Position numbers and translations under genes: made by a program. From Pseudomonadota bacterium (GTDB lineage Bacteria > Pseudomonadota > Gammaproteobacteria > Burkholderiales > Rhodocyclaceae): a stretch of 64,000 bases of DNA. Below are positions 1 through 64,000 of this stretch, one piece after another. Every line of letters begins with the position of its first letter. Within the stretch, counting starts at the first letter, position 1. The DNA lies in contig JAFEDK010000005.1 in the NCBI GenBank assembly GCA_018241665.1, positions 1 to 64,000 on the forward strand. Direction: 5' to 3'. The notes beneath the pieces were generated by a model. It was not told where the DNA came from. It did not search any database and saw only the letters and a list, made by a program, of their open reading frames with translations.

Positions 1-806
1 GCACAGATTTTTTATCGCCATACGGATCGTATTCTTCCCCGCAGAAGGCCTTCCGTGCCCGCGACGAGGATGAAGTACTGACCAGCATCCGCCGCATCGG
101 CGAGCACTATGGCAAGCAGGTCCGCCGGGTGTTCCTCGCCGACGGCGACGCGCTGGTGCTGCCGACCCGCCGCCTGCTGGCGATCCTCGAGGCGATCCGC
201 GCGCACCTGCCCGGCGTGCACCGGGTCTCCAGCTACTGCCTGGCCCGCAACCTGAAGAAGAAGAGCGTCGCCGAGCTCGCCAGCCTGCGCGAAGCCGGCC
301 TGCGCATGGCCTACCTCGGCGCCGAATCCGGCGACGACGAGGTGCTGGCAAAGGTGAGCAAGGGCGAGAGCTTCGAATCAACGCGGGAAGCGCTAGCCAA
401 GCTCGGTGAAGCGGGAATCACCCGCTCGGTGATGATCCTCAACGGACTCGGCGGCCAGGCCCTCAGCGAGCAGCACGCCGACAACTCGGCCCGCCTCGCC
501 AACGCCACCCAGCCGGAATTCCTGTCCACGCTGGTGGTGAGCTTCCCCACCGGCGAGACCCGTTTTCGCGCCGGTTTCCCGGAATGGGAGCCCCTCGATC
601 AGCCCGGCCTGTTCCGCGAAATGGAGCGTTTCCTGGATCAGCTCGAACTGCGCCGCACGGTGTTCCGCTCCGATCACGCCAGCAACTGGCTGGTCCTCAA
701 GGGCACTCTCGGCGCAGACAAGGCGCGCCTGCTCGACGAGGTCCGCCAGGCCATCGCCACACCAGCGGCAGCCGGGCTGCGGCCGGCCTGGGCACGGGGG
801 CTGTGA
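1..806 (+). CDS. Radical SAM protein, C-terminal part (5' end outside window)
   Basis: The frame is already open at base 3 and ends with TGA at 804-806, so the N-terminus is missing. The strings RRVFLADGDALVLPT and GAESGDDEVLAKVSKGE, followed by an NGLGG strand, are typical of the TIM-barrel core of Elp3/MiaB-like radical SAM proteins, a largely uncharacterised bacterial group that uses a 4Fe-4S cluster and S-adenosylmethionine. The cluster cysteines should lie shortly before KAFRAR (about base 48), but bases 1-47 encode no cysteine in this frame, so the extreme left end looks odd. The stop lies 2 bases before the next start codon, so the YjbQ gene is probably co-translated. The exact substrate is unknown. 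Confidence 0.8.
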   Translation, partial: TDFLSPYGSYSSPQKAFRARDEDEVLTSIRRIGEHYGKQVRRVFLADGDALVLPTRRLLAILEAIRAHLPGVHRVSSYCLARNLKKKSVAELASLREAGLRMAYLGAESGDDEVLAKVSKGESFESTREALAKLGEAGITRSVMILNGLGGQALSEQHADNSARLANATQPEFLSTLVVSFPTGETRFRAGFPEWEPLDQPGLFREMERFLDQLELRRTVFRSDHASNWLVLKGTLGADKARLLDEVRQAIATPAAAGLRPAWARGL

Positions 807-808
807 AC

Positions 809-1222
809 ATGGCTTTCCAGCAGATCCTCGAATTCCGCACCCGTGGCCGCGGCAGCCTCGACATCACCGCCCAGGTTGCCGACGCGGTGGCTGCCGCCGG
901 CATCGCCACCGGCCTCGCCCATGTCTTCGTGCAGCACACCAGCTGCTCACTGATGATCACCGAGAACGCCGACCCGGACGTGCGCCGCGACCTCGAAACG
1001 GTCTTCGCCCGCCTCGCCCCGGACGGGGATCCGGCCTACCGCCACGACCTGGAAGGCAACGACGACATGGCCGCCCATGCCCGCAGCGTGCTGTCGGACG
1101 TCAGCCTGAGCGTACCGGTCGGCCGGGGCCGCCTGCTGCTCGGCACCTGGCAGGGCATTTTCCTGTGGGAACACCGCAGCAGCGCCCACAGCCGCCGGGT
1201 GGTGGTGACCGTGATCGGCTGA
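809..1222 (+). CDS. YjbQ family (UPF0047) protein
   Basis: This is a 137-residue single-domain protein, the usual length for UPF0047/YjbQ. Diagnostic strings are VQHTSCSLMITENADPDV near residue 45, HDLEGNDDMAAH near 80 and LLLGTWQGIFLWEHR near the C-terminus. The conserved His, Asn and Glu of these strings form the family's putative active site. Family members have weak thiamine-phosphate synthase activity and complement thiE mutants; the physiological role is unsettled. The ATG at 809 was chosen because it follows the radical SAM stop by 2 bases and gives the canonical N-terminus. An upstream extension of the frame to 584 would overlap that gene and has no family support. Confidence 0.9.
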   Translation: MAFQQILEFRTRGRGSLDITAQVADAVAAAGIATGLAHVFVQHTSCSLMITENADPDVRRDLETVFARLAPDGDPAYRHDLEGNDDMAAHARSVLSDVSLSVPVGRGRLLLGTWQGIFLWEHRSSAHSRRVVVTVIG

Positions 1223-1334
1223 CCCGCCACTGGAAACCCCAAGCCCGTCACGGGAGGCGCTGCGCCGAGGTGCTATGCTCTTCGGGTTCGCCGCCGGCCC
1301 CGGCGCCGGCCACACCGTTTCCTGGAGCCCGTCC

Positions 1335-3191
1335 ATGACCTGCGTTTCCCCGCTGCGCCTCAGCAGCGCCGCCATCCTGCTGGCCCTCGCCGCGCCGGCC
1401 GGTTTTGCCCAGACCCCGGCCGCGAGCGCGGCCAAAGCTGCGACCGCAAGCGCTGCGCCCGCCACACCTGCCACCGGCACCGCGCCGACAGCCGCAGGCA
1501 GCGCTCCGGCCGACCCGAACGCGCCCCCTCCCGCACCGCCTCCGCCCCCCCTGTCGGACATCATCTTCACCAACGGCGACATCATCACCCTCGACGACAA
1601 GCGCCCCGCCGTGCAGGCCATCGCCATCAAGGGCAGCAAGATCATCGCCGTCGGCACCAGCAAGGCCATCCTGGCCCGCTGGAAGAGCGAAGGCACGGAG
1701 GTGGTGGATCTGGCCGGCAAGACCCTGGTGCCGGGTTTCATCGACGCCTGGGGCGAACTGTCCCGCCTCGGCCTTTATTCGGTAGCGGCGCAGCTGCAGT
1801 CCCCGCCCGAAGGCCGCGTCACCGACGGCAACGTGCTGCTGCGCGAGCTACGCGACTGGTCCAAGGGCGACATGGCCAAGCGCCTCGGCTGGGTCATCGG
1901 CTTTGGTTACGACGAAAGCCGCCTGCGCGAACTGCACGCCCCCAGCCGCAACGAGCTGGACGGCATTTCGTCCGACCGGCCGGTGATCATCGTGGACCGT
2001 ACCGGCACCCGCCTGGTCGCCAACAGCCGTGCGCTGGCACTGGCCGGCATCGACCGCGACAGCATCGATCCGCCGGGGGGCCGCATCGGCCGCTGGCCGG
2101 GCTCGAAGGAGCCGGACGGCAGCCTGGAAGGCGCCGCCGCCACCACCCTGCTCGGCGCCCTGCCGCAGCTTGCCCGGGACGAACGCCAGGCCCTGATCCA
2201 GCAAGGCCAGACGCTCTACCTGCGCAACGGCTACACCACCGCGGTGGAAGCCCGCGCCACCGCCGACGACCTCACGCTATACACCCAGGCCGCCGATGCC
2301 GGCGCCCTCAAGCTGGACGTGTCGGTCTACGCGGAAGCCGGCAGCGCAGCGGCAGCCCTCAAGACCCACAAGCAGATCGGCGCCAAGTACTACAAGGGCC
2401 ACCTCCGCCTGGCCGGCGTGTCCTTCACCCTCGACGGCACCGCCGAGGACCGCAGCGCCTGGCTGACCCAGCCCTACCAGCTGCCGCCGCCGGGCAAGCC
2501 GACCCGTTACGCGGGCTATCCGCTGCTCGGCGAAGACACCGTCAACGGCCTCTTCGGCAGCGCCTACGCCAGCGCTTGGCAGGTGGCCGTGCAGGCCAGC
2601 GGAGACGCCGCCATCGACCAGTTCATCGCCGGCCTGAAGGCCGCCGCAGAGAAGCACCCGGGCAAGGAACGCCGCCCGTTGCTGGTCGGCGCCACGACGA
2701 TCCGCGACGACCAGCTCGACGCGCTGAAGACCCTTGGCGTCAGCGTATCGCTGGCGCCCCAGCGCCTGGGGCTGAGCCTCGACACGCTGAGCCGCGACGC
2801 CCTCGGCGCCGAACGCACCGCGCGCTTCAGCCCCGCCGCCGCCGCCCTCGGCCGGGGCCTGCCGCTGACCCTGCACAACGACGCGGCCCTCATCGAACCG
2901 GCGCCGCTGGAGGTGCTCGCGGCGGCGGTGAAGCGCCCGGCCGGCACGGACCAGCAGATCCCGGCCCTCGAGGCGCTGAAGGCGATCACGCTGAACGCGG
3001 CCCAGCAGCTCGGTGAAGATAAGATCAAGGGCAGCATTGCCGTCGGCAAGCTGGCCGACCTCACGGTGCTCTCGGCGAATCCGCTGAAGACCCCGGCCGA
3101 CAAGCTCGGCGAGATCCGCGTGATCGGCACCGTGAAGGAAGGCACCACCGTCTTCGGCGGTGCGGAAGGCGGCGTGCCGATCACCCGCTGA
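1335..3191 (+). CDS. Secreted amidohydrolase-3 (YtcJ-like) homologue lacking metal ligands
   Basis: It encodes 618 residues. The start at 1335 gives a clean signal peptide (cleavage after PAGFA, about residue 25), then an Ala/Pro-rich linker of about 50 residues, then the amidohydrolase fold from LSDIIFTNGDIITLDD. An upstream ATG at 1275 would bury the signal peptide. The fold is recognisable (LVPGFID, LVANSRALALAGI, IGRWPGS, DGSLEGAA), but the HxH expected after PGFID is replaced by AWGE. The later His-containing motifs are also replaced: QASGDAAID where HAxGDxAx is usual, and VGATTI where an EHAQ-like string is usual. Only the late Asp (LHNDAALIEP) remains. I infer a non-catalytic or repurposed periplasmic protein. 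Confidence 0.75.
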   Translation: MTCVSPLRLSSAAILLALAAPAGFAQTPAASAAKAATASAAPATPATGTAPTAAGSAPADPNAPPPAPPPPPLSDIIFTNGDIITLDDKRPAVQAIAIKGSKIIAVGTSKAILARWKSEGTEVVDLAGKTLVPGFIDAWGELSRLGLYSVAAQLQSPPEGRVTDGNVLLRELRDWSKGDMAKRLGWVIGFGYDESRLRELHAPSRNELDGISSDRPVIIVDRTGTRLVANSRALALAGIDRDSIDPPGGRIGRWPGSKEPDGSLEGAAATTLLGALPQLARDERQALIQQGQTLYLRNGYTTAVEARATADDLTLYTQAADAGALKLDVSVYAEAGSAAAALKTHKQIGAKYYKGHLRLAGVSFTLDGTAEDRSAWLTQPYQLPPPGKPTRYAGYPLLGEDTVNGLFGSAYASAWQVAVQASGDAAIDQFIAGLKAAAEKHPGKERRPLLVGATTIRDDQLDALKTLGVSVSLAPQRLGLSLDTLSRDALGAERTARFSPAAAALGRGLPLTLHNDAALIEPAPLEVLAAAVKRPAGTDQQIPALEALKAITLNAAQQLGEDKIKGSIAVGKLADLTVLSANPLKTPADKLGEIRVIGTVKEGTTVFGGAEGGVPITR

Positions 3192-3197
3192 GGCGTT

Positions 3198-3224
3198 GGC
3201 CGCAGTCCCGCCGGGACTGCGGCC
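3198..3224. terminator. Perfect 12-bp hairpin between convergent genes
   Basis: GGCCGCAGTCCC (3198-3209) pairs perfectly with GGGACTGCGGCC (3213-3224) across a 3-base loop. It sits in the 37-bp gap between the convergent amidohydrolase-like and cytochrome genes and has no clear U-tract on either strand. A shared bidirectional terminator is the likely role. Confidence 0.6.
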
Positions 3225-3228
3225 CGGT

Positions 3229-3906
3229 TCAGCGCAACGCCGAGAGGTACTGGACTACGGCCTCGATGTTCTGCTCACCGAGGCCAGTCACCGCTGCGGT
3301 CATCGGCGGGTAGATCCGCTCGCCGCTCATGGTCAGGTAGCGGGTCAGGCTGCGGCGCAGGTACTCCGCCTGTTGCCCGGCCAGGCGCGGGAAGGTTTCG
3401 GCCCCCTTGGCCTCGGCGCCGTGGCAGCGCGCGCAGTTCCTGTCGAACAAGGCCCGGCCCTCGGCCGCCCTCGGGCCGCCCATCGACACCGCCGGCACCA
3501 CCGGCTGGGCGGCATAGAAGACCGCGATGCTGGCCTTTTCCTCGTCTTTCAATACCTTCATCAGCCCCTGCATGAAGGGATCCTTGCGCTTGCCGGTAAG
3601 GAAGGCGTCGATCTGGTTGAGCACATAGGCGGGGTGCTGGCCGGCCAGGTTGGGCACTTCGGTGTACTTGCTGAGGCCGGTCTCGCCGTGACAGTTGGCA
3701 CAGAAGAAGGACGCCTTGCGGCCGGCCTCCTGGGCCGTCTTCTGCTCGGCCGGCGCGGCCTTCACGATCTTTTCCAGATGGGCACGGGCCGCCGGCCCCG
3801 CCATCTGCGTCTGCGCCAGCCCCGGCGCGCTGGCCGCCGCCATCGACAAGCCCAGCAGCGCCCAGCACCAGCGAATCCCGGCAAAACCCTTTCGTTCGAT
3901 CGACAT
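3229..3906 (-). CDS. Dihaem class I cytochrome c (c4-like)
   Basis: A 225-residue exported protein: the signal peptide runs to about residue 32 (PGLAQ), followed by two cytochrome c domains with haem-binding CANCH (69-73) and CARCH (158-162). Methionine and NLAGQ/RLAGQ-type strings follow each haem site as in cytochrome c4/c553 proteins. Such proteins shuttle electrons in the periplasm to terminal oxidases or other reductases. The start is preceded by AAAGGGA about 8 bases upstream. It is convergent with the amidohydrolase-like gene and divergent from the flavoprotein gene, so it is probably monocistronic. The redox partner cannot be told from context. Confidence 0.85.
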   Translation of the reverse strand: MSIERKGFAGIRWCWALLGLSMAAASAPGLAQTQMAGPAARAHLEKIVKAAPAEQKTAQEAGRKASFFCANCHGETGLSKYTEVPNLAGQHPAYVLNQIDAFLTGKRKDPFMQGLMKVLKDEEKASIAVFYAAQPVVPAVSMGGPRAAEGRALFDRNCARCHGAEAKGAETFPRLAGQQAEYLRRSLTRYLTMSGERIYPPMTAAVTGLGEQNIEAVVQYLSALR

Positions 3907-4075
3907 TGCGCTATTCCCTTTGTTGTTATTCAGGAGCCGTCTTCACGACCGCCCCGATTGTAGTCCTTTGGCATAAGCCGAGGCGATGCCCGCGACGCAA
4001 TAAAACAAACCCGCCCCGGCGGCTCCGGCACCACTACAATCGCGCCTTCCCGTTCCATCGCCGGATTCTGTCCCC

Positions 4076-5347
4076 ATGCCGTCCCCTACCCTTTCCGCCT
4101 CAGTCGCCATCATCGGCGGCGGCCCTGCCGGCCTGATGGCCGCGGAAGCCGCAGCCGCCGCCGGCCTGCAGGTGGATGTCTTCGACGCCATGCCCTCCGT
4201 CGGACGCAAGTTCCTGCTGGCTGGCCGCGGTGGGCTCAACATCACCCACGCCGAAGCATTTGCGGCCTTCGCCAGCCGCTATGGTTCGCGCCAGGTGCAG
4301 ATCGAGCCGATGATCCGGGCCTTCGGCCCGCAGGCCCTGCGGGAGTGGGTCGAAGGCCTGGGCGTGACGACCTTCGTCGGCAGCTCCGGGCGCGTCTTCC
4401 CCGCCGAGATGAAGGCCGCCCCCTTGCTGCGCGCCTGGCTGCAGCGCCTGCGCGAGGCCGGCGTACGCTTCCATGTGCGGCACCGGTGGACCGGCTGGGA
4501 TGCCGATGGGCACCTGCTATTCACCACCCCCGATGGCCTGCAGCGGCACCACGCGGACGCCTGTGTGCTGGCCCTCGGCGGCGGCAGTTGGGCCCGGCTG
4601 GGCTCGGATGGCGCCTGGATTCCCACCCTCAGCGAACTGGGCGTGGGCATCGCCCCCTTGCGTCCGGCCAACTGCGGCTTCATCGCCGGTTCGCCCCGCG
4701 CCGACGGTGCGGGCGGCTGGAGCGCCCATTTCCGCGAGCGCTTCGCCGGCCAGCCTCTCAAGTCGGTGAGCATCCGCGTGGAAGGCGACGACGTGCCACC
4801 GCGTAGCGGGGAGGCGATGATCACCGCCGACGGCATCGAGGGCAGCCTCATCTACGCACTGTCCGCGCGCATCCGCGCGCGTATCGAGCAGGACGGCGCG
4901 GCCACCCTGTCGATCGACCTGGCCCCTGGCCGCCCGCTGGAGCGGGTCGCCGCCGAGGTCGCCCATCCCCGCGGAGCCCGCTCCCTGGCCAGCCACCTGC
5001 AGAGCCGGGTCGGCATCGCCGGGGTGAAGATGGCCCTGCTCAGGGAATGCCTGAGCGCCGAGGTGCTGGAAGACCCGGCCCGCCTGGCCGCGGCGATCAA
5101 GGCCCTGCCCCTGCGCGTGGTCGCCCCGCGCCCACTGGACGAGGCGATCAGCAGCGCCGGCGGCGTGCGTTTCGAGGAAGTGGACGACCAGTTGATGCTG
5201 CTGCGGCGTCCCGGCCTGTTCTGCGCCGGAGAAATGCTCGACTGGGAGGCCCCGACCGGCGGCTACCTGCTCACCGCCTGCTTTGCCAGCGGGCGGATCG
5301 CCGGACTCGGCGCGGCATCCTGGCTGCAACAAAAGCCCTCCGCATAA
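4076..5347 (+). CDS. BaiN/HI0933-family FAD-dependent oxidoreductase
   Basis: It encodes 423 residues. The N-terminal dinucleotide-binding motif IIGGGPAGLMAAEAA (about 13-27) and the GRKFLLAGRGGLNITH string are characteristic of the HI0933/BaiN-like flavoprotein group. The C-terminal GLFCAGEMLDWEAPTGGYL string completes the FAD site. Family members are cytosolic flavoproteins; BaiN of gut clostridia reduces bile-acid enones, but most homologues, including Proteobacterial ones like this, have no defined substrate. The length is normal. The ATG follows CTGTCCCC with no strong ribosome site. It is transcribed alone, away from the cytochrome gene. Confidence 0.85.
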   Translation: MPSPTLSASVAIIGGGPAGLMAAEAAAAAGLQVDVFDAMPSVGRKFLLAGRGGLNITHAEAFAAFASRYGSRQVQIEPMIRAFGPQALREWVEGLGVTTFVGSSGRVFPAEMKAAPLLRAWLQRLREAGVRFHVRHRWTGWDADGHLLFTTPDGLQRHHADACVLALGGGSWARLGSDGAWIPTLSELGVGIAPLRPANCGFIAGSPRADGAGGWSAHFRERFAGQPLKSVSIRVEGDDVPPRSGEAMITADGIEGSLIYALSARIRARIEQDGAATLSIDLAPGRPLERVAAEVAHPRGARSLASHLQSRVGIAGVKMALLRECLSAEVLEDPARLAAAIKALPLRVVAPRPLDEAISSAGGVRFEEVDDQLMLLRRPGLFCAGEMLDWEAPTGGYLLTACFASGRIAGLGAASWLQQKPSA

Positions 5348-5371
5348 GCACATCCAGCACCAAAATATATC

Positions 5372-5399
5372 TAAAGTTATAGACACAACGAGCCGTCAG
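5372..5399 (+). promoter_or_regulatory. Possible sigma-28 (FliA) promoter of chemoreceptor gene
   Basis: TAAAGTTA at 5372-5379 and GCCGTCAG at 5392-5399 resemble the flagellar consensus TAAA-N15-GCCGATAA, with one extra spacer base. It lies 39 bases upstream of a methyl-accepting chemotaxis gene, in a conspicuously AT-rich patch. Chemoreceptor genes are classic FliA targets. Confidence 0.5.
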
Positions 5400-5437
5400 C
5401 ACTGGCTCCCCCTTCCCGCCGACACGGAGCAGACACC

Positions 5438-7054
5438 ATGAAACTGACGCAGCGCCTCATCCTCACCCTGGGCGTCGCCCTGTTCGCGCTGATCCTCGTC
5501 GGCGGCCTGGGAATCTGGCAGCTCCGCCAGGCCAGCGCCCGCTTCGACTACGTGCAGGCCAACACCTTCCCGAGCCTGCAGACCCTGCTCGAGGCACGCA
5601 GCAAGCTCACCGCGAGCCGCCTGGGCACCTACCAGCTGGCGCTGGCGGTGGACGCTGCCCACCGCAGCGAGATCGCGAAGGAGATCCACGAGGCGGACAG
5701 CCAGCTCGATCTCACGCTACAGAAGTACGAACGCGAACTGATCTCCGATGACACCGACAAGCAGTTGCTGGAGGCAGACAAACGGGCGATCGCCGATTAC
5801 CGCCAGATCCGCGAGGCCTATTTCGCCAAGGTCGACGCCAATGACCTGGAGGCCGTACGCAATTTCCTGCGCGTGAGCATGCGCGAGAAGGCATCGGCCG
5901 CCGGCAACGCCCTCAGCAAGCACGAGCAGTACAATTATCAACTCGCCGAACAACTCAACCGCGAGAATACGGAGCATTCGGCCACGGCCATGTGGACCAC
6001 CGCCGGCACCCTCATCGGCGCCTGCCTGCTCGTCGGAGTGCTCGCCCAACTGCTCATCGGCTCGCTGCGCACGAGCCTGGCCAGCATCCGCAATACCCTC
6101 ACCCACGTCAATGACAGCCAGGACTTCACGGTCCGCGCCCCCGTGCACCGCATGGACGAGATCGGCGAAACCGCCACGGCCTTCAACCAGTTGCTGTCCA
6201 AGCTGCAGGACAACTTCCGTAGCCTCACCGAAGGCGCCCGTTCGGTCGCCGATGCAAGCCGCGAAATGAACCGGGCCTCCGACCACGTCTCCGGCGCTGC
6301 CGGCTCCCAGAGCGAGTCGTCCTCCGCGATCGCCTCGACGGTCGAAGAAATGACGGTCAGCGTCAACCATGTGGGCGATCGCGCCCACGAAGCCCACACC
6401 CTGGCTGACCGTTCCGGCGACATGGCACGCACCGGCTCGAAGACAATCGACCGGACGATTTCCGACATCCGCAGCATCTCCGCCTCGGTGAGTGCCGCCG
6501 CGGCCTCCCTGCGGGAGCTGGGCGCCCAGGGGGAAAGAGTCGGATCGGTGGTGCAGGTCATCAAGGAAGTGGCTGACCAGACCAACCTGCTGGCCCTCAA
6601 TGCCGCCATCGAAGCCGCCCGTGCCGGCGAACAGGGCCGCGGCTTCGCCGTAGTGGCGGACGAAGTGCGCAAGCTGGCCGAACGCACCGCCAGTTCGACC
6701 CAGGAGATCGCCACCACGATCGAGGCCATGCGCCGTCACTCCGAGCAGGCTGCCGAGGAAATGGAGGCGGCCGAGCACCTGGTCACCCAGAGCGTCGCGC
6801 GTGCCGACGACACCGACAAGGCCATCAAGGAAATCGGCAGCGCCGCCAGCGGCACCGCCCACATGGTGTCGGAGATCTCCGACGCGATCCGCGAACAAGG
6901 CGCCGCCAGCAACAACATTGCGATCCAGGTCGAACGCATCGCCCAGATGGCCGAGGAAGCCGCCGCCACCGCCGAACAGTTGTCGGCCACCGCCCGCCGC
7001 CTCGATGACCAGGCCCAGCGCCAGATCGCCACGCTGCAGCTGTACAAGGTCTGA
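5438..7054 (+). CDS. Methyl-accepting chemotaxis protein (four-helix-bundle sensor)
   Basis: It encodes 538 residues: TM1 about 8-28, a helical periplasmic sensor of roughly 155 residues of the four-helix-bundle type, TM2 about 184-206, HAMP about 207-260, then the signalling coiled coil. The highly conserved hairpin tip is [20 protein letters not shown], followed by [18 protein letters not shown]. It transmits ligand binding to CheA/CheW at the inner membrane. The ATG has GGAGCAGACACC upstream. The ligand is not predictable. It is one of three receptors in this window with no che genes nearby, so it is an orphan receptor feeding a cluster elsewhere. Confidence 0.92.
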
Positions 7055-7137
7055 AAACGGGCGCTCGCCGCCCGGTGCCCATTCGCGGACAGCAGGAGTG
7101 CTAGACTTTCCGCTCTCCTACCGCGATGGAGGCGCCG

Positions 7138-7770
7138 ATGAACAGCAAACCCCTCGAATTCTGGTTCGAATTCGCCAGTTCATATTCCTACCTGAGCGTG
7201 ATGCGGATCGAGGCGCTGGCCAGGCAGGCCGGCGTCAAGCTGGCGTGGCGGCCCTTCCTGCTCGGGCCGGTATTCCTGTCCCTGGGCTGGAACGACTCGC
7301 CCTTCAACATCTATCCGCCCAAGGGCCGCTACATGTGGCGCGACCTGGCCCGCCTGTCGGCCCGCTACGGCCTGCCGTTCCAGGTGCCGTCGCGTTTCCC
7401 GCGCAATGGCCTGCTGGCAGCCAGGGTCGCGCTGACCGGCGCCAGCCAGCCGTGGATCGGCGCCTTCACCCGCGCCACGATGCAGGCCAACTTCGCCGAA
7501 GACCAGGACATTGCCGATCCGGCGGTGATCCGCGGCATCCTTGAAGCCCTGAAACTGCCCGCTGAAGCCATCCTCACCGAGGCAGAAAGCCCGGAGAACA
7601 AACTGGCCCTGCGCAGCCAGACCGAACAGGCAGCTGAGCGCGGCCTGTTCGGGGCCCCGAGCTTCATCACGCCGGATGGTGAACTGTTCTGGGGCAACGA
7701 CCGTCTGGAGGACGCACTGGCCTGGGCGGCTTCTCCCCCGGCCCGGCCCGACTCAGCGGCCGGGCGTTAG
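7138..7770 (+). CDS. DsbA-family protein, 2-hydroxychromene-2-carboxylate isomerase-like
   Basis: A 210-residue thioredoxin-fold protein (DsbA/kappa-GST type). The N-terminal FWFEFASSYSYLSVMR string matches the 2-hydroxychromene-2-carboxylate isomerase family, where the Ser in this loop replaces the CxxC active site and binds glutathione. The C-terminal RGLFGAPSFITPDGELFWG string carries the cis-Pro and GxPxF substrate loop. HCCA isomerases act in naphthalene catabolism, but genomic homologues outside such clusters, as here, have unknown substrates. I chose the ATG at 7138 over the one at 7126 because GGAGG at 7129-7133 is ideally spaced for it. It overlaps the next, convergent gene by 18 bases. 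Confidence 0.8.
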   Translation: MNSKPLEFWFEFASSYSYLSVMRIEALARQAGVKLAWRPFLLGPVFLSLGWNDSPFNIYPPKGRYMWRDLARLSARYGLPFQVPSRFPRNGLLAARVALTGASQPWIGAFTRATMQANFAEDQDIADPAVIRGILEALKLPAEAILTEAESPENKLALRSQTEQAAERGLFGAPSFITPDGELFWGNDRLEDALAWAASPPARPDSAAGR

Positions 7771-8475
7771 CGGCTCGACGGCCTTGGCCGGGGACTTGGC
7801 CCCGTCGGCCTGCTTGAGCTTGCCCGCCTTTTCGGCCCGCTTTTCGGCAGCCTTGGCGGCACGCTCCTTGTAGGCGCGACGGTCACTCTCGGCCTGGCTG
7901 GAGCGCTTGGCAGCCGCCGCCGCTTCGGCCGCCCGGCGCCGTGCATCGGCGGTCTCCTTGGCCTGCCGCGCCTCGGCTTCGTGCAGCGCGCGGGACTGGC
8001 CCTCCTGCTCGCGCTTGACGCGCTCCATGTCCTTCTCCGCCAGCTGGCGCAAGCGCGCCTCGCTGTCGGCGCGGTTACGGGCCTCCTGCTCGGACTTCTC
8101 GACGGCCTTCTGCGGCGCCTGTTCGGCCTGCTCGGCAAGGCGCTCGGCGTAGCGACGGTTCTTTTCCGCCAGCTCGATACGCCCAGCTTCCAGATCGAGG
8201 GCCCGGGCCTGGCGGATGTCCGCCACATGGCGCTGGCGGACCTGGTCGATGCAACGGTTCACCAGGAAGCGCTGGTAACAGGCGGCCTCCTCCTCACTGG
8301 AGCGGGCCTCCGCGGCTTCCCGCAGGGCCTTGGCCTCGTCGCGCATCTTCGTCGCACGGAGCTTTTCTGCCGCTTCATCGACAGGGGCCTCCTGCGCCAG
8401 CGCGCCCCCCTGGCACAACAGCGCCAGCAGCAGGGTGGACAGGAAGGACAGACGGGGCAGGCAGCTTCGACGCAT
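7753..8475 (-). CDS. Exported charged coiled-coil protein, function unknown
   Basis: It encodes 240 residues. A signal peptide (residues 1 to about 26, ending QGGALAQ) is followed by an almost wholly helical, Ala/Glu/Lys/Arg-rich region with long heptad-like stretches, resembling the helical middle of TolA or periplasmic coiled-coil proteins. Two cysteines near residue 65 (ACYQRFLVNRC) could form a disulphide. I do not recognise a named family. The ATG at 8475 gives the signal peptide; the frame stays open upstream but without export features. Its 3' end overlaps the convergent isomerase gene by 18 bases, and it is divergent from yheS with 73 bp between them. Confidence 0.65.
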   Translation of the reverse strand: MRRSCLPRLSFLSTLLLALLCQGGALAQEAPVDEAAEKLRATKMRDEAKALREAAEARSSEEEAACYQRFLVNRCIDQVRQRHVADIRQARALDLEAGRIELAEKNRRYAERLAEQAEQAPQKAVEKSEQEARNRADSEARLRQLAEKDMERVKREQEGQSRALHEAEARQAKETADARRRAAEAAAAAKRSSQAESDRRAYKERAAKAAEKRAEKAGKLKQADGAKSPAKAVEPLTPGR

Positions 8476-8548
8476 GGGACAACAGGGCTGGACACGACGG
8501 AACTGCTTACAATACCGGATTTCCTGCCCGCTTACCGCTTCCGCTGCC

Positions 8549-10459
8549 GTGATCCAGTTCCGCAATCTCCGCCTCGCCCGGGGCGTCAAGACTCTCATCG
8601 AGGGCGCCAGCCTGCAGATCCACCCTGGCTGGAAGGTCGGCCTAACCGGCGCCAACGGCTGCGGCAAGTCCAGCCTGTTCGGCCTCCTGCGCGGCGAACT
8701 CCACCAGGATTCCGGCGACCTGGAGATGCCCGCGTCGTGGACCATCGCCCACGTGGCCCAGGAAACCCCGGCCCTGCCGCGCCCGGCCATCGAATACGTG
8801 CTCGACGGCGACGCCGAACTGCGCCGCATCGAAGCCGCGCTGGAAAAGGCCGAGGCCGCCCACGACGGCGAGGAGATCGGCCACCTCCATGGCCGCCTGC
8901 AGGAGATCGGTGGCTACGCGGCCCGCGCCCGCGCCGCCGCGCTGATGGACGGCCTGGGCTTCAAGGTCGCCGAGATGGAGCGCCCGGTGGCGGACTTCTC
9001 CGGCGGCTGGCGCATGCGCCTCAACCTGGCCCAGGCGCTGATGTGCCGCTCCGACCTGCTGCTGCTCGACGAACCGACCAACCACCTCGACCTGGACGCG
9101 GTCATCTGGCTGGAACAGTGGCTCACCGACTACCGCGGCACGCTGGTGCTGATTTCCCACGACCGCGACTTCCTCGATGCGGTGGTGAACCAGATCGCCC
9201 ACATCGAGAACCAGCAGCTCACCCTGTACACCGGCGGCTACTCCAACTTCGAGCGCCAGCGCGCCGAGCGCCTGTCCCAGCAGCAGGCGATGTTCGAGAA
9301 GCAGCAGCGCGAGCGCGCCCACCTGCAAAAGTATGTGGACCGCTTCCGCGCCCAGGCCACCAAGGCCCGCCAGGCCCAGAGCCGCATCAAGGCCCTGGAG
9401 CGGATGGAGGTCATCGCCGCCGCCCACATCGACAACCCGTTCACCTTCAGCTTCCGCGACTGCACCGCCGCCCCCGATCCGCTGCTGCAGATCGAGGACG
9501 CCGCCGCCGGCTACGTGGACAAGCCGATCCTGTCGGACATGAAGCTGACTATCCGCCCCGGCGAGCGCATCGGCCTGCTCGGCCGCAACGGCGCCGGCAA
9601 ATCGACGCTGATCAAGCTGCTGTCCGGCGGCCTGCAGCCCACCGCCGGCGTACGCCGGGAGGGCAAGGGCCTGCAACTCGGCTACTTCGCCCAGCACGCG
9701 CTGGAGAGCCTGCGCCCCGACGAATCGCCGCTGCAGCACATGCTGCGCCTCGACCCGCAGACCCGCGAGCAGGAACTGCGCAATTACCTGGGCGGCTTCG
9801 ACTTCAACGGCGACATGGCCACCACGCCCTGCGGCCCGTTCTCCGGCGGAGAGAAATCCCGCCTGGCGCTGGCCATCCTGATCTGGAACCAGCCCAACCT
9901 GCTGCTGCTCGACGAACCGACCAACCACCTCGACCTGGAAATGCGCCACGCCCTCACGCTGGCCCTGCAGGACTACGAGGGCGGCATGGTCATCGTGTCC
10001 CACGACCGGGCCCTGCTGCGCGCCACCTGCGACCGCTTCCTGCTCGTCGACGGCGGCCGCCTGACGCCCTTCGACGGCGACCTGGACGACTACAAGAGCT
10101 GGCTGGCCCAGCAGCGCGCCGCCGATGCCGCCGCCGGCCAGTGCCCGGACAAAGCCGCCGACAAGGCCAGCCGCAAGGCCGACCGGGAAGCCGCCGCCGC
10201 CGACCGCCAGGCCCGCCTGGCCGCCCGCCGGCCGCTGGTCAAGGAGCTCGAGCAGCTCGACAAGAAGCTCACCCCGTGGAACGCCGAGAAGGCCAAGCTC
10301 GACGAACGCCTCGCCGACCCGGACCTGTACACCGGCCCCGACGCGGGCGAGGTGCCCAAACTGCTCAAGCGCCAGGCCGAACTCAGCGAGAAGATCGACG
10401 AAGCCGAGCTGCGCTGGCTCGAGCTGCACGAAGCCCTCGACGCCATCCCCGCCGACTGA
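8549..10459 (+). CDS. yheS: ABC-F ATPase YheS
   Basis: It encodes 636 residues, matching the 637 of E. coli YheS. Two ATP-binding cassettes are joined by the P-site tRNA-interaction linker: Walker A GANGCGKSS and GRNGAGKST, signature FSGG twice, and Walker [14 protein letters not shown] twice. A charged C-terminal coiled coil starts at about residue 530. There are no membrane segments, as expected for ABC-F factors, which act on stalled ribosomes; YheS relieves specific arrest sequences. The start is the GTG at 8549, because the family N-terminus begins at IQFRNLRLARG and no ATG lies nearby. It is followed by a REP-like hairpin. Confidence 0.9.
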   Translation: MIQFRNLRLARGVKTLIEGASLQIHPGWKVGLTGANGCGKSSLFGLLRGELHQDSGDLEMPASWTIAHVAQETPALPRPAIEYVLDGDAELRRIEAALEKAEAAHDGEEIGHLHGRLQEIGGYAARARAAALMDGLGFKVAEMERPVADFSGGWRMRLNLAQALMCRSDLLLLDEPTNHLDLDAVIWLEQWLTDYRGTLVLISHDRDFLDAVVNQIAHIENQQLTLYTGGYSNFERQRAERLSQQQAMFEKQQRERAHLQKYVDRFRAQATKARQAQSRIKALERMEVIAAAHIDNPFTFSFRDCTAAPDPLLQIEDAAAGYVDKPILSDMKLTIRPGERIGLLGRNGAGKSTLIKLLSGGLQPTAGVRREGKGLQLGYFAQHALESLRPDESPLQHMLRLDPQTREQELRNYLGGFDFNGDMATTPCGPFSGGEKSRLALAILIWNQPNLLLLDEPTNHLDLEMRHALTLALQDYEGGMVIVSHDRALLRATCDRFLLVDGGRLTPFDGDLDDYKSWLAQQRAADAAAGQCPDKAADKASRKADREAAAADRQARLAARRPLVKELEQLDKKLTPWNAEKAKLDERLADPDLYTGPDAGEVPKLLKRQAELSEKIDEAELRWLELHEALDAIPAD

Positions 10460-10471
10460 GCCGGCACATGC

Positions 10472-10501
10472 CTGCTCCTGTGGGGGCTGCTCCTGTGGGG
10501 G
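10472..10501 (+). repeat. Two 15-bp tandem units abutting REP-like hairpin
   Basis: CTGCTCCTGTGGGGG is present twice, and the last 8 bases (TGTGGGGG) are also the outer end of the hairpin arm that follows. The same 15-bp unit occurs four times at 19501-19560. Confidence 0.85.
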
Positions 10502-10562
10502 CGAATTCATTCGCCCGCGGTGGTTCATCCACGCGCAGAGGGCGAATGAATTCGCCCCCACA
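10494..10562. repeat. REP-like hairpin element, copy 1
   Basis: Two perfectly complementary 23-bp arms (10494-10516 and 10540-10562, core GCGAATTCATTCGCCC) flank a 23-base centre that is itself partly self-complementary (GTGG/CCAC). It is intergenic, between yheS and thrH. Right of the arm, CCCACAGAAATC occurs twice (10557 and 10571) and CCCACA once more at 10584, a smaller echo of the left-hand expansion. The family resembles REP/BIME elements. Confidence 0.85.
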
Positions 10563-10709
10563 GAAATCTACCCACAGAAATCGCCCACAAGGATCGTCTC
10601 TGCAGAAGTCGCACCCGAACGCGCCCTACATTCCCCCTGAAGCCGTCACAGTCTCTTTGCTAGAATCACGGATTCACCAAATCAACCGCCGTAACCTGGA
10701 GCTTTTGCC

Positions 10710-11318
10710 GTGCAACTCGTCTGTCTCGACCTCGAAGGTGTTCTCGTCCCCGAAATCTGGATCGAATTCGCGGAGCGCACCGGCATTCCCGAACTGCGTC
10801 GCACCACCCGCGACGAGCCGGACTACGACAAGCTCATGAAGTACCGCCTGGACCTGCTCAAGCAGCACAAGCTGGGCCTGCCGGACATCCAGAAGGTGAT
10901 CGCCGAGATGGGCCCCGAACCCGGCGCCAAGGACTTCCTCGACGCGCTGCGCAAGGACTTCCAGGTCATCATCCTGTCCGACACCTTCTACGAATTCGCA
11001 ATGCCGCTGATGGAACAGCTCGGCATGCCGACCCTGTTCTGCCACAAGCTCGAAGCCAATGCCGAAGGCTACCTGGTGAACTACCACCTGCGCATGGCCA
11101 ACCAGAAGAAGGAAGCCGTCCAGCGCTTCAAGGAAATCAACTTCAAGGTCATCGCCGCCGGCGACTCCTACAACGACACCGCGATGCTCAAGGAAGCCCA
11201 CGCCGGCATCCTGTTCCGCGCGCCGGACAATGTCATCGCCGAGTTCCCGCAGTTCCCGGTGGAGCGCGAGTACAGCGGCCTGGCCGCCCAGATCCGCGCC
11301 GCCTCCGCCCGCATCTGA
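10710..11318 (+). CDS. thrH: Phosphoserine phosphatase / homoserine phosphotransferase ThrH
   Basis: A 202-residue HAD-superfamily enzyme of the ThrH type. Motif I is DLEGVLVPE (residues 7-15), with the Glu variant typical of ThrH rather than the DxDxT of SerB; motif II is ILSDTFYEF; motif III is the Lys of RMANQKKEAV; motif IV is AAGDSYNDTAML. The Pseudomonas enzyme dephosphorylates phosphoserine and can transfer the phosphate to homoserine, linking serine and threonine synthesis. The start is GTG at 10710 with GGAG 8 bases upstream. Length and motifs are intact. It is followed after 57 bases by purU, another one-carbon/serine-linked function. Confidence 0.88.
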   Translation: MQLVCLDLEGVLVPEIWIEFAERTGIPELRRTTRDEPDYDKLMKYRLDLLKQHKLGLPDIQKVIAEMGPEPGAKDFLDALRKDFQVIILSDTFYEFAMPLMEQLGMPTLFCHKLEANAEGYLVNYHLRMANQKKEAVQRFKEINFKVIAAGDSYNDTAMLKEAHAGILFRAPDNVIAEFPQFPVEREYSGLAAQIRAASARI

Positions 11319-11375
11319 TCCCATCCGATACGCCGGTCGCGGCCCCGTGGCCGGCGGCCGGTGCCTGAGCCCATC

Positions 11376-12251
<876 letters not shown>

Positions 12252-12300
12252 GCTCGGGAGGCGCCGGAGAGACGGCCGCCTCCTCATGCACCTGGCCCGA

Positions 12301-12399
12301 CCTTGTGGGGGCCTTGTGGGGGCCTTGTGGGGGCCTTGTGGGGGCCTTGTGGGGGCCTTGTGGGGGCCTTGTGGGGGCCTTGTGGGGGCCTTGTGGGGG
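12301..12399 (+). repeat. Nine perfect 11-bp tandem repeats
   Basis: CCTTGTGGGGG is repeated exactly nine times without a mismatch, and the last unit runs straight into the left arm of a REP-like hairpin. The last 8 bases of the unit (TGTGGGGG) equal the outer end of that arm. Perfect identity implies recent expansion and likely length variation between strains. Confidence 0.95.
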
Positions 12400-12460
12400 C
12401 GAATTCATTCGCCCTTGGTACGTTGCGGAACCACCGAGGGCGAATGAATTCGCCCCCACA
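12392..12460. repeat. REP-like hairpin element, copy 2
   Basis: Perfect 23-bp inverted arms at 12392-12414 and 12438-12460 are identical to copy 1, around a different 23-base centre. It lies 3' of purU (+) and 3' of the convergent unknown gene at 12515. Further CCCCACAG echoes follow to 12475. Confidence 0.9.
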
Positions 12461-12514
12461 GTTTCACCCCACAGGTTTGACCTCGCAGCCTCACCCCGCC
12501 GCTTCACTCCTGCC

Positions 12515-13531
12515 CTAGAGCAGCCGCATCCCCGCGGCGAAGTCCAGCTTGCGTTCCGCTACCGCCCCCCTGTTGAAACTGGCCAGGAAGGCGCTGCGTC
12601 GTGTTCCGGCAGCAGTTGGTGTCGAGAACTCGATCAGGGGGACGGTCAGCGCATCATCCTCTGCGGCATCGACCAGCACGTTCATCGCGTTCACGCGCAG
12701 CGAGAGGCGCTGTGCGTGGATCACCCGCTCAGCCGCCAGCAAGGTCTCGATCACCATGGCCAGTATCGTTTCCAGTCCAGCGCCGGCAACGCGCTTTTCG
12801 GCCAGGGCGGCTTCGTTGTCCGCCAGTTGGCGGCGCAGAGCATCCAGGTCGCGGCCGCGCCAGGAATGACACTCCAGTGCATCCAGGCCTGGCCGGCTGC
12901 GTTCGAGCAGGCTCAGGCGATTCTGCAGCAGATGATGGTCGAACCCCAGCTTGTCGCTCTGCCGCTGCCGTGCAGCAATGCCCTGCAGCGCCGCCATCAC
13001 CAGGCCTTCGAGCACCAGTTCGTGGATGCGCTGGAAAAGCGTCGTCTCGTCCGCCGCAAAGGCAAACAGCCGGAAATGCTGGAAGCTGACCGTGGTCTGC
13101 GGCACGTCCTGGCGCAACTGGTCGCCCTCCAGCGCGACGCCCAGCACCTGCTGCTCGACGCGCGTCGCCGCCACCATGCAACAGATACGCTCAAGGCCCA
13201 CCGCTGCGGGCGAGGCCAGGAAATCCTGCAGGTCCACGCTGCCCGCCAGCGTCTCGGCCACATCCGCCGGCCGCGCAAAGACGGCGCGAAGCACGGGGTT
13301 CTGCGACCAGCCGAGGGGGTTCATCTCGACCCGCGGCGGAATGCACGCCACCACCTGGTCCGCATAGGCCAGCGCATGGGTCACCGCCGGACACAGCCGC
13401 GGGGATACGTCGTCCACGAACTGCAGACGCGGATCGATGCTGCCGATGACCCTCGCCACCGCCGCGTGCAGGCGCCCGTCCTCCGCACAGGAAGGCTCCC
13501 GCCCACCCAGTAACCAGTCGAAAAACCCCAT
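12515..13531 (-). CDS. Conserved-looking cytosolic protein of unknown function
   Basis: It encodes 338 residues with no signal peptide or membrane segment. The N-terminus MGFFDWLLGG is amphipathic. The middle region carries two adjacent cysteines (LERICCMVAAT) and a long helical C-terminal half predicted to be coiled (around RRQLADNEAALAEKRVAGAG). I recognise no catalytic motif. The start at 13531 was chosen because it gives this compact N-terminus and the frame upstream runs into the amtB terminator. It is downstream of amtB on the same strand but separated by that terminator, so it is probably transcribed separately. Confidence 0.6.
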   Translation of the reverse strand: MGFFDWLLGGREPSCAEDGRLHAAVARVIGSIDPRLQFVDDVSPRLCPAVTHALAYADQVVACIPPRVEMNPLGWSQNPVLRAVFARPADVAETLAGSVDLQDFLASPAAVGLERICCMVAATRVEQQVLGVALEGDQLRQDVPQTTVSFQHFRLFAFAADETTLFQRIHELVLEGLVMAALQGIAARQRQSDKLGFDHHLLQNRLSLLERSRPGLDALECHSWRGRDLDALRRQLADNEAALAEKRVAGAGLETILAMVIETLLAAERVIHAQRLSLRVNAMNVLVDAAEDDALTVPLIEFSTPTAAGTRRSAFLASFNRGAVAERKLDFAAGMRLL

Positions 13532-13560
13532 TCCCAACGTCCATCGAACCATCAGCGGCA

Positions 13561-13595
13561 AGCATAAATAAAAACGGGCGCCTGAGCGCCCGTTT
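13561..13595 (-). terminator. Rho-independent terminator of amtB operon
   Basis: The 10-bp stem AAACGGGCGC/GCGCCCGTTT (13572-13595, loop CTGA) is followed on the minus strand by a U-rich run (complement of 13561-13574). It lies 25 bases beyond the amtB stop. Confidence 0.85.
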
Positions 13596-13619
13596 CGTGG
13601 TGAAGCCGGCTTACCGGAA

Positions 13620-15155
13620 TTACTGGTGGTAAGCGGTTTCGCCGTGGGACGTGATGTCCAGACCTTCGCGCTCTTCGTCTTCCGGCACGCGCAGGCCAAT
13701 GAACATATCGACCAGCTTGTAGCAGATGAAGGCCACGACGGCGGACCACACGACGGTGATGCCGACAGCAGTCAGCTGGACGATGACCTGGTCACCGATG
13801 GAGTAGGTATCGGCCACCTTGTTGGTCACGTAATCCCAGATGCCGACGCCGCCCAGGGACGGGGAGGCGAACACGCCGGTGAGGATGGCACCGAGGATGC
13901 CGCCCACGCCATGCACGCCGAACACGTCCAGGGAGTCGTCAGCGCCCAGCAGACGCTTCAGGCCATTGACGCCCCACAGGCAGACGACGCCAGCCAGCAG
14001 GCCAATCACGATCGCGCCCACCACACCAACGAAGCCGCAGGCCGGGGTGATCGCCACCAGGCCGGCCACCGCGCCGGACGCAGCGCCCAGGCCAGACGGC
14101 TTGCCCTTGATGATCCATTCGGCGAGCAACCAGGACACCGCCGCGGCAGCAGTGGCAACCCAGGTGTTGACCATGGCCAGGGCGGCAGTGCCGTTGGCTT
14201 CCAGCGCGGAACCGGCGTTGAAGCCGAACCAGCCCACCCACAGCAGGGAAGCACCGACGATGGTCAGGGTCAGGCTGTGCGGCGCGAAGGATTCGCGACC
14301 GAAACCAACACGCTTGCCAACCAGGAAGGCACCCACCAGGCCGGCGATGGCGGCGTTGATGTGCACCACGGTACCGCCAGCGAAGTCGAGAGCGCCCTTC
14401 TGGAACAGGAAGCCAGCCGTGGCGTTGGCAGCATCGGCAGCCTCAGCGGAGGTGTAGGCATCCGGACCCGCCCAGTACCAGACCATGTGGGCCATCGGCA
14501 GGTAGCTGAAGGTGAACCACAGCACGGAGAACAGCAGCACGGCGGAGAACTTGATGCGCTCGGCGAAGGCGCCGAGGATCAGGGCCACGGTGATGGCAGC
14601 GAAGGCGCCCTGGAAGACGACGTAGATGAACTCGGAGATCACCACGCCCTTGGTCCAGGTGGCCGCCACGGAATCCGGCGTGATGCCCTTCAGCAGCACC
14701 TTGTCCAGGCCGCCGAAAAAGCCGTTGCCCTCGGTGAAGGCCACGGAATAACCGTAGAGCACCCACAGCACGCTGATCAGGGAGAACACCGTGAACACCT
14801 GCAGCAGCACCGACAGCATGTTCTTGGCACGCACCAGGCCGCCGTAGAACAGGGCCAGGCCAGGAATGGACATCATGATGACGAGGACGGCGGCGACGAT
14901 CAGCCAGGCGTTGTCACCCTTGTTGGGCACCGGTGCCGGTGCGGCAGGCGCGGCTTCAGCCGGCTTGGCCTCGGCGGCAGCTGCCGGGGCGGCGGCCGGC
15001 GCTTCGGCGGGCTTGGCGGCGGCACTGGCCTCGGCCGGCGCGGTTACCGCGGGAGCCGCGGTCGGAGCGGCCGGGGCATCCTTGTCCTGGGCCAGCGCAT
15101 GGCCCGCGAAGCCGACCGTCAGGGTCGCCAGCAGGGCTGCGAAGAGTTTTTTCAT
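13620..15155 (-). CDS. amtB: Ammonium transporter AmtB with Ala/Pro-rich N-terminal extension
   Basis: It encodes 511 residues. A signal peptide ending at HALAQ (about residue 22) is followed by about 60 residues almost entirely of Ala, Pro, Glu and Lys before the first core helix (NKGDNAWLIVAAVLVIM). The Amt/MEP/Rh core then shows the expected strings FYGGLVRAKN, GFNAGSALEANGTAA and FGVHGVGGILGAILTG, with the pore histidine. It conducts NH3/NH4+ across the inner membrane and is closed by deuridylylated GlnK under nitrogen sufficiency. It is the last gene of torF-glnK-amtB, 14 bases after glnK. The extension is longer than in enteric AmtB and would be periplasmic. Confidence 0.93.
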   Translation of the reverse strand: MKKLFAALLATLTVGFAGHALAQDKDAPAAPTAAPAVTAPAEASAAAKPAEAPAAAPAAAAEAKPAEAAPAAPAPVPNKGDNAWLIVAAVLVIMMSIPGLALFYGGLVRAKNMLSVLLQVFTVFSLISVLWVLYGYSVAFTEGNGFFGGLDKVLLKGITPDSVAATWTKGVVISEFIYVVFQGAFAAITVALILGAFAERIKFSAVLLFSVLWFTFSYLPMAHMVWYWAGPDAYTSAEAADAANATAGFLFQKGALDFAGGTVVHINAAIAGLVGAFLVGKRVGFGRESFAPHSLTLTIVGASLLWVGWFGFNAGSALEANGTAALAMVNTWVATAAAAVSWLLAEWIIKGKPSGLGAASGAVAGLVAITPACGFVGVVGAIVIGLLAGVVCLWGVNGLKRLLGADDSLDVFGVHGVGGILGAILTGVFASPSLGGVGIWDYVTNKVADTYSIGDQVIVQLTAVGITVVWSAVVAFICYKLVDMFIGLRVPEDEEREGLDITSHGETAYHQ

Positions 15156-15169
15156 GATGGGAGACTCCC

Positions 15170-16314
<1,145 letters not shown>

Positions 16315-16356
16315 GATTGGATTCTCCTAGTAATAAAAGTTGGCCAACACAATTTA

Positions 16357-16371
16357 GCAACCACTATGCCA
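16357..16371 (-). promoter_or_regulatory. Sigma-54 promoter of torF-glnK-amtB
   Basis: On the minus strand TGGCAT-AGTGG-TTGC matches the -24/-12 consensus TGGCAC-N5-TTGC with one mismatch. It lies 43 bases upstream of the torF start, at the right distance for a short leader with its AGGAG site. Confidence 0.82.
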
Positions 16372-16447
16372 GTTTTAAAAACACTGCCATTTCAATAACT
16401 TGACCTCAACAATCGCGCTCTGTTGCAGCGCAGGAAAAATTCATTCC

Positions 16448-16462
16448 GCACCACTTTGGGAG
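16448..16462 (-). promoter_or_regulatory. Possible NtrC site 1
   Basis: GCACC-ACTTT-GGGAG fits the NtrC dyad GCACC-N5-GGTGC with two mismatches in the second half. It is centred about 90 bp upstream of the -12/-24 element, a normal enhancer position. Confidence 0.45.
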
Positions 16463-16478
16463 CATGCACCAATCGAGG

Positions 16479-16493
16479 GCGCCGTGTTGGTGC
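16479..16493 (-). promoter_or_regulatory. Possible NtrC site 2
   Basis: GCGCC-GTGTT-GGTGC fits GCACC-N5-GGTGC with one mismatch. It is centred 31 bp (three helical turns) from site 1, which suits cooperative NtrC binding on one DNA face. Confidence 0.6.
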
Positions 16494-16578
16494 ATGGTGC
16501 ACGGCAACCGCCTGGGGGCTCCGGTGCTAAACTGGGTCAAGACTTGGATTTATCCCTTTTCCTGTAAGGAACGCTGCC

Positions 16579-16839
16579 ATGGCCAATCCCAAAATCCTCG
16601 ATGAAATCGGTTCGAAGGTTTCCGAACTTCTCGCCAACAGCCCCGCCAAGGACCTTGAAAAGAACGCCCGCGCACTGCTCGCCAGCGGCTTTTCCAGGCT
16701 CGACCTGGTGACGCGGGAGGAATTCGACCTGCAGAAGGAAACCCTCGCCCGCTACCGCGAAAAGCTGACCGAACTCGAACACCGGGTCGCCCAGCTGGAG
16801 TCGGAACTGGCCTCGCGTCCGCCGGCAGAGGCGGGCTGA
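16579..16839 (+). CDS. ubiK: Ubiquinone biosynthesis accessory factor UbiK (YqiC/BMFP)
   Basis: An 86-residue protein with the BMFP arrangement: N-terminal amphipathic helix (KILDEIGSKVSELLANSP), then LLASGFSRLDLVTREEFD, then a C-terminal coiled coil (KLTELEHRVAQLESELA) that trimerises. UbiK binds UbiJ and lipids and supports aerobic coenzyme Q synthesis. AAGGA lies 9 bases before the ATG. It is divergent from torF and followed by a terminator, so it is monocistronic. Confidence 0.88.
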   Translation: MANPKILDEIGSKVSELLANSPAKDLEKNARALLASGFSRLDLVTREEFDLQKETLARYREKLTELEHRVAQLESELASRPPAEAG

Positions 16840-16866
16840 ACCTCCTGCCGTTCCGACGGTCATTGC

Positions 16867-16889
16867 AAGGGCGCCCCGGCGCCCTTTTT
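16867..16889 (+). terminator. Rho-independent terminator of ubiK
   Basis: AAGGGCGCC/GGCGCCCTT stem with a run of five T residues ending at 16889, 28 bases after the ubiK stop. Confidence 0.85.
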
Positions 16890-16943
16890 CATGCCAGCCC
16901 AAGATCAATTACAAGACCCCTTTCGCTTTCCCGGAGACATCCC

Positions 16944-17510
16944 TTGAAGAAGCTGCTCGCCCTGCTGGCCGTCGCCAGCGCCCCCGCCTTCGCTGCCCCG
17001 GTCAGTTACACGATCGACTCCAACCACACCTACCCGCTCTTCGAGACCGACCACCTGGGCTTCTCGACCCAGCGCGGGCGCTTCAACAAGACCAGCGGCA
17101 AGATCGTTCTCGACAGCGGGGCCCGTCGCGGCTCGGTGGAAGTGAGCATCGACGCGACATCCATCGACATGGGTTTCGCAAAATGGAACGAGAACATGCG
17201 CGGCGAGGGCTTCTTCAACACCGAGGTGTATCCGACGATCAGCTTCAAGGCCGATCGCCTCACCTTTGACGGCGACAAGCCGGTGTCGGCCGAAGGCAGC
17301 CTGACCCTGCTCGGCATCACCAAACCGTTGGTGCTCACCCTTTCCCGCTTCCACTGCGCACCCCACCCGCTCAACAAGCGCGAGACCTGCGGCGCCGACA
17401 TCACCGCCCGCCTGAAGCGCTCGGACTTCGGCATGACCAAGAACATTCCGTCCGTCAGCGACGAGGTGCGCCTGGTGATCTCGGTGGAAGCCTACCGCGA
17501 CCAACAATGA
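16944..17510 (+). CDS. YceI-family periplasmic lipid-binding protein
   Basis: It encodes 188 residues with the signal peptide KKLLALLAVASAPAFA (cleavage about residue 18), followed by the YceI lipocalin-like barrel: YTIDSNHTYPLFETDHLGFS, SVEVSIDATSIDMG, FFNTEVYPTISFKA and LTLLGITKPLVLTL. YceI proteins bind isoprenoid/quinone-like or fatty-acid-derived lipids in the periplasm; the precise role is unknown. The start must be the TTG at 16944: CGGAGA lies 8 bases upstream and the signal peptide begins there. The longer frame from 16863 would run through the ubiK terminator. Confidence 0.85.
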   Translation: MKKLLALLAVASAPAFAAPVSYTIDSNHTYPLFETDHLGFSTQRGRFNKTSGKIVLDSGARRGSVEVSIDATSIDMGFAKWNENMRGEGFFNTEVYPTISFKADRLTFDGDKPVSAEGSLTLLGITKPLVLTLSRFHCAPHPLNKRETCGADITARLKRSDFGMTKNIPSVSDEVRLVISVEAYRDQQ

Positions 17511-17571
17511 CAATGCGCTAAACCTGGCCACACCTGGGCTAGACTGCCGGTTTATTCCAAAAAGATACGCC

Positions 17572-19071
17572 GTGAGTATAGCCCTCCTGACCAGCCGCGC
17601 CCTTGTCGGTCTGCAGGCTCCGGAAGTCACCGTCGAGGTACACCTGGCCAATGGCCTGCCGGCTTTCACGCTGGTCGGCCTCGCGGATGCCGAGGTCCGC
17701 GAGGCCCGCGACCGCGTGCGCGCCGCGCTGCAGACAGGGCAGTTCGAATTCCCGCAGCGGCGCATCACCGTCAATCTGGCCCCGGCCGATCTGCCCAAGG
17801 AGGGCGGCTGCTTCGACCTCCCGATCGCGCTGGGCATCCTCGCCGCCTCCGGCCAGATTCCGGCCAATCGGCTGGACCGCTACGAGTTCGCCGGTGAGCT
17901 GTCCCTCACCGGCGAACTAAGGCCGGTACGTGGCGCCCTGGCGCTGGCCCGACAGGCTGCCCGCAGCGGACGCACGCTGATCCTGCCGATCGCCAACGCC
18001 CCCGAAGCCGCGCTGGTCCAGGACGTCCAGATGCTGCCGGCACGCAGCCTGTCGGCCGTCGCCGCCCACCTGTGTGGTCACACGCTTCTCGCCCCCCATG
18101 ACGGCGCGACGCTGGCACCACCGCCAGCCTACCCCGACCTGGCCGACGTCAAAGGCCAGGCCCAGGCCCGCCGGGCGCTGGAGGTCGCCGCCAGCGGCCA
18201 GCACTCCCTGCTGCTGTACGGCCCGCCGGGCACCGGCAAGTCCATGCTGGCCCAGCGCCTGCCCGGCCTGCTGCCGCCGATGGACGACCGGGAAGCCCTG
18301 GAAAGTGCCGTCGTGCAGTCAATCGAAGGCAGCTTTCACCCCGAGCGCTGGAACCACCGCCCGCTGCGCGCCCCTCACCACTCCGCCTCGACGGCAGCAC
18401 TGGTCGGCGGTGGCAGCACGCCCCGGCCTGGCGAGATCAGCCTGGCGCACAACGGCGTGCTATACCTCGACGAACTTCCCGAGTTCGACCGGCGCGTGCT
18501 CGAAGCCCTGCGCGAGCCGCTGGAAAGCGGCCACATCACGATCTCCCGCGCGGCCCGCCGGGCGGAGTTTCCGGCCCGCTTCCAGCTCGTCGCGGCGATG
18601 AATCCCTGTCCCTGTGGCTATCACGGTCACCCGGACGGCCGCTGCCGGTGCACGCCGGAGCAGGTGAGGCGCTATCGCCAGCGCCTGTCCGGCCCACTGC
18701 TGGACCGCATCGACCTGGTGCTGGAAGTGCCGGCCCTGTCGGTCGCCGAACTGCAAACCACCGCCAACGGCGAAAGCTCGGCGGTGGTGCGGGAGCGGGT
18801 CGCCCGTGCGTGGGCCATCCAGCAGGCCCGCCAGGACATGCCCAACGCACGCCTCGACGCGGCCGGAGTTGACCGCTGGTGCCGGCCGGATGTCGCCGGC
18901 GACGCGTTGCTGCGCACCGCCATCGAGCGCCTGGGCCTGTCGGCACGCGCCTACCATCGGATCCTGAAAGTGGCGCGTACAATCGCCGACATGAACGGCG
19001 CTGACAATATCGGCGCCCCCCACGTGGCCGAAGCAGTACAGAGCTGCCGCGGCCCTGGGGACTTCAACTGA
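17572..19071 (+). CDS. comM: YifB/ComM-family Mg-chelatase-like AAA+ ATPase
   Basis: It encodes 499 residues. The N-terminal Lon-like ChlI domain (about 20-140, VHLANGLPAFTLVGLADAEV and PADLPKEGGCFDLPIALG) is followed by an AAA+ core with Walker A GPPGTGKS, Walker B VLYLDELPEF and the AMNPCPCGYHGH zinc-type loop. ComM is a bidirectional branch-migration helicase that promotes integration of DNA in natural transformation, but is widespread in non-competent bacteria too. The start is GTG at 17572, giving the canonical MSIALLTSRALVGLQAPEV N-terminus. Length is normal and all motifs are intact. Confidence 0.9.
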   Translation: MSIALLTSRALVGLQAPEVTVEVHLANGLPAFTLVGLADAEVREARDRVRAALQTGQFEFPQRRITVNLAPADLPKEGGCFDLPIALGILAASGQIPANRLDRYEFAGELSLTGELRPVRGALALARQAARSGRTLILPIANAPEAALVQDVQMLPARSLSAVAAHLCGHTLLAPHDGATLAPPPAYPDLADVKGQAQARRALEVAASGQHSLLLYGPPGTGKSMLAQRLPGLLPPMDDREALESAVVQSIEGSFHPERWNHRPLRAPHHSASTAALVGGGSTPRPGEISLAHNGVLYLDELPEFDRRVLEALREPLESGHITISRAARRAEFPARFQLVAAMNPCPCGYHGHPDGRCRCTPEQVRRYRQRLSGPLLDRIDLVLEVPALSVAELQTTANGESSAVVRERVARAWAIQQARQDMPNARLDAAGVDRWCRPDVAGDALLRTAIERLGLSARAYHRILKVARTIADMNGADNIGAPHVAEAVQSCRGPGDFN

Positions 19072-19090
19072 ACATGAACAGGAGTTTTCC

Positions 19091-19486
19091 GTGGCTTCGA
19101 CGTTTTCTGCCAGTCTGCCCCGCGCCAAGAACTGGCGCCTCTGGCTCGCCGGCTTCCTCATCCTGATCGCAGCCCTGGCCGCCGGCTACACCTGGCTGAC
19201 CCTGAGCTGGAGCTATTCATCGGGCGAACGGGCCGGCTATGTGCAGAAGTTTTCCCAGAAAGGCTGGCTGTGCAAAACCTGGGAAGGCGAGCTGGCCATC
19301 GTCGCGATTCCCGGCAGCCTGCCGGAGATCTTCAAATTCACCGTCCGCGACGACAAGGTCGCAGCCGCCATCAACACGGAAATGGGCAAACGGGTCGCCC
19401 TGTCCTACGAACAGCACGTGGGCATCCCCTCCACCTGCTTCGGTGAAACCGGCTATTACGTGACCAAGATCCACGCCGTCGAGTAG
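19091..19486 (+). CDS. Small membrane-anchored protein, function unknown
   Basis: It encodes 131 residues. One N-terminal transmembrane helix (LWLAGFLILIAALAAGYTWL, about 17-36) anchors a periplasmic domain with conserved-looking strings YSSGERAGYVQKFSQKGWLC, KTWEGELA and a second Cys near the C-terminus (STCFGETGYYV), possibly disulphide-bonded. Homologues are sometimes labelled 6-phosphogluconate dehydrogenase in databases, which nothing in this sequence supports. The start is GTG at 19091 with AGGAG 6 bases upstream. It lies 19 bases after comM, so it is probably co-transcribed. Confidence 0.75.
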   Translation: MASTFSASLPRAKNWRLWLAGFLILIAALAAGYTWLTLSWSYSSGERAGYVQKFSQKGWLCKTWEGELAIVAIPGSLPEIFKFTVRDDKVAAAINTEMGKRVALSYEQHVGIPSTCFGETGYYVTKIHAVE

Positions 19487-19500
19487 AACAACATTGTGAG

Positions 19501-19560
19501 TTGCTCCTGTGGGGGCTGCTCCTGTGGGGGCTGCTCCTGTGGGGGCTGCTCCTGTGGGGG
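19501..19560 (+). repeat. Four 15-bp tandem units abutting REP-like hairpin
   Basis: CTGCTCCTGTGGGGG four times (first base T in unit 1). It is the same unit as at 10472-10501, again directly left of a hairpin arm. Confidence 0.92.
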
Positions 19561-19620
19561 CGAATTCATTCGCCCGCGGAGGTAGATTCACCGCAGAAGG
19601 CGAATGAATTCGCCCCCACC
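19553..19620. repeat. REP-like hairpin element, copy 3
   Basis: Left arm 19553-19575 is identical to copies 1 and 2. Right arm 19598-19620 differs only at its two end bases. The 22-base centre contains GCGG/CCGC complementarity. It is intergenic, before the Bcr/CflA gene. Confidence 0.88.
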
Positions 19621-19665
19621 CAGGCACCTCACCCTGCTGAACCGCTCCTTTTTTCCGGACACCCC

Positions 19666-20886
19666 ATGCCTTACGCCCAGCTGGCGGCGCTGCTCGCGGC
19701 GCTCGCCACCGTCGGTCCGTTCTCGATCGACACCTATCTGCCGGCCCTGCAAGCCATCGGCGCCGACCTGCATGTCAGCCCGGTGGAGGTGCAACAGACG
19801 CTCACCGCCTACATGGTGCCGCTGGGCGCGATGGTGCTGTGGCACGGAGCCCTGTCCGACGCCTACGGGCGCAAGCGGGTGATCGTGATCTCGATGCTGC
19901 TGTTCACGCTGGCCTCGCTGGTCTGCGTATTCGCCGGCGGCATCCAGACCCTGCTGCTCGGACGCGGTCTGCAAGGCATCAGTGCCGGCGCCGGCATGGT
20001 GGTCGGCCGCGCGGTGGTCCGCGATCTGATGGAAGGCGCGCGCGCCCAGCGCATGATGAGCCACGTCAGCATGGCCTTCGCCCTCGGCCCGGCCATCGCC
20101 CCCATCCTCGGCGGCTGGATCTACAGCACCTTCGGCTGGCGCGCGGTGTTCGTCTTCCTGGCCCTGCTGGGCCTCGTGCTGGCCAGCCTGTGTGCGTGGA
20201 AGCTGCCAGAGACCCACCCGCCGGCAGCCCGCCATCCGCTCCATCCGGGCCCGCTGGCACGGCGCTACGCGCAGGTTTTCCGCACGCCGGGCTTCCTGCT
20301 GCTGACCTTCGCCGTCGGCCTCAACTTCAACGGTTTCTTCATCTACGTGCTGTCGGCGCCGGTGTTCCTGATGCGCCACCTGCAGTTGCCGGAAACCGGC
20401 TTCGGCTGGTTCTTCATTCCCTGCGTGCTGGGCATGATGGGGGGCTCGGCGCTGTCGGCGCGACTGGCCGGCCGGCTGTCGCAGGCCCGCACCATCGCCC
20501 TCGGCTATGGGCTGATGCTGGTTGCCACTGCCCTCAACCTGGGGTTGTCCTTGCTGATGCCCGCCGGCCTGCCCCACTCGGTGCTGCCGATCGCCCTCTA
20601 CAACTTCGGCATGGCCATCGCGATGCCCAGCCTGACCCTGCTGGCGCTGGACCATTTCCCGGCCCAGCGCGGCGTCGCCTCGAGCTGCCAGAGCTTCCTG
20701 CAGATGCTGGTCGGCGCCGTCGCCGCTGGCGTGCTGGCACCGGCCCTATGGGACACGGTGCCAGGGCTGGCGACTGGCGCGACGGGCTGCCTGCTGCTCG
20801 GCATGGCCTGCTTCGGGCTGTGGTGGCACCACTTCCACCGCGGCGGCCCGGCAACAAGCCGCGGCCCCCTCAACGCCGACGACTGA
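19666..20886 (+). CDS. Bcr/CflA-family MFS multidrug efflux transporter
   Basis: It encodes 406 residues with twelve predicted membrane helices. The strings FSIDTYLPALQAIGADLHVS (helix 1) and LSDAYGRKRVIVIS (MFS motif A after helix 2) and the antiporter motif region ALGPAIAPILGGWI (helix 5) identify the Drug:H+ Antiporter-1 Bcr/CflA group, which exports bicyclomycin, chloramphenicol or other compounds. The ATG at 19666 begins just before helix 1; the frame remains open upstream through the hairpin element, which is not coding. It overlaps the convergent PEP-CTERM gene by 17 bases. Confidence 0.88.
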   Translation: MPYAQLAALLAALATVGPFSIDTYLPALQAIGADLHVSPVEVQQTLTAYMVPLGAMVLWHGALSDAYGRKRVIVISMLLFTLASLVCVFAGGIQTLLLGRGLQGISAGAGMVVGRAVVRDLMEGARAQRMMSHVSMAFALGPAIAPILGGWIYSTFGWRAVFVFLALLGLVLASLCAWKLPETHPPAARHPLHPGPLARRYAQVFRTPGFLLLTFAVGLNFNGFFIYVLSAPVFLMRHLQLPETGFGWFFIPCVLGMMGGSALSARLAGRLSQARTIALGYGLMLVATALNLGLSLLMPAGLPHSVLPIALYNFGMAIAMPSLTLLALDHFPAQRGVASSCQSFLQMLVGAVAAGVLAPALWDTVPGLATGATGCLLLGMACFGLWWHHFHRGGPATSRGPLNADD

Positions 20887-21973
20887 AGCGCAGCGCCCCC
20901 AGCCCGGCCAGCAGCAAGGCCGCCGAGGCCGGCTCGGGTACTCGTCCGCCAGGCGGGTTCGGAATCTGCGCAACGTCGAGGTTCAGGGCCGCATTCTGGG
21001 CACCGAGATAGATGCCGATCTCTTCGGGGGTCGGATTCGAATCGCTGCCGACCAGCGCCTCATTGGTTTCCGGGTCGTAAGGACCGGCGTACTTGAAAAA
21101 TTCGTAACGCCGCAGGATGGAAGCCGCCTTCGGGCCCACCGGTGCCCCGTAGCCGCTTTCCAGCTTGCCTGAATCGGGATTACCCGGGTCCCGCTGCAGC
21201 AACTGCCACTCGACCTCGGTTTCTGCCTGCTTGACCTTCTGGTTGTCGGCAACCAGCTCCTCCAGCCCGACGGCGTCCTCCAGTTCGGTCGTAAACACCT
21301 TGACCCAGATCGCCGCCCCGAAACGGTCCGGATCTACCGCAACGGGCGCCACGATCTTTGCCTCCACTACCGGCGGTGCAGGCGGCTGGCCCACCGGTGG
21401 CGGCGGAGGCTGCACCACGTTCCAGGTCGGCGCCGGCAGGGTCACCGTGCCATTGGTCAACACGCCGGCCGCTGCCGTTTCGAGCAGCCAGTTGTAGGTG
21501 ACATTCACCGGGTTGGCACTGGTCCCCACCCCGAAATGATCGCAGGGCGTACCGGGCGAGTAGCCCACCCCGCCGCCCGACCAGCAGTTGTCACCCGGCG
21601 TGATGAAGGTGCCGCTGGGCGTCCCGTAATCCCAGTTGCTGCCGTCGTAAACGCCGCGGTAGGTGACACGGGTGCCAAAAACGGCACCGTTGGAGTATTC
21701 CGTGATGACCGGCGACCCATAACGTACAACGCTGCTGGCCGGATCGAACCCGCGCCCGGTCGGGAAGCCCCGCCCCGGCCCACCGAAGGTATCGGTAATC
21801 TGCGAGGCATGTAGCCCTTCCAGCTCGATCTCGAAACCGTGCGCAGTCTTGCCGGTATCGTTGATCACATCGAAATTGCCGAGCATGCCGATCACACCGG
21901 CATGGGCAGCGGCGGGCAAGCCCGCCGCTGCAACCGCGGCCAGTCCCAAGGCCGACCAAACGCTTCTGTTCAT
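20870..21973 (-). CDS. PEP-CTERM sorted exported protein
   Basis: It encodes 367 residues: signal peptide (cleavage after AAAHA, about residue 25), a Gly/Asn-rich extracellular-type domain, a Pro-rich stretch (PPPPPVGQPPAPP, about residue 195) and a C-terminal PEP-CTERM signal VPEPASAALLLAGLGALRFS followed by RRR. Exosortase (EpsH/XrtB) cleaves such tails in EPS-producing Gram-negatives, and the proteins are usually linked to biofilm or floc formation. No exosortase or EPS genes are in this window. The domain function is unknown. It overlaps the convergent efflux gene by 17 bases. Confidence 0.82.
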   Translation of the reverse strand: MNRSVWSALGLAAVAAAGLPAAAHAGVIGMLGNFDVINDTGKTAHGFEIELEGLHASQITDTFGGPGRGFPTGRGFDPASSVVRYGSPVITEYSNGAVFGTRVTYRGVYDGSNWDYGTPSGTFITPGDNCWSGGGVGYSPGTPCDHFGVGTSANPVNVTYNWLLETAAAGVLTNGTVTLPAPTWNVVQPPPPPVGQPPAPPVVEAKIVAPVAVDPDRFGAAIWVKVFTTELEDAVGLEELVADNQKVKQAETEVEWQLLQRDPGNPDSGKLESGYGAPVGPKAASILRRYEFFKYAGPYDPETNEALVGSDSNPTPEEIGIYLGAQNAALNLDVAQIPNPPGGRVPEPASAALLLAGLGALRFSRRR

Positions 21974-22051
21974 GTCTCTCGCCCCTGACTTTGTTTTTCA
22001 ACCGGGGATGCCGCCCTTTGCGCCGGATAGCACCAAAAAGTCGACATCGCA

Positions 22052-22069
22052 GAGTGGTCATAACCACTC
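22052..22069. promoter_or_regulatory. Short inverted repeat upstream of PEP-CTERM gene
   Basis: GAGTGGT-CATA-ACCACTC, a perfect 7-bp dyad about 80 bp upstream of the PEP-CTERM start and in the gap 3' of nudF. It could be an operator or an RNA hairpin; I cannot tell which. Confidence 0.3.
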
Positions 22070-22138
22070 CCGCAGCTTAGTCAAGGGTTTGCCTTTCCGC
22101 CACCCGTCAAGCGCGGCAGGCCGGAGACTGGCGCCTGC

Positions 22139-22684
22139 TCAGCCCTTCGCCAGTTCCCGCTCGGCCCAGAACAGCGCAGTGATGGTCTTGGCGTCGGTGA
22201 TGCGGCCATCGAAGACTGCCTCGCGGGCCTCCTCCAGGCTGAGGGTCAGGATTTCCAGGAACTCCCCGTCGTCCCAGGCGTGGCCGACATGCTCCAGACC
22301 GGTGGCCAGGAAGATCTCGATGCGCTCGTTGGAGTAGCCGATGCACGGGTGCATCACGCCCAGGTAGCGCCACTGCTCGGTGACGTAGCCGGTTTCCTCC
22401 TGCAATTCGCGGCGGGCGCAGTCGAGGATGTCCTCGTCCGGATCGAGCTTGCCGGCCGGCAGTTCGAGAAAGGCACGCCCCACCGGATAGCGGAACTGGC
22501 GCTCAAAGACCAGGCGGCCATCCGCCAGCACCGGGATCACCACCACGGCGCCCGGATGCTTGATGTACTCGCGCACCCCGTCCTTGCCATCCGGCAGCCT
22601 GACCTGGTCCCGATAGACCTTCAGCAGGCGCCCCTCGAACACCACCTCCGACGACAACTGCGCCTCGTGCAGCGGATCCGTCAT
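22139..22684 (-). CDS. nudF: ADP-ribose diphosphatase, NUDIX family
   Basis: A 181-residue enzyme. The NUDIX box GKLDPDEDILDCARRELQEE (the G-x5-E-x7-RE-x2-EE pattern) is intact and followed by TGYV. The N-terminal strand region LKVYRDQVRLPDG and the VVVIPVLADGRLVFERQFR strings match ADP-ribose pyrophosphatases, which hydrolyse ADP-ribose to AMP and ribose-5-phosphate with Mg2+ in the cytosol. The start at 22684 is preceded by AAGAAGGAGAACGG; the frame continues upstream without family-like sequence. It is divergent from the unknown gene at 22802. Confidence 0.85.
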   Translation of the reverse strand: MTDPLHEAQLSSEVVFEGRLLKVYRDQVRLPDGKDGVREYIKHPGAVVVIPVLADGRLVFERQFRYPVGRAFLELPAGKLDPDEDILDCARRELQEETGYVTEQWRYLGVMHPCIGYSNERIEIFLATGLEHVGHAWDDGEFLEILTLSLEEAREAVFDGRITDAKTITALFWAERELAKG

Positions 22685-22801
22685 CCCGTTCTCCTTCTTG
22701 CCCAAGCAGATTCGATAAAGGCCGAAGCATGGCATCCCGGACACGGGGCTGACCAGCCCATCCGGCATAATCGGGGCTTCGACCTTCATCGCGCCACGCC
22801 T

Positions 22802-23554
22802 GTGCCCGCAGATTTTCCCCGCCTGCGCGACCACCTCCTCGACCCCAGCGGCGGCCTGGTGTATCACCTGCGCGCCTGGCGCCACCGGCATGGGCGCTGG
22901 GCGGCCTTCCATGCCGCGGTGGCCGTCTGGCTAGAAAAATGGAGGATCACGGAACCGGAACTGGTCATCATCGGCCCTAATGCGGGCTACGCGCTGCCGG
23001 ACGGCTTCCTCGGGCGCTTCACCAGCGTCGTCGCGCTGGAGCCCGATCCCATCGCCCGCCATCTGCTGGCCCGCCGCCGCGATGCAACAGCCCTGCGCTT
23101 CGACCGGCTGGACTGCCTGCGCACACCGGATGGGCTGGCCCGGCTGGCCACACGCTTTCCGGACGCGGCCTTCCTGTTCTCGAATGTGCTCGGCCAGGTG
23201 GCCGCGCCCGTGGAAGACTGGTCCGTACTGCTTGGCCGCCATCTGAGTGAACGCAACTGGGCGAGCTACCACGACGTGGCCTCGACCGTCACTGCACCCG
23301 GCTGCCGGGAGACACTGACGGTCATCGAAACGGAAAGCCTGGAGGCAACACTGGCGCGCTTCTGGCCGGGCCAGGCCATCACGGTGACGGACCACGCCAC
23401 CTTCCGCCTCGGCGACAGCGGCCCCTTTGCCTACGTGCCGTGGCCGATCGACGGATCACGCTGGCAACTGGTCGAATGGGCCGTCCATCAAGCTCAGGCC
23501 CAGGTATTGACCCGGCTCCCCGACGCATCCTGCCCACCGGCGACGCTCAGGTAG
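22802..23554 (+). CDS. Unknown cytosolic protein with a possible methyltransferase-like fold
   Basis: It encodes 250 residues with no export signal or membrane helix. VIIGPNAGYALPDGFLGRF followed by VVALEPDPIARHLLARR resembles the glycine loop and acidic strand of a Rossmann SAM-binding fold, and FSNVLGQV could be its motif IV, but the similarity is weak and I do not recognise the family. No ATG is available in this frame before residue PADFPRL, so the GTG at 22802 is the best start. Its last 61 bases overlap the convergent metalloprotease-like gene. Confidence 0.65.
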   Translation: MPADFPRLRDHLLDPSGGLVYHLRAWRHRHGRWAAFHAAVAVWLEKWRITEPELVIIGPNAGYALPDGFLGRFTSVVALEPDPIARHLLARRRDATALRFDRLDCLRTPDGLARLATRFPDAAFLFSNVLGQVAAPVEDWSVLLGRHLSERNWASYHDVASTVTAPGCRETLTVIETESLEATLARFWPGQAITVTDHATFRLGDSGPFAYVPWPIDGSRWQLVEWAVHQAQAQVLTRLPDASCPPATLR

Positions 23555-24072
23555 AGGGCACTGGCCGGGTCGTCGTTGCCACTGCGGCTGGGCTGGGCGC
23601 CAGTCTGCTGGCTGGGCGCATCCGCCAGCGCGATACGTGCCTCGGTCGCCATCTGGTCGGCCCGCGCAGCAATGCTGCGATCCTGGGCGGACGGGTCGGC
23701 CGGCGCCAGCGCCGACGCACGGATCTGCTGGGCCTTGCGCAGCGTGTCCTGGGGCGTGCGCCCCGGCGAGACGTCGATGCCCACCTCCCCGCCATTGGCG
23801 TAGCGCTTGCCGTCCGGACCGGTCTCGTAGGTATAGCTGGCTCCGCTGGTGACAACCCCGGCACCGGCTGCGATGTGGGCCAGCTCGTGGGCCCTCACGG
23901 CCCGGTCCCGTTCCTGCAGCTTGGCGATGACACGCTGGTCCGACTCGCTCAGCTTGCCGCTCGCCGCGGCCTGCTTCTGCTCCGTGGACGCAGCCGCCCG
24001 CACCTTGGTCTGGGCGGCCAGGGCCTGGCTGAGGACAACAAGAGAGGACGTGCCGATGGACGGAACGGACAT
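23494..24072 (-). CDS. SprA-related putative metalloprotease
   Basis: It encodes 192 residues. The core string RDRAVRAHELAHIAAGAG contains HELAH (62-66), a zinc-metalloprotease-type HExxH site, followed by GASYTYETGPDGKRYANGGE and LAPADPSAQDRSIAARA, all hallmarks of the SprA-related family seen in many Proteobacteria. The regions outside the core are low-complexity and Ser/Ala-rich. No signal peptide is seen. Proteolytic activity has not been shown for the family, to my knowledge. It overlaps the preceding convergent gene tail-to-tail by 61 bases, which is unusually long. Confidence 0.78.
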   Translation of the reverse strand: MSVPSIGTSSLVVLSQALAAQTKVRAAASTEQKQAAASGKLSESDQRVIAKLQERDRAVRAHELAHIAAGAGVVTSGASYTYETGPDGKRYANGGEVGIDVSPGRTPQDTLRKAQQIRASALAPADPSAQDRSIAARADQMATEARIALADAPSQQTGAQPSRSGNDDPASALYLSVAGGQDASGSRVNTWA

Positions 24073-24139
24073 GGGTGACGCAAAAGGGATCCCGTCTACA
24101 AAGACTAGACGGCGAAACCTTCCACGTCAGCCCTCTCCG

Positions 24140-24865
24140 TCACTCACCGAGGTAGGCGGCGCGCACCTTGGGATCGGCCAGCAGATCGGCCCCCGAACCG
24201 CTGAGGGTGATGCGCCCGGACTCCATCACATAAGCCCGCTGGGAAAACTCCAGCGCCAGGTTGGCGTTCTGCTCGACCAGCAAGATCGTCACCCCCTCGG
24301 CGGCCACCGAGCGGATCACCTCGAAGATCTTCTCCACCACCAGCGGCGCCAGGCCCATCGACGGTTCGTCAAGCAGGAGCAGCTTGGGGCGCGACAGCAG
24401 CGCGCGGCCGATGGCCACCATCTGCTGCTCACCGCCGGACAAGGTACCGGCCACCTGGGCCAGGCGTTCCTTGACCCGCGGCAGCATGCCGAAGATGCGC
24501 TCCATGTCGGCCTCGACGGCGTCCGTGTCGCGCCGGCAGTAGGCGCCCATGCGCAGGTTTTCCTCGACGGTCAGGCGCGTGAAGATGCCACGCCCTTCCG
24601 GCACCAGGGCCAGGCCCTTGCGCAGGCGCTTGTGGGCCGGCAGCTTGTCGATGGCCTCGCCGGCATAGCGGATCTCGCCGCCGGCGGTGCCGAGGGTGCC
24701 GGCGATGGCGTTCAGGGTGGTGGTCTTGCCGGCGCCGTTGGCGCCGATCAGCGACACCAGTTCCCCCTTCGCCAGTTCCAGGCTGATACCCTTCACTGCC
24801 TCGATGGCGCCGTAGGCGACCTTGGTGTCGCGCAGCTGGAGGATCGGCGTGTTCGCGTCGCTCAT
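24140..24865 (-). CDS. livF: Branched-chain amino acid ABC transporter ATPase LivF
   Basis: It encodes 241 residues: Walker A GANGAGKT, signature TLSGGEQQMVAIGRAL, Walker B LLLLDEPSMGLAP, and the LivF-type PEGRGIFTRLTVEENLRMGAY string. It is the second ATPase of a HAAT-family importer and pairs with LivG. It starts at 24865, overlapping the livG stop by 4 bases (ATGA), so it is translationally coupled. It is the last gene of the operon. Confidence 0.93.
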   Translation of the reverse strand: MSDANTPILQLRDTKVAYGAIEAVKGISLELAKGELVSLIGANGAGKTTTLNAIAGTLGTAGGEIRYAGEAIDKLPAHKRLRKGLALVPEGRGIFTRLTVEENLRMGAYCRRDTDAVEADMERIFGMLPRVKERLAQVAGTLSGGEQQMVAIGRALLSRPKLLLLDEPSMGLAPLVVEKIFEVIRSVAAEGVTILLVEQNANLALEFSQRAYVMESGRITLSGSGADLLADPKVRAAYLGE

Positions 24866-25646
24866 GCCGCCGCTCCTGCCTTGTGGTTGCCGTGTCCGCC
24901 CAGGTAGGCGGAAATCACGGCGTCGTTCTTCTGCACCTCGGCGGGCACGTCCTCGGCGATCTTCTTGCCGAAATCGAGCACCGCGAGGCGGTCGCACAGG
25001 CCCATCACCAGCTTCACGTCGTGCTCGATGAGCAGCACGGTGACGCCGTCGTGGCGGATGGTCTGCACCAGTTCGCGCAGCTTGGCGGTCTCAGTGGCGT
25101 TCATGCCCGCCGCCGGCTCGTCGAGGGCCAGCAGTTGCGGCTCGGTGGCCAGCGCGCGGGCGATCTCCAGGCGGCGCTGGTCGCCGTAGGAGAGGTTCTT
25201 CGACACCGTGTCGGCGAAGCGCTCGATGCCCACGTAGCGCAGCAGCTCATAGGCGCGCTCGGTGATCAGACGCTCTTCCTCCCTGGCCTGGCGAGTCTGC
25301 AGCAGGATCGAGAACGGGTTGGCGCGGGAACGGATGTGGTGGCCCGCCATCACGTTCTCCAGCGCCGTCATGTCACGGAACAGCCGGATGTTCTGGAAGG
25401 TGCGGGCGATACCGGCCTCCACCACTTTGTGCGGCTTGCCGGTGGGCAGTTCGGTGCCGTTGAAGACCAGCTCGCCGCCGTCCGGCACGTAGGCGCCGGT
25501 CAGCACGTTGAAGAAGGTCGTCTTGCCGGCGCCGTTGGGGCCGATCAGGCCATACACCTCGCCCTTGCGGATGCTCAGCGACACGTCGGACAGCGCAGTC
25601 AGGCCGCCGAAGCGCTTGGTGATGCCGCGGGCTTCGAGCAGGGTGA

Positions 25647-25650
<4 letters not shown>
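24862..25650 (-). CDS. livG: Branched-chain amino acid ABC transporter ATPase LivG
   Basis: It encodes 262 residues: Walker A GPNGAGKTT, signature LSYGDQRRLEIARAL, Walker B LLALDEPAAGMN, and the LivG-type GIARTFQNIRLFRDMTALEN string. It energises import together with LivF. It overlaps livM by 4 bases upstream and livF by 4 bases downstream. Confidence 0.93.
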
Positions 25651-26747
<1,097 letters not shown>

Positions 26748-26764
26748 TTTTTCAGCCTCCCCTG

Positions 26765-27697
26765 CTACGCCCGGTCGGCCACGCGCTCACCCAGCAGGCC
26801 GGTGGGCCGGAAGATGAGCACGATGCCGAGGATCATGAAAGCGAAGATGTCCTGGTAGCTGGAATTGAGGAAACCGAAGCTCATGTCCTCGATGTAGCCG
26901 GCGCCGATAGATTCGACGAGGCCCAGCACCAGTCCGCCGAGCATCGCCCCGCCCAGGTTGCCGATGCCGCCCAGTACCGCCGCGGTGAAGGCCTTGAGGC
27001 CGGGCATGAAGCCCATCGCGTAGTGGGCGATGCCGTAGTTGGACGAGAACATCACGCCGGCCACCGCGGCCAGCGCGGAACCGATGATGAAGGTCGCCGC
27101 GATGATCTTGTTGGTATCCACGCCCATCAGGCTGGCCACCTTGTGGTTCTCGGCAGTGGCGCGCATCGCGCGGCCGAGGCGGGTTTTATTGACGAGCAGC
27201 ATCAACGCCACCATCAGCAGGGCCGACACCACCAGGATGGCGATCTGCACCGGCGTGATGAAGACCCCGGCCACCGGCTCCAGCGGTGTGGTGGACACCA
27301 GTTGCGGGAAGGTGTGGTAGTTGCGGCCCCAGATGATCATCGCGATCGTCTGCAGCAGGAAGGACACGCCAATGGCGGTGATCAGCGGGGCCAGCCGCGG
27401 TGCGTTGCGCAGGCGGCGGTAGGCGGTACGCTCGATGGTGTAGCCGAGCACCATGCACACCAGCACGGAGACGGAGAGCCCGGCGAGCAGCGTCGGCACC
27501 AGGCCAAGCTCGGGCGCATGCACCTGGAGCAGGCGGATCGCCTCGAGGGCGACCAACGCGCCGACCATCAGCACATCGCCGTGGGCGAAATTGATCAGTC
27601 CGAGAATGCCATAGACCATCGTGTAGCCGAGGGCGACCAGCGCATACACGCTGCCCACGACGAGGCCATTCACGGTTTGTTGAAGGAGGGTTTCCAT
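26765..27697 (-). CDS. livH: Branched-chain amino acid ABC transporter permease LivH
   Basis: A 310-residue permease with about eight helices. VYALVALGYTMVYGILGLIN and LGRAMRATAENHKVASLMGV (coupling region) identify LivH. It is separated from its upstream binding-protein gene by a 184-bp gap that contains a REP-like hairpin, which could lower permease expression relative to the binding protein. Confidence 0.93.
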   Translation of the reverse strand: METLLQQTVNGLVVGSVYALVALGYTMVYGILGLINFAHGDVLMVGALVALEAIRLLQVHAPELGLVPTLLAGLSVSVLVCMVLGYTIERTAYRRLRNAPRLAPLITAIGVSFLLQTIAMIIWGRNYHTFPQLVSTTPLEPVAGVFITPVQIAILVVSALLMVALMLLVNKTRLGRAMRATAENHKVASLMGVDTNKIIAATFIIGSALAAVAGVMFSSNYGIAHYAMGFMPGLKAFTAAVLGGIGNLGGAMLGGLVLGLVESIGAGYIEDMSFGFLNSSYQDIFAFMILGIVLIFRPTGLLGERVADRA

Positions 27698-27738
27698 TAA
27701 GGGTGATGCACAGCGGAGTGAAGGAAGGGAAAGCCCCT

Positions 27739-27833
27739 CGTGGGGGCGAACTCATTCGCCCTCGGACGTGAAACGCAGTACCGGTGCGGAGTGGTCAAAC
27801 GCAGCGCGCAGGGCGAATGAATTCGCCCCCACA
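27739..27833. repeat. REP-like hairpin element, copy 4 (long centre)
   Basis: Left arm 27739-27761 carries two substitutions (first base C, and GAACTC for GAATTC). Right arm 27811-27833 is identical to copies 1 and 2. The centre is 49 bases instead of 22-23. Partial CGCCCCCAC echoes follow to 27861. It lies between livK and livH. Confidence 0.85.
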
Positions 27834-27881
27834 CATATGCCCCACACGGACTCGCCCCCACGGGGCTGGTGCCGGAGCGGA

Positions 27882-28994
27882 TTACTGCACGGCCTCCCAC
27901 TTGCCGGCCTTGAACTGGTAGACGGTGACCGCGCCGTCCTTGATGTCGCCCTTGGCGTCGAAGGCCACGGTGCCGATCACGCCGGGGAAATGCACCTTCG
28001 AGATGAAGGCGCCGTACTTGGCCGGGTCGGAACTGTTGGCGGCCTTCATCGCCTCGATGATCGCCGCGGTAGCGTCGTAGGAATACGGCGCGTAGATCTG
28101 CACGTCGGTGTTGAAGCGCTTCTTGAAGCGGGCATTGAAGTCCTTGCCGCCCGGCATCTTGTCCAGCGGCAGGCCGGGCTGGGTGCAGAAGGCGTTGGCG
28201 CCGATCGCGTCGCCGGCCAGCTTGGCGATCTCGCCGGTGCAGCCGCCATCGCCGGTGATGAACTTGGCAGTGATGCCGAGCTGCTTGATCTGCTTGAGCA
28301 TCGGGCCGCCCTGGGTGTCCATGCCGCTATAGACGATCACGTCCGGGTTCTGGGACTTGATGCGGGTCAGGATGGCCAGGAAGTCGGTAGCCTTGTCGCT
28401 GGTGAATTCACGCCCGGTCAGCGTGCCACCAGCGGCCTTGACGGCCTTGTCCACCTCGTCGGCGAGGCCCTGGCCATAGGCCGTGCGGTCGTCGATCAGG
28501 GCGATCCGCTTGCCCAGCTTGGTGGCGGCGTAGCGGCCGATGGCCTGGCCCTGCTGCACATCGTTGGCGATGGTGCGGAAAGCCGCCTTGAAGCCCTGCT
28601 GGGTCAGCTTGGGGTTGGTGGAGGCCGGCGACACCTGCGGCAGGCCGGCTTCGTTGTAGATCCGCGAGGCGGGGATGGAAGCACCGGAATTCAGGTGGCC
28701 GATGACGCCCTTCACACCGCTGTCGGCCAGGCGCTGGGCCACCGTGGTGGCGGTCTTCGGGTCGGCCTGGTCATCCTCGGCCTGCACCTCGAACTTCACC
28801 TTCTTGCCGCCCAGGGTGACGCCCTTGGCGTTGTACTCCTCGATGGCCAGGCGCACACCGTTCTCGATGTCCTTGCCCAGGTGAGCCTGGGTGCCGGTCA
28901 GCGGCGCAGCGGTGCCGAGCTTGACGACTTCCTGGGCGTAGGCGCTGGATGCACCAAGACCGAGCACGGCGAGGGCGACAAGGGTGTGTTTCAT
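27882..28994 (-). CDS. livK: Branched-chain amino acid ABC transporter substrate-binding protein
   Basis: A 370-residue periplasmic protein: signal peptide (cleavage after SAYAQ, about 21) and a Leu/Ile/Val-binding type I fold. The strings VVKLGTAAPLTG, VIGHLNSGASIPASRIYNEA, DDRTAYGQGLAD and YAPYSYDATAAIIEAM are typical. It delivers branched-chain amino acids (or related ligands) to LivHM. It is first in line before livH and is similar throughout to the protein encoded at 29050-30174, so the two are paralogues. Confidence 0.92.
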   Translation of the reverse strand: MKHTLVALAVLGLGASSAYAQEVVKLGTAAPLTGTQAHLGKDIENGVRLAIEEYNAKGVTLGGKKVKFEVQAEDDQADPKTATTVAQRLADSGVKGVIGHLNSGASIPASRIYNEAGLPQVSPASTNPKLTQQGFKAAFRTIANDVQQGQAIGRYAATKLGKRIALIDDRTAYGQGLADEVDKAVKAAGGTLTGREFTSDKATDFLAILTRIKSQNPDVIVYSGMDTQGGPMLKQIKQLGITAKFITGDGGCTGEIAKLAGDAIGANAFCTQPGLPLDKMPGGKDFNARFKKRFNTDVQIYAPYSYDATAAIIEAMKAANSSDPAKYGAFISKVHFPGVIGTVAFDAKGDIKDGAVTVYQFKAGKWEAVQ

Positions 28995-29049
28995 GCGGTT
29001 TTCTCCTCTGATTTATCTGGTGTGCAAAAACAAGCAACTTCGGGGCCGT

Positions 29050-30174
29050 TCAGTTGCGGGGCTCCCACTGGCCGGCCTTGAACTGGTACAGGGACACGCC
29101 ACCTTCGCGGCTATCGCCGTTGGCATCGAAGGCAATGTTGCCGGTGATGCCCTTGAATGCGACTTTCTGCAAGAAAGGCAGATAACGGGCCGGATCGGCC
29201 GAATTGGCCAGCTTCATCGCTTCGATGAGTGCCGTCGTGGCATCGTAGCTGTAGGGCGCATAGAGCTGCACCGGCACCTTGAAACGCGCCTTGAAGCGCT
29301 CGTTGAACTGCTTGCCGCCGGGCATCTTTTCCATCGCGACACCGGCCTTGGTGCAATACACATCCTCGCTCATTGCCGTGCCGGCGATCTTGATCATCTC
29401 GGCGGTGCACGCACCGTCGCCGCCCAGATACTTGGCGCCAATGCCGAGCTGCTTCATCTGCTTGAGGAGCGGTGCCCCCTGGGCGTCCATTCCGCCATAG
29501 AAGATCGCATCGGGCTGGGCGGCCTTCAGCTTTGTCAGGATGGACGCAAAATCGGTCGCCTTGTCGGATGTGAACTCCCGCCCAACCGGCGCCAGGCCAC
29601 GCCGCTTGAGGCTGTCCACCACCGCATCGGCCAGCCCCTGGCCGTAGGCCGTACGGTCGTCGATGACGGCGATGCGCTTGGCCTTCAGCACATCGGCGGC
29701 GAAGCCGACCATCGCCGCGCCCTGCTGGGTATCGTTGGCGATGATCCGGTAGGTCGTGCGGTAGCGCTGCTGGGTCAGCTTGGGGCTGGTGGAAGATGGC
29801 GTGATCGCCGGAATGCCGGCCTGCTCGTAGATGCGCGAGGCCGGGATCGACGCGCCGGAGGTGACGTGCCCGACCACCCCTTTCACGCCCGCGTCGGCAA
29901 GGCGCTGGGCCACCGTGGTGGCGGTACGCGGGTCGCCCTGATCGTCCTCGGAAAGCAGCTCGAAACGTACCTTCTGTCCGCCGAGCAGCACGCCCTTGGC
30001 ATTGGCGTCGTCGAGGGCCAGCTGGGCACCGTACTGCTCATCCTTGCCCACATGGGCGATTGGCCCGGTCAGCGGTCCAGCGAAGCCGATCTTCACGACC
30101 GTGTCGGCCCATGCCCCTGTACCGGCGGACATCGTCAGGCCAGCCAGGACCAGCATCATCGCGTTCCGTTTCAA
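29050..30174 (-). CDS. Second LivK-like substrate-binding protein (tandem paralogue)
   Basis: It encodes 374 residues. The signal peptide ends at GTGAWA and the mature part starts ADTVVKIGFAGPLTG. It shares long identical blocks with the neighbouring LivK (TATTVAQRLAD, GVKGVVGH versus GVKGVIGH, DDRTAYGQGLAD, YAPYSYDAT) but differs in several ligand-pocket stretches. I favour the TTG at 30174: GGAGG lies 8 bases upstream and the signal peptide then begins MKRNAMML. An ATG at 30201 would add nine polar residues and overrides that ribosome site. It is probably an alternative binding protein serving the same LivHMGF channel. Confidence 0.87.
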   Translation of the reverse strand: MKRNAMMLVLAGLTMSAGTGAWADTVVKIGFAGPLTGPIAHVGKDEQYGAQLALDDANAKGVLLGGQKVRFELLSEDDQGDPRTATTVAQRLADAGVKGVVGHVTSGASIPASRIYEQAGIPAITPSSTSPKLTQQRYRTTYRIIANDTQQGAAMVGFAADVLKAKRIAVIDDRTAYGQGLADAVVDSLKRRGLAPVGREFTSDKATDFASILTKLKAAQPDAIFYGGMDAQGAPLLKQMKQLGIGAKYLGGDGACTAEMIKIAGTAMSEDVYCTKAGVAMEKMPGGKQFNERFKARFKVPVQLYAPYSYDATTALIEAMKLANSADPARYLPFLQKVAFKGITGNIAFDANGDSREGGVSLYQFKAGQWEPRN

Positions 30175-30294
30175 CAGTCCATCCTCCGCCAAGTGCTTCA
30201 TGCCAGAATCGACCGGTAAGCCCCGGCCGTATTGGGGAAGGATTGTAACCAAGCCCGGCCGCTTTGACCGGAAACGGGCAGATATGGAGCCCCA

Positions 30295-30777
30295 ATGCGC
30301 CAACTGATCGCCCTCTTGCTCGGCGCCCTCGCCGCCCTCGGCCTGGCCGGCTGCGACGCAGCCAACATGAAAGACCTCAAGCCCGGCGTGTCCACCGGCT
30401 ACGACGTGCGCGCCAAGCTCGGCCAGCCCGGCATCGAATGGCGCAACGAGGACGGCAGCGTGACCTGGGAATACACCCGCCAGCCCGAGGGCACCGAGTG
30501 CTTCATGGCCACCATCGGCCCCGACAACATCCTGCGCAGCCTGGAAAACGTACTGACCCCGGAGAACTTCGCCCGCGTGCAAGCCGGCTGGACCCGCGAT
30601 CAGGTCCGCCGCCTGCTCGGCAAGCCACGCAGCATCCAGAAATTCGCGCTGAAAAAAGAGGAGGTATGGGACTGGCGCCTGCCCCCCGAATTCAATGCCG
30701 CCATTTTTTTCAATATTCATTTCGACCAGAACGGCGTCGTGACCGGAACCAGCCGAAGCACCGAAGTTCGCGGTTAA
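30295..30777 (+). CDS. SmpA/OmlA-like outer-membrane lipoprotein
   Basis: It encodes 160 residues. The lipobox LAGC places the lipidated Cys at residue 20. Two repeats of the BamE/SmpA-type string follow: LKPGVSTGYDVRAKLGQP and VQAGWTRDQVRRLLGKP. This fold also occurs in outer-membrane assembly factors, but the protein is longer than BamE and duplicated, so BamE identity is not claimed. ATATGGAG lies 5 bases before the ATG. It is divergent from the binding-protein gene. Confidence 0.78.
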   Translation: MRQLIALLLGALAALGLAGCDAANMKDLKPGVSTGYDVRAKLGQPGIEWRNEDGSVTWEYTRQPEGTECFMATIGPDNILRSLENVLTPENFARVQAGWTRDQVRRLLGKPRSIQKFALKKEEVWDWRLPPEFNAAIFFNIHFDQNGVVTGTSRSTEVRG

Positions 30778-30781
30778 TGCC

Positions 30782-30806
30782 AAAACCATACAAAAACAAT
30801 GGTTTT
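30782..30806. other. AT-rich hairpin in the lipoprotein/chemoreceptor gap
   Basis: AAAACCAT and ATGGTTTT form a perfect 8-bp stem around a 9-base loop (ACAAAAACA), 4 bases after the lipoprotein stop. It may be a weak terminator; the 3' tail is GTGAAAAAAG, not a U-run on the coding strand. Confidence 0.4.
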
Positions 30807-30900
30807 GTGAAAAAAGTCCGTCCGCATGTTGCGATTAGCCCTTCAGCATTAGAGTTAAAAACCGTTATAAACGCGCACTGTCCCTGCCCCGGAGCCCCCC

Positions 30901-32727
30901 GTGCGCAACAACCAGCCTGTCACCCAGACCGAATACGCCATCCCTGATGGTGCGGCGATCATCAGCCGCACCGACCGGGACGGCAAGATCACCGACTGCA
31001 ACGACGAATTCCTCGCTGCCAGCGGTTTCACCTACGATGAACTCATCGGCCAGCCCCACAACCTTGTCCGCCACCCCGACATGCCGTCGGAAGCGTACCG
31101 GGACATGTGGGACACCCTGTCCCGCGGCCGCCCGTGGAGTGGCATCGTCAAGAACCGCCGCAAGAATGGCGATTTTTACTGGGTGAAGGCCACGGCCACC
31201 CCCCTCGCCGACGGTGCTGGTTACATGTCCGTGCGCATCAAGGCCACCCGCAGCGAAATCAGTGGCGCGGAAGCCCTGTACGCCCAGATGCGGCGTGATC
31301 CGTCGATCCGCCTGCAGGAAGGCCGGCTGGCCCCCAGTGGCCTGGCCGCCCTGACCCAGCGGGTCATCCCGACAGTCGGCATCGGCACCCGCATCTACCT
31401 GCTCACCGCCTTCCTGGCCGCCCTCGGCGCCGGCTTCGGCGGCCTCGGACTGCACAGCGCGGCCCAGGCCCGCGATGCACTGAAGAGCAGCCATGCCGCC
31501 CACGCCGAAATCGCCCAGCAGGTCTCGGCCCTGCGCACGCAGTTGCAGGGCAGTGGCAGCCCGGAGGCGGGCGGACTCGAGCAGCTCGGCACCACGCTGC
31601 GCCGCCAGGAAGATGCCGCCCAGGGGGAATACACCCGCGCCGAAGCCCGCTATCAGGGCTTTTTGCAACTTTTCATCGGCCTCGGGGCCATCGGGCTGAT
31701 CACCGCGGTACTGGCAAGCCTGCTGATGACCCGCCGCCTGCGCCAGTCCGTCGCCGCCGGCAAGAGCGTCGCCGAAGCGATCGCCAGTGGCAACCTGCTC
31801 CACCCCCTGCCCCACGCCGGCAACGATGAACTGGGCGCACTGATCATCCACATGGCGGTCATGCGCAACAACCTGCATGAGCTGATCGCCTCGATCCGCA
31901 ACCAGGTCACCTCGCTGCTCGCCAACGCCCGCCAGCTAAGCCAGACCGCCAGCGACACCCATCGGCTGGCCGAGGAACAATCCGAATCGGCCTCGGCGAT
32001 GGCCGCCGCGGTCGAGGAACTGTCGGTGTCCATCGACCACATCGGCGACCATGCCCGTGAATCGCGGGAGCTCTCGGAAGGCTCCGGCAGCCAGGCCAGC
32101 AGCAGTGCCAAGGTCATTTCGGCGGCGGCCGGCGAGATGCGTGCGATCGCCGAATCGGTAAACGAGTCGGCCAATTCGGTACGGGATCTCGAAAGCCTGT
32201 CCGGTGACATCTCGATGATCGTCGGCGTGATCCGCGACATCGCCGACCAGACCAACCTGCTGGCCCTCAATGCCGCCATCGAAGCCGCCCGCGCCGGCGA
32301 GTCGGGGCGCGGCTTCGCGGTGGTCGCCGACGAGGTACGCAAGCTGGCCGAGCGCACCGCCAACTCCACCGCTGAGATCACCACGATGATCGAGCGCATC
32401 CAGAGCGCCACCCGCGGCGCTGCCGACGACATGGAGGCCGGCGTCACGCGGGTCGCCCGCGGTGTTTCCCTGGCCGACGAGGCCGGCACCACGGTCGGCA
32501 GCATCCAGGACAGCACCCAGCGGGTGCTCGCCTCGGTGGCCGGCATCACGCTGGGCCTCGATGAGCAATCGACCGCCGCGCGGGACATCGCTCAGCGGGT
32601 CGAACGCATCGCCGGCGCCTCTGAATCCAATGCCGCCAGCGCCGCCACGCTGACCCGCGCGGCGGGCGACCTGGCCGAACTGTCCCGCCAGCTGGAAGCC
32701 GTGTCCGGGCGCTTCCGTATCGCGTGA
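30901..32727 (+). CDS. PAS-domain methyl-accepting chemotaxis protein (Aer-like)
   Basis: It encodes 608 residues. The N-terminal PAS domain (about 15-125: [20 protein letters not shown] and [17 protein letters not shown]) is of the Aer energy/redox-sensing type. There are two membrane segments (about 160-180 and 255-280) with a short helical segment between them, then HAMP and a signalling domain with the tip [20 protein letters not shown]. Aer senses respiratory state through FAD in its PAS domain; FAD binding here is inferred. The start is GTG at 30901 with GGAG 8 bases upstream. No che genes are adjacent. Confidence 0.9.
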
Positions 32728-32735
32728 TGCAGCAG

Positions 32736-32771
32736 CAGGTGCTCCAGCGTGCACATTGCATGGAGCACCTG
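32736..32771. promoter_or_regulatory. 11-bp inverted repeat, possible activator site for aldehyde dehydrogenase
   Basis: CAGGTGCTCCA (32736-32746) and TGGAGCACCTG (32761-32771) are perfectly complementary across 14 bases. No U-run follows, so it is a poor terminator for the chemoreceptor gene. It lies 116-151 bp upstream of a sigma-54-type promoter, where an enhancer-binding activator would sit. Confidence 0.5.
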
Positions 32772-32886
32772 TATCAAATTTGGACACCCCACCAGCTCAC
32801 CCATCGCACTGCACAATAATTAGACAATCCGGGCAAGGCACTGATAAACAAGGCATTTGGATTCATAACCAGGTCTGATCGCGTAC

Positions 32887-32902
32887 TGGCATGCCCCCTG
32901 CT
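32887..32902 (+). promoter_or_regulatory. Sigma-54-type promoter of aldehyde dehydrogenase
   Basis: TGGCAT-GCCCC-CTGC has the invariant GG and GC with 10-bp spacing and matches the -24/-12 consensus at most positions. Transcription would start near 32912, giving a leader of about 48 bases that includes GGAGGAG before the ATG at 32960. Confidence 0.6.
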
Positions 32903-32959
32903 GAAGAAGGTTCAGCGCTGCACGAAGCGTTTTCGAACCGACACCTGGAGGAGATACCC

Positions 32960-34480
32960 ATGCTGTACGCATTGCCCGGCACTGCCGACGCCAAAGTCCA
33001 ATACAAGTCCAAGTACGACAACTTCATCGGCGGCAAGTGGGTCGCTCCTGTCAAGGGCGAGTACTTCGACGTCATCACCCCGATCACCGGCAAGCCCTAC
33101 ACCCAGGCTGCCCGCTCCACCGCCGAGGACGTCGAGCTGGCCCTCGACGCCGCCCACGCCGTCGCCGACAAGTTCGGCCGCACCCCGGCCGCCGAGCGCG
33201 CCAACCTCCTGCTGAAGATCGCCGACCGCCTCGAAGCCAACCTGGAAAAGCTGGCCTACGCCGAGACCGTCGATAACGGCAAGCCGATCCGCGAAACCCT
33301 GAACGCCGACATCCCGCTGGCTGTCGACCACTTCCGCTACTTCGCCGGCTGCCTGCGTTCGCAGGAAGGCTCCCTGTCCGAGATCGACGAAAACACCGTC
33401 GCCTATCACTTCCATGAGCCCCTGGGCGTCGTCGGCCAGATCATCCCCTGGAACTTCCCGATCCTGATGGCCGCCTGGAAGCTGGCTCCCGCCATCGGCG
33501 CCGGCAACTGCGTGGTTCTGAAGCCCGCCGAATCCACCCCGATCTCCATCCTGGTGCTGGCCGAGCTGATCGCCGACCTGCTGCCCCCGGGCGTGCTGAA
33601 CATCGTCAACGGTTTTGGCCGCGAAGCCGGCATGCCGCTGGCCACCAGCAAGCGCATCGCCAAGATCGCCTTCACCGGCTCCACGGCCACCGGCCGCGTG
33701 ATCGCCCAGGCCGCAGCGACCAGCCTGATCCCTGCCACCCTGGAACTGGGCGGCAAGTCCCCCAACGTGTTCTTCGAAGACATCGCCGCCGCTGACGACG
33801 AATTCTTCGACAAGGCCGTGGAAGGCCTGGTGCTGTTCGCCTTCAACCAAGGCGAAGTGTGCACCTGCCCGTCCCGCGCCCTGATCCAGGAATCCATCTA
33901 CGACAAGTTCATCGAACGTGCCGTCGCCCGCGTCAAGCTGATCAAGCAAGGCAGCCCGCTGGATACCGACACCATGATCGGTGCCCAGGCTTCCGCCGAC
34001 CAGCTCAGCAAGATCAAGGCTTACCTGGAAATCGGCAAGGGCGAAGGCGCCCAGGTTCTGGTCGGTGGCGAACAAGCCCACCTCGACGGTGACCTGGCCG
34101 GCGGTTACTACGTCCAGCCGACCCTGTTCAAGGGCCACAACAAGATGCGCATCTTCCAGGAAGAGATCTTCGGACCGGTGCTGGCCGTGACCACCTTCAA
34201 GGACGAAGCCGAAGCCCTCGAGATCGCCAACGACACCGTCTATGGCCTCGGCGCCGGCGTGTGGAGCCGCGACGGCAGCCGCGCCTTCCGCATGGGCCGC
34301 AACATCAAGGCCGGCCGCGTATGGACCAACTGCTACCACGCCTACCCGGCCCACGCTGCCTTCGGCGGCTACAAGGAATCCGGTATCGGCCGTGAAACCC
34401 ACAAGGTCATGCTCGACCACTATCAGCAGACCAAGAACCTGCTGGTCAGCTACAGCCCGAACAAGCTGGGCTTCTTCTGA
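32960..34480 (+). CDS. NAD+-dependent aldehyde dehydrogenase (acetaldehyde type, ExaC/AcoD-like)
   Basis: It encodes 506 residues, the length of ExaC/AcoD acetaldehyde dehydrogenases. The motifs are [16 protein letters not shown] (coenzyme site), [21 protein letters not shown] with the general base Glu, and [12 protein letters not shown] with catalytic Cys301. The C-terminus has the [11 protein letters not shown] string. It oxidises aldehydes to acids, typically acetaldehyde during ethanol or acetoin use. The ATG at 32960 follows GGAGGAG. The gene uses preferred codons strongly, suggesting high expression, and is followed by a strong terminator and then DUF779, its usual neighbour. A sigma-54-type promoter lies upstream. 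Confidence 0.92.
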
Positions 34481-34511
34481 TCCAAGAGCTTCACGAGTAA
34501 GGCAAGGTGTT

Positions 34512-34542
34512 ACGGGGCGAGTCTCTCGCCCCGTTTTTTTTT
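34512..34542 (+). terminator. Strong Rho-independent terminator of aldehyde dehydrogenase
   Basis: The perfect 10-bp stem ACGGGGCGAG/CTCGCCCCGT with a TCT loop is followed by nine T residues. It separates the dehydrogenase from the DUF779 gene, which could be reached only by read-through or its own promoter. Confidence 0.95.
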
Positions 34543-34559
34543 GCTTTGCGGGATATTGT

Positions 34560-34587
34560 TGTGGGGGCGAATGCATTCGCCCCCACA
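34560..34587. repeat. REP-like element, copy 5: loopless 28-bp palindrome
   Basis: A perfect 28-bp palindrome whose halves are the outer 14 bases of the hairpin arms elsewhere in the window, except that the centre reads GAATGCATTC and no loop remains. It looks like a collapsed copy produced by deletion of the inner arms and centre. Confidence 0.85.
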
Positions 34588-34641
34588 TGGGAAACCCCTC
34601 GGGGAAACAAGCCCTCCACACTCCTGCCAGGAGAACCGAGC

Positions 34642-35010
34642 ATGACCGAACGCATCGTGGCCACCGCGGCCGCCAGTGAATTCATCGACGAACTGCGCGC
34701 CGAACACGGTCCGCTGATGTTCCTGCTGTCCGGCGGCTGCTGCGACGGCAGCGTGCCCAACTGCTACAAGGTCGGCGAGGTGCTCCCCGGCCAGACCATG
34801 CTCAAGCTGGGCACGGTCAATGGCGCGGATTTCTACCTGGGGCACCAGGAATTCCAGTACTACGAGAACAGCCAGCTGACCCTCGACGTAAAGCCGGGCA
34901 ACGGCGGCGACTTCTCCCTCGACTGCGGCCGCGGCAAGGCCTTCTTCACCCACTCCCGCCCGTTCACCGACGACGAGCTGCCCAGCGTGCGCCCGGTCGG
35001 CGCCGACTGA
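34642..35010 (+). CDS. DUF779 family protein
   Basis: A 122-residue protein. The string FLLSGGCCDGSVPNCY contains three cysteines and is the DUF779 signature, followed by DFYLGHQEFQYYENSQLTLDV. DUF779 genes very often sit directly behind acetaldehyde-type aldehyde dehydrogenases, as here, and an accessory or metal-binding role is suspected but unproven. AGGAG lies 10 bases before the ATG. It is separated from the dehydrogenase by a terminator and a palindromic repeat. Confidence 0.82.
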   Translation: MTERIVATAAASEFIDELRAEHGPLMFLLSGGCCDGSVPNCYKVGEVLPGQTMLKLGTVNGADFYLGHQEFQYYENSQLTLDVKPGNGGDFSLDCGRGKAFFTHSRPFTDDELPSVRPVGAD

Positions 35011-35020
35011 AGCCGGGACG

Positions 35021-35049
35021 AAAAAAAGCGCCCCCGCCAGCGGGAGCGC
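35021..35049 (-). terminator. Rho-independent terminator of the Sel1/ExbB/DUF2149 operon
   Basis: On the minus strand GCGCTCCCGCTGGCGGGGGC forms a GC-rich stem (one bulge), and its closing GC is followed by seven T residues, 14 bases after the DUF2149 stop. Confidence 0.8.
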
Positions 35050-35062
35050 GCAGATCAGCAGA

Positions 35063-35377
35063 TCATTCCGGAACGTAGACCAGCGAACCGTCCGGCATCC
35101 GGTAGGCAATGCCGGCCTTGACGCCCTGGCCGGCCGCCCCTGCGGCGCCATCGCCGCGGAAACGCTCGATCTTCTTCCCGTTCTTGACGACGATCTCCAT
35201 GTCCGGCGTGCCGGCATCGCGGATCACCGTCACCTGCCCGGCATCGAAGACATTCACCGGGCTGCGGGCCACCGCCAGCAGCAGCGCGGCGATCAGTACC
35301 AGGAAGACATCCACCAGGTTGACCACCGACAGCAGCGGATCGTCGTCCTCGCCGGCATCGTGCAGACGCCATTTCAT
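35063..35377 (-). CDS. DUF2149 protein, ExbD-like small membrane protein
   Basis: It encodes 104 residues. One N-terminal membrane helix contains SVVNLVDVFLVLIAALLL, in which an Asp inside the helix matches the proton-carrying Asp of ExbD/TolR/MotB. A small periplasmic domain follows (VTVIRDAGTPDMEIVVKNGK). DUF2149 proteins accompany MotA/TolQ/ExbB proteins in other bacteria, for example the hmu haem operon of Porphyromonas as I recall it. It overlaps the ExbB-like gene by 4 bases (ATGA), so the two are translationally coupled and probably form one proton channel. It is the last gene of a three-gene operon. Confidence 0.8.
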   Translation of the reverse strand: MKWRLHDAGEDDDPLLSVVNLVDVFLVLIAALLLAVARSPVNVFDAGQVTVIRDAGTPDMEIVVKNGKKIERFRGDGAAGAAGQGVKAGIAYRMPDGSLVYVPE

Positions 35378-35886
35378 CGCGCCACCTCCATGGCTGCCGG
35401 GCCGCCCGCCGGCAGACCCTTCTCGACGGCCAGCAGATCCGTCGCATACCAGCGCCGCCGCACGCTGTGTGCCCAGAAGGTGAGCGCCGCCGCGATGAGG
35501 GCCAGGATCACCGCCGAGAAAGCCACCATCAGGCTGTGCGACACATCGGCCAGCTGCCCGTCGCCGAGCGCCTTGAGGGCTGGCCCCATCGGGATCATCG
35601 TCGCCACCAGGCCGAGCATCGGCGCCACCCGCGTGGCAATGCGGGAGACTTCCAGGCGCTGGCTGGCCACCGCCTCCAGCTCGGCGATATCGAGCGCAGG
35701 ATTGGCGCGGTGGATTTCGACCAGCTCGAAGCCGGCATCCACGCCGAGCCGCCGCTGCCAGGCCTGCCACAGGAAGGCCCCGCAGGCGTGGAAGGCATAC
35801 AGGAACAGCGCCGCGATGGCGAGCAGCACCGGCGCCAGGAAGAGCTGGCTGGCGTCGTACATCAGGATTTCAAGATTGGCATTCAT
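35374..35886 (-). CDS. MotA/TolQ/ExbB-family proton channel subunit
   Basis: A 170-residue protein with three membrane segments: about 15-40 (LFLAPVLLAIAALFLYAFHA), about 88-105 (VAPMLGLVATMIPMGPALKA, the ExbB-type second helix with its Pro-flanked core), and about 118-145 (LMVAFSAVILALIAAALTFWA). ExbB/TolQ proteins form the pentameric ring of a proton channel whose partner supplies the Asp helix; that partner is the DUF2149 protein encoded next. It starts 5 bases after the Sel1 gene ends and overlaps DUF2149 by 4 bases. No TonB or TonB-dependent receptor gene is nearby. Confidence 0.82.
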   Translation of the reverse strand: MNANLEILMYDASQLFLAPVLLAIAALFLYAFHACGAFLWQAWQRRLGVDAGFELVEIHRANPALDIAELEAVASQRLEVSRIATRVAPMLGLVATMIPMGPALKALGDGQLADVSHSLMVAFSAVILALIAAALTFWAHSVRRRWYATDLLAVEKGLPAGGPAAMEVAR

Positions 35887-35890
35887 CGTT

Positions 35891-36820
35891 TCAGGCCCGG
35901 CAAAGAGAAAGTGAGCGACGCGCCATCGGCGCACGCAGGGATTGGCGCAAGGCGCCCGACAGGAGCAGCACACCGAACAGTGCGGCCAGGCCGCCGGATG
36001 AGGTTCCTGTGGGCTGCGAAAGCGGTTCGGCGAGCTTCGCCAGATGCTGCCCGGCGACGGGAGCGGATACGGGAGCGTCGGCGGGCGGAGGCGGGCTGAC
36101 GGGCGGCGTGCTCGGCGCCGCATCCAGCAGGCGCCGTGCGCTGGCCCCACGCACCTCCTGGGCATGCCGAGCGGCAATCTTTGGTTGCGCGGCCTCGAAC
36201 AATTCCCCCGGCAAAGGCGGCGTTGGGCCCGTCTGCACTGGCGGCGGCGGTGTGCCCGTGCCCCGCGCCTGTCCGTCCCGGTCGCCCACGTGATAGCCGG
36301 TGCGCAAGAACTCGATGGCATCCGGATTACCGTCGCGCGCCGCAGCCTCGAACCACTTGCGCGCCTCCACCTCGTCCTTCGGCACCCCGCGTCCCTCCTG
36401 CAGGGCGCTTGCGTAATGGAGCTTGCCCAGGGTCGCATACGGGGAATCGCCGGCCAGCGCCGCCCGGTGCATCAGCTCGGCGGCGGCCGGCAGATCCGGC
36501 GGCACGCCGCCCGCCCCGTCCTGCAGCATCAGGGCCTTCCAGATCATCGCGCCGATGTAGCCGGCGGCGATGCACTTGTCGAAGACCTTGCGGGCGTTGT
36601 CGTGGTCGCCGCACTTTTCCAGCAGATAGCCCTTGCTGCACACCATCAGGCTGGCCGGCTGATCGACGATGTATTCGAGGGTCTGGTCGCCGACCACGTG
36701 GGCGAGGTCGGTGGGCTCGCCGGTCTGCGGTACCGGCCCACCGCAGAAGCGGTTGTCCGCCGCCACTGCGGCGGTGGTGAAAAACAGGGCCAGCATGGCG
36801 GCCCCGGTCGATCTACGCAT
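35891..36820 (-). CDS. Exported Sel1-repeat protein with Pro-rich linker and C-terminal membrane segment
   Basis: It encodes 309 residues: signal peptide 1-21 (cleavage near AAVAA-D), a helical Sel1/TPR-like region about 65-175 (with GVPPDLPAAAELMHRAALAG and GRGVPKDEVEARKWFEAAAR), Pro-rich stretches about 190-205 and 237-255, then a hydrophobic helix about 276-291 (GGLAALFGVLLLSGAL) followed by a strongly basic tail. Four Cys lie in the N-terminal half. The order is TonB reversed: periplasmic domain, Pro-rich arm, membrane anchor. The tail could instead be a GlyGly-CTERM-like sorting signal. It is first in the operon with the ExbB-like and DUF2149 genes. An ATG at 36826 is an equally possible start. 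Confidence 0.75.
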   Translation of the reverse strand: MRRSTGAAMLALFFTTAAVAADNRFCGGPVPQTGEPTDLAHVVGDQTLEYIVDQPASLMVCSKGYLLEKCGDHDNARKVFDKCIAAGYIGAMIWKALMLQDGAGGVPPDLPAAAELMHRAALAGDSPYATLGKLHYASALQEGRGVPKDEVEARKWFEAAARDGNPDAIEFLRTGYHVGDRDGQARGTGTPPPPVQTGPTPPLPGELFEAAQPKIAARHAQEVRGASARRLLDAAPSTPPVSPPPPADAPVSAPVAGQHLAKLAEPLSQPTGTSSGGLAALFGVLLLSGALRQSLRAPMARRSLSLCRA

Positions 36821-36900
36821 CGGCATCCCCGTCGAGTCATGGCGGGAACCCGTGCCCCGCCTCACGCCGACTCTAAGCCTGCGGACAAGCCGGGACATCG

Positions 36901-36937
36901 GCATCCTGCCCGGATGCCGGTGGGCAAATTGCCCGAC
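36901..36937 (-). promoter_or_regulatory. Shared regulatory motif, copy A (two half-repeats 23 bp apart)
   Basis: GTGGGCAAATTGCCCGA (36920-36936, near-perfect dyad GGGCAA-A-TTGCCC) is identical to 17 bases at 39668-39684. A degenerate copy, GCATCCTGCCCGGA, starts 23 bp to the left at 36901. The 17-bp core lies 100 bp upstream of the Sel1 gene start and 128 bp before the cupin gene. Confidence 0.6.
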
Positions 36938-37063
36938 CGTCAGACGTCATCTGCATCGGGAAGATTGCCCAGCCTTTTCCGGGCAGGCTGACCTCACGGC
37001 AGCAGGGTCTGCCGGGGTCTACTGGCAGCGGCCATCCGGCCTAGACAACCAGGAGACAGACCC

Positions 37064-37525
37064 ATGCCCCACCATTTCGACGAACGCCTCATCCGCTGGC
37101 AGCCCTTCGGCGACTTTCCCCATTTCGTCTTTGCGATCCTGCAGGTGGACATGCAGCAGCGCATCGCCGACGTGCTGTTCAAGTTTGCCGCCGGCCAGCA
37201 GATCGTCCTGCACCGCCACAAGGCCCTCAACCACACCTTCGTCGTGCAGGGCGAGCATCGCTTGTACGAACTCGACGGCCGCCTGCGGGAAGTGCGCCCG
37301 ACTGGCAGTTACACGGTGTCGCCGCCCAACGAGACGCCGCACCGGGAAGGCGGCGGCGCCGAAGACTGCATCGTGCTGTTCAGCATGCGCCCGCAGCCCG
37401 GCGAACTGCTGTACGAGATCCTCGACGATGCCGGCGAGACGATCGCCGAACTGAGCCTGGAAACCCTGCAGGCCCTCTTCGAGGCCTCGTCCGCCGAAGC
37501 AGAGGCGGAGGCGGAAGCCGCCTGA
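37064..37525 (+). CDS. Cupin-fold protein, function unknown
   Basis: It encodes 153 residues. GQQIVLHRHKALNHTFVVQG and the later PPNETPHREGG match cupin motifs 1 and 2, with His and Glu residues that could bind a metal. A Glu/Ala-only tail closes the protein (AEAEAEAEAA). Cytosolic; no catalytic assignment is possible. AGGAGACAGACCC precedes the ATG. It is convergent with the response regulator gene, with 3 bases between the stops, and shares its upstream region (with motif copy A) with the Sel1 operon. Confidence 0.75.
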   Translation: MPHHFDERLIRWQPFGDFPHFVFAILQVDMQQRIADVLFKFAAGQQIVLHRHKALNHTFVVQGEHRLYELDGRLREVRPTGSYTVSPPNETPHREGGGAEDCIVLFSMRPQPGELLYEILDDAGETIAELSLETLQALFEASSAEAEAEAEAA

Positions 37526-37528
37526 AGC

Positions 37529-38164
37529 TCAGATCAGCCCAAGGCGCAGCGCCAGCCGGGTCAGCTCGATGTCGCTGCGCACGCCGAGCTTGCTCTTGAT
37601 CTGGTAGTGGCAGTTCTGCACCGTTTTCGAGGAGATCGACAAACGCTCGCCGATCTCCTCGGCACTGCAACCGTCGAGCAGCAGGCGCAGGATCTCGAAC
37701 TCCCGCGGTGCCAGCTCGGCGAGCGGCTCCCGCGGGCGCTCGACGAGGGCCAGGGCCAGCTCCGGCGCAATGTCGGGGCTGATCACCTGGCGCCGCTCGG
37801 CCACCTTGTAAACCGCTTCCACCAGCACCGTCGGCGGGCTGCTCTTGGTCACGTAGCCAAGGGCCCCGGCACGCAGCGCCTGGGTCGCGAACAGCGGCTC
37901 CCGGTGCATCGTGAATACCAGGATGCGCACGCGGTCATCACGCTGCACGAGGCGGCGGATCAGCTCCACGCCGCCCATGTCGGGCAGCCCGAGGTCGAGA
38001 ACCAGCACATCGGGCTCCAGCAACCGGAATTGCTCCAGCGCATCGCGGGCCGTGCCGGCCTCGCCGACGATGCGCAGGTCCGGCCGCATCTCCAGCAGAC
38101 GGCGGTAGCCTTCGCGCACGATGGCGTGGTCGTCCACCAGCAGCAGGCGGGTGATGTCAGACAT
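37529..38164 (-). CDS. NarL/UhpA-family response regulator
   Basis: It encodes 211 residues. The receiver domain (about 1-120) has the phospho-acceptor Asp57 in LVLDLGLPDMGG, the acidic pair DD at 11-12, the Thr of VFTMHRE and Lys115-equivalent in YVTKSSPP. The C-terminal LuxR-type helix-turn-helix (about 145-205) contains LAPREFEILRLLLDGCSAEE and ISSKTVQNCHYQIKSKLG. It binds DNA on phosphorylation by the adjacent kinase. The start at 38164 overlaps the kinase stop by 8 bases, so the two are translationally coupled. Its probable targets are the matching motifs at 36901 and 39649. Confidence 0.9.
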   Translation of the reverse strand: MSDITRLLLVDDHAIVREGYRRLLEMRPDLRIVGEAGTARDALEQFRLLEPDVLVLDLGLPDMGGVELIRRLVQRDDRVRILVFTMHREPLFATQALRAGALGYVTKSSPPTVLVEAVYKVAERRQVISPDIAPELALALVERPREPLAELAPREFEILRLLLDGCSAEEIGERLSISSKTVQNCHYQIKSKLGVRSDIELTRLALRLGLI

Positions 38165-39569
38165 GGACCGCGCCCTCCTCGTGGCAGGCATCGGGCGGGA
38201 AGATCGCGCTCACCCGCATGCCGCGCGGCGTGACCGGCTCCAGCGCGAAACGCCCACCGAGCGCCTCGACCCGCTCGTGCATCCCCAGCACGCCAAGGCC
38301 GCTGCCGGCCGTATCGCCCTTGCGTGGTGCGCCGTCGTCCTCCACCCACAGGCGGCAGCCGGCCGCGTCCCGCTGCAGGCGCACCGCTACCGTTTGCGGC
38401 TCGCCGTGGCGCAAGGCATTGGTGAGGCTCTCCTGCACGATGCGATACAGGCTGACCATCAGGCCGTCCGGCAGGTCGTCCACCGCACCGTCGATGTCCA
38501 GCGTGAAAGCGCAATCCGGGCGCCGCCGGCGCCCCCCCGCCAGCAACTGCTCCAGCGCTGCCTGCAGGCCGAACTCCTCCAGTCCGATGGGTCGCAGCTG
38601 GTGCAGGATGCCCTGCAGGCTCTCCATCATGTGGCCGGTAACCGACGCGATGGCCTGGGCGGCCGGCAGCAGATCCGGGCGGGAGTTCTCCACCGCCGCG
38701 CTGACATAGGCGGCCTCGGCGCCGATGGAGGCCAGGCACTGGCCGAACTCGTCATGGAGTTCCCGCGCCAGGTGGCGGCGCTCCTCTTCCCGCACCGTCA
38801 GCAGGCGCAGGGCCAGCTGGCGCTGGCCGGCCAGGGTCTGCTGCAGGCGCGCCACCAGGTGGTCGAAGCCGCTGGCGATGAGGCGCAGCTCCACCAGCCG
38901 CGGGCGCGGCATGCGCGCCGCCAGGTCGCCGGCCTGCAGGCGCCCGAGCACCCCCAGGATCTCCTGCGCCGGCCCCAGCGCACGGCGCACCGGCAGATAG
39001 ACCAGCAGGTTCAGCACCAGGATGCCGACGGTCATGCCCAGCACGGTGCGGATCTGGTCCCACACCGCGTTGGCCTCACTGTCCAGGTTGGGGGTGACAA
39101 CGAACTCGCCAACCTTCACGCCCGGATACTGGCCGATCACGCCGCGGAACGCGATGTCCGGCCCGGTCAAGGCCGCCAGCAGGCCGCGCAGCAGGGTCGG
39201 CGCCTCCGCCCCATCGCCGAAGCAGCGCTGCACCACCGGCCGCTTGTAGATGTCCTCCACCGCCACGCAGATACCCAGCAGCGGCCCGATGCCGTCGAGG
39301 GACGACAGCTCCAGGCCGTCCAGGCTGCGCCGGAACACGTCGCGCGGCTGCGCCGCCTCGCTGGCCAGCAGGCGCTCCACCGCGCCACCGGCCCGTTCGA
39401 TATGGGCCCGCATGCGTGCCTCGGCCCGCTGCAGCACCACCGCGCTGGCCACGAGCCCGATCACCACCGCGAACAGGCTGACCCGCAGCAACAGCGTGCG
39501 CTTCAGATCCACGCTGTGTTCATGCCCCTCGTCCATCGCCACGGCCGGACGGCTCATGTGCGTCTCCAT
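38157..39569 (-). CDS. NarX/UhpB-type sensor histidine kinase
   Basis: It encodes 470 residues: TM1 about 25-46, a periplasmic sensor of about 125 residues (with a Cys pair at 101 and 116), TM2 about 176-194, HAMP, then the HisKA_3 dimerisation helix with phospho-His in [15 protein letters not shown] (about 272) and a HATPase domain with LTNALRHGE and [18 protein letters not shown]. The sensor domain matches no named ligand domain I know. Operon with the response regulator. Motif copy B lies 99 bp upstream of its start, suggesting autoregulation. Confidence 0.88.
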
Positions 39570-39648
39570 CCTTCCCCTCAGGCCTGCGCAGCCATACCAT
39601 AGTGAAACAGTCGGAATTGATAAAACACGCGGCCCGAGCCGCGGTCCC

Positions 39649-39685
39649 GCAGATTACCCGAACCCCCGTGGGCAAATTGCCCGAA
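39649..39685 (-). promoter_or_regulatory. Shared regulatory motif, copy B (two half-repeats 23 bp apart)
   Basis: GCAAATTGCCCGAA (39672-39685) and GCAGATTACCCGAA (39649-39662) are direct repeats exactly 23 bp apart. The 17-bp string at 39668-39684 is identical to copy A. It lies 99 bp upstream of the kinase start and immediately upstream of the selO start, overlapping where that gene's promoter or ribosome site should be. Confidence 0.6.
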
Positions 39686-39693
39686 CAGAGACC

Positions 39694-41190
39694 ATGCACA
39701 CCCTCGAAACCCTGCCCTTCGACAACGCCTTCGCGCGGCTGCCCGCCGCCTTCTATACGCGCCTGCCGCCGCAGCCGCTGCCCGATCCCTACCTGGTCGC
39801 CGCCAGCCCGGCCGCCGCCGCGCTGATCGGCTTGCCTGCGGCCGAACTGGCGCGCCCCGAGTTCGCCGAGTTCTTTGCCGGCAACCGCCTGCTGCCCGGT
39901 AGCGAGCCCCTCGCCGCGGTGTATTCGGGCCACCAGTTCGGCGTGTGGGCCGGCCAGCTCGGCGACGGCCGCGCCCACCTGCTCGGCGAGGTGGCGATCG
40001 GCCTCGACGACCCGGCCAGCGGCTGGGAGATCCAGCTCAAGGGCGCCGGCCAGACACCCTACTCGCGCTTCGCCGACGGGCGTGCGGTGCTGCGTTCGAG
40101 CATCCGCGAATTCCTGTGCTCCGAAGCCATGGCCGGCCTCGGTATCCCCACCACCCGCGCACTGGCGGTGGTCGGCTCCAACGCGCCAGTGCGCCGCGAA
40201 AGCATCGAAACCGCCGCCGTGGTGACCCGGCTGGCGCCCAGCTTCATCCGCTTCGGCTCCTTCGAGCACTGGGCGGCCAACCGCAAGCTGGATGAACTGC
40301 GCCAGCTCGCCGACTACGTGATCGAGCGCTTCCGCCCCGAATGCCGGGACGCCGCCAATCCCTACGCGGCCCTGCTGCGCGACGTCGGCCGGCGCACCGG
40401 CGAGCTGATCGCCCGCTGGCAGGCGGTGGGCTTCATGCACGGGGTGATGAACACCGACAACATGTCCATCCTCGGCCTGACCCTCGACTACGGCCCCTTC
40501 GGCTTCATGGACGCCTTCGACGCCAATCACATCTGCAACCATTCCGACGACCACGGCCGCTACAGCTACAAGGCTCAGCCGCAGATCGGCCACTGGAACC
40601 TGTACGCCCTCGGCCGCGCGCTGGCCCCGCTGATCGGCGAGGCCGCCGCGGTGCAGGCCGCCATCGAGGAGAGCTACGCGCCGGTCTTCGAGCAGCAGTT
40701 TTTCGCGCTGTTCGGCGCCAAGCTGGGCCTGGCCGAGCTGCGCGACGGCGACGAGGACTTCATCGGCGATACCTTCCAGCTGCTCCAGCAGCAGCACCCG
40801 GACTTCACGCTGTTCTTCCGCAACCTGGGGCGCCTGCCAGCGCAGGTGGACGAAGCGGAACGGGCTGCCGCCGACGCGCCGCTGCGCGACCTGCTGATCG
40901 ACCGGGAAGCCGGCGACGCGTGGATCACCCGCTGGCGCGCCCGCCTCGCCGCCGATGGACGCCCCGACGCCGAACGCCGGGCTACCATGGACGCGGTCAA
41001 TCCGAAATATGTGCTGCGCAACTGGATCGCCGAAGGCGCGATCCGCGCCGCCCAGGGCGGGGATTTCAGCGAGGTGCGAGCTGTACTGGCCTGCCTGTCG
41101 CGGCCCTTCGACGAACAGCCGGAATACGAACGCTTCGCCGCACCGCCACCGGACTGGGCGGAAGGGCTGGCGGTCAGCTGTTCGAGCTGA
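39694..41190 (+). CDS. selO: Protein adenylyltransferase SelO (YdiU)
   Basis: It encodes 498 residues. The pseudokinase-like AMP transferase motifs are present: [60 protein letters not shown] and [15 protein letters not shown]. The C-terminus ends AVSCSS with the conserved redox Cys (Sec in eukaryotes). SelO transfers AMP from ATP to Ser/Thr/Tyr of target proteins and helps oxidative-stress responses. The ATG at 39694 gives the usual [13 protein letters not shown]-terminus; the ribosome site is weak. It is divergent from the kinase operon and shares motif copy B. Confidence 0.92.
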
Positions 41191-41195
41191 GGCGC

Positions 41196-42188
41196 CTAGG
41201 ACTCGATACGCCGGCCCGTGTAACCCGGCAGGTATTCGCGGATGAAGGACGACAGCAGGCCACGCCCGGCCTGCAGCGGCTCGCCATTGCGGGCCGCATC
41301 GGCCAGCAGGGCGCGCGCCTCCTTGTACTCGCCGGCCTTGTTCAGCAGGTAGGCGACGGTGTTCTGGTAGCTGGCGATCTTGCGGCGGTAGCGGGCACGC
41401 TCCTCATCGCTCAGCTTGTGGCGGGCGAGGAGGTAGTTGGCCTCGTGCAGTTCCACCGCATTGCGGGTCATCGCCAGCAGGTTCTTGCTCAGGTTGCTGC
41501 CGTGCTGGCGGTAGTAGGCGAGGCTACGGTTGAAATAGCCCATGCTGCCCTGCGCCCCGACGCGCAGCCACAGATCGGTGTCGTCGCTGCCCCGGTACTG
41601 GGCGCGGAAGCTCACCGGGTCGTTCAGCAGCCGCTCGCGGGCCAGCATCACCGAATCCGTGTGGATGGCCGCGTAGTTGAGGCTCATGAAGACGTAGAAC
41701 GCGTCGCCGCAGTCATGCCAGTCCTCGGCGTCCGTGGGGCGCAGGAAGCCACTGGAGCGCGCCAGGAAATCCGCATTGGACAGGTAGGTGCCTTCATGGG
41801 GCGTGCCGTCCTCCTCGACCAGCTGCAGGTCGTGGAAGGCCGCCACCCAGTCCGGATGGGTATCCAACCCCTCGTTCAGGATGCGGAATTTGTCCGGGTG
41901 GTAGTAATCGTCCTGGTCGAGAAAACACACATAAGGCCCGCTGGCGAGGGACAGGGCGATGTTCTTCGGGATCGTCGGCCCGCCGGAGGCTTTGTCGCGC
42001 CACACCGTGCGGATGCGTGCGTCGCGCCGGGCATATTCGTCGATGATGCGCGGCGTCTCGTCCGTGGATCCATCATCGACGATGATGTGTTCGAAATCCT
42101 GGAAGCTCTGGCCCAGCACGGAATCGAGCGCCTGCCGCAGATACTGGGCGCCGTTATGGGTCGGGGTGATTACGGAAATCTTTGGCAT
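41196..42188 (-). CDS. Family 2 glycosyltransferase
   Basis: It encodes 330 residues. A GT-A fold with N-terminal ISVITPTHNGAQYLRQALDS, nucleotide-binding IIVDDGSTDETP (about 38-49) and the DxD-like CFLDQDDYYHP (about 88-98). No membrane helix is seen, so it is a cytosolic or peripheral enzyme. It adds a sugar from a nucleotide donor, probably to a surface polysaccharide or a protein. It lies 21 bases after the family 4 glycosyltransferase gene on the same strand, a two-gene operon. The acceptor is unknown. Confidence 0.88.
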   Translation of the reverse strand: MPKISVITPTHNGAQYLRQALDSVLGQSFQDFEHIIVDDGSTDETPRIIDEYARRDARIRTVWRDKASGGPTIPKNIALSLASGPYVCFLDQDDYYHPDKFRILNEGLDTHPDWVAAFHDLQLVEEDGTPHEGTYLSNADFLARSSGFLRPTDAEDWHDCGDAFYVFMSLNYAAIHTDSVMLARERLLNDPVSFRAQYRGSDDTDLWLRVGAQGSMGYFNRSLAYYRQHGSNLSKNLLAMTRNAVELHEANYLLARHKLSDEERARYRRKIASYQNTVAYLLNKAGEYKEARALLADAARNGEPLQAGRGLLSSFIREYLPGYTGRRIES

Positions 42189-42209
42189 TTCGGTCTCGAG
42201 GAGGTCGCT

Positions 42210-43355
42210 TCAGGAAGTCACCGCGGTGGAGGCACAAGCCCGCGCATACTCAGCGGCGCAGTGTTCCCAGGTAAATTGCTCGCGGACCCGTGCCTGCAGG
42301 CACCGGGCCAGTTGAGTCGCCGCCGGCCTGTCGTCGAGGACCTCGCGGATCGCCGACGCACAGGCGGCGTGATCGTCGACGTCGAAGAGCAGGCCGCTTT
42401 CCCCGTCTGCAAGCGTTTCCAGGTGCCCTTCGACCCGGCTGGCCACCACCGGCACGGCGCATGCCCCGGCCTCGATGGTGGCGATGCCGAAGGGTTCACT
42501 GTCGGAAGGCTGCACGCAGACGGTGGCATTGGACACGATGCGCGCCACCTCCTCCGGCGACAGGTTCATCAGTGTGTGGAGCCGCCCGTCGCAGCCCTGT
42601 CCGGCAGCCAGCGAGCGTACTTTCGCCAACTCAGGGCCCTCCATGCCGATCAGCACCAGGTGGAGATCAGGGTAGTCCGCCGCGAGGCTCAGGAAAACCT
42701 GCGTCAGGAAGACCTGCCGCTTGCGCGGGATGAAGGAGCCCACCTGCACGATGTAGCGGGCCGGCAGGCCCGGGTAGGGATCGAGGCCGGCGCGGAAGAC
42801 CGCGGTATTCACGCCGTTGTAGATGGCCCGGCCGTCGGGGTGGCGGAAGCCGAAGACCTTCACCGCCTTCTCCAGCAAGGCCCGGGAACAGAACGTGAGG
42901 GTGTCCGCCTGGCGGACCGTGAATGCCAGCAGCTTGCGCGCGATCGGGTCGGCCGGGCTATTTACGTCGGTGCCGTGAAAGGACAGCACCAGGCGGCCAC
43001 GGAAGAGGCCCAGGCTCTTGAGGCAGGCAATCGACAAGGCACCCAGGCCCGCGTAGTGGAAATTGACGCAGGCGACCTCCGACCGGCTCAGCCAGCGGGC
43101 CAGCCGGGCCAGGTGGCCGGGCGCCGACAGCAGGGACTTAAGCAGGGCCAGCGGCGTCGTTCCACCCAACACGCCGAAGCGCAGCAGCACCACGTTGCCC
43201 TCACCAGCCTCGGGATGGCGATAATCCCAGTCGTCCTGGCAGATCTGCGCCGCCTGCCCCATCGCCTGGTACTGCTCGAACAGGTTTCTGATAACAACGC
43301 TGACGCCGGCGGGATGAAGCGGAGACCAGGGAATGACGAGCAGGATCTTGGGCAT
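42210..43355 (-). CDS. Family 4 (GT-B) glycosyltransferase
   Basis: It encodes 381 residues. The N-terminal GT-B half begins MPKILLVIPWSPLHPAGVSV; the C-terminal half carries YNGVNTAVFRAG, VQVGSFIPRKRQ and the donor-binding SDSEPFGIATIEAGACAVPV with the EX7E pattern. It is typical of retaining capsule, LPS or EPS glycosyltransferases. The start at 43355 mirrors the MPKI start of its downstream partner. An upstream extension of the frame overlaps another gene and is rejected. Confidence 0.88.
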   Translation of the reverse strand: MPKILLVIPWSPLHPAGVSVVIRNLFEQYQAMGQAAQICQDDWDYRHPEAGEGNVVLLRFGVLGGTTPLALLKSLLSAPGHLARLARWLSRSEVACVNFHYAGLGALSIACLKSLGLFRGRLVLSFHGTDVNSPADPIARKLLAFTVRQADTLTFCSRALLEKAVKVFGFRHPDGRAIYNGVNTAVFRAGLDPYPGLPARYIVQVGSFIPRKRQVFLTQVFLSLAADYPDLHLVLIGMEGPELAKVRSLAAGQGCDGRLHTLMNLSPEEVARIVSNATVCVQPSDSEPFGIATIEAGACAVPVVASRVEGHLETLADGESGLLFDVDDHAACASAIREVLDDRPAATQLARCLQARVREQFTWEHCAAEYARACASTAVTS

Positions 43356-43480
43356 TTGGCGGCTGGCGGCTCTCGACCGTTTGCGGGGTTCGCAGCCGAC
43401 GGATGATACGTGATCGCACCGCCGAGGAAAATGACGAAGGGAATCCCGCACGCAGGCGCCTTCCCACGCCGCCTGGCTGC

Positions 43481-43975
43481 TCAGCCGCTGAAGCTCCACC
43501 CGCCGTGGCTGCCCGCCACGGCGCCGAGCACCACGATCAGGCTCACGCTCAACAGCACCACATGCACGCGCTGGATGCGCGCCATCGTACCCAGCGGATC
43601 GCGCCGCGCACTGGCCTGGAAAGCCTTGTGCAGCACGAAGGGTTCGAGGATGAAGAGCATCACCGCGAACAGGGTCCACACGATCACCATGCCGTGCATC
43701 CACCACCAGTTGGCCGGGTCGGCGAAGCGCGAACCGACGCCCAGCCGCCACACCAGCCAGCCCCCCGACGCACCGGCCAGCAGCACGCTCCAGCGGGCGA
43801 TCCCGGCGAAGCGGTGCTCCAGCCGCTCGAACAGCTCGAGCTGGGCTTGCGGCTCGGCCAGCGCCCGGCAGGCCGGCAGCAGCACCAGCGTCACGAAGGC
43901 CACGCCGCCTATCCACAGCAACACCGCCAGCACGTGCAGTGCACGGGCGATGGCGAAATCGTTGAAGCCACTCAC
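43481..43975 (-). CDS. CopD-like integral membrane protein
   Basis: It encodes 164 residues with four membrane helices (ALHVLAVLLWIGGVAFVTLV, WSVLLAGASGGWLV, GMVIVWTLFAVMLFILEPFV, VHVVLLSVSLIVVLGAVAGS) and conserved-looking His residues at helix ends, as in CopD/DUF-type membrane haem or copper proteins. It is coupled by a 4-base overlap to the polyferredoxin gene, so it probably works with it in electron transfer. The exact family is uncertain. Confidence 0.7.
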   Translation of the reverse strand: MSGFNDFAIARALHVLAVLLWIGGVAFVTLVLLPACRALAEPQAQLELFERLEHRFAGIARWSVLLAGASGGWLVWRLGVGSRFADPANWWWMHGMVIVWTLFAVMLFILEPFVLHKAFQASARRDPLGTMARIQRVHVVLLSVSLIVVLGAVAGSHGGWSFSG

Positions 43976-44964
43976 TGAGTCTTCCTTTCCGGTTTCGGCG
44001 CGCTGAAGGCCGCCTCGTTATGCCGCGCCGCCTCCCCGCTGACCCACTGCAGCAAGGGGCCACGGGGATTGTCGCGCTGGGTCGTCTCGCAGGCGCTGAC
44101 GCACTGGGCGCACTGGGTGCAGGTGAACATCGCACGCTTGATGTTGCGCGGCTTCAGGCGCATCGGGCAGACATGGTCGCAGGCGCTGTAGCAGCTCGCG
44201 CAGTCGGCGGCCCGCTCGCGCTCGAAACCAACCACCATCGCCGCCTTGTTGCCCATCCAGGCCAGGCTCTGGAACAGGCCCACCGCACAGGCATAGCGGC
44301 AGAACAGATGACGCGCGAACAGGAATTCCAGCGACAGCACCAGCGTGCCGGCGGTGATGAAGATGAACTCGTTGCGGGTCGGCGCCATTGCCAGCAGGTG
44401 CCCATACACCTGGAAAGGCGGCAGCAGGTAGGTGAGCAGCACTACCGCCCAGACGAAGGCGAAGCCCACCGCCAGCGGCACCGTCACCAGCCACCACAGG
44501 CGGTCGTAGCGCACCGGCGTACCATCCGGCTCCCACGGCGGCAGTTCGCGGGCCTCCCACACGCTGGGGCGGCCGATGGCCCGGCGCATGAAGCCGTTGA
44601 TGGTCTCCACCACAGAGAAATGCGGGCACAGCCAGCCGCAATACAGCCGCCCCCAGCGCCAGGCGACGCCGATCAGCACGGCGCCGACCGCGAGGATAGG
44701 CAGCAGCACCCGCCCGATGACCCGCAGCACCGCCCCCAACGCGTCGATGTGGCCGGCCGAAAAGTCCTCCAGGCCGGCGTGCCACTCGAAGCCGAGCAGC
44801 CAGGCGTGCCCCGCCACCAGGTCGTAGCGCAGCAGATCGAACACCGGCGCCAGCACGAACAGCACGAAGAAGCCGCCCTGGGCCCAGCGCCGCAGACGCT
44901 GGCGGCCTCCGTCGGGCCGCGCCGTGGGAACCGGGCGGATCGGGATCACACGGGGTGTTGCCAT
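43972..44964 (-). CDS. Membrane-bound polyferredoxin (CcoG/NapH/NosR-like)
   Basis: It encodes 330 residues. Several membrane helices are interrupted by cytoplasmic cysteine motifs: YCGWLCPHFSVVETINGF (about 110, CcoG-like), FCRYACAVGLFQSL (about 223), then ferredoxin-type clusters CASCYSACDHVCPMRLKP and CTQCAQCVSACETTQRDNP. Such proteins pass electrons between quinol or thiol pools and periplasmic or cytoplasmic acceptors, as CcoG does in copper handling for cbb3 oxidase. No ccoNOPQ or nos/nap genes are in the window. It shares one base with the stop of the upstream membrane gene and overlaps the downstream gene by 4 bases. Confidence 0.82.
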   Translation of the reverse strand: MATPRVIPIRPVPTARPDGGRQRLRRWAQGGFFVLFVLAPVFDLLRYDLVAGHAWLLGFEWHAGLEDFSAGHIDALGAVLRVIGRVLLPILAVGAVLIGVAWRWGRLYCGWLCPHFSVVETINGFMRRAIGRPSVWEARELPPWEPDGTPVRYDRLWWLVTVPLAVGFAFVWAVVLLTYLLPPFQVYGHLLAMAPTRNEFIFITAGTLVLSLEFLFARHLFCRYACAVGLFQSLAWMGNKAAMVVGFERERAADCASCYSACDHVCPMRLKPRNIKRAMFTCTQCAQCVSACETTQRDNPRGPLLQWVSGEAARHNEAAFSAPKPERKTQ

Positions 44965-45353
44965 CAACGGGGTCCGATCAAGGGATAACGGAAGGGCTTG
45001 CCGGCCAGCGCCTTGGCGAGGCCGATGGCGCCGCAGAAGATCAGCGTGGAATGGCAGGTCGTGAAGTACAGGATCACGATCACCCACGTATATGGCGAAC
45101 CGTAGCCGCCGGTGAAGATGATCGCCGCGTTGGCGACCACCAGCAGCACACCGGCCCACAGGCTGACGGCGACGGTCTGGCGCAGGTGCCCGCGGGCCAG
45201 CTCGGGCGCCCGCCGGCGTTCGCGCAACCACAGCACCAGCAGCGCGATGAAGGCGATGCCCGGCACGATCATCAGATTGGCCAGGTACAGGGCCTCCGCC
45301 GCGACGGCGATCTCGCGGCCGGGAATGTTGAAATCGAGCTCGGAACTGACCAT
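44964..45353 (-). CDS. Small integral membrane protein in polyferredoxin operon
   Basis: It encodes 129 residues with three to four helices (LYLANLMIVPGIAFIALLVL, VAVSLWAGVLLVVANAAIIF, WVIVILYFTTCHSTLIFCGA) and a conserved-looking HST near two cysteines. I do not recognise a named family. Stop and next start share one base (TGATG), so it is translationally coupled to the polyferredoxin and likely part of the same membrane complex. Confidence 0.68.
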   Translation of the reverse strand: MVSSELDFNIPGREIAVAAEALYLANLMIVPGIAFIALLVLWLRERRRAPELARGHLRQTVAVSLWAGVLLVVANAAIIFTGGYGSPYTWVIVILYFTTCHSTLIFCGAIGLAKALAGKPFRYPLIGPR

Positions 45354-45422
45354 GGCACCTCCAGCTTACCCATCCCCTCCCGCGGCGTACTTGACGCGGC
45401 GCAAGTGCGCCGTGGTGCCGCC

Positions 45423-45932
45423 TCAGATTACTTCGAGCAGCAGGCGGCGCAATTGTTCGGCCTCCCGCCGGCCGTCGCGGGAGCTGACGATGGCGTGGTA
45501 CCACTCGTCGAACAGCTCACGCAGCGCCGCCGGGTTGGCGGCATCCTCGATGCGGTCCTGCAGGGAACTGGTGCCCACCGCACCGATGAAGGTATTGAGG
45601 GTGTTGACCATGAAGTTGCGGGCCTTGCGCAGGCGCTGCGGATCATCCCCCGGCGGATGCAGACGGAAGGCGGTCAGGGCCGGCTGGGGCGGCGGCGGGA
45701 CGCGGCGCACTCCGTCCTGCCCGGTCGCCTCCACCATGCCGATGTAGCCCTCTTCCTCGAGCATGCCGAGGGTATGCTCCAGGTCATCCGACTGCAGCAG
45801 GCCACGCAGATCCTCCACCGTACGCTTGCCATCGACGAAGATCAGCACGCGGCGCACCCGCGGACTGAAGCCGGCAGCCCGACGCTCGATCTCCTCATAC
45901 CCCTTCAGGGTCTTCGCAAAAATGACGCTCAT
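45423..45932 (-). CDS. Unknown cytosolic protein, winged-helix-like N-terminus
   Basis: It encodes 169 residues. KTLKGYEEIERRAAGFSPRV, VLIFVDGKRTVEDLRGLL and HTLGMLEEEGYI resemble small regulatory proteins seen in Rhodocyclales and Burkholderiales, in which a helical N-terminal domain acts as a winged helix. The Pro-rich hinge PPPPQPAL separates a helical C-terminal domain. The start at 45932 was chosen for the GGAGGAGC site 8 bases upstream. It is 69 bases upstream of the membrane operon on the same strand and possibly co-transcribed. Confidence 0.62.
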   Translation of the reverse strand: MSVIFAKTLKGYEEIERRAAGFSPRVRRVLIFVDGKRTVEDLRGLLQSDDLEHTLGMLEEEGYIGMVEATGQDGVRRVPPPPQPALTAFRLHPPGDDPQRLRKARNFMVNTLNTFIGAVGTSSLQDRIEDAANPAALRELFDEWYHAIVSSRDGRREAEQLRRLLLEVI

Positions 45933-46074
45933 CCCTAGCTCCTCCACACAGCCCGCGTGACCCGGGCCTTCATGTTCCGTCGGCGCCGCATTGTAACGAC
46001 ATTGGAATGCAGCGGGCAGCCGGAACGTTCATAGGGGATGAGCATCGCCGCCCGGCGGGAAGGCGACGCCGGCG

Positions 46075-47160
46075 CTAGGCCCCCGCCACGACCTGGACCG
46101 CCAGCCGGCGGGCCTGCTCCAGCAAGCCCGTGCCGTTTTCGAGGCCGTCGATGAAGCGCCGGGGGATGCCCGACAGCCCGCTCTGGGCGCCAGCCAGCGC
46201 CCCGGTGAGGATCGCCCGGGCCTGGTTCTGGCCACCGCCATTCACCGCGTGCAGCACCGCGGATTCGAAATCGTCGGGGAAGCGGGCCGCCAGGTAGTAG
46301 GCAGCCGGAAACTGGTGATACACCGCGCAGGGCAGGCCATAGACCAGCGACACCTTCCAGGCCGGCTCGATGCGGATGGACGGATCACGCGCCGCCCGGG
46401 CGGTGTCGGACGGCCCCAGCAGCGCGTCCGGCGACGGGAAGCGCCCGGCCACCGGCGCCTCTTCCGCATCCGGATGGGGCGCCTGCAGGGCGCCACGGGT
46501 TACCGAGTGGAAGGGCAACTCACCCGTTTTCACCCGAGCCATCAGGCGGCCCGACAGTTGCTCGTCGAGCGGATACCCTTCGACGAGCATGCCCAGTACC
46601 GCGCAGAAAGCCACGGTCATCGCCACCACGGTGCCGTCGGTCTGGGTCAGCACCGTATTGCGGGTCACCGCCGACGCCAGTTCAGCCGGCCGCAGCGCAT
46701 AGCGCACGGCGATCGCCAGCGTCCGCTCGGCCGCCTCGGTGGTATCCGCATTGCCGCCGCACAGCCCCCACGCCTGGCCCTCGCCGACCCGCCGGCGCCA
46801 GGCTTCGCGGATCGACTGGCTGGTGTAGCCCCCGGGGCCGTGCATCGGCGTACCGTCGATCAGCGGAAAGATGTCCTCGTCCATGCGCCGGCAGAAATCG
46901 GCCTCGTCGTACCCACCCTGCGCCACCAGCGAATCCAGCGTCAGCGCCAGCAACACCCCGGCCTGGGATGACTGGCCAGCCTGCATCCCGGCGTGGTAAC
47001 GGCCGGGACGGGGCGTGGTGTAGTCGTCGATCCAGTCGCCGTAGTCGGCGCGCAGCGCATCCAGGTTGTAGTACCAGTGGGGGCCAAGGGCCAGCGCATC
47101 GCCGATGAAGGCGCCCATCAGGGCACCGACGGCTCGATCCTGCAGGGATTGGGCGGACAT
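46075..47160 (-). CDS. ADP-ribosylglycohydrolase-family protein
   Basis: It encodes 361 residues. The N-terminal strings ALMGAFIGDALALGPHW and the later GGNADTTEAAERTLAIAVRY, TDGTVVAMTVAF and VNGGGQNQARAILTGALAGA follow the DraG/ARH fold with its paired metal-binding Asp/Thr sites. However, the usual DDT-type central motif is here NADTTE, and the C-terminal GGD(TN)D reads GGGQNQ, so metal binding may be altered and substrate differs from DraG. It probably cleaves ADP-ribose from a protein or small molecule. It is divergent from the Lon-like protease gene with 129 bp between. Confidence 0.8.
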   Translation of the reverse strand: MSAQSLQDRAVGALMGAFIGDALALGPHWYYNLDALRADYGDWIDDYTTPRPGRYHAGMQAGQSSQAGVLLALTLDSLVAQGGYDEADFCRRMDEDIFPLIDGTPMHGPGGYTSQSIREAWRRRVGEGQAWGLCGGNADTTEAAERTLAIAVRYALRPAELASAVTRNTVLTQTDGTVVAMTVAFCAVLGMLVEGYPLDEQLSGRLMARVKTGELPFHSVTRGALQAPHPDAEEAPVAGRFPSPDALLGPSDTARAARDPSIRIEPAWKVSLVYGLPCAVYHQFPAAYYLAARFPDDFESAVLHAVNGGGQNQARAILTGALAGAQSGLSGIPRRFIDGLENGTGLLEQARRLAVQVVAGA

Positions 47161-47289
47161 GCGAACCTCCGGAAGGCTTGACGTGGATCAGTCGGGCGCC
47201 GGGAAGGACGAGCCGCGTGCAGTTCAACCGTGGCCGGCGCGCAATGGAGTGATTATGCTAGCGGCAGCGCATGACACAAGGCCTGCCCG

Positions 47290-49710
47290 ATGACTTCGCT
47301 GCCTCCCCTGCCGCCGGATGCCCTCTACACCCGTTGCGATCCGGCCGACCTGCCCTTCGAAACCAGCGCCGAGCTGCCCGACCTGGACGCCGCGCAGATC
47401 CACGGCCGGGCCATCGAAGCGCTCCAGCTCGGGCTGGACATCCGTCACGACGGCTATAACCTGTTCCTGCTCGGCGAGACCGGCAGCGGGCGCCACGCGA
47501 TCATCCGCCAGTTGCTGGAAGCCGAGAGCCACGGCGGCGACGCGCCGGCCGACTGGTGCTACGTCTTCAACTTCCGCGACGACGACCGGCCCCGCCTGCT
47601 GCGCCTGCCCTGCGGACGCGGCGCCCGGCTGCGGGACGACATGCAGCACTTCGTCGAGGAGCTGATCCCGGCCATCACTGCGGCCTTCCAGAGCGACGAC
47701 TACCGCAGCCGCCTGGAAGCCATGCAGGAGGAAGAAAAGCTGCGCGAGGAAACCGCGCTGCAAACCCTCGGCCGCGATGCCGGCGAACTGGGCGTGGCCC
47801 TGCTGCGCACGCCCCACGGCTTTGCCTTCGTACCGATGAAGAATGCCGAGGCCACGCTGACGCCGGAAGAATTCGCCGAGCTGCCGGAGACCCGCCAGCA
47901 CGAACTGGAAGAGCACATCAAGGTCCTGCGCGAGCGCCTGCACAAGCTGATGAACGAGTTCCCGCGCTGGCGCCGGGAACTGCAGAACCGCATCAAGCAG
48001 GCCGGCAGCGAAGCCCTGCAACTCACCGTGACCCACCTGATCGACGACCTCAAGCCGGACTATGCCGACCTGCCGGAGATCATGGCCCACTTCGACGACC
48101 TCCTGCACGACATCACCGAGGGCGCCGAATCCCTGCGCGAATCCACCCGCAGCGACGAAGAGAGCGAAACCACCACCTACTCCGGCATGATCACCGTGCA
48201 GCGCTACCTGGTGAACCTGCTGGTGGAAAACCCCTCCGGCGGCCGGCGACCGGTGGTGTATGAGGACCATCCGACCCTGCAGAACCTGGTCGGGCGCATC
48301 GAGCACATGGTCCACATGGGCACGCTGATGAGCAATTTCACGCTGATCCGCGCCGGCGCGCTGCAACGGGCCAATGGCGGCTTCCTGGTCCTGGACGCGC
48401 TGCGGGTACTCGGCCAGCCCTACGCCTGGGAGGGCCTCAAGCGCTGCCTGAAGGCCGGCACGGTACGCATCGAATCCCTGTCCGACCTGATCGGCCTCGG
48501 CAGCACGGTTCAGCTCGAGCCGGAGCCGATGCCACTGGACCTGAAAGTGGTACTGGTCGGCGAGCGGCTGGTGTATTACCTGCTGTCCCAGTACGACCCG
48601 GAGTTTCCGGCCCTGTTCAAGATCAACGCGGACATGGAAAGCGAGATCGTCCGCACGCCGGAGAACACCGCGACCTACGCCCGCCTGGTCGCCACCCTGG
48701 CCCGCCACGGCCAGCTGCGTCCCCTGTCGGGCCCGGCCGTGGCACGGGTCATCGAACACGCGGCACGGCTGGCTGGCGATGCCGAACGCCTCAGCACCCA
48801 TACCCAGCCGATCGACGACCTGTTGCGCCAGGCCGACCACTTCGCCGCCCGCGCCGACGCTGACACCATCGGCCGGGAGCACGTGGAGACGGCGCTCGCC
48901 GCCCAGCGCCGGCGCAACGAACGCCTGCGCCTGCGCTACCGGGACGAGATGCTGCGCAACCAGTTGCTGATCGCCAGTGCTGGCGAGCACGTCGGCCAGG
49001 TCAATGGGCTGGCGGTGATCCCGCTGGGGGAAAGCACGTTTGCGCACCCCGCCCGCATCACCGCCACGGTGCGGGTCGGTGACGGCGACGTGATCGACAT
49101 CGAGCGGGAAGTGAAGCTCGGCGGCCCCATCCACTCCAAGGGCGTGCTGATCCTGTCGTCCTTCGTCGGCGCCCGCTTCGGCCTCGATACGCCACTCTCC
49201 CTCAAGGCCAGCCTGGTGTTCGAACAGTCCTACGGCGGCGTCGAGGGTGACAGCGCCTCGCTGGCCGAGCTTTGCGCGCTGCTGTCGGCGGTGGCGAAGC
49301 TGCCACTGAAGCAGTCGCTGGCCCTCAGCGGATCGGTAAACCAGTTCGGCATCGTGCAGCCGGTCGGCGGCATCAACGAGAAGATCGAAGGCTTCTTCGA
49401 GCTGTGCGCGGCCCGCGGCCTGACCGGCGAACAAGGGGTGCTGATCCCCAGCGCCAACGTATGCCACCTGATGCTCGCCAGCGAGGTGGTGGAGGCGGTG
49501 CGGGCCAGGCGTTTCCACGTCTGGGCCGTCAACAGCGTGGACGACGCGCTGGCCCTGCTCACCGGCCTGCCAGCCGGCCAGCCCGACGGCGACGGAAAAT
49601 GGCCGGACGGAACGGTCAACGCCCGCATTGCCGCCGGGCTGCGGGAGCTGGCCCGCCTGCGCCAGACCTTCGCCCACCCGCCGAAGGACAGCAAGAATCA
49701 CGATGCGTAA
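47290..49710 (+). CDS. Lon-like ATP-dependent protease (LonB/AsrA-type, AAA_32)
   Basis: It encodes 806 residues. The N-terminal ATP-binding part has the Walker A-like FLLGETGSGRHAI (about 59-71) and a long helical insertion typical of AAA_32 Lon-like proteins. The C-terminal Lon protease domain has catalytic Ser655 (VEGDSASLAEL) and Lys698 (VGGINEKIEGFF). Pseudomonas AsrA, from the same group, modulates the heat-shock response. It is soluble and longer than the archaeal LonB core. It is followed by a strong hairpin that separates it from the convergent phasin gene. Confidence 0.88.
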   Translation: MTSLPPLPPDALYTRCDPADLPFETSAELPDLDAAQIHGRAIEALQLGLDIRHDGYNLFLLGETGSGRHAIIRQLLEAESHGGDAPADWCYVFNFRDDDRPRLLRLPCGRGARLRDDMQHFVEELIPAITAAFQSDDYRSRLEAMQEEEKLREETALQTLGRDAGELGVALLRTPHGFAFVPMKNAEATLTPEEFAELPETRQHELEEHIKVLRERLHKLMNEFPRWRRELQNRIKQAGSEALQLTVTHLIDDLKPDYADLPEIMAHFDDLLHDITEGAESLRESTRSDEESETTTYSGMITVQRYLVNLLVENPSGGRRPVVYEDHPTLQNLVGRIEHMVHMGTLMSNFTLIRAGALQRANGGFLVLDALRVLGQPYAWEGLKRCLKAGTVRIESLSDLIGLGSTVQLEPEPMPLDLKVVLVGERLVYYLLSQYDPEFPALFKINADMESEIVRTPENTATYARLVATLARHGQLRPLSGPAVARVIEHAARLAGDAERLSTHTQPIDDLLRQADHFAARADADTIGREHVETALAAQRRRNERLRLRYRDEMLRNQLLIASAGEHVGQVNGLAVIPLGESTFAHPARITATVRVGDGDVIDIEREVKLGGPIHSKGVLILSSFVGARFGLDTPLSLKASLVFEQSYGGVEGDSASLAELCALLSAVAKLPLKQSLALSGSVNQFGIVQPVGGINEKIEGFFELCAARGLTGEQGVLIPSANVCHLMLASEVVEAVRARRFHVWAVNSVDDALALLTGLPAGQPDGDGKWPDGTVNARIAAGLRELARLRQTFAHPPKDSKNHDA

Positions 49711-49712
49711 AC

Positions 49713-49742
49713 GGCACAAAGGCCCCGCAGGGCCTTTGTGCC
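49713..49742. terminator. Bidirectional hairpin terminator between protease and phasin genes
   Basis: A perfect 13-bp stem GGCACAAAGGCCC/GGGCCTTTGTGCC with loop CGCA, 2 bases after the protease stop and 34 bases beyond the phasin stop. Confidence 0.8.
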
Positions 49743-49776
49743 GGACAGCATGAACGCGCGGCCGAAGCCGCCGCGA

Positions 49777-50355
49777 TCAGGCGACCTTCAGAGCAGAGGC
49801 AGCAGCCTTGGTGCCCTTGTCGACGCTCTCGACGGCAACCAGGGTGGCCTTCTCGACGCTGGCCTGAGCGGCAGCGGCAACTTGCTTGGCAGCCTTGGCG
49901 GCACCTTCGTAAGCGCTGCTGGCGTTGGCCAGAGCGGTCTTGACGGCCTTGATGGCGGGCTCGGAGCCGGCCGGCGCGTTCTTGAAGATGCCTTCCAGGG
50001 CGGTGTCGATGTTCTTGGACAGAACAGCGGCCTCGGCCTCGACCAGCTTGGTCAGCTCTTCCTGGGCGTCGCCGCCGATGTCGGACAGGCTGCGGCCGTA
50101 GGCCACGGACTTCTCGACGGCCGGGGTGATGGCGCCCAGTTGCAGAGCGGCCAGGGCCTTCGGGTCCTTGGCAGCGAGCACGGCCTTGGAGAAGGCCAGG
50201 CCGTCATCGAAAGCACCGCGGGCGGTGGCCAGGTTCAGGCTGGCAACGCGCTCAACAGCGGCAAACAGGGTGGTGGCGAAGCTGGTGGCGGTCTTCAGAC
50301 CAGCTTCGATGTTGGCCTTGGAAGTGGCTACGAACTGTTCGGGGCTGACGGACAT
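49777..50355 (-). CDS. phaP: Phasin (polyhydroxyalkanoate granule-associated protein)
   Basis: It encodes 192 residues. A Phasin_2-type amphipathic helical protein: SPEQFVATSKANIEAGLKTA at the start, then LQLGAITPAVEKSVAYGRSL, and an Ala/Lys-rich C-terminal helix (AAKAAKQVAAAAQASVEKAT). Phasins coat PHB granules, control their size and number, and are repressed by PhaR until granules form. The start at 50355 has GAGGAGAACACC upstream. Two inverted TTTGTGC/GCAACA elements and a leader palindrome lie upstream. It implies PHB storage in this organism. Confidence 0.9.
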   Translation of the reverse strand: MSVSPEQFVATSKANIEAGLKTATSFATTLFAAVERVASLNLATARGAFDDGLAFSKAVLAAKDPKALAALQLGAITPAVEKSVAYGRSLSDIGGDAQEELTKLVEAEAAVLSKNIDTALEGIFKNAPAGSEPAIKAVKTALANASSAYEGAAKAAKQVAAAAQASVEKATLVAVESVDKGTKAAASALKVA

Positions 50356-50383
50356 GGTGTTCTCCTCGATTTGGGTTGCAGTC

Positions 50384-50400
50384 ACCGAAATGGTTTCGGT
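50384..50400. promoter_or_regulatory. 17-bp palindrome in phasin leader
   Basis: ACCGAAA-TGG-TTTCGGT, 29 bases before the phasin start codon. It could be an RNA hairpin that stabilises the transcript or an operator. Confidence 0.4.
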
Positions 50401-50409
50401 ATGGCGCTA

Positions 50410-50425
50410 TGTTGCATCGCACAAA
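50410..50425 (-). promoter_or_regulatory. Possible PhaR-type operator, distal to start copy 1
   Basis: On the minus strand TTTGTGCGATGCAACA, near-identical to the plus-strand element at 50444-50459 and arranged as its inverted copy. TGC-rich dyads of this kind are known targets of PHA regulators such as PhaR. Confidence 0.5.
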
Positions 50426-50443
50426 GCAGGAATGCAAGTGGTT

Positions 50444-50459
50444 TTTGTGCAACGCAACA
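50444..50459 (+). promoter_or_regulatory. Possible PhaR-type operator, copy 2
   Basis: TTTGTGCAACGCAACA, differing from the inverted copy at 50410-50425 at two central bases. The two centres are 34 bp apart, placing both copies around the expected phasin promoter. Confidence 0.5.
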
Positions 50460-50504
50460 AAAAATTCTTCTACGCATCCGGACTGCCCCGGAAAACTGCC
50501 CATG

Positions 50505-51083
50505 TCATCCAGTCGTGGAAACCTCGAATGCCTCGCCGGTGGCGAAGAACTGCCCGCCGGCAACGTAATGGATGGAGCGCCGCTCGTCGGCCGAGAAATG
50601 CCAGCGTCCATCGGAAAACTCGGCCGGATCCGCCCAGGCAGCGAGCACCTCGCCAAGGAACAGGTCGTAGGTGTGCTGGACCCGCGGCTCGTCGATGACC
50701 CGGCACTCGAGCCAGGCAATGCAGCCCACTGGCAGAGGGGCCGCCACCCGGCTGGCCGGGAAGGTTTCGAAGTCGAGAGTGGCGAACTTGTCACCATCGC
50801 GGCCACTCGACGTTCCCGCCGCCAGCGTCTGCTCGGCGATGGCGCGGCAGGGCACCGCCAGCACGAACTCGCCGGACGCGTCGACCAGCTCGCGGGTCAG
50901 CGTCGCCCGGTCGAGCACCACCGCAACCTTCGGCGGATCGAAGTCGAGGGGCATGCTCCAGGCCGCCGCCATGAGGTTGCGGCGATCGCCATGGGCCGAG
51001 GAGACGAGCACCGTGGGGCCATGATTGAGCAGCCGGTAGGCGTCGGAGAGGGGAACGGGCTGGGGCGTAGACAGGGAGTTCAT
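50505..51083 (-). CDS. Flavin reductase-like (FMN-binding split barrel) protein
   Basis: It encodes 192 residues. PTVLVSSAHGDRRNLMAAAW, PPKVAVVLDRATLTRELVDA and FVLAVPCRAIAEQTLAAGTS follow the flavin reductase domain, in which FMN is bound at the dimer interface. RVQHTYDLFLGEVLAAWAD closes the fold. Members supply reduced flavin to monooxygenases or act as independent reductases; no monooxygenase is adjacent. The start at 51083 (MNSLSTPQPVPL) follows GGAAGGC-type sequence weakly; the upstream extension has no family support. Confidence 0.82.
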   Translation of the reverse strand: MNSLSTPQPVPLSDAYRLLNHGPTVLVSSAHGDRRNLMAAAWSMPLDFDPPKVAVVLDRATLTRELVDASGEFVLAVPCRAIAEQTLAAGTSSGRDGDKFATLDFETFPASRVAAPLPVGCIAWLECRVIDEPRVQHTYDLFLGEVLAAWADPAEFSDGRWHFSADERRSIHYVAGGQFFATGEAFEVSTTG

Positions 51084-51190
51084 GATGCGGGAAGGCGACA
51101 CACTGGCATGCCTCAAGTTTAGCGCCCGACGCACTGCGTGGCCGTGACCAAATCCAGCCCTGGCGCCAGATTGCGGGCCACAGGCTCCCT

Positions 51191-51607
51191 TCAGCGCAGC
51201 AGGACGGTCACGCTGCCCTTCGCCTCCGCCCTGATGTCCGCCTCGTCCACATAGCCGAGCGCACCGGGCGTCGTGCTGACCAGCCGGATCATCTCCGCGA
51301 CGGTCGGCACCTGGGACGGCGGCCCGCCCTTGCCCACGTAGCGGCGCACGGTCCAGTAGGCCGAATAGCGTTCCTCATCCCGGTCGAGCCAACGGGCCAG
51401 GAAGCGCCCCCGCAGGGGGTGCCCCGCCACCAGGTCGAAGGGCATCACGCGCACGCCCCCCAGTTCGACCACCCTGCCGGTATAGATGCGCTCGATCGCC
51501 ACGTTGTCCAGGCGGGGAACCGACGGATGCGCGATCACCACCACCTCGCCGGCGAAGGCATGGCCCGCCCACAGCAACAGGCTCAGTCCGACGCGACGGA
51601 TTCCCAT
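51191..51607 (-). CDS. Small phosphate-binding-like periplasmic protein
   Basis: It encodes 138 residues. The signal peptide ends at GHAFA (about 19), followed by EVVVIAHPSVPRLDNVAIERIYTG and later TPGALGYVDEAD. These are the first and last strands of a PstS/PBP-like domain, but at less than half of normal PstS length, so only one lobe's worth is encoded. Ligand unknown; phosphate binding is only suggested by similarity. It is the third gene of an operon with a hybrid sensor kinase and an outer-membrane barrel protein, 7 bases behind the latter. Confidence 0.75.
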   Translation of the reverse strand: MGIRRVGLSLLLWAGHAFAGEVVVIAHPSVPRLDNVAIERIYTGRVVELGGVRVMPFDLVAGHPLRGRFLARWLDRDEERYSAYWTVRRYVGKGGPPSQVPTVAEMIRLVSTTPGALGYVDEADIRAEAKGSVTVLLR

Positions 51608-51614
51608 GGGGCGC

Positions 51615-52901
51615 TCAGAAAGTGAAGTCGTAGGACAGGGACAGCACATCCACCGCCCGATGCCCGCTGTTCTCGCCACTCGGCGCATCGAGGAAACCCG
51701 AGGTGCTGCCGGTATGGCTGTGCAGCCATTCGACCTTCAGCTTCTGCTGGGGGGTCAGCAGGTAGGCGCTCCCCACCGCGATGGAGCGCTGGTCGAAGAC
51801 GTCGAGGGAATCGACGCCGACCCGCTGGCTGGGATTGATGATGTCCGCGCCGGGAGTGGACGCGGGCAGCAGGTTTCCGTTCACGTCGGCATACAGCCGG
51901 CGCGCCGACGACGACGACAGGATTCGGGCCGCGTACACGTAGGGAGTCCATGCCCCGATGCGCTTTTGCAGCGCCACGTAGGCCGCCCATGAATCGGTGC
52001 CAAGGGTGGCCCGCGTGACCCGCCGGCGCACCGCCTCTCCGGTTACGGTGAACTCGTGGGGCAGGACGAATTCGGCGCTGGCCGTAAAGGTGTAGTTCAG
52101 CACCCGGTCGACGGTCGGTACACCGGGCCCCGGCAGGGCATCGGTAACCTGGTAGTAACCACCGCCCCCGGCAACAGGCACGAAGGGATAGGTGACCGGA
52201 ATCGGTGCATCGACCCGCTTAACGTCCCCCCGGTGCACGCTCAGGCGCAGCCGGTGATCGCCTTCCCTCACCGTCAGCAGCGCGCCGGTGAGCCACATCT
52301 CGATGTGCTCAAACCAGGCACCCCGCGGCCGCGAACGGGGGGCCGCGTCGCGCCGGAAGAAACGCCAGTAGGAATCGGCAGACCCCAGGTAGCCCTCCAG
52401 GCTGAGCTCGCGCCTCTCGTCCAGCCAGCTCCGCGCTACCGCCACCCCAGTCACCTCGGCGGTGGGTGCCAGGGAATAGACTTCGATCGGCAGGCGGGCG
52501 AAATTGAAGGTGGTCCCCACGTCCATGGTTTCCGAATAGCGCAGCAGCGGCAGGCGCAGCTTGCCGGCCCGCAGCAGCCAGTCGTTGTCCGGCCGCCAGG
52601 ACAGGAAGGCCCAGGGCAGGGTCAGATCCCATTGCCGGTCGCTGTCGGCGGCCGGCGCCAGGGCCGCCTGCACGGTGGCGCTCCACGCCGGGGTCAGGCG
52701 CACGTCGAGCTGCATACCGAGACGCGAGTCCCGCTGGAAGGTGCCTCCGCTGTCGATGAAACGCTGGTAGCGGTAGGAACGGTTGGACTGGGCATACGCC
52801 ACGGTGCCGAAGCCGGCCAGGCTGACCTCTTCGTCGGCGGCAGCCGGCAGGGACGCGGCGAGGATGACGCCGCCGGCGCAGAGGGCGATCAGGCGCTTCA
52901 C
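51615..52901 (-). CDS. Outer-membrane beta-barrel protein (porin-like)
   Basis: It encodes 428 residues. The signal peptide ends at ASLPAAA (about 22), followed by LAGFGTVAYAQSNRSY and repeated amphipathic strands such as VEWLHSHTG, ending SLSYDFTF with the C-terminal Phe required for BAM-dependent assembly. Gly/Tyr/Trp-rich strands suggest 12-16 strands. It may be a specific channel for the ligand handled by the small binding protein encoded next. It starts inside the kinase stop (4-base ATGA overlap), so the three genes are coupled. Confidence 0.82.
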   Translation of the reverse strand: MKRLIALCAGGVILAASLPAAADEEVSLAGFGTVAYAQSNRSYRYQRFIDSGGTFQRDSRLGMQLDVRLTPAWSATVQAALAPAADSDRQWDLTLPWAFLSWRPDNDWLLRAGKLRLPLLRYSETMDVGTTFNFARLPIEVYSLAPTAEVTGVAVARSWLDERRELSLEGYLGSADSYWRFFRRDAAPRSRPRGAWFEHIEMWLTGALLTVREGDHRLRLSVHRGDVKRVDAPIPVTYPFVPVAGGGGYYQVTDALPGPGVPTVDRVLNYTFTASAEFVLPHEFTVTGEAVRRRVTRATLGTDSWAAYVALQKRIGAWTPYVYAARILSSSSARRLYADVNGNLLPASTPGADIINPSQRVGVDSLDVFDQRSIAVGSAYLLTPQQKLKVEWLHSHTGSTSGFLDAPSGENSGHRAVDVLSLSYDFTF

Positions 52902-55894
52902 CGCACCAGCTCCACCACATCGGCGCCGGCGACAGGCTGCGCGGGCCGGGGCTCGGTGTCCGTTTCCAGGGTCGGCAGGATCCGGCCCAGCCCTTCGACG
53001 ATCGGACGCAGCTGGTCTTCGAGGCCCCTCAGCGCGCTCTGCGCCCGTCCGCCGTCACGGCCCCGCGCCGCCATCTCGAGACGTCCGGCGATGCTCGAGA
53101 TCTCCGGCATGCCCAGCAGCCCGGCGCGCCCCTTGAGCGTATGGGCAAAGGCCGCGACCCGCTCCCAGGCGTGGTTTTCCACATCGATGCGCAGGCGCTT
53201 CGGCCCGTCGGCAAACTGTTCGCGGAACTTGGCCAGCAGACGGGGGTAAAGGGTGGGGCTGACCCCGGTATCGTTGATCGCACAGCGTGGGTCGATGCCG
53301 GGAATGCCCGCCAACCCCGGCACCACCTCGCCCCCCGGGGCAGCCGGTGGGGCAGCCGCCCCCCGGCTCGCCGGCCCGTGATGATGCCGCTGCAGCACGC
53401 CGTACAGCTCGCCGGGCTCATAGGGCTTGGCGAGACAGCCGTTCATGCCGGCAGCCAGGCAGCGCGTCAGCACGCTGCGGCCGCTGTGGGCCGACAGCGC
53501 GTAGATCGGCAAGTCGTCGAAAACGGGCTGCCGCCGGATGCAGCGCACCGCTTCATAGCCATCCATCATCGGCATCTGCAAGTCCATGAACACCAGGTCG
53601 TAGCAATCGGGAAGCTGGGCCGCGAGCTGGGCCAGTGCATCGCGACCATCGGCGGCGCTGTCCACCTCCACCCCCCAGCGCCCCATCAGGGCCACCGCCA
53701 CGTCGCGGCTGGTGGCGTTGTCCTCCACCAGCAGCACGCGCATCCCGTCCAGCGCACCGGCCAGCGGACTCGTCTCCCCGGGCGCCGCATCACCGCGGCC
53801 GAAGATGGTGTCGCCGAGGCGCTGCAAGGCGGCGGGCAGCAACGGCTTGTCGCCGAAATGCAGGCCGGTGGCAAAGATCTCGTGCACATGCACATCCAGC
53901 GCACGGGGCATGGACATCAGCACCACATGTGGGGGCGCCAGTTCGGGACGGGCACGCAGACACTCCAGCAAGGCCGCGCCGTCCCGGTCAGGGAGGGTCC
54001 AGTCGAGGAACAGCAGGTCATAGGGCGCGCTGTCCCGCCGGGCGGCCTGCAGGGCTTCGAGCACCTCGGCAGCGCTGGCCGCGGCATCCACCTCGTCGCA
54101 GCCCTGCTGGTTGAGCAGGTCGATCAGGGACAGCCGTGCCTCCGGGTAATCGTCGGCCACCAGCACCCGCAAACCGTGCCACGGCAGCGGCGCCACCGGC
54201 CTCGCCTCGTGCCCATCGCCGAGGACCAGCGGCAGCCGCGCCTGGAAGACGCTGCCGCGCCGGGGTTCGCTGCTGACCTTCACCTCCCCGCCCATGGCCT
54301 CCACCAACCGGCGCACGATGGCCAGGCCCAGCCCGGTGCCGCCGTAGCGGCGCGTGGTGGCGCCGTCGGCCTGGACGAAGTCCTCGAAGATGCTGTCGAT
54401 CTGCGCGGCCCGCATGCCGATGCCGGTGTCCTCGACGCTGAAACTGACCGGCAGCACCCCGGCCGCCGCCGGCGCCGCCCCGAGGCGCAGGGCGACATGC
54501 CCGGCAGGGGTGAACTTGACGGCATTGGAGAGCAGATTGCCGAGCACCTGACCGATACGCAGCGGGTCGCCGAGCACTGGCGCCTCAAGCGCCTGCAGAC
54601 CACCCGGACCGGCCTCGAAGATCAGCTCGATCCCCTTCTCGCGGGCAGCGCCCTCCACCAGCTGGAGCGCAGTGGCGAGGACCTGATCGAGGCGGAACGG
54701 AATGTCCTCCAGCTCCAGGCGGCCGGCTTCGATCTTGGAGAAGTCGAGGATGTCGTTGAGCGTGTCGAGCAGCGAGCGGCCGGCAGCGCGGATCTTCTCC
54801 GCATATTCGCGCTGGCGCGGCAGCAGGCGACTGTGCAGGATCAGCTCGGCCATGCCGATCACCGCGTTGAGGGGGGTGCGGATCTCGTGGCTCATGTTGG
54901 CAAGGAACATCGACTTGGCCTGCGTGGCCTGCTCCGCCCGCGCCCGCGCCTGCTGCAGTTCGCGGCTGATCGCCTCACGCTCGCGGATGTCGGTCTCGAT
55001 GGCCCGCGCCATCGAATTGAGGGTCGTGCTCAGGGCCTGCACTTCCTCCACCCCATCTCCGCAGCCCAAGCGCACGTCGTACTGGCCCCGGGCCAGCTGG
55101 CCGGTCACCGCGCACATGTCGGCCAGCGGCTGCAGGACCTTCCGGTGAGTGGTGCGGAAGGCCAGCAACACCAGCAGCGCCGTCATGCCCATGCTCACCG
55201 CCGAGGCGATGATCCACGCCCCCAGCCGGGTACGGGCCTCGCTGACCTCGGCCCCGGTACGCTGGTCGACACGCTGCATCAGCTCGGCCACCGCCGTGGT
55301 CACGCGCAACCGCTGCCGGTCGTAGTCGCGGCCGAAGACCAGCTTCATCGCCACGTCGGGGCGCGTCTCCCCTTCCGAGACGATCGTGCGGGTCTGCGGG
55401 TCATACAGCCCCTGGGTGGCAGCGAAGGCCACCTGCTCGATGGCCTTCAGGCCATCGGTTTCGGTGAGCACCTTCTCGAGCGTCGCCAGCTCCGGCCCCT
55501 GAAAACCCAGGGCAACCATCCGGGAGCGCATCGACACGCGGGGGCCCGCCCCGCCGGGCACGAACTGCACCTGCCCGGCAATCACCCGGTCCCAGTAGGT
55601 CATCCCTTCGGTATCGGCGACAGCCGGCGCCTCACCCTCCCGGATGGCCAGGATCGCGTAGTAGTACGTGAGAAAGCGGGTCTCGCCGGTCGCCGAGTAG
55701 GCCCGCACGAGACGCGACAGGGTATCGGTCTCGCGGCGCAGTTCCTCAACCAGCCGCAGCGCCTCGACGCGATGATCCTGGACGGCCTGGGCCCGGTCGA
55801 AGGCGTGCAGCACCAGCATCGAGATCGAGCCATTGATGCCGACGATCAATAGCAGCGCCATCGAGAACAGGAGGGAGAGCTTGCTGAGCTTCAT
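52898..55894 (-). CDS. Hybrid sensor histidine kinase with two receivers and an Hpt domain
   Basis: It encodes 998 residues. TM1 about 8-28, a periplasmic helical sensor of about 195 residues, TM2 about 225-246, HAMP about 247-300, coiled coil, HisKA with phospho-His336 (NMSHEIRTPLNAVIGMAEL), HATPase with NAVKFT, DTGIGM and GTGLGLAIV, receiver 1 (Asp631 in LFLDWTLPDRDG), receiver 2 (Asp771 in VFMDLQMPMMDG) and a C-terminal Hpt with His918 (FAHTLKGRAG). It is a BarA/TodS-like phosphorelay ending in Hpt, so a separate response regulator must exist elsewhere. The start at 55894 gives a proper N-terminal helix. It is first in the operon. Confidence 0.9.
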   Translation of the reverse strand: MKLSKLSLLFSMALLLIVGINGSISMLVLHAFDRAQAVQDHRVEALRLVEELRRETDTLSRLVRAYSATGETRFLTYYYAILAIREGEAPAVADTEGMTYWDRVIAGQVQFVPGGAGPRVSMRSRMVALGFQGPELATLEKVLTETDGLKAIEQVAFAATQGLYDPQTRTIVSEGETRPDVAMKLVFGRDYDRQRLRVTTAVAELMQRVDQRTGAEVSEARTRLGAWIIASAVSMGMTALLVLLAFRTTHRKVLQPLADMCAVTGQLARGQYDVRLGCGDGVEEVQALSTTLNSMARAIETDIREREAISRELQQARARAEQATQAKSMFLANMSHEIRTPLNAVIGMAELILHSRLLPRQREYAEKIRAAGRSLLDTLNDILDFSKIEAGRLELEDIPFRLDQVLATALQLVEGAAREKGIELIFEAGPGGLQALEAPVLGDPLRIGQVLGNLLSNAVKFTPAGHVALRLGAAPAAAGVLPVSFSVEDTGIGMRAAQIDSIFEDFVQADGATTRRYGGTGLGLAIVRRLVEAMGGEVKVSSEPRRGSVFQARLPLVLGDGHEARPVAPLPWHGLRVLVADDYPEARLSLIDLLNQQGCDEVDAAASAAEVLEALQAARRDSAPYDLLFLDWTLPDRDGAALLECLRARPELAPPHVVLMSMPRALDVHVHEIFATGLHFGDKPLLPAALQRLGDTIFGRGDAAPGETSPLAGALDGMRVLLVEDNATSRDVAVALMGRWGVEVDSAADGRDALAQLAAQLPDCYDLVFMDLQMPMMDGYEAVRCIRRQPVFDDLPIYALSAHSGRSVLTRCLAAGMNGCLAKPYEPGELYGVLQRHHHGPASRGAAAPPAAPGGEVVPGLAGIPGIDPRCAINDTGVSPTLYPRLLAKFREQFADGPKRLRIDVENHAWERVAAFAHTLKGRAGLLGMPEISSIAGRLEMAARGRDGGRAQSALRGLEDQLRPIVEGLGRILPTLETDTEPRPAQPVAGADVVELVR

Positions 55895-55923
55895 GCAGGG
55901 GCGTAAGCGGATAACGCCCCGGA

Positions 55924-56574
55924 TTATGCCGTACGCAAGCTCCGGCGGGGTTGTGCGGCGTCGCTGAGCAGATCGAGCACGCAATAGAAGGCGCCGGCCG
56001 CCAGCGGCGGATTACCCACCGGCCAGCCCAGGCCCGGCGCCAGGGGCCGCCAGCTCCAGCAGCCCAGCCAGGTTCCCCACAACTCCATCAGCAGGGACAG
56101 CAGGAACATCGTCACGTACAGGCGCGGCGCCGGTCCGCGCCACACGCACAGCAGGAACAGCAGCAGCAGGGGCGGCCCCAGCCAGTCGAGACCAGCCAGC
56201 GCCAGCGCAGATACCGCCACAACCGCCAGCCGCGGCGCCCAGCTCAGCAGCCAGGCGGGCAGACGCTCAGCCAGCTGGAGCCCCAGCCAGTACAGCAGTA
56301 CATGGCCGGGTGGTACGAACAACGGGAGATTGCCGAGGCGGTAGTCGTACAAGCCCCACGCCAGGGACAGCACGACCTCCCCGGTGGTGGCGATCAACAG
56401 GCAGGCCAGCAGGCGGGGACGCAGTTCCCGCTCCCGCCACAGCAGCCAGCCGACCAGCCCCCACACCCACAGGCTGACCAGCGGCTGGCCCCAGGGGCCG
56501 GCACGGCTGTCGGCCAGCAGGCCACCGGCAATCGTGGCAACGATCAGCAAGGCCAGGCGCGAGGCGGACGACAT
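55924..56574 (-). CDS. Polytopic membrane protein, function unknown
   Basis: It encodes 216 residues, mostly hydrophobic with about seven helices (LALLIVATIAGGLLA, LVSLWVWGLVGWLL, LLACLLIATTGEVVLSLAWG and so on). LSLAWGLYDYRLGNLPLFVPPGH is a distinctive conserved-looking loop, and MELWGTWLGCWSW lies between late helices. I do not recognise the family. It lies between ybiT and the kinase gene on the same strand (gaps 34 and 29 bases), so it could be part of either transcript. Confidence 0.7.
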   Translation of the reverse strand: MSSASRLALLIVATIAGGLLADSRAGPWGQPLVSLWVWGLVGWLLWRERELRPRLLACLLIATTGEVVLSLAWGLYDYRLGNLPLFVPPGHVLLYWLGLQLAERLPAWLLSWAPRLAVVAVSALALAGLDWLGPPLLLLFLLCVWRGPAPRLYVTMFLLSLLMELWGTWLGCWSWRPLAPGLGWPVGNPPLAAGAFYCVLDLLSDAAQPRRSLRTA

Positions 56575-56608
56575 TCCGGAAACCCCGTGCCTGACCGGTG
56601 GCACCGGC

Positions 56609-58240
56609 TTACTCGATGCCCTGGCTGGCCAGATATTCCTCGTAGGTGCCGCGGTAGTCGATGATCTCGCCCGGCCCGCGGATCTCGAGGATGCGGGTGG
56701 CGATGGAGGACACGAAGGCCCGGTCGTGGGACACGAAGAACAGCGTACCGCCGAAATCCGCGATACCCGAGTTGAGGGACTCGATGGACTCCATGTCCAT
56801 GTGGTTGGTCGGCTCGTCGAGGAGCAGCACGTTCTTGCGCTGGAGCATCAGCTTGCCGAACAGCATGCGGCCCTGCTCACCACCGGAAATCACCTTGACC
56901 GACTTCTTCACGTCGTCGCCCTTGAACAGCAGGCGACCCAGCGTGCCGCGGATCAGGGTTTCGGCATCGTCACCCTCGTAGCCGCCCTCGCGCACGTAGC
57001 CGCTGATCCAGTCGGTGAGGTTCTCGCCGCTGGCGAAGTCCTCGGCGTGGTCCTGGGCGTAGTAGCCGAGCTTGGCCTTCTCGGCCCACTTGATGGTGCC
57101 GAACTGGGGCGTCAGGCCGTGCAGCTCGGCGCCGACCAGCAGCTTCAACAGCGTCGTCTTGCCGATGCCGTTCTCGCCGATGATCGCGATGCGGTCGTTG
57201 GCGTCGGCGGTGAAGGTGAAGTTCTTGATGATCGGGTTGGCCGGATCGTAGCCGAAGGTGAGGTTCTCGATCTCGACGGCCTGGCGGTGCAGCTTCTCCT
57301 TCTCGTCGTAGTCGAAGCGGATCCACGGGTACTGGCGGCTGGACGGCTTGAATTCGTCGATCTTGATCTTCTCGATCTGCTTGGCGCGGCTGGTCGCCTG
57401 GCGGGCCTTGGACTTGTTGGCCGAGAAACGGCGCACGAACTCCTGCAGTTCCTGGACCTTCTCCTTGGCCTTCTGGTTGGCCGCCGACTGGCGCTCGCGG
57501 GCCTGGGTGGAGGCCTCGATGTAGTCGTCCCAGGTGCCCGGCCAGACCTGGATGCGACCGTAGTCGAGGTCGGCCATGTGGGTGCACACCTGGTTCAGGA
57601 AGTGCCGGTCGTGGGAGATGATGATCATCGTGGAGTTGCGCTCGTTGAGCACGTTCTCCAGCCAGCGGATGGTGTTGATGTCGAGGTTGTTGGTCGGTTC
57701 GTCGAGCAGCAGGATGTCCGGGTTGGCGAACAGGGCCTGGGCCAGCAGCACCCGCAGCTTCCAGCCGGGGGCGACTTCGCGCATCGGGCCGTTGTGCTGC
57801 TCGGTGGGAATGCCAACGCCATGCAGCAGCTCGCCGGCACGAGCCTCGGCGGTGTAGCCGTCGTACTCGGCGAAGTGGCCTTCCAGCTCGGCCGCCTTCA
57901 TGTAGTCCTCTTCGGTGGCTTCCGGATTGGCGTAGATGGCGTCCTTCTCCTGCATGCAAGCCCACATCTCGGCATGGCCCATCATCACCACGTCGATCAC
58001 CCGCACGTCTTCATAGGCGAACTGGTCCTGCTTCAGGAAGGCCATGCGCTCGCCGCTGTCGATGGCGACGTTGCCGGCGGAGGGCTCGAGCACCCCGGCC
58101 AGGATCTTCATGAAGGTGGACTTGCCGGCGCCGTTGGCACCGATCAGGCCGTAGCGGTTGCCGTCACCGAACTTGACGGAGACGTTCTCGAACAGGGGCT
58201 TGGCCCCGAACTGCATGGTGATGTTGTTGGCGATGAGCAC
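56609..58240 (-). CDS. ybiT: ABC-F ATPase YbiT
   Basis: It encodes 543 residues; E. coli YbiT has 530. Two ABC cassettes: Walker [10 protein letters not shown] and GENGIGKTT, signature [11 protein letters not shown] in the second, Walker [12 protein letters not shown] and [13 protein letters not shown]. The linker [20 protein letters not shown] lies between. It is an ABC-F translation factor without membrane domains that acts on the ribosomal E-site; its physiological role is still little known. The start is GTG at 58240 (family N-terminus [11 protein letters not shown]). It is the second ABC-F protein in the window. Confidence 0.92.
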
Positions 58241-58377
58241 GGCAGGTATTCCTTGAGTCCGCCGCAGGAGCGGCGCGACAGCAAAACGGAAAAGGAAAAC
58301 GCCGGCCAGCGGCCGGCGAAGCTGTTGCAAATTTTACCGACGTTTCAAGCACCTGGGCAAATATCTCGCCCCGGTGC

Positions 58378-58800
58378 TCACACCAGCGAGGGGCCGGCGA
58401 CGATCGCCGCCGCCTCCTGCTCGGAAATGCGCACCGAGGCAGTGGCAATCACATGCACGGTCAGCCAGTCATGCAGGCGCAGGGCACCGTCCTCTTCAAA
58501 GGACGTGAAACGGCAGCCAAGCTGCCCGCCCTCCGGGGCGGCGAGGAAGTTCACCGTCGTCGCCTCGCCGCGGATCTGGTCTGGGATGCCATCCAGGTGC
58601 AGCACGAAGGCGAAACTGCGCGGTTCAGCCGGCGGTGCGCTGGCCGGCACCCCGAAGCCTTCGAGGGACAGATCGTTCAGCGGCAAGCGGTGCCCGTCGA
58701 TCGAAACCCAGAAACAGGTGCTGCCCCAGCGCCGCGCCACGAAACGCTGGCGCTTGCGGCGCTCCGCATGGTGAGCCACATCCACTCCGTTTTCCGCCAT
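58378..58800 (-). CDS. PilZ-domain protein
   Basis: It encodes 140 residues. The c-di-GMP-binding motifs are recognisable: the basic N-terminal RRKRQRF (RxxxR type) and LNDLSLEGFG (D/NxSxxG type) about 25 residues later. Downstream strands complete the barrel (EDGALRLHDWL at the end). A stand-alone c-di-GMP receptor acting on motility, adhesion or EPS is likely. I chose the ATG at 58800; another at 58866 would add 22 residues. It is divergent from the Mn2+ riboswitch. Confidence 0.8.
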   Translation of the reverse strand: MAENGVDVAHHAERRKRQRFVARRWGSTCFWVSIDGHRLPLNDLSLEGFGVPASAPPAEPRSFAFVLHLDGIPDQIRGEATTVNFLAAPEGGQLGCRFTSFEEDGALRLHDWLTVHVIATASVRISEQEAAAIVAGPSLV

Positions 58801-58949
58801 CGCTGCGACCTTTCCGCTCCAGTCATATATCCGGGTGCCAATTCTATCCCCATCCCATAGTTTCATCCCATTGCCGTTTGAAGGCGGAATATCCGCGGCG
58901 GCATACGATCAGGGCGGATGGACAGGCGCTGCCGCCTCGCGTAGCATCG

Positions 58950-59060
58950 CGGCCGTCATTGGGGAGTAGCCTCCTTTCTCTCGAAAGGGCCTGCGTCAAC
59001 ATACTTGGCTTCGCGGCCATGGCGCAGGCGGTCCCGAACTTGGCAAGACCTTTGACCACC
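58950..59060 (+). promoter_or_regulatory. yybP-ykoY manganese riboswitch
   Basis: The conserved core strings are present in order: GGGGAGTAGCC (58961), GCGTCAACATACTTGG (58993-59008) and GGCAAGACCTTTGACC (59042-59057), with intervening stems. These form the two stacked helices that bind two Mg2+/Mn2+ ions in the yybP-ykoY family. It lies directly upstream of a TMEM165/GDT1-type exporter gene, a class commonly under this riboswitch, so Mn2+ should switch the gene on. Confidence 0.92.
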
Positions 59061-59093
59061 CGCCTCCGGATTTGGCCGGAGAGGCGCGTGGTC
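59054..59093 (+). promoter_or_regulatory. Expression-platform hairpin of the manganese riboswitch
   Basis: GACCAC/GTGGTC and CGCC/GGCG plus TCCGG/CCGGA form a long stem with one bulge. Its 5' edge overlaps the aptamer's GACC, so aptamer and hairpin should be mutually exclusive. It has no U-run; control may be by Rho or by altering ribosome access to AAGGG at 59112-59116. Confidence 0.6.
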
Positions 59094-59123
59094 ATTCGTC
59101 TGTATCCGGCCAAGGGATTTCAC

Positions 59124-59699
59124 ATGGAAGCTTTCCTCGTCTCCACGGGCATCGTCGCCCTCGCCGAAATCGGCGACAAGACCCAGCTGCTGGCCTTCAT
59201 CCTGGCCGCCAAATTCCGCAAGCCGGTGCCGATCATCATCGGCATCCTCATCGCCACGCTGGTCAATCACGGCTTCGCCGGTGCCGTCGGCACCTGGGTC
59301 ACGACCCTGCTCGGCCCGACCACGTTGCGCTGGGTGCTCGGCGTGTCCTTCATCGCGATGGCGATCTGGACCCTGATCCCCGACAAGTTCGACGAGGACG
59401 ACGCCAAGCTGGCCCACTTCGGTGTCTTCGGCACCACGCTGGTGGCCTTCTTCCTCGCCGAGATGGGCGACAAGACCCAGGTGGCAACCATCGCGCTGGC
59501 CGCCCAGTACCAGAACCTGGCCGTCGTCGTGGCCGGCACCACCCTCGGCATGATGATCGCCAACGTGCCCGCCGTGCTGCTCGGCGACCGCATCGCGCAC
59601 GCGATCCCGGTGCGTCTGGTGCATGGCATCGCCGCCGCGATCTTCGCCGTGCTCGGCGTCGCCACACTGCTGGGCGCCGGCGAGAGCCTGGGTTTCTGA
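59124..59699 (+). CDS. TMEM165/GDT1 family (UPF0016) divalent cation exporter, probably Mn2+
   Basis: It encodes 191 residues with six membrane helices in two homologous halves, each with the family motif: ALAEIGDKTQLLAF (about 12-25) and FLAEMGDKTQVATI (about 112-125). The Glu and Asp of the ExGDK(T/S) motifs form the cation path. Bacterial members such as MneA of Vibrio export Mn2+. Placement behind a Mn2+ riboswitch strongly supports that here. The ATG at 59124 follows AAGGG. Confidence 0.92.
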   Translation: MEAFLVSTGIVALAEIGDKTQLLAFILAAKFRKPVPIIIGILIATLVNHGFAGAVGTWVTTLLGPTTLRWVLGVSFIAMAIWTLIPDKFDEDDAKLAHFGVFGTTLVAFFLAEMGDKTQVATIALAAQYQNLAVVVAGTTLGMMIANVPAVLLGDRIAHAIPVRLVHGIAAAIFAVLGVATLLGAGESLGF

Positions 59700-59780
59700 A
59701 GCCGGCAGCCGGCGTAACACGGCGCCCCTATCCTTCGCCCCCGGCGGGCAACAGCCCGCCGGCCCTTCGGAGACGACCGC

Positions 59781-60503
59781 ATGACCTTGCAAGCGATCGA
59801 GAACATCAACCTCGTATCCCTCCTCGACACCCTTCTGAGCCTGGTGACGGCCTTCGTGCTCGGCGGCCTGATCGGCTACGAGCGCCAGTACCGCCAGCGT
59901 ACCGCCGGGCTGCGCACCAACGTGCTGGTGGCGGTGGGGGCCGCGATCTTCGTGGACATGGCCAACCACCTGGGCGGCCATGAGGGCGCCGAGCACGTGG
60001 TGGCCTATGTGGTATCGGGCATCGGCTTTCTCGGCGCCGGCGTGATCATGCGCGAGGAAGGCAACGTGCGCGGCCTCAACACCGCCGCCACGCTATGGGG
60101 CTCGGCGGCGGTCGGCGCCTGCGCCGGCGCCGACCTGCTGCCCGAAGCCGTCCTCGGTGCATTGTTCGTGCTGGCCGCCAACACGCTGCTGCGGCCGGTG
60201 GTGGACCGCATCAACCGCGAGCCGATCGACACCCTGGCGGTGGAAGTCACCAACACTGTGTATGTGATCGCCCCGCGCGAACGCCAGAAGGAAGCCCTGC
60301 ACCTGCTCGAAGCCGCGCTGGAGGCCGCCGACCACACGGCCCGCGATCTCGTCGTGCATGCCTTCGGCGACGACGCGGTGGAGATCGAGGCGGTGCTGAT
60401 GGCCACCGCAGTGGACGGCGACGAACTGGACCGGCTGACCCGCAAGCTCGCCGAGCAGCCCGGCATCAGCCAGGCCTTCTGGAGCCCCAGCACGACAGAA
60501 TAG
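59781..60503 (+). CDS. MgtC/SapB-family membrane protein
   Basis: It encodes 240 residues. An N-terminal hydrophobic domain with five helices contains the family strings [32 protein letters not shown] and [20 protein letters not shown]-terminal cytosolic ACT-like domain follows ([20 protein letters not shown]). MgtC proteins influence Mg2+ homeostasis, membrane potential and ATP synthase. It lies 81 bases after the Mn2+ exporter on the same strand, so it could be under the same riboswitch. Confidence 0.88.
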
Positions 60504-60524
60504 GCAGCACGCCCATCGCGGGCC

Positions 60525-61100
60525 CTACTCCCGCTCCCGCCGACGCTGCATCTCGTCGAGCATCGCCGAGAACTGCTCGGCGGTCTCGTGGCGGACCAGC
60601 GCCGGGCCGATCATCGGCGGGAACCAGAAACCCGGCAGGGCTTCGGCGTGGTAGCTCAGGCGCGTGCCGCTACCCTCCGGCTCCAGACGCATCAGGCTCT
60701 CCATGCGCTGGATGTTGCCGCCCAGGCCATGGGCGCGGATCTCGCTATAGGGCGCCAGCCGGATTTCCCGCAGGGACTCGAAGTTCGCCGAGAACAGCCC
60801 GTAGCGCGCCACGCCCTGCTGCAGCACCTTCAGCACGCCATCGCCGCGCTCGAGGACGCGGCTGCTCTTCAGGTTGGGCACGAAGGACGCCATGTGCTCG
60901 AAGTCGGTCAGCACCGCCCAGGCCTGGGCCGGCCGCAGCGGCGTGTGCATCACCACATCCACGACAAAGCCGCCATCCGCACGCTCTACGTGCACATCCC
61001 GATCGGACAGCTGCGCCCCCATGGCCACGCCAGCCGCTGGCAAGGCCAGCAATACCGTGGCAAGCACGACAGCAAGAGAGCGAACGGCAATCGACGGCAT
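60525..61100 (-). CDS. Exported SRPBCC (START-like) domain protein
   Basis: It encodes 191 residues. A signal peptide (about 1-29, ending VAMGAQ) is followed by an SRPBCC/polyketide-cyclase-like domain: VVDVVMHTPLRPAQAWAVLT, DFEHMASFVPNLKSSRVLER and the long C-terminal helix VRHETAEQFSAMLDEMQRRR. The fold has a deep hydrophobic ligand pocket; ligand unknown, periplasmic by prediction. The start at 61100 yields the signal peptide; the longer frame to 61181 does not. Confidence 0.78.
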   Translation of the reverse strand: MPSIAVRSLAVVLATVLLALPAAGVAMGAQLSDRDVHVERADGGFVVDVVMHTPLRPAQAWAVLTDFEHMASFVPNLKSSRVLERGDGVLKVLQQGVARYGLFSANFESLREIRLAPYSEIRAHGLGGNIQRMESLMRLEPEGSGTRLSYHAEALPGFWFPPMIGPALVRHETAEQFSAMLDEMQRRRERE

Positions 61101-61187
61101 GGCCCGATCAGTTTGGAACGACGGCAGCCAGTCTGCCACGCCAAGCTGTCTGCCGGCTTGCTGAACGCATACGCATTTCAACTCCCA

Positions 61188-62114
61188 TCAACCCCCGCGC
61201 CCGTAACGCTCCCACGGCGGCTCAGGGCTCAGCCAGGCCTGGAACTCGTCCAGAAATGCCCGCACTGCCGGCAGCCGCCCGCGCCCCGGCAGGTAACAGG
61301 CATACAGGTTGCGGCCAAAATCCACCTGCGGCTCGTAAACATCGAGCAGGGTTTCCAGCTCGCCCCGGGCCAGCGCATCGCCGCACAGATAGGTCGGCAG
61401 GATCGCAATGCCTTGACCAGCGCGCACCGCATCCAGCGTACTGCCGATGTCGTTGAAGCGCAGGCGGCTGTGGATCGGCACTTCGATTTCGTCACCCTGC
61501 CCATCCCGCAGTCGCCACACGCCACCGTCGCTGAGCAGGTGGCTGAAGCACTGGTGCGCCGTCAGATCAGCCGGCAACTGCGGCCGGCCATGGGCCGCCA
61601 GGTAGGCCGGCGACGCGCAGATCACCCGCCGCAACACCAGCAGCAGGCGCGACACCGCATCCTCCGGCGGCGAGCGGGTCATGCGTAGCGCCAGGTCGAG
61701 GCGCGCCTCGGCAAGGTCCTCCCGCTCGTCGCTGAGGATCAGCTCGCACTCCAGTTCCGGATAACGCGCCAGCAGCCGCGGCACGAAGGGCGCCACGCAC
61801 TGCCGCCCGAACACCGCCGACGCACCGACCCGCAACACGCCGCGCGGCACCTCGTCCACGTTGCGCACCGCCAGCTCGGCGCCATCCACCGCGTCGAGGG
61901 CCTGCAGCGCGTGGCGGTAGAAGATCTCGCCGGAGGGCGTCAACACCAGCTTGCGGGTGGAGCGCTCGAACAGGCGTACGCCGAAGGCCTGCTCCAGTTC
62001 GCCGACCTGCTTGCTGACCTGGGCCCGCGTGCAGTCGAGGCGACGTGCGGCGGCGGCCATGCTGCCTTCCTCGACGACGCGGACGAAACTCTCCCAACTG
62101 GCCAGCCAGCGCAT
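61188..62114 (-). CDS. LysR-family transcriptional regulator
   Basis: It encodes 308 residues. N-terminal winged HTH (RVVEEGSMAAAARRLDCTRA then QVSKQVGELEQAFGVRLFER) and a C-terminal periplasmic-binding-type effector domain (VLRVGASAVFGRQCVAPFVP). CrgA/PtrR-like subgroup by pattern. It is divergently transcribed from an MFS gene 101 bp away and probably controls it and itself. A dyad GTCAA-N7-TTGAC lies right next to its start codon. Confidence 0.9.
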   Translation of the reverse strand: MRWLASWESFVRVVEEGSMAAAARRLDCTRAQVSKQVGELEQAFGVRLFERSTRKLVLTPSGEIFYRHALQALDAVDGAELAVRNVDEVPRGVLRVGASAVFGRQCVAPFVPRLLARYPELECELILSDEREDLAEARLDLALRMTRSPPEDAVSRLLLVLRRVICASPAYLAAHGRPQLPADLTAHQCFSHLLSDGGVWRLRDGQGDEIEVPIHSRLRFNDIGSTLDAVRAGQGIAILPTYLCGDALARGELETLLDVYEPQVDFGRNLYACYLPGRGRLPAVRAFLDEFQAWLSPEPPWERYGRGG

Positions 62115-62116
62115 TT

Positions 62117-62133
62117 GTCAATGATTCGTTGAC
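62117..62133. promoter_or_regulatory. Dyad in the lysR-MFS intergenic region
   Basis: GTCAA-TGATTCG-TTGAC, three bases upstream of the LysR start codon. Dyads of this style are LysR-type targets; binding here would repress the regulator itself. Confidence 0.45.
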
Positions 62134-62215
62134 GTAATGCAGCGGATTATCGTCTTTTTAAGAGCGTATGCAAAACCTATAGTCGATCCATCTCCCGCTC
62201 ATCCGGATCGCCATC

Positions 62216-63436
62216 ATGTTCCATACCCTGCGCAAGCCCGATGTCCTGCTCACCACACTGGCGGCCGCCGGCATCCTGCTGGTGACGATGGGCGCCCGCC
62301 AGTCCATCGGCCTGTTCGTCAGCCCGCTCAACACATCCACCGGCCTCGGCATCACCACCATCAGCCTGGCGCTGGCCATCGGCCAGTTCAGCTGGGGCGC
62401 CATCCAGCCGATCGCCGGCGCCATCGCCGACCGCCACGGGCCACGCCCCGTACTGATCGGCGGGGTGCTGCTGCTGGCCCTCGGCAGTGCCCTGACGCCC
62501 TTCGTGGATTCCGCCTTCGGCCTGGTACTGACCCTCGGCCTGCTGTCGGCGATGGGTTCCGGCGCCGGCAGCTTCTCGGTGCTGATCGGCGCCGCCGCCC
62601 AGCGCATGCCGGCGGAAGCCCGCGGCGCGGCATCCGGCGTCATCAATGCCGGCGGCTCCTTCGGCCAGTTTGTCTTTGCACCGGTGCTGCAGGGGTTGAT
62701 CCAGGCCCTCGGCTGGATGGGCGCGATGTGGTCGCTGGCGCTCATGACCCTCGGCGCCCTGCCGCTGGTGAACAAGCTCACCGACCGGCCGGTCACCCAG
62801 GTTCATCACACAGACGCAGCCAGCGACGGCGGCCTGCGCCAAGCTATCGGCACCGCGCTGCGCAACCGGGACTACCTGCTGCTGCACGCCGGCTTCTTCA
62901 CCTGCGGCTTCCACATCGCCTTCCTGGTCACCCACCTGCCCGGCGAGGTGAACCTGTGCGGCCTGCCCGCGTCGGTGGCGAGCTGGTCGCTGGCGATCAT
63001 CGGCCTGGCCAACGTGCTCGGCAGCCTGTACGCCGGCGCCTGCATCTCGCGCTATCGCAGCAAGCACGTGCTGGCGGTGATGTATGCCTCGCGTGCTCTA
63101 CTCATCGGCTGGTACCTGCTGGCGCCGCATACCGCGACGACCTTCTACCTGTTCGCCGCCGGCCTCGGTGCCACCTGGCTGGCCACCGTGCCCCCCACCG
63201 CCGGCATCGTCGGCAAGCTGTTCGGCATCCGCTACCTGGCCACGCTGTTCGGGCTGACCCTGCTGTCCCATCAGGTCGGCGGCTTCCTCGGTGCCTGGCT
63301 GGGCGGCCTGGCCGTGGCCCGCTTTGGCGACTACAGCTGGATGTGGTACGCCGACATGGCGCTGGCGCTGTTCGCCGCGCTGGTCAACCTGCCGATCCGC
63401 GAAGCGCCGGTAGCCCGCAAGCTGGCCACGGCCTAA
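62216..63436 (+). CDS. MFS transporter
   Basis: It encodes 406 residues with twelve predicted helices. Helix 1 carries MGARQSIGLFVSPLNTSTGL; the A-type loop IADRHGPRPVLIGGV lies after helix 2, and the second-half loop ISRYRSKHVLAVMYASR matches it. The pattern resembles the monocarboxylate/oxalate-formate type (OFA/YhhS-like) rather than drug pumps, but the substrate is not predictable. It is divergent from the LysR gene, its likely regulator. Confidence 0.85.
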   Translation: MFHTLRKPDVLLTTLAAAGILLVTMGARQSIGLFVSPLNTSTGLGITTISLALAIGQFSWGAIQPIAGAIADRHGPRPVLIGGVLLLALGSALTPFVDSAFGLVLTLGLLSAMGSGAGSFSVLIGAAAQRMPAEARGAASGVINAGGSFGQFVFAPVLQGLIQALGWMGAMWSLALMTLGALPLVNKLTDRPVTQVHHTDAASDGGLRQAIGTALRNRDYLLLHAGFFTCGFHIAFLVTHLPGEVNLCGLPASVASWSLAIIGLANVLGSLYAGACISRYRSKHVLAVMYASRALLIGWYLLAPHTATTFYLFAAGLGATWLATVPPTAGIVGKLFGIRYLATLFGLTLLSHQVGGFLGAWLGGLAVARFGDYSWMWYADMALALFAALVNLPIREAPVARKLATA

Positions 63437-63449
63437 GCGGCAAACCCGC

Positions 63450-64000
63450 TCAGGGCAGGCGGAAGCGGGCGATGTCCTGCTCCAGGTGGCCGGCCAGCGC
63501 CTTCAGCTGATGGGCGGTCTGGGCCGTCTCACCGGAATTGACGCTGTTGCGCTCGGCCATCTGGGCAATACCCTCCACCCGGCGGGCAATCTCGGTACTG
63601 GCGGCGCTCTGCTCCCGCAGGGCGTCGCTGATCTCGTTGATGGCCTGCACCGTGCGCTCCGAGCCGTCGCGGATCTCGGCGATCGCGCTGCCCGCCTGGC
63701 CGGCCCGTCCAACCCCTTCACCGACCCGGCCGACACCCTCCTCCATGGCACGCACCGCATCCTGCGTGCTGTCCTGGATCGCCTTGACCATCGCGGCGAT
63801 CTCCTGCGTCGATTGGCCGGTGCGCTCGGCCAGCTTGCGCACCTCGTCGGCGACGACGGCAAAACCGCGCCCCTGCTCGCCGGCGCGGGCCGCCTCGATG
63901 GCCGCATTGAGGGCCAGCAGATTGGTCTGGTCGGCGATTTCCTTGATCGTGCCGACGATCGCCGAGATCTGCGTCGAGCGCTCGCCGAGGCTGCCGACGA
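63450..64000 (-). CDS. Methyl-accepting chemotaxis protein, C-terminal part (5' end outside window)
   Basis: The stop is at 63450-63452; the frame runs off the right edge of the window, so only about 183 C-terminal residues are seen. They form the signalling coiled coil, with the tip [20 protein letters not shown], then [18 protein letters not shown] and the C-terminal adaptation helices ([20 protein letters not shown]). Sensor domain not visible. It is the third chemoreceptor in this window and convergent with the MFS gene, with 13 bases between the stops. Confidence 0.9.

Follow-up and report, generated by a model that had tools for sequence, protein, structure and literature searches.

A conserved gene triad in which a Sel1-repeat protein may be the tail-docked client of an ExbB-like/DUF2149 motor pair

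What does a Sel1-repeat protein do beside two genes that resemble the parts of a proton-driven motor? This question is raised by a tight row of three genes, all on the minus strand, at positions 35063-36820 of the window, by which we mean the whole stretch of 64,000 nucleotides that was analysed. The first gene (35891..36820) encodes a protein of 309 aa with a putative signal peptide, a Cys-containing Sel1 domain, a linker and a C-terminal tail that we propose as a docking tail. The second (35374..35886) encodes an ExbB-like three-helix protein of 170 aa, and the third (35063..35377) a DUF2149 protein of 104 aa, with one helix and a small beta domain. Four bases separate the Sel1 gene from the ExbB-like gene, which itself overlaps the DUF2149 gene by four bases. 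Directly 3' of the latter, a hairpin followed by seven T (35049-35028, minus strand) looks like a terminator at the end of the gene row; two such sites were found for 0.9 expected in shuffles, so that this is weak evidence when taken alone. The Pfam matches to Sel1 (PF08238, E 2e-12, above the curated cut-off), MotA_ExbB (E 8.3e-8, 32.5 bits for a cut-off of 22.9) and DUF2149 (PF09919, E 1.8e-23, 83.1 bits for a cut-off of 27.1) bear out the three-gene row described in the original prediction. The joint reading that we favour, with a probability of about 0.6, is that the ExbB-like and DUF2149 proteins would form a proton-driven motor on which the Sel1 protein docks through its tail as a client, the body in front of this tail having been exchanged.

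The triad is a real and conserved module. A profile built from seven Sel1 proteins was searched in 395 genomes of the family, and it found matches in 66 of them at E<=1e-10 and in 37 at E<=1e-60. We compared 40 Sel1 regions, namely 36 strong ones (the window's own excluded) and four weaker relatives (L179-L182, E about 1e-31 to 1e-34). Both partner genes adjoin the Sel1 gene in 33 of the 36 strong regions; a search in other genomes was the check set beforehand for the conservation of the Sel1 gene beside the pair, and this conservation is what we observe. Two of the three misses (L155 and L178) are regions that stop at contig edges; in G774 and G652, a pair is present on a different contig, likewise at its edge (L260 and L259, respectively). 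The third one (L163, in G456) is a Sel1 frame of 194 aa without tail, with another reading frame directly behind it. The four weaker relatives have neither the tail nor an adjoining pair. With the window itself and one locus from another family of the order (L051), this makes 35 triads, which come from 8 genera within the family and a single one beyond it. DUF2149 is present in 110 of the 395 family genomes and in 36 of the 37 that have a strong Sel1 match (lists compared by hand), G456 being the only exception. Cases in which tail and pair are absent together are few and not independent.

The two partner proteins carry the residues that one would look for in a proton channel. In DUF2149, Asp23 (codon 35309-35311) and Asn20 form an N-x-x-D helix and are both invariant in the 45 sequences aligned out of 101 usable ones, so that the Asp pointed out beforehand in the single helix is a feature of the whole aligned set. 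In TM2 of the ExbB-like protein, Thr96 (codon 35599-35601) is found in all of the 40 sequences aligned out of 99 usable ones, and we read it as the probable equivalent of T148 of E. coli ExbB. An invariant TM2 Thr together with the DUF2149 Asp is what is expected for proton coupling. The TM3 Thr is not clearly kept, the position that we take as nearest in the ExbB-like proteins being Ser in 30 and Thr in 3 of the 40. The ExbD family (PF02472) has no match in the DUF2149 protein, for which DUF2149 is the only Pfam match up to E 1, and its fold has no Foldseek match at E<=0.001, from a weak model (pLDDT 69); the likeness to ExbD therefore comes down to the N-x-x-D helix. None of the three proteins matched a PADLOC model of Zorya-like defence motors, even with a limit of E 1. 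What is known of the family suggests that the pair could work as a 5:2 motor, and both this motor activity and the physical docking of the tail on the pair are what we infer here. The window's genome has five canonical ExbD matches, so the pair is not its sole motor of that kind.

The usual partner of the pair is a CobN/HmuS-like protein. With custom profiles, 60 pair loci were assigned a CobN partner, 35 a Sel1 partner and 6 neither, in counts that are not equivalent to a census: 31 of 32 DUF2149 matches were taken in the order sample (the window's own left out), 13 new ones in the phylum sample, and, out of 146 in the family sample, those linked to Sel1 plus 27 more. Four of the 6 partnerless loci stop at a contig edge (L254, L258, L259, L260). 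L243 and L244 are pairs without a recognisable partner, and in L244 a short exbB frame lies next to ExbB/ExbD/TonB-like frames. Four candidates were rejected as pairs, namely L058, L059 and L061, with weak DUF2149 matches below the family cut-off and no ExbB-like match (a canonical ExbD-like sequence being found at this weak match in L059 and L061), and L237, a DUF2149 fragment without exbB. No CobN match is found in the whole genome of the window, which is 99.95% complete, and this extends to an entire genome the nearby absence of a CobN-like gene that had been noted at first. Other genomes of the genus (e.g. G484, G598, G661) carry both Sel1-type and CobN-type pairs, as L143 and L256 in G484, one of each type. 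The two types thus coexist, and the CobN type has not simply been replaced.

What the two partners have in common lies at their C-terminus. The pair-linked CobN proteins mostly end with a linker, a V-x-G-x-x-L-type motif, a helix and a basic end; all of 20 aligned CobN tails share the motif Gly, and one Gly of the helix is conserved to 90%. For HmuS, terminal membrane helices are predicted in the accessible parts of two papers (PMC12583661, PMC13227078). In the Sel1 protein of the window, the motif V-A-G-Q-H-L-A-K-L (residues 255-263; 36032..36058, minus strand), whose G-x-x-L is common with the CobN tails, precedes a C-terminal helix (residues 275-296; 35933..35998, minus strand) with an invariant Gly289, and a basic end extends to 35894. 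Among 33 aligned Sel1 proteins, invariance outside the Sel1 domain is limited to the motif Leu (residue L260) and the helix Gly, the motif Gly (residue G257) being kept in at least 90% of them.

We addressed this likeness with an HMM of the 20 CobN tails, which contains no Sel1 protein. Six of seven Sel1 proteins matched it at E<0.003 and the seventh (L065) at 4.2, with 0.54 as the best shuffle score in the same search; four of the six matched tails come from near-identical relatives, and ExbB-like frames score 0.002-0.003 alongside them in the same list. When run on 8903 ORFs with a limit of E<=0.01, the HMM matched 20 of 47 Sel1 ORFs (17 of 43 without duplicates). Its other matches were the 20 tails used to build it, 28 additional CobN ORFs, 11 ExbB-like ORFs and a single further ORF that is itself a truncated Sel1 tail. 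The 27 Sel1 ORFs that did not reach this limit comprise 7 that are tail-less or truncated and 20 with a tail. The 11 ExbB-like matches fall on the first helix and are about as good as those of several Sel1 tails, which means that the helix half of the HMM is not specific. In the window's own genome, the Sel1 tail comes at E 1.63, rank 13 of 14, outscored by other membrane helices including that of the ExbB-like neighbour; since the tail is not singled out there, the argument has to be carried by family-level profiles. In a profile-profile comparison with hhalign, 32 rows of Sel1 tails (truncated, tail-less, duplicate and some near-duplicate rows being left out) aligned to the 20 rows of CobN tails with a probability of 96.3 and an E of 1.7e-9, and 0 of 200 column shuffles reached the observed score in each of the controls (linker; helix and end; three blocks; throughout). 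Of 94 clients, 81 have a G-x-x-[LM] pattern ahead of their final helix, in a count made without chance control and after 20-35 residues had been trimmed from the end of L051, and 10 of the 13 clients that lack it belong to one divergent CobN clade. Judged from sequence, the Sel1 and CobN tails are alike in their G-x-x-L motif, linker, Gly-containing helix and basic end, a likeness that is directly seen at the level of the families and is weak for the window's own sequence. As a separate matter, a shortened DUF2149 domain seemed to go with a client that has lost its motif (the motif is lacking for 7 of 12 short forms, compared with 6 of 82 others). This link was dropped and not used, because of counterexamples (L151, L154, L245 and L246 are short yet keep the motif, and L057 is probably a chance match) and because of the concentration of 10 of the 13 losses in that single CobN clade.

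In front of the tail lies the Sel1 body. In the AlphaFold2 model, the Sel1 domain is confident and the linker is of low confidence; the C-terminal helix spans residues 275-296, its ten-residue blocks having pLDDT of 63, 88 and 73. The best Foldseek matches of the body are Sel1 structures, among them HcpB (1klx, E 1.9e-4). Cysteines C61, C70 and C83 are invariant and C26 is kept in at least 90% of 33 aligned proteins; the helix at residues 2-20 is a putative signal peptide, and the chelatase body (PF02514) has no match in this protein. Its nearest named relative is from Zoogloea sp. LCSB751 (93%), with MAGs reaching 94%. The net charge has a median of 0 before the C-terminal helix and of +3 after it in 35 proteins, and it is higher after than before in 31 of them. 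A C-terminal anchor with such a basic end implies that the Sel1 body should be periplasmic. Sorting signals have the same general layout, a Pro-rich linker, a helix and a basic end, so one can ask if the tail is a mere membrane anchor or a processed sorting signal, in which case the genes would be co-expressed and the Sel1 protein would draw no energy from the pair. This layout, the lack of profile specificity of a helix with basic end and the Gly-Gly at the helix start of the window's protein all speak for it. We still hold it to be unlikely, given that the Gly-Gly is not conserved in the relatives while the G-x-x-L and one helix Gly are, that no NCBIfam sorting-signal family (GlyGly-CTERM, PEP-CTERM etc.) matches the Sel1 protein up to E 1, in a search whose filters can miss short motifs, that the tail resembles the one found on CobN beside the same pair, and that the few Sel1 proteins found without the pair lack it.

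The history of the pair is consistent with a change of partner. In a midpoint-rooted tree of the joined ExbB-like and DUF2149 domains from 95 loci, all 35 pairs of the Sel1 type group in a single clade nested within the 60 of the CobN type. The support of this clade is weak (0.41), and that of its union with the CobN locus L047 is 0.95. The simplest account would be that the partner's body was exchanged, probably once, and its tail retained; the copy of the pair concerned could coexist with the CobN type.

How does such a partner compare to TonB? The original prediction placed the Sel1 protein in the position of a reversed, TonB-like transducer. The position and the reversal stand, as the protein fills the place of CobN/HmuS with a tail of the same kind and as its helix lies at the C-terminus with basic residues behind it, an orientation opposite to that of TonB; the TonB-likeness is not supported. 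According to the accessible part of one paper, TonB and TolA dock via an SHLS motif (PMC12905483). This motif (S-x3-H-x6-L-x3-S) is absent, in direct as in reversed order, from the last 90 residues of all 43 Sel1 sequences scanned, four of which are duplicates and three truncated or tail-less. Nor is the Pro-rich arm conserved, the distance from the end of the Sel1 domain to the helix being 28-36 residues in 12 of the 35 triads and 73-108 in the other 23, and by our estimate the shorter arms would not span to the outer membrane. Reaching to the outer membrane as TonB does is thus not the general mode.

The same data bear on the idea that an outer-membrane receptor draws its energy from the pair, the Sel1 protein taking over the part of TonB. 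The point in its favour comes from other systems, of which PA1924 and PA1925 are presumably the same ExbB-like/DUF2149 pair. In the accessible parts of the papers on PA1922-PA1925 and hmu, a pair member has been suggested to help energise the receptor (PMC4542158, PMC8456098, PMC12583661). For the triad we consider this very unlikely. With a profile built from three receptors, matches are found at only 3 of the 35 triad loci as opposed to 38 of the 60 CobN loci, and there is none in the 25 kb around the window's triad, just as predicted for its vicinity; the short arms and the missing SHLS motif argue in the same direction. A control search also found DUF2149 in Methanosarcina acetivorans, an archaeon that is not known to have an outer membrane.

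We therefore return to the tail-docked client and spell out how it might work. The ExbB-like and DUF2149 proteins would together make up a small motor driven by protons, akin to ExbBD, TolQR and MotAB, with the Sel1 protein as its dedicated client, exported, folded in the periplasm and held by a C-terminal docking tail made of the G-x-x-L motif, a short linker, the Gly helix and the basic end. Because CobN/HmuS-like partners in other genomes have a C-terminal tail of this kind too, it would be the common plug of the pair, and the body ahead of it would have been replaced, most likely on a single occasion. As protons pass the Asp of DUF2149 and the Thr of the ExbB-like protein, either the tail or the adjacent DUF2149 would be set in motion, and the work would be done on the Sel1 body near the membrane surface and not at the outer membrane. 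That so different a partner beside the pair has a tail of the same kind suggests that it is through the tail that a partner is plugged into the motor. Moreover, this kind of tail is found in a pair lineage with no adjoining CobN and usually no receptor match, which suggests that the motor's direct partner is the protein carrying it. A bolder version, which we hold only tentatively, is that the tail may be a portable plug for unrelated periplasmic bodies on the ExbB-DUF2149 motor: the CobN/HmuS body would serve in periplasmic metal removal, with the motor replacing the ATPase subunits that cytoplasmic chelatases use, and the Sel1 body in the maturation, assembly or control of a PQQ alcohol dehydrogenase. 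If it were true, the role in energising receptors that publications have suggested for the pair would be wrong for the whole family. The question of the motor's partner becomes testable with one tail swap, and a positive answer would give proton motors a new partner topology, with a C-terminal anchor, and perhaps a way of supplying energy to the metal and quinoprotein chemistry of the periplasm.

Several known systems share part of this design. ExbB-family and DUF2149 proteins are annotated in the hmu operon of Bacteroidota (PMC10434189), and there the pair adjoins a large CobN-like partner with predicted terminal membrane helices (PMC13227078, PMC12583661), as far as the accessible parts of these papers go. 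The hmu operon (HmuS-HmuU-HmuV) thus has the pair in common with the triad and is comparable to PA1922-PA1925 of P. aeruginosa, with its CobN-like and motor-like genes. In the genomes that we compared, CobN partners carry the Sel1 type of tail. By contrast with both systems, the partner here is a Sel1 protein of 309 aa in a genome without CobN match, and the triad usually comes without receptor match and often with a two-component system. In the accessible parts of the publications on CobN operons, the motor-like genes are assigned to receptor energising or their role is left open (PMC12583661, PMC8456098, PMC4542158, PMC13227078). With TonB-ExbB-ExbD and TolA-TolQ-TolR, the triad shares an ExbB-family channel with a TM2 Thr, a single-helix Asp protein and a third, membrane-anchored protein with a periplasmic body; it differs from them by its C-terminal anchor (theirs is N-terminal), by the lack of SHLS, by a long arm that is dispensable and by DUF2149 in place of ExbD. 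The vWA force transducers, as described in the accessible part of one paper, combine TolQ/TolR-like motor genes with an unrelated periplasmic body, often with an adjacent TPR gene (PMC12204202); they use a TonB-like SHLS helix or an Asp pore helix, whereas the triad has a C-terminal helix and a Sel1 body. The same Sel1 fold with conserved Cys is found in HcpB and HcpC of Helicobacter. To our knowledge, these are free secreted proteins without a motor pair. Among 8 papers listed for containing two or more of Sel1, ExbB and DUF2149, none joins Sel1 with DUF2149, a word search of three recent papers on 5:2 motors and force transducers returned no mention of CobN, chelatase or Sel1, and no description of the triad or of the shared tail appeared in the literature searched, which mostly excludes subscription papers. 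The kind of proton motor is already known; what is new here is the likeness of the Sel1 and CobN tails and a C-terminally anchored, exchanged partner.

The neighbourhood of the triad connects it to a possible setting. A LuxR/NarL-type response regulator (37529..38191, minus strand) and a HisKA_3 sensor histidine kinase (38157..39569, minus strand) lie near the window's triad, and homologues are found at 28 (26 at the stricter limit of 1e-70) and 30 of the 35 triad loci, respectively, and at none of the 66 other pair loci, in stretches of 7-15 kb for triads, 25 kb for the window and 6-12 kb for other pairs, which slightly favours the triads. In L157 and L158, the kinase and regulator genes are directly behind DUF2149. 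The triad could then be a signal device, in which the Sel1 protein reports the proton motive force or the periplasmic state to the neighbouring kinase. This association speaks for such a device, which we nevertheless find improbable: triads L159, L160, L162, L167 and L168 have no kinase homologue (the stretches are short for all of these except L162), the weak kinase matches of L161 and L164-L166 may be unrelated kinases, and the regulators may simply control the operon. A 286-aa neighbour that seemed to be present in 31 of the 35 triads was discarded, its query having Sel1-like repeats that match the Sel1 gene itself.

For the work done in the client reading, the best guess from counts and neighbourhoods is alcohol oxidation. 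PQQ dehydrogenase genes (E<=1e-40) occur in 159 of the 395 genomes, that is in all 37 with a strong Sel1 match and in 122 of the 358 others by hand count (Fisher p 1.4e-16, not corrected for relatedness). A PQQ alcohol dehydrogenase is found near 5 of the 35 triads (L051 and L158-L161, from three genera) and none of the 66 other pair loci, and the examined stretch of the other 30 triads contains no PQQ enzyme. The setting could thus be periplasmic PQQ-dependent alcohol oxidation and its two-component control, a role to which we would give somewhat less than even odds. A motif scan of the PQQ enzymes for the Ca or lanthanide type was uninformative. The enzyme of L161 is above the cut-off of the NCBIfam methanol/ethanol model (756.6 for 480.05 bits) and that of L158 is below it (419.9 bits). 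Within the window's genus, the triad also neighbours an acetaldehyde dehydrogenase ExaC (32891..34480, plus strand; NCBIfam NF050026, 939.6 bits for a cut-off of 900) and a DUF779 protein (34507..35010, plus strand): ExaC is found at 11 and DUF779 at 12 of the 35 triads, all in this genus, and the one locus with them among the 66 others is L260, which is in fact a triad truncated where its contig stops.

The region L163 contains an orthologue of the Sel1-repeat client (6640-7224) that lacks the C-terminal tail, and no match to DUF2149 was found in the genome from which it comes; this orthologue is a natural negative control. Tail-less Sel1-like proteins are also found in some of the triads: after DUF2149, a second protein of this kind, of 285-286 aa, is encoded in L170 (5145-6005), L171 (8521-9381), L172 (8485-9345), L174 (8521-9381) and L177 (5148-6005). 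Relatives of this second protein, likewise tail-less, occur in L179-L181 as two frames side by side, without the motor genes.

Three other regions apparently hold remnants of the pair that are decaying or have no partner: a DUF2149 fragment on its own in L237, the pair without a client in L243, and a short exbB frame adjoining ExbB/ExbD/TonB-like frames in L244. In the genus of the window, a stretch of the beta domain is missing from some DUF2149 proteins (L151-L154), and Ala replaces the Gly of the client G-x-x-L motif in L152 and L153.

In the ExbB-like proteins, the first helix (at 35749-35835 on the minus strand in the window) is similar to the tail helix of the client and its basic end, a likeness that may reflect either chance composition or mimicry.

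In L156, a NosR-like membrane protein (3946-6066; NCBIfam NF046105, 534.1 bits, below the cut-off of 1000) is encoded between DUF2149 and the kinase genes. In the window itself, a yybP-ykoY manganese riboswitch (RF00080, 104.1 bits) lies at 58949-59120 on the plus strand.
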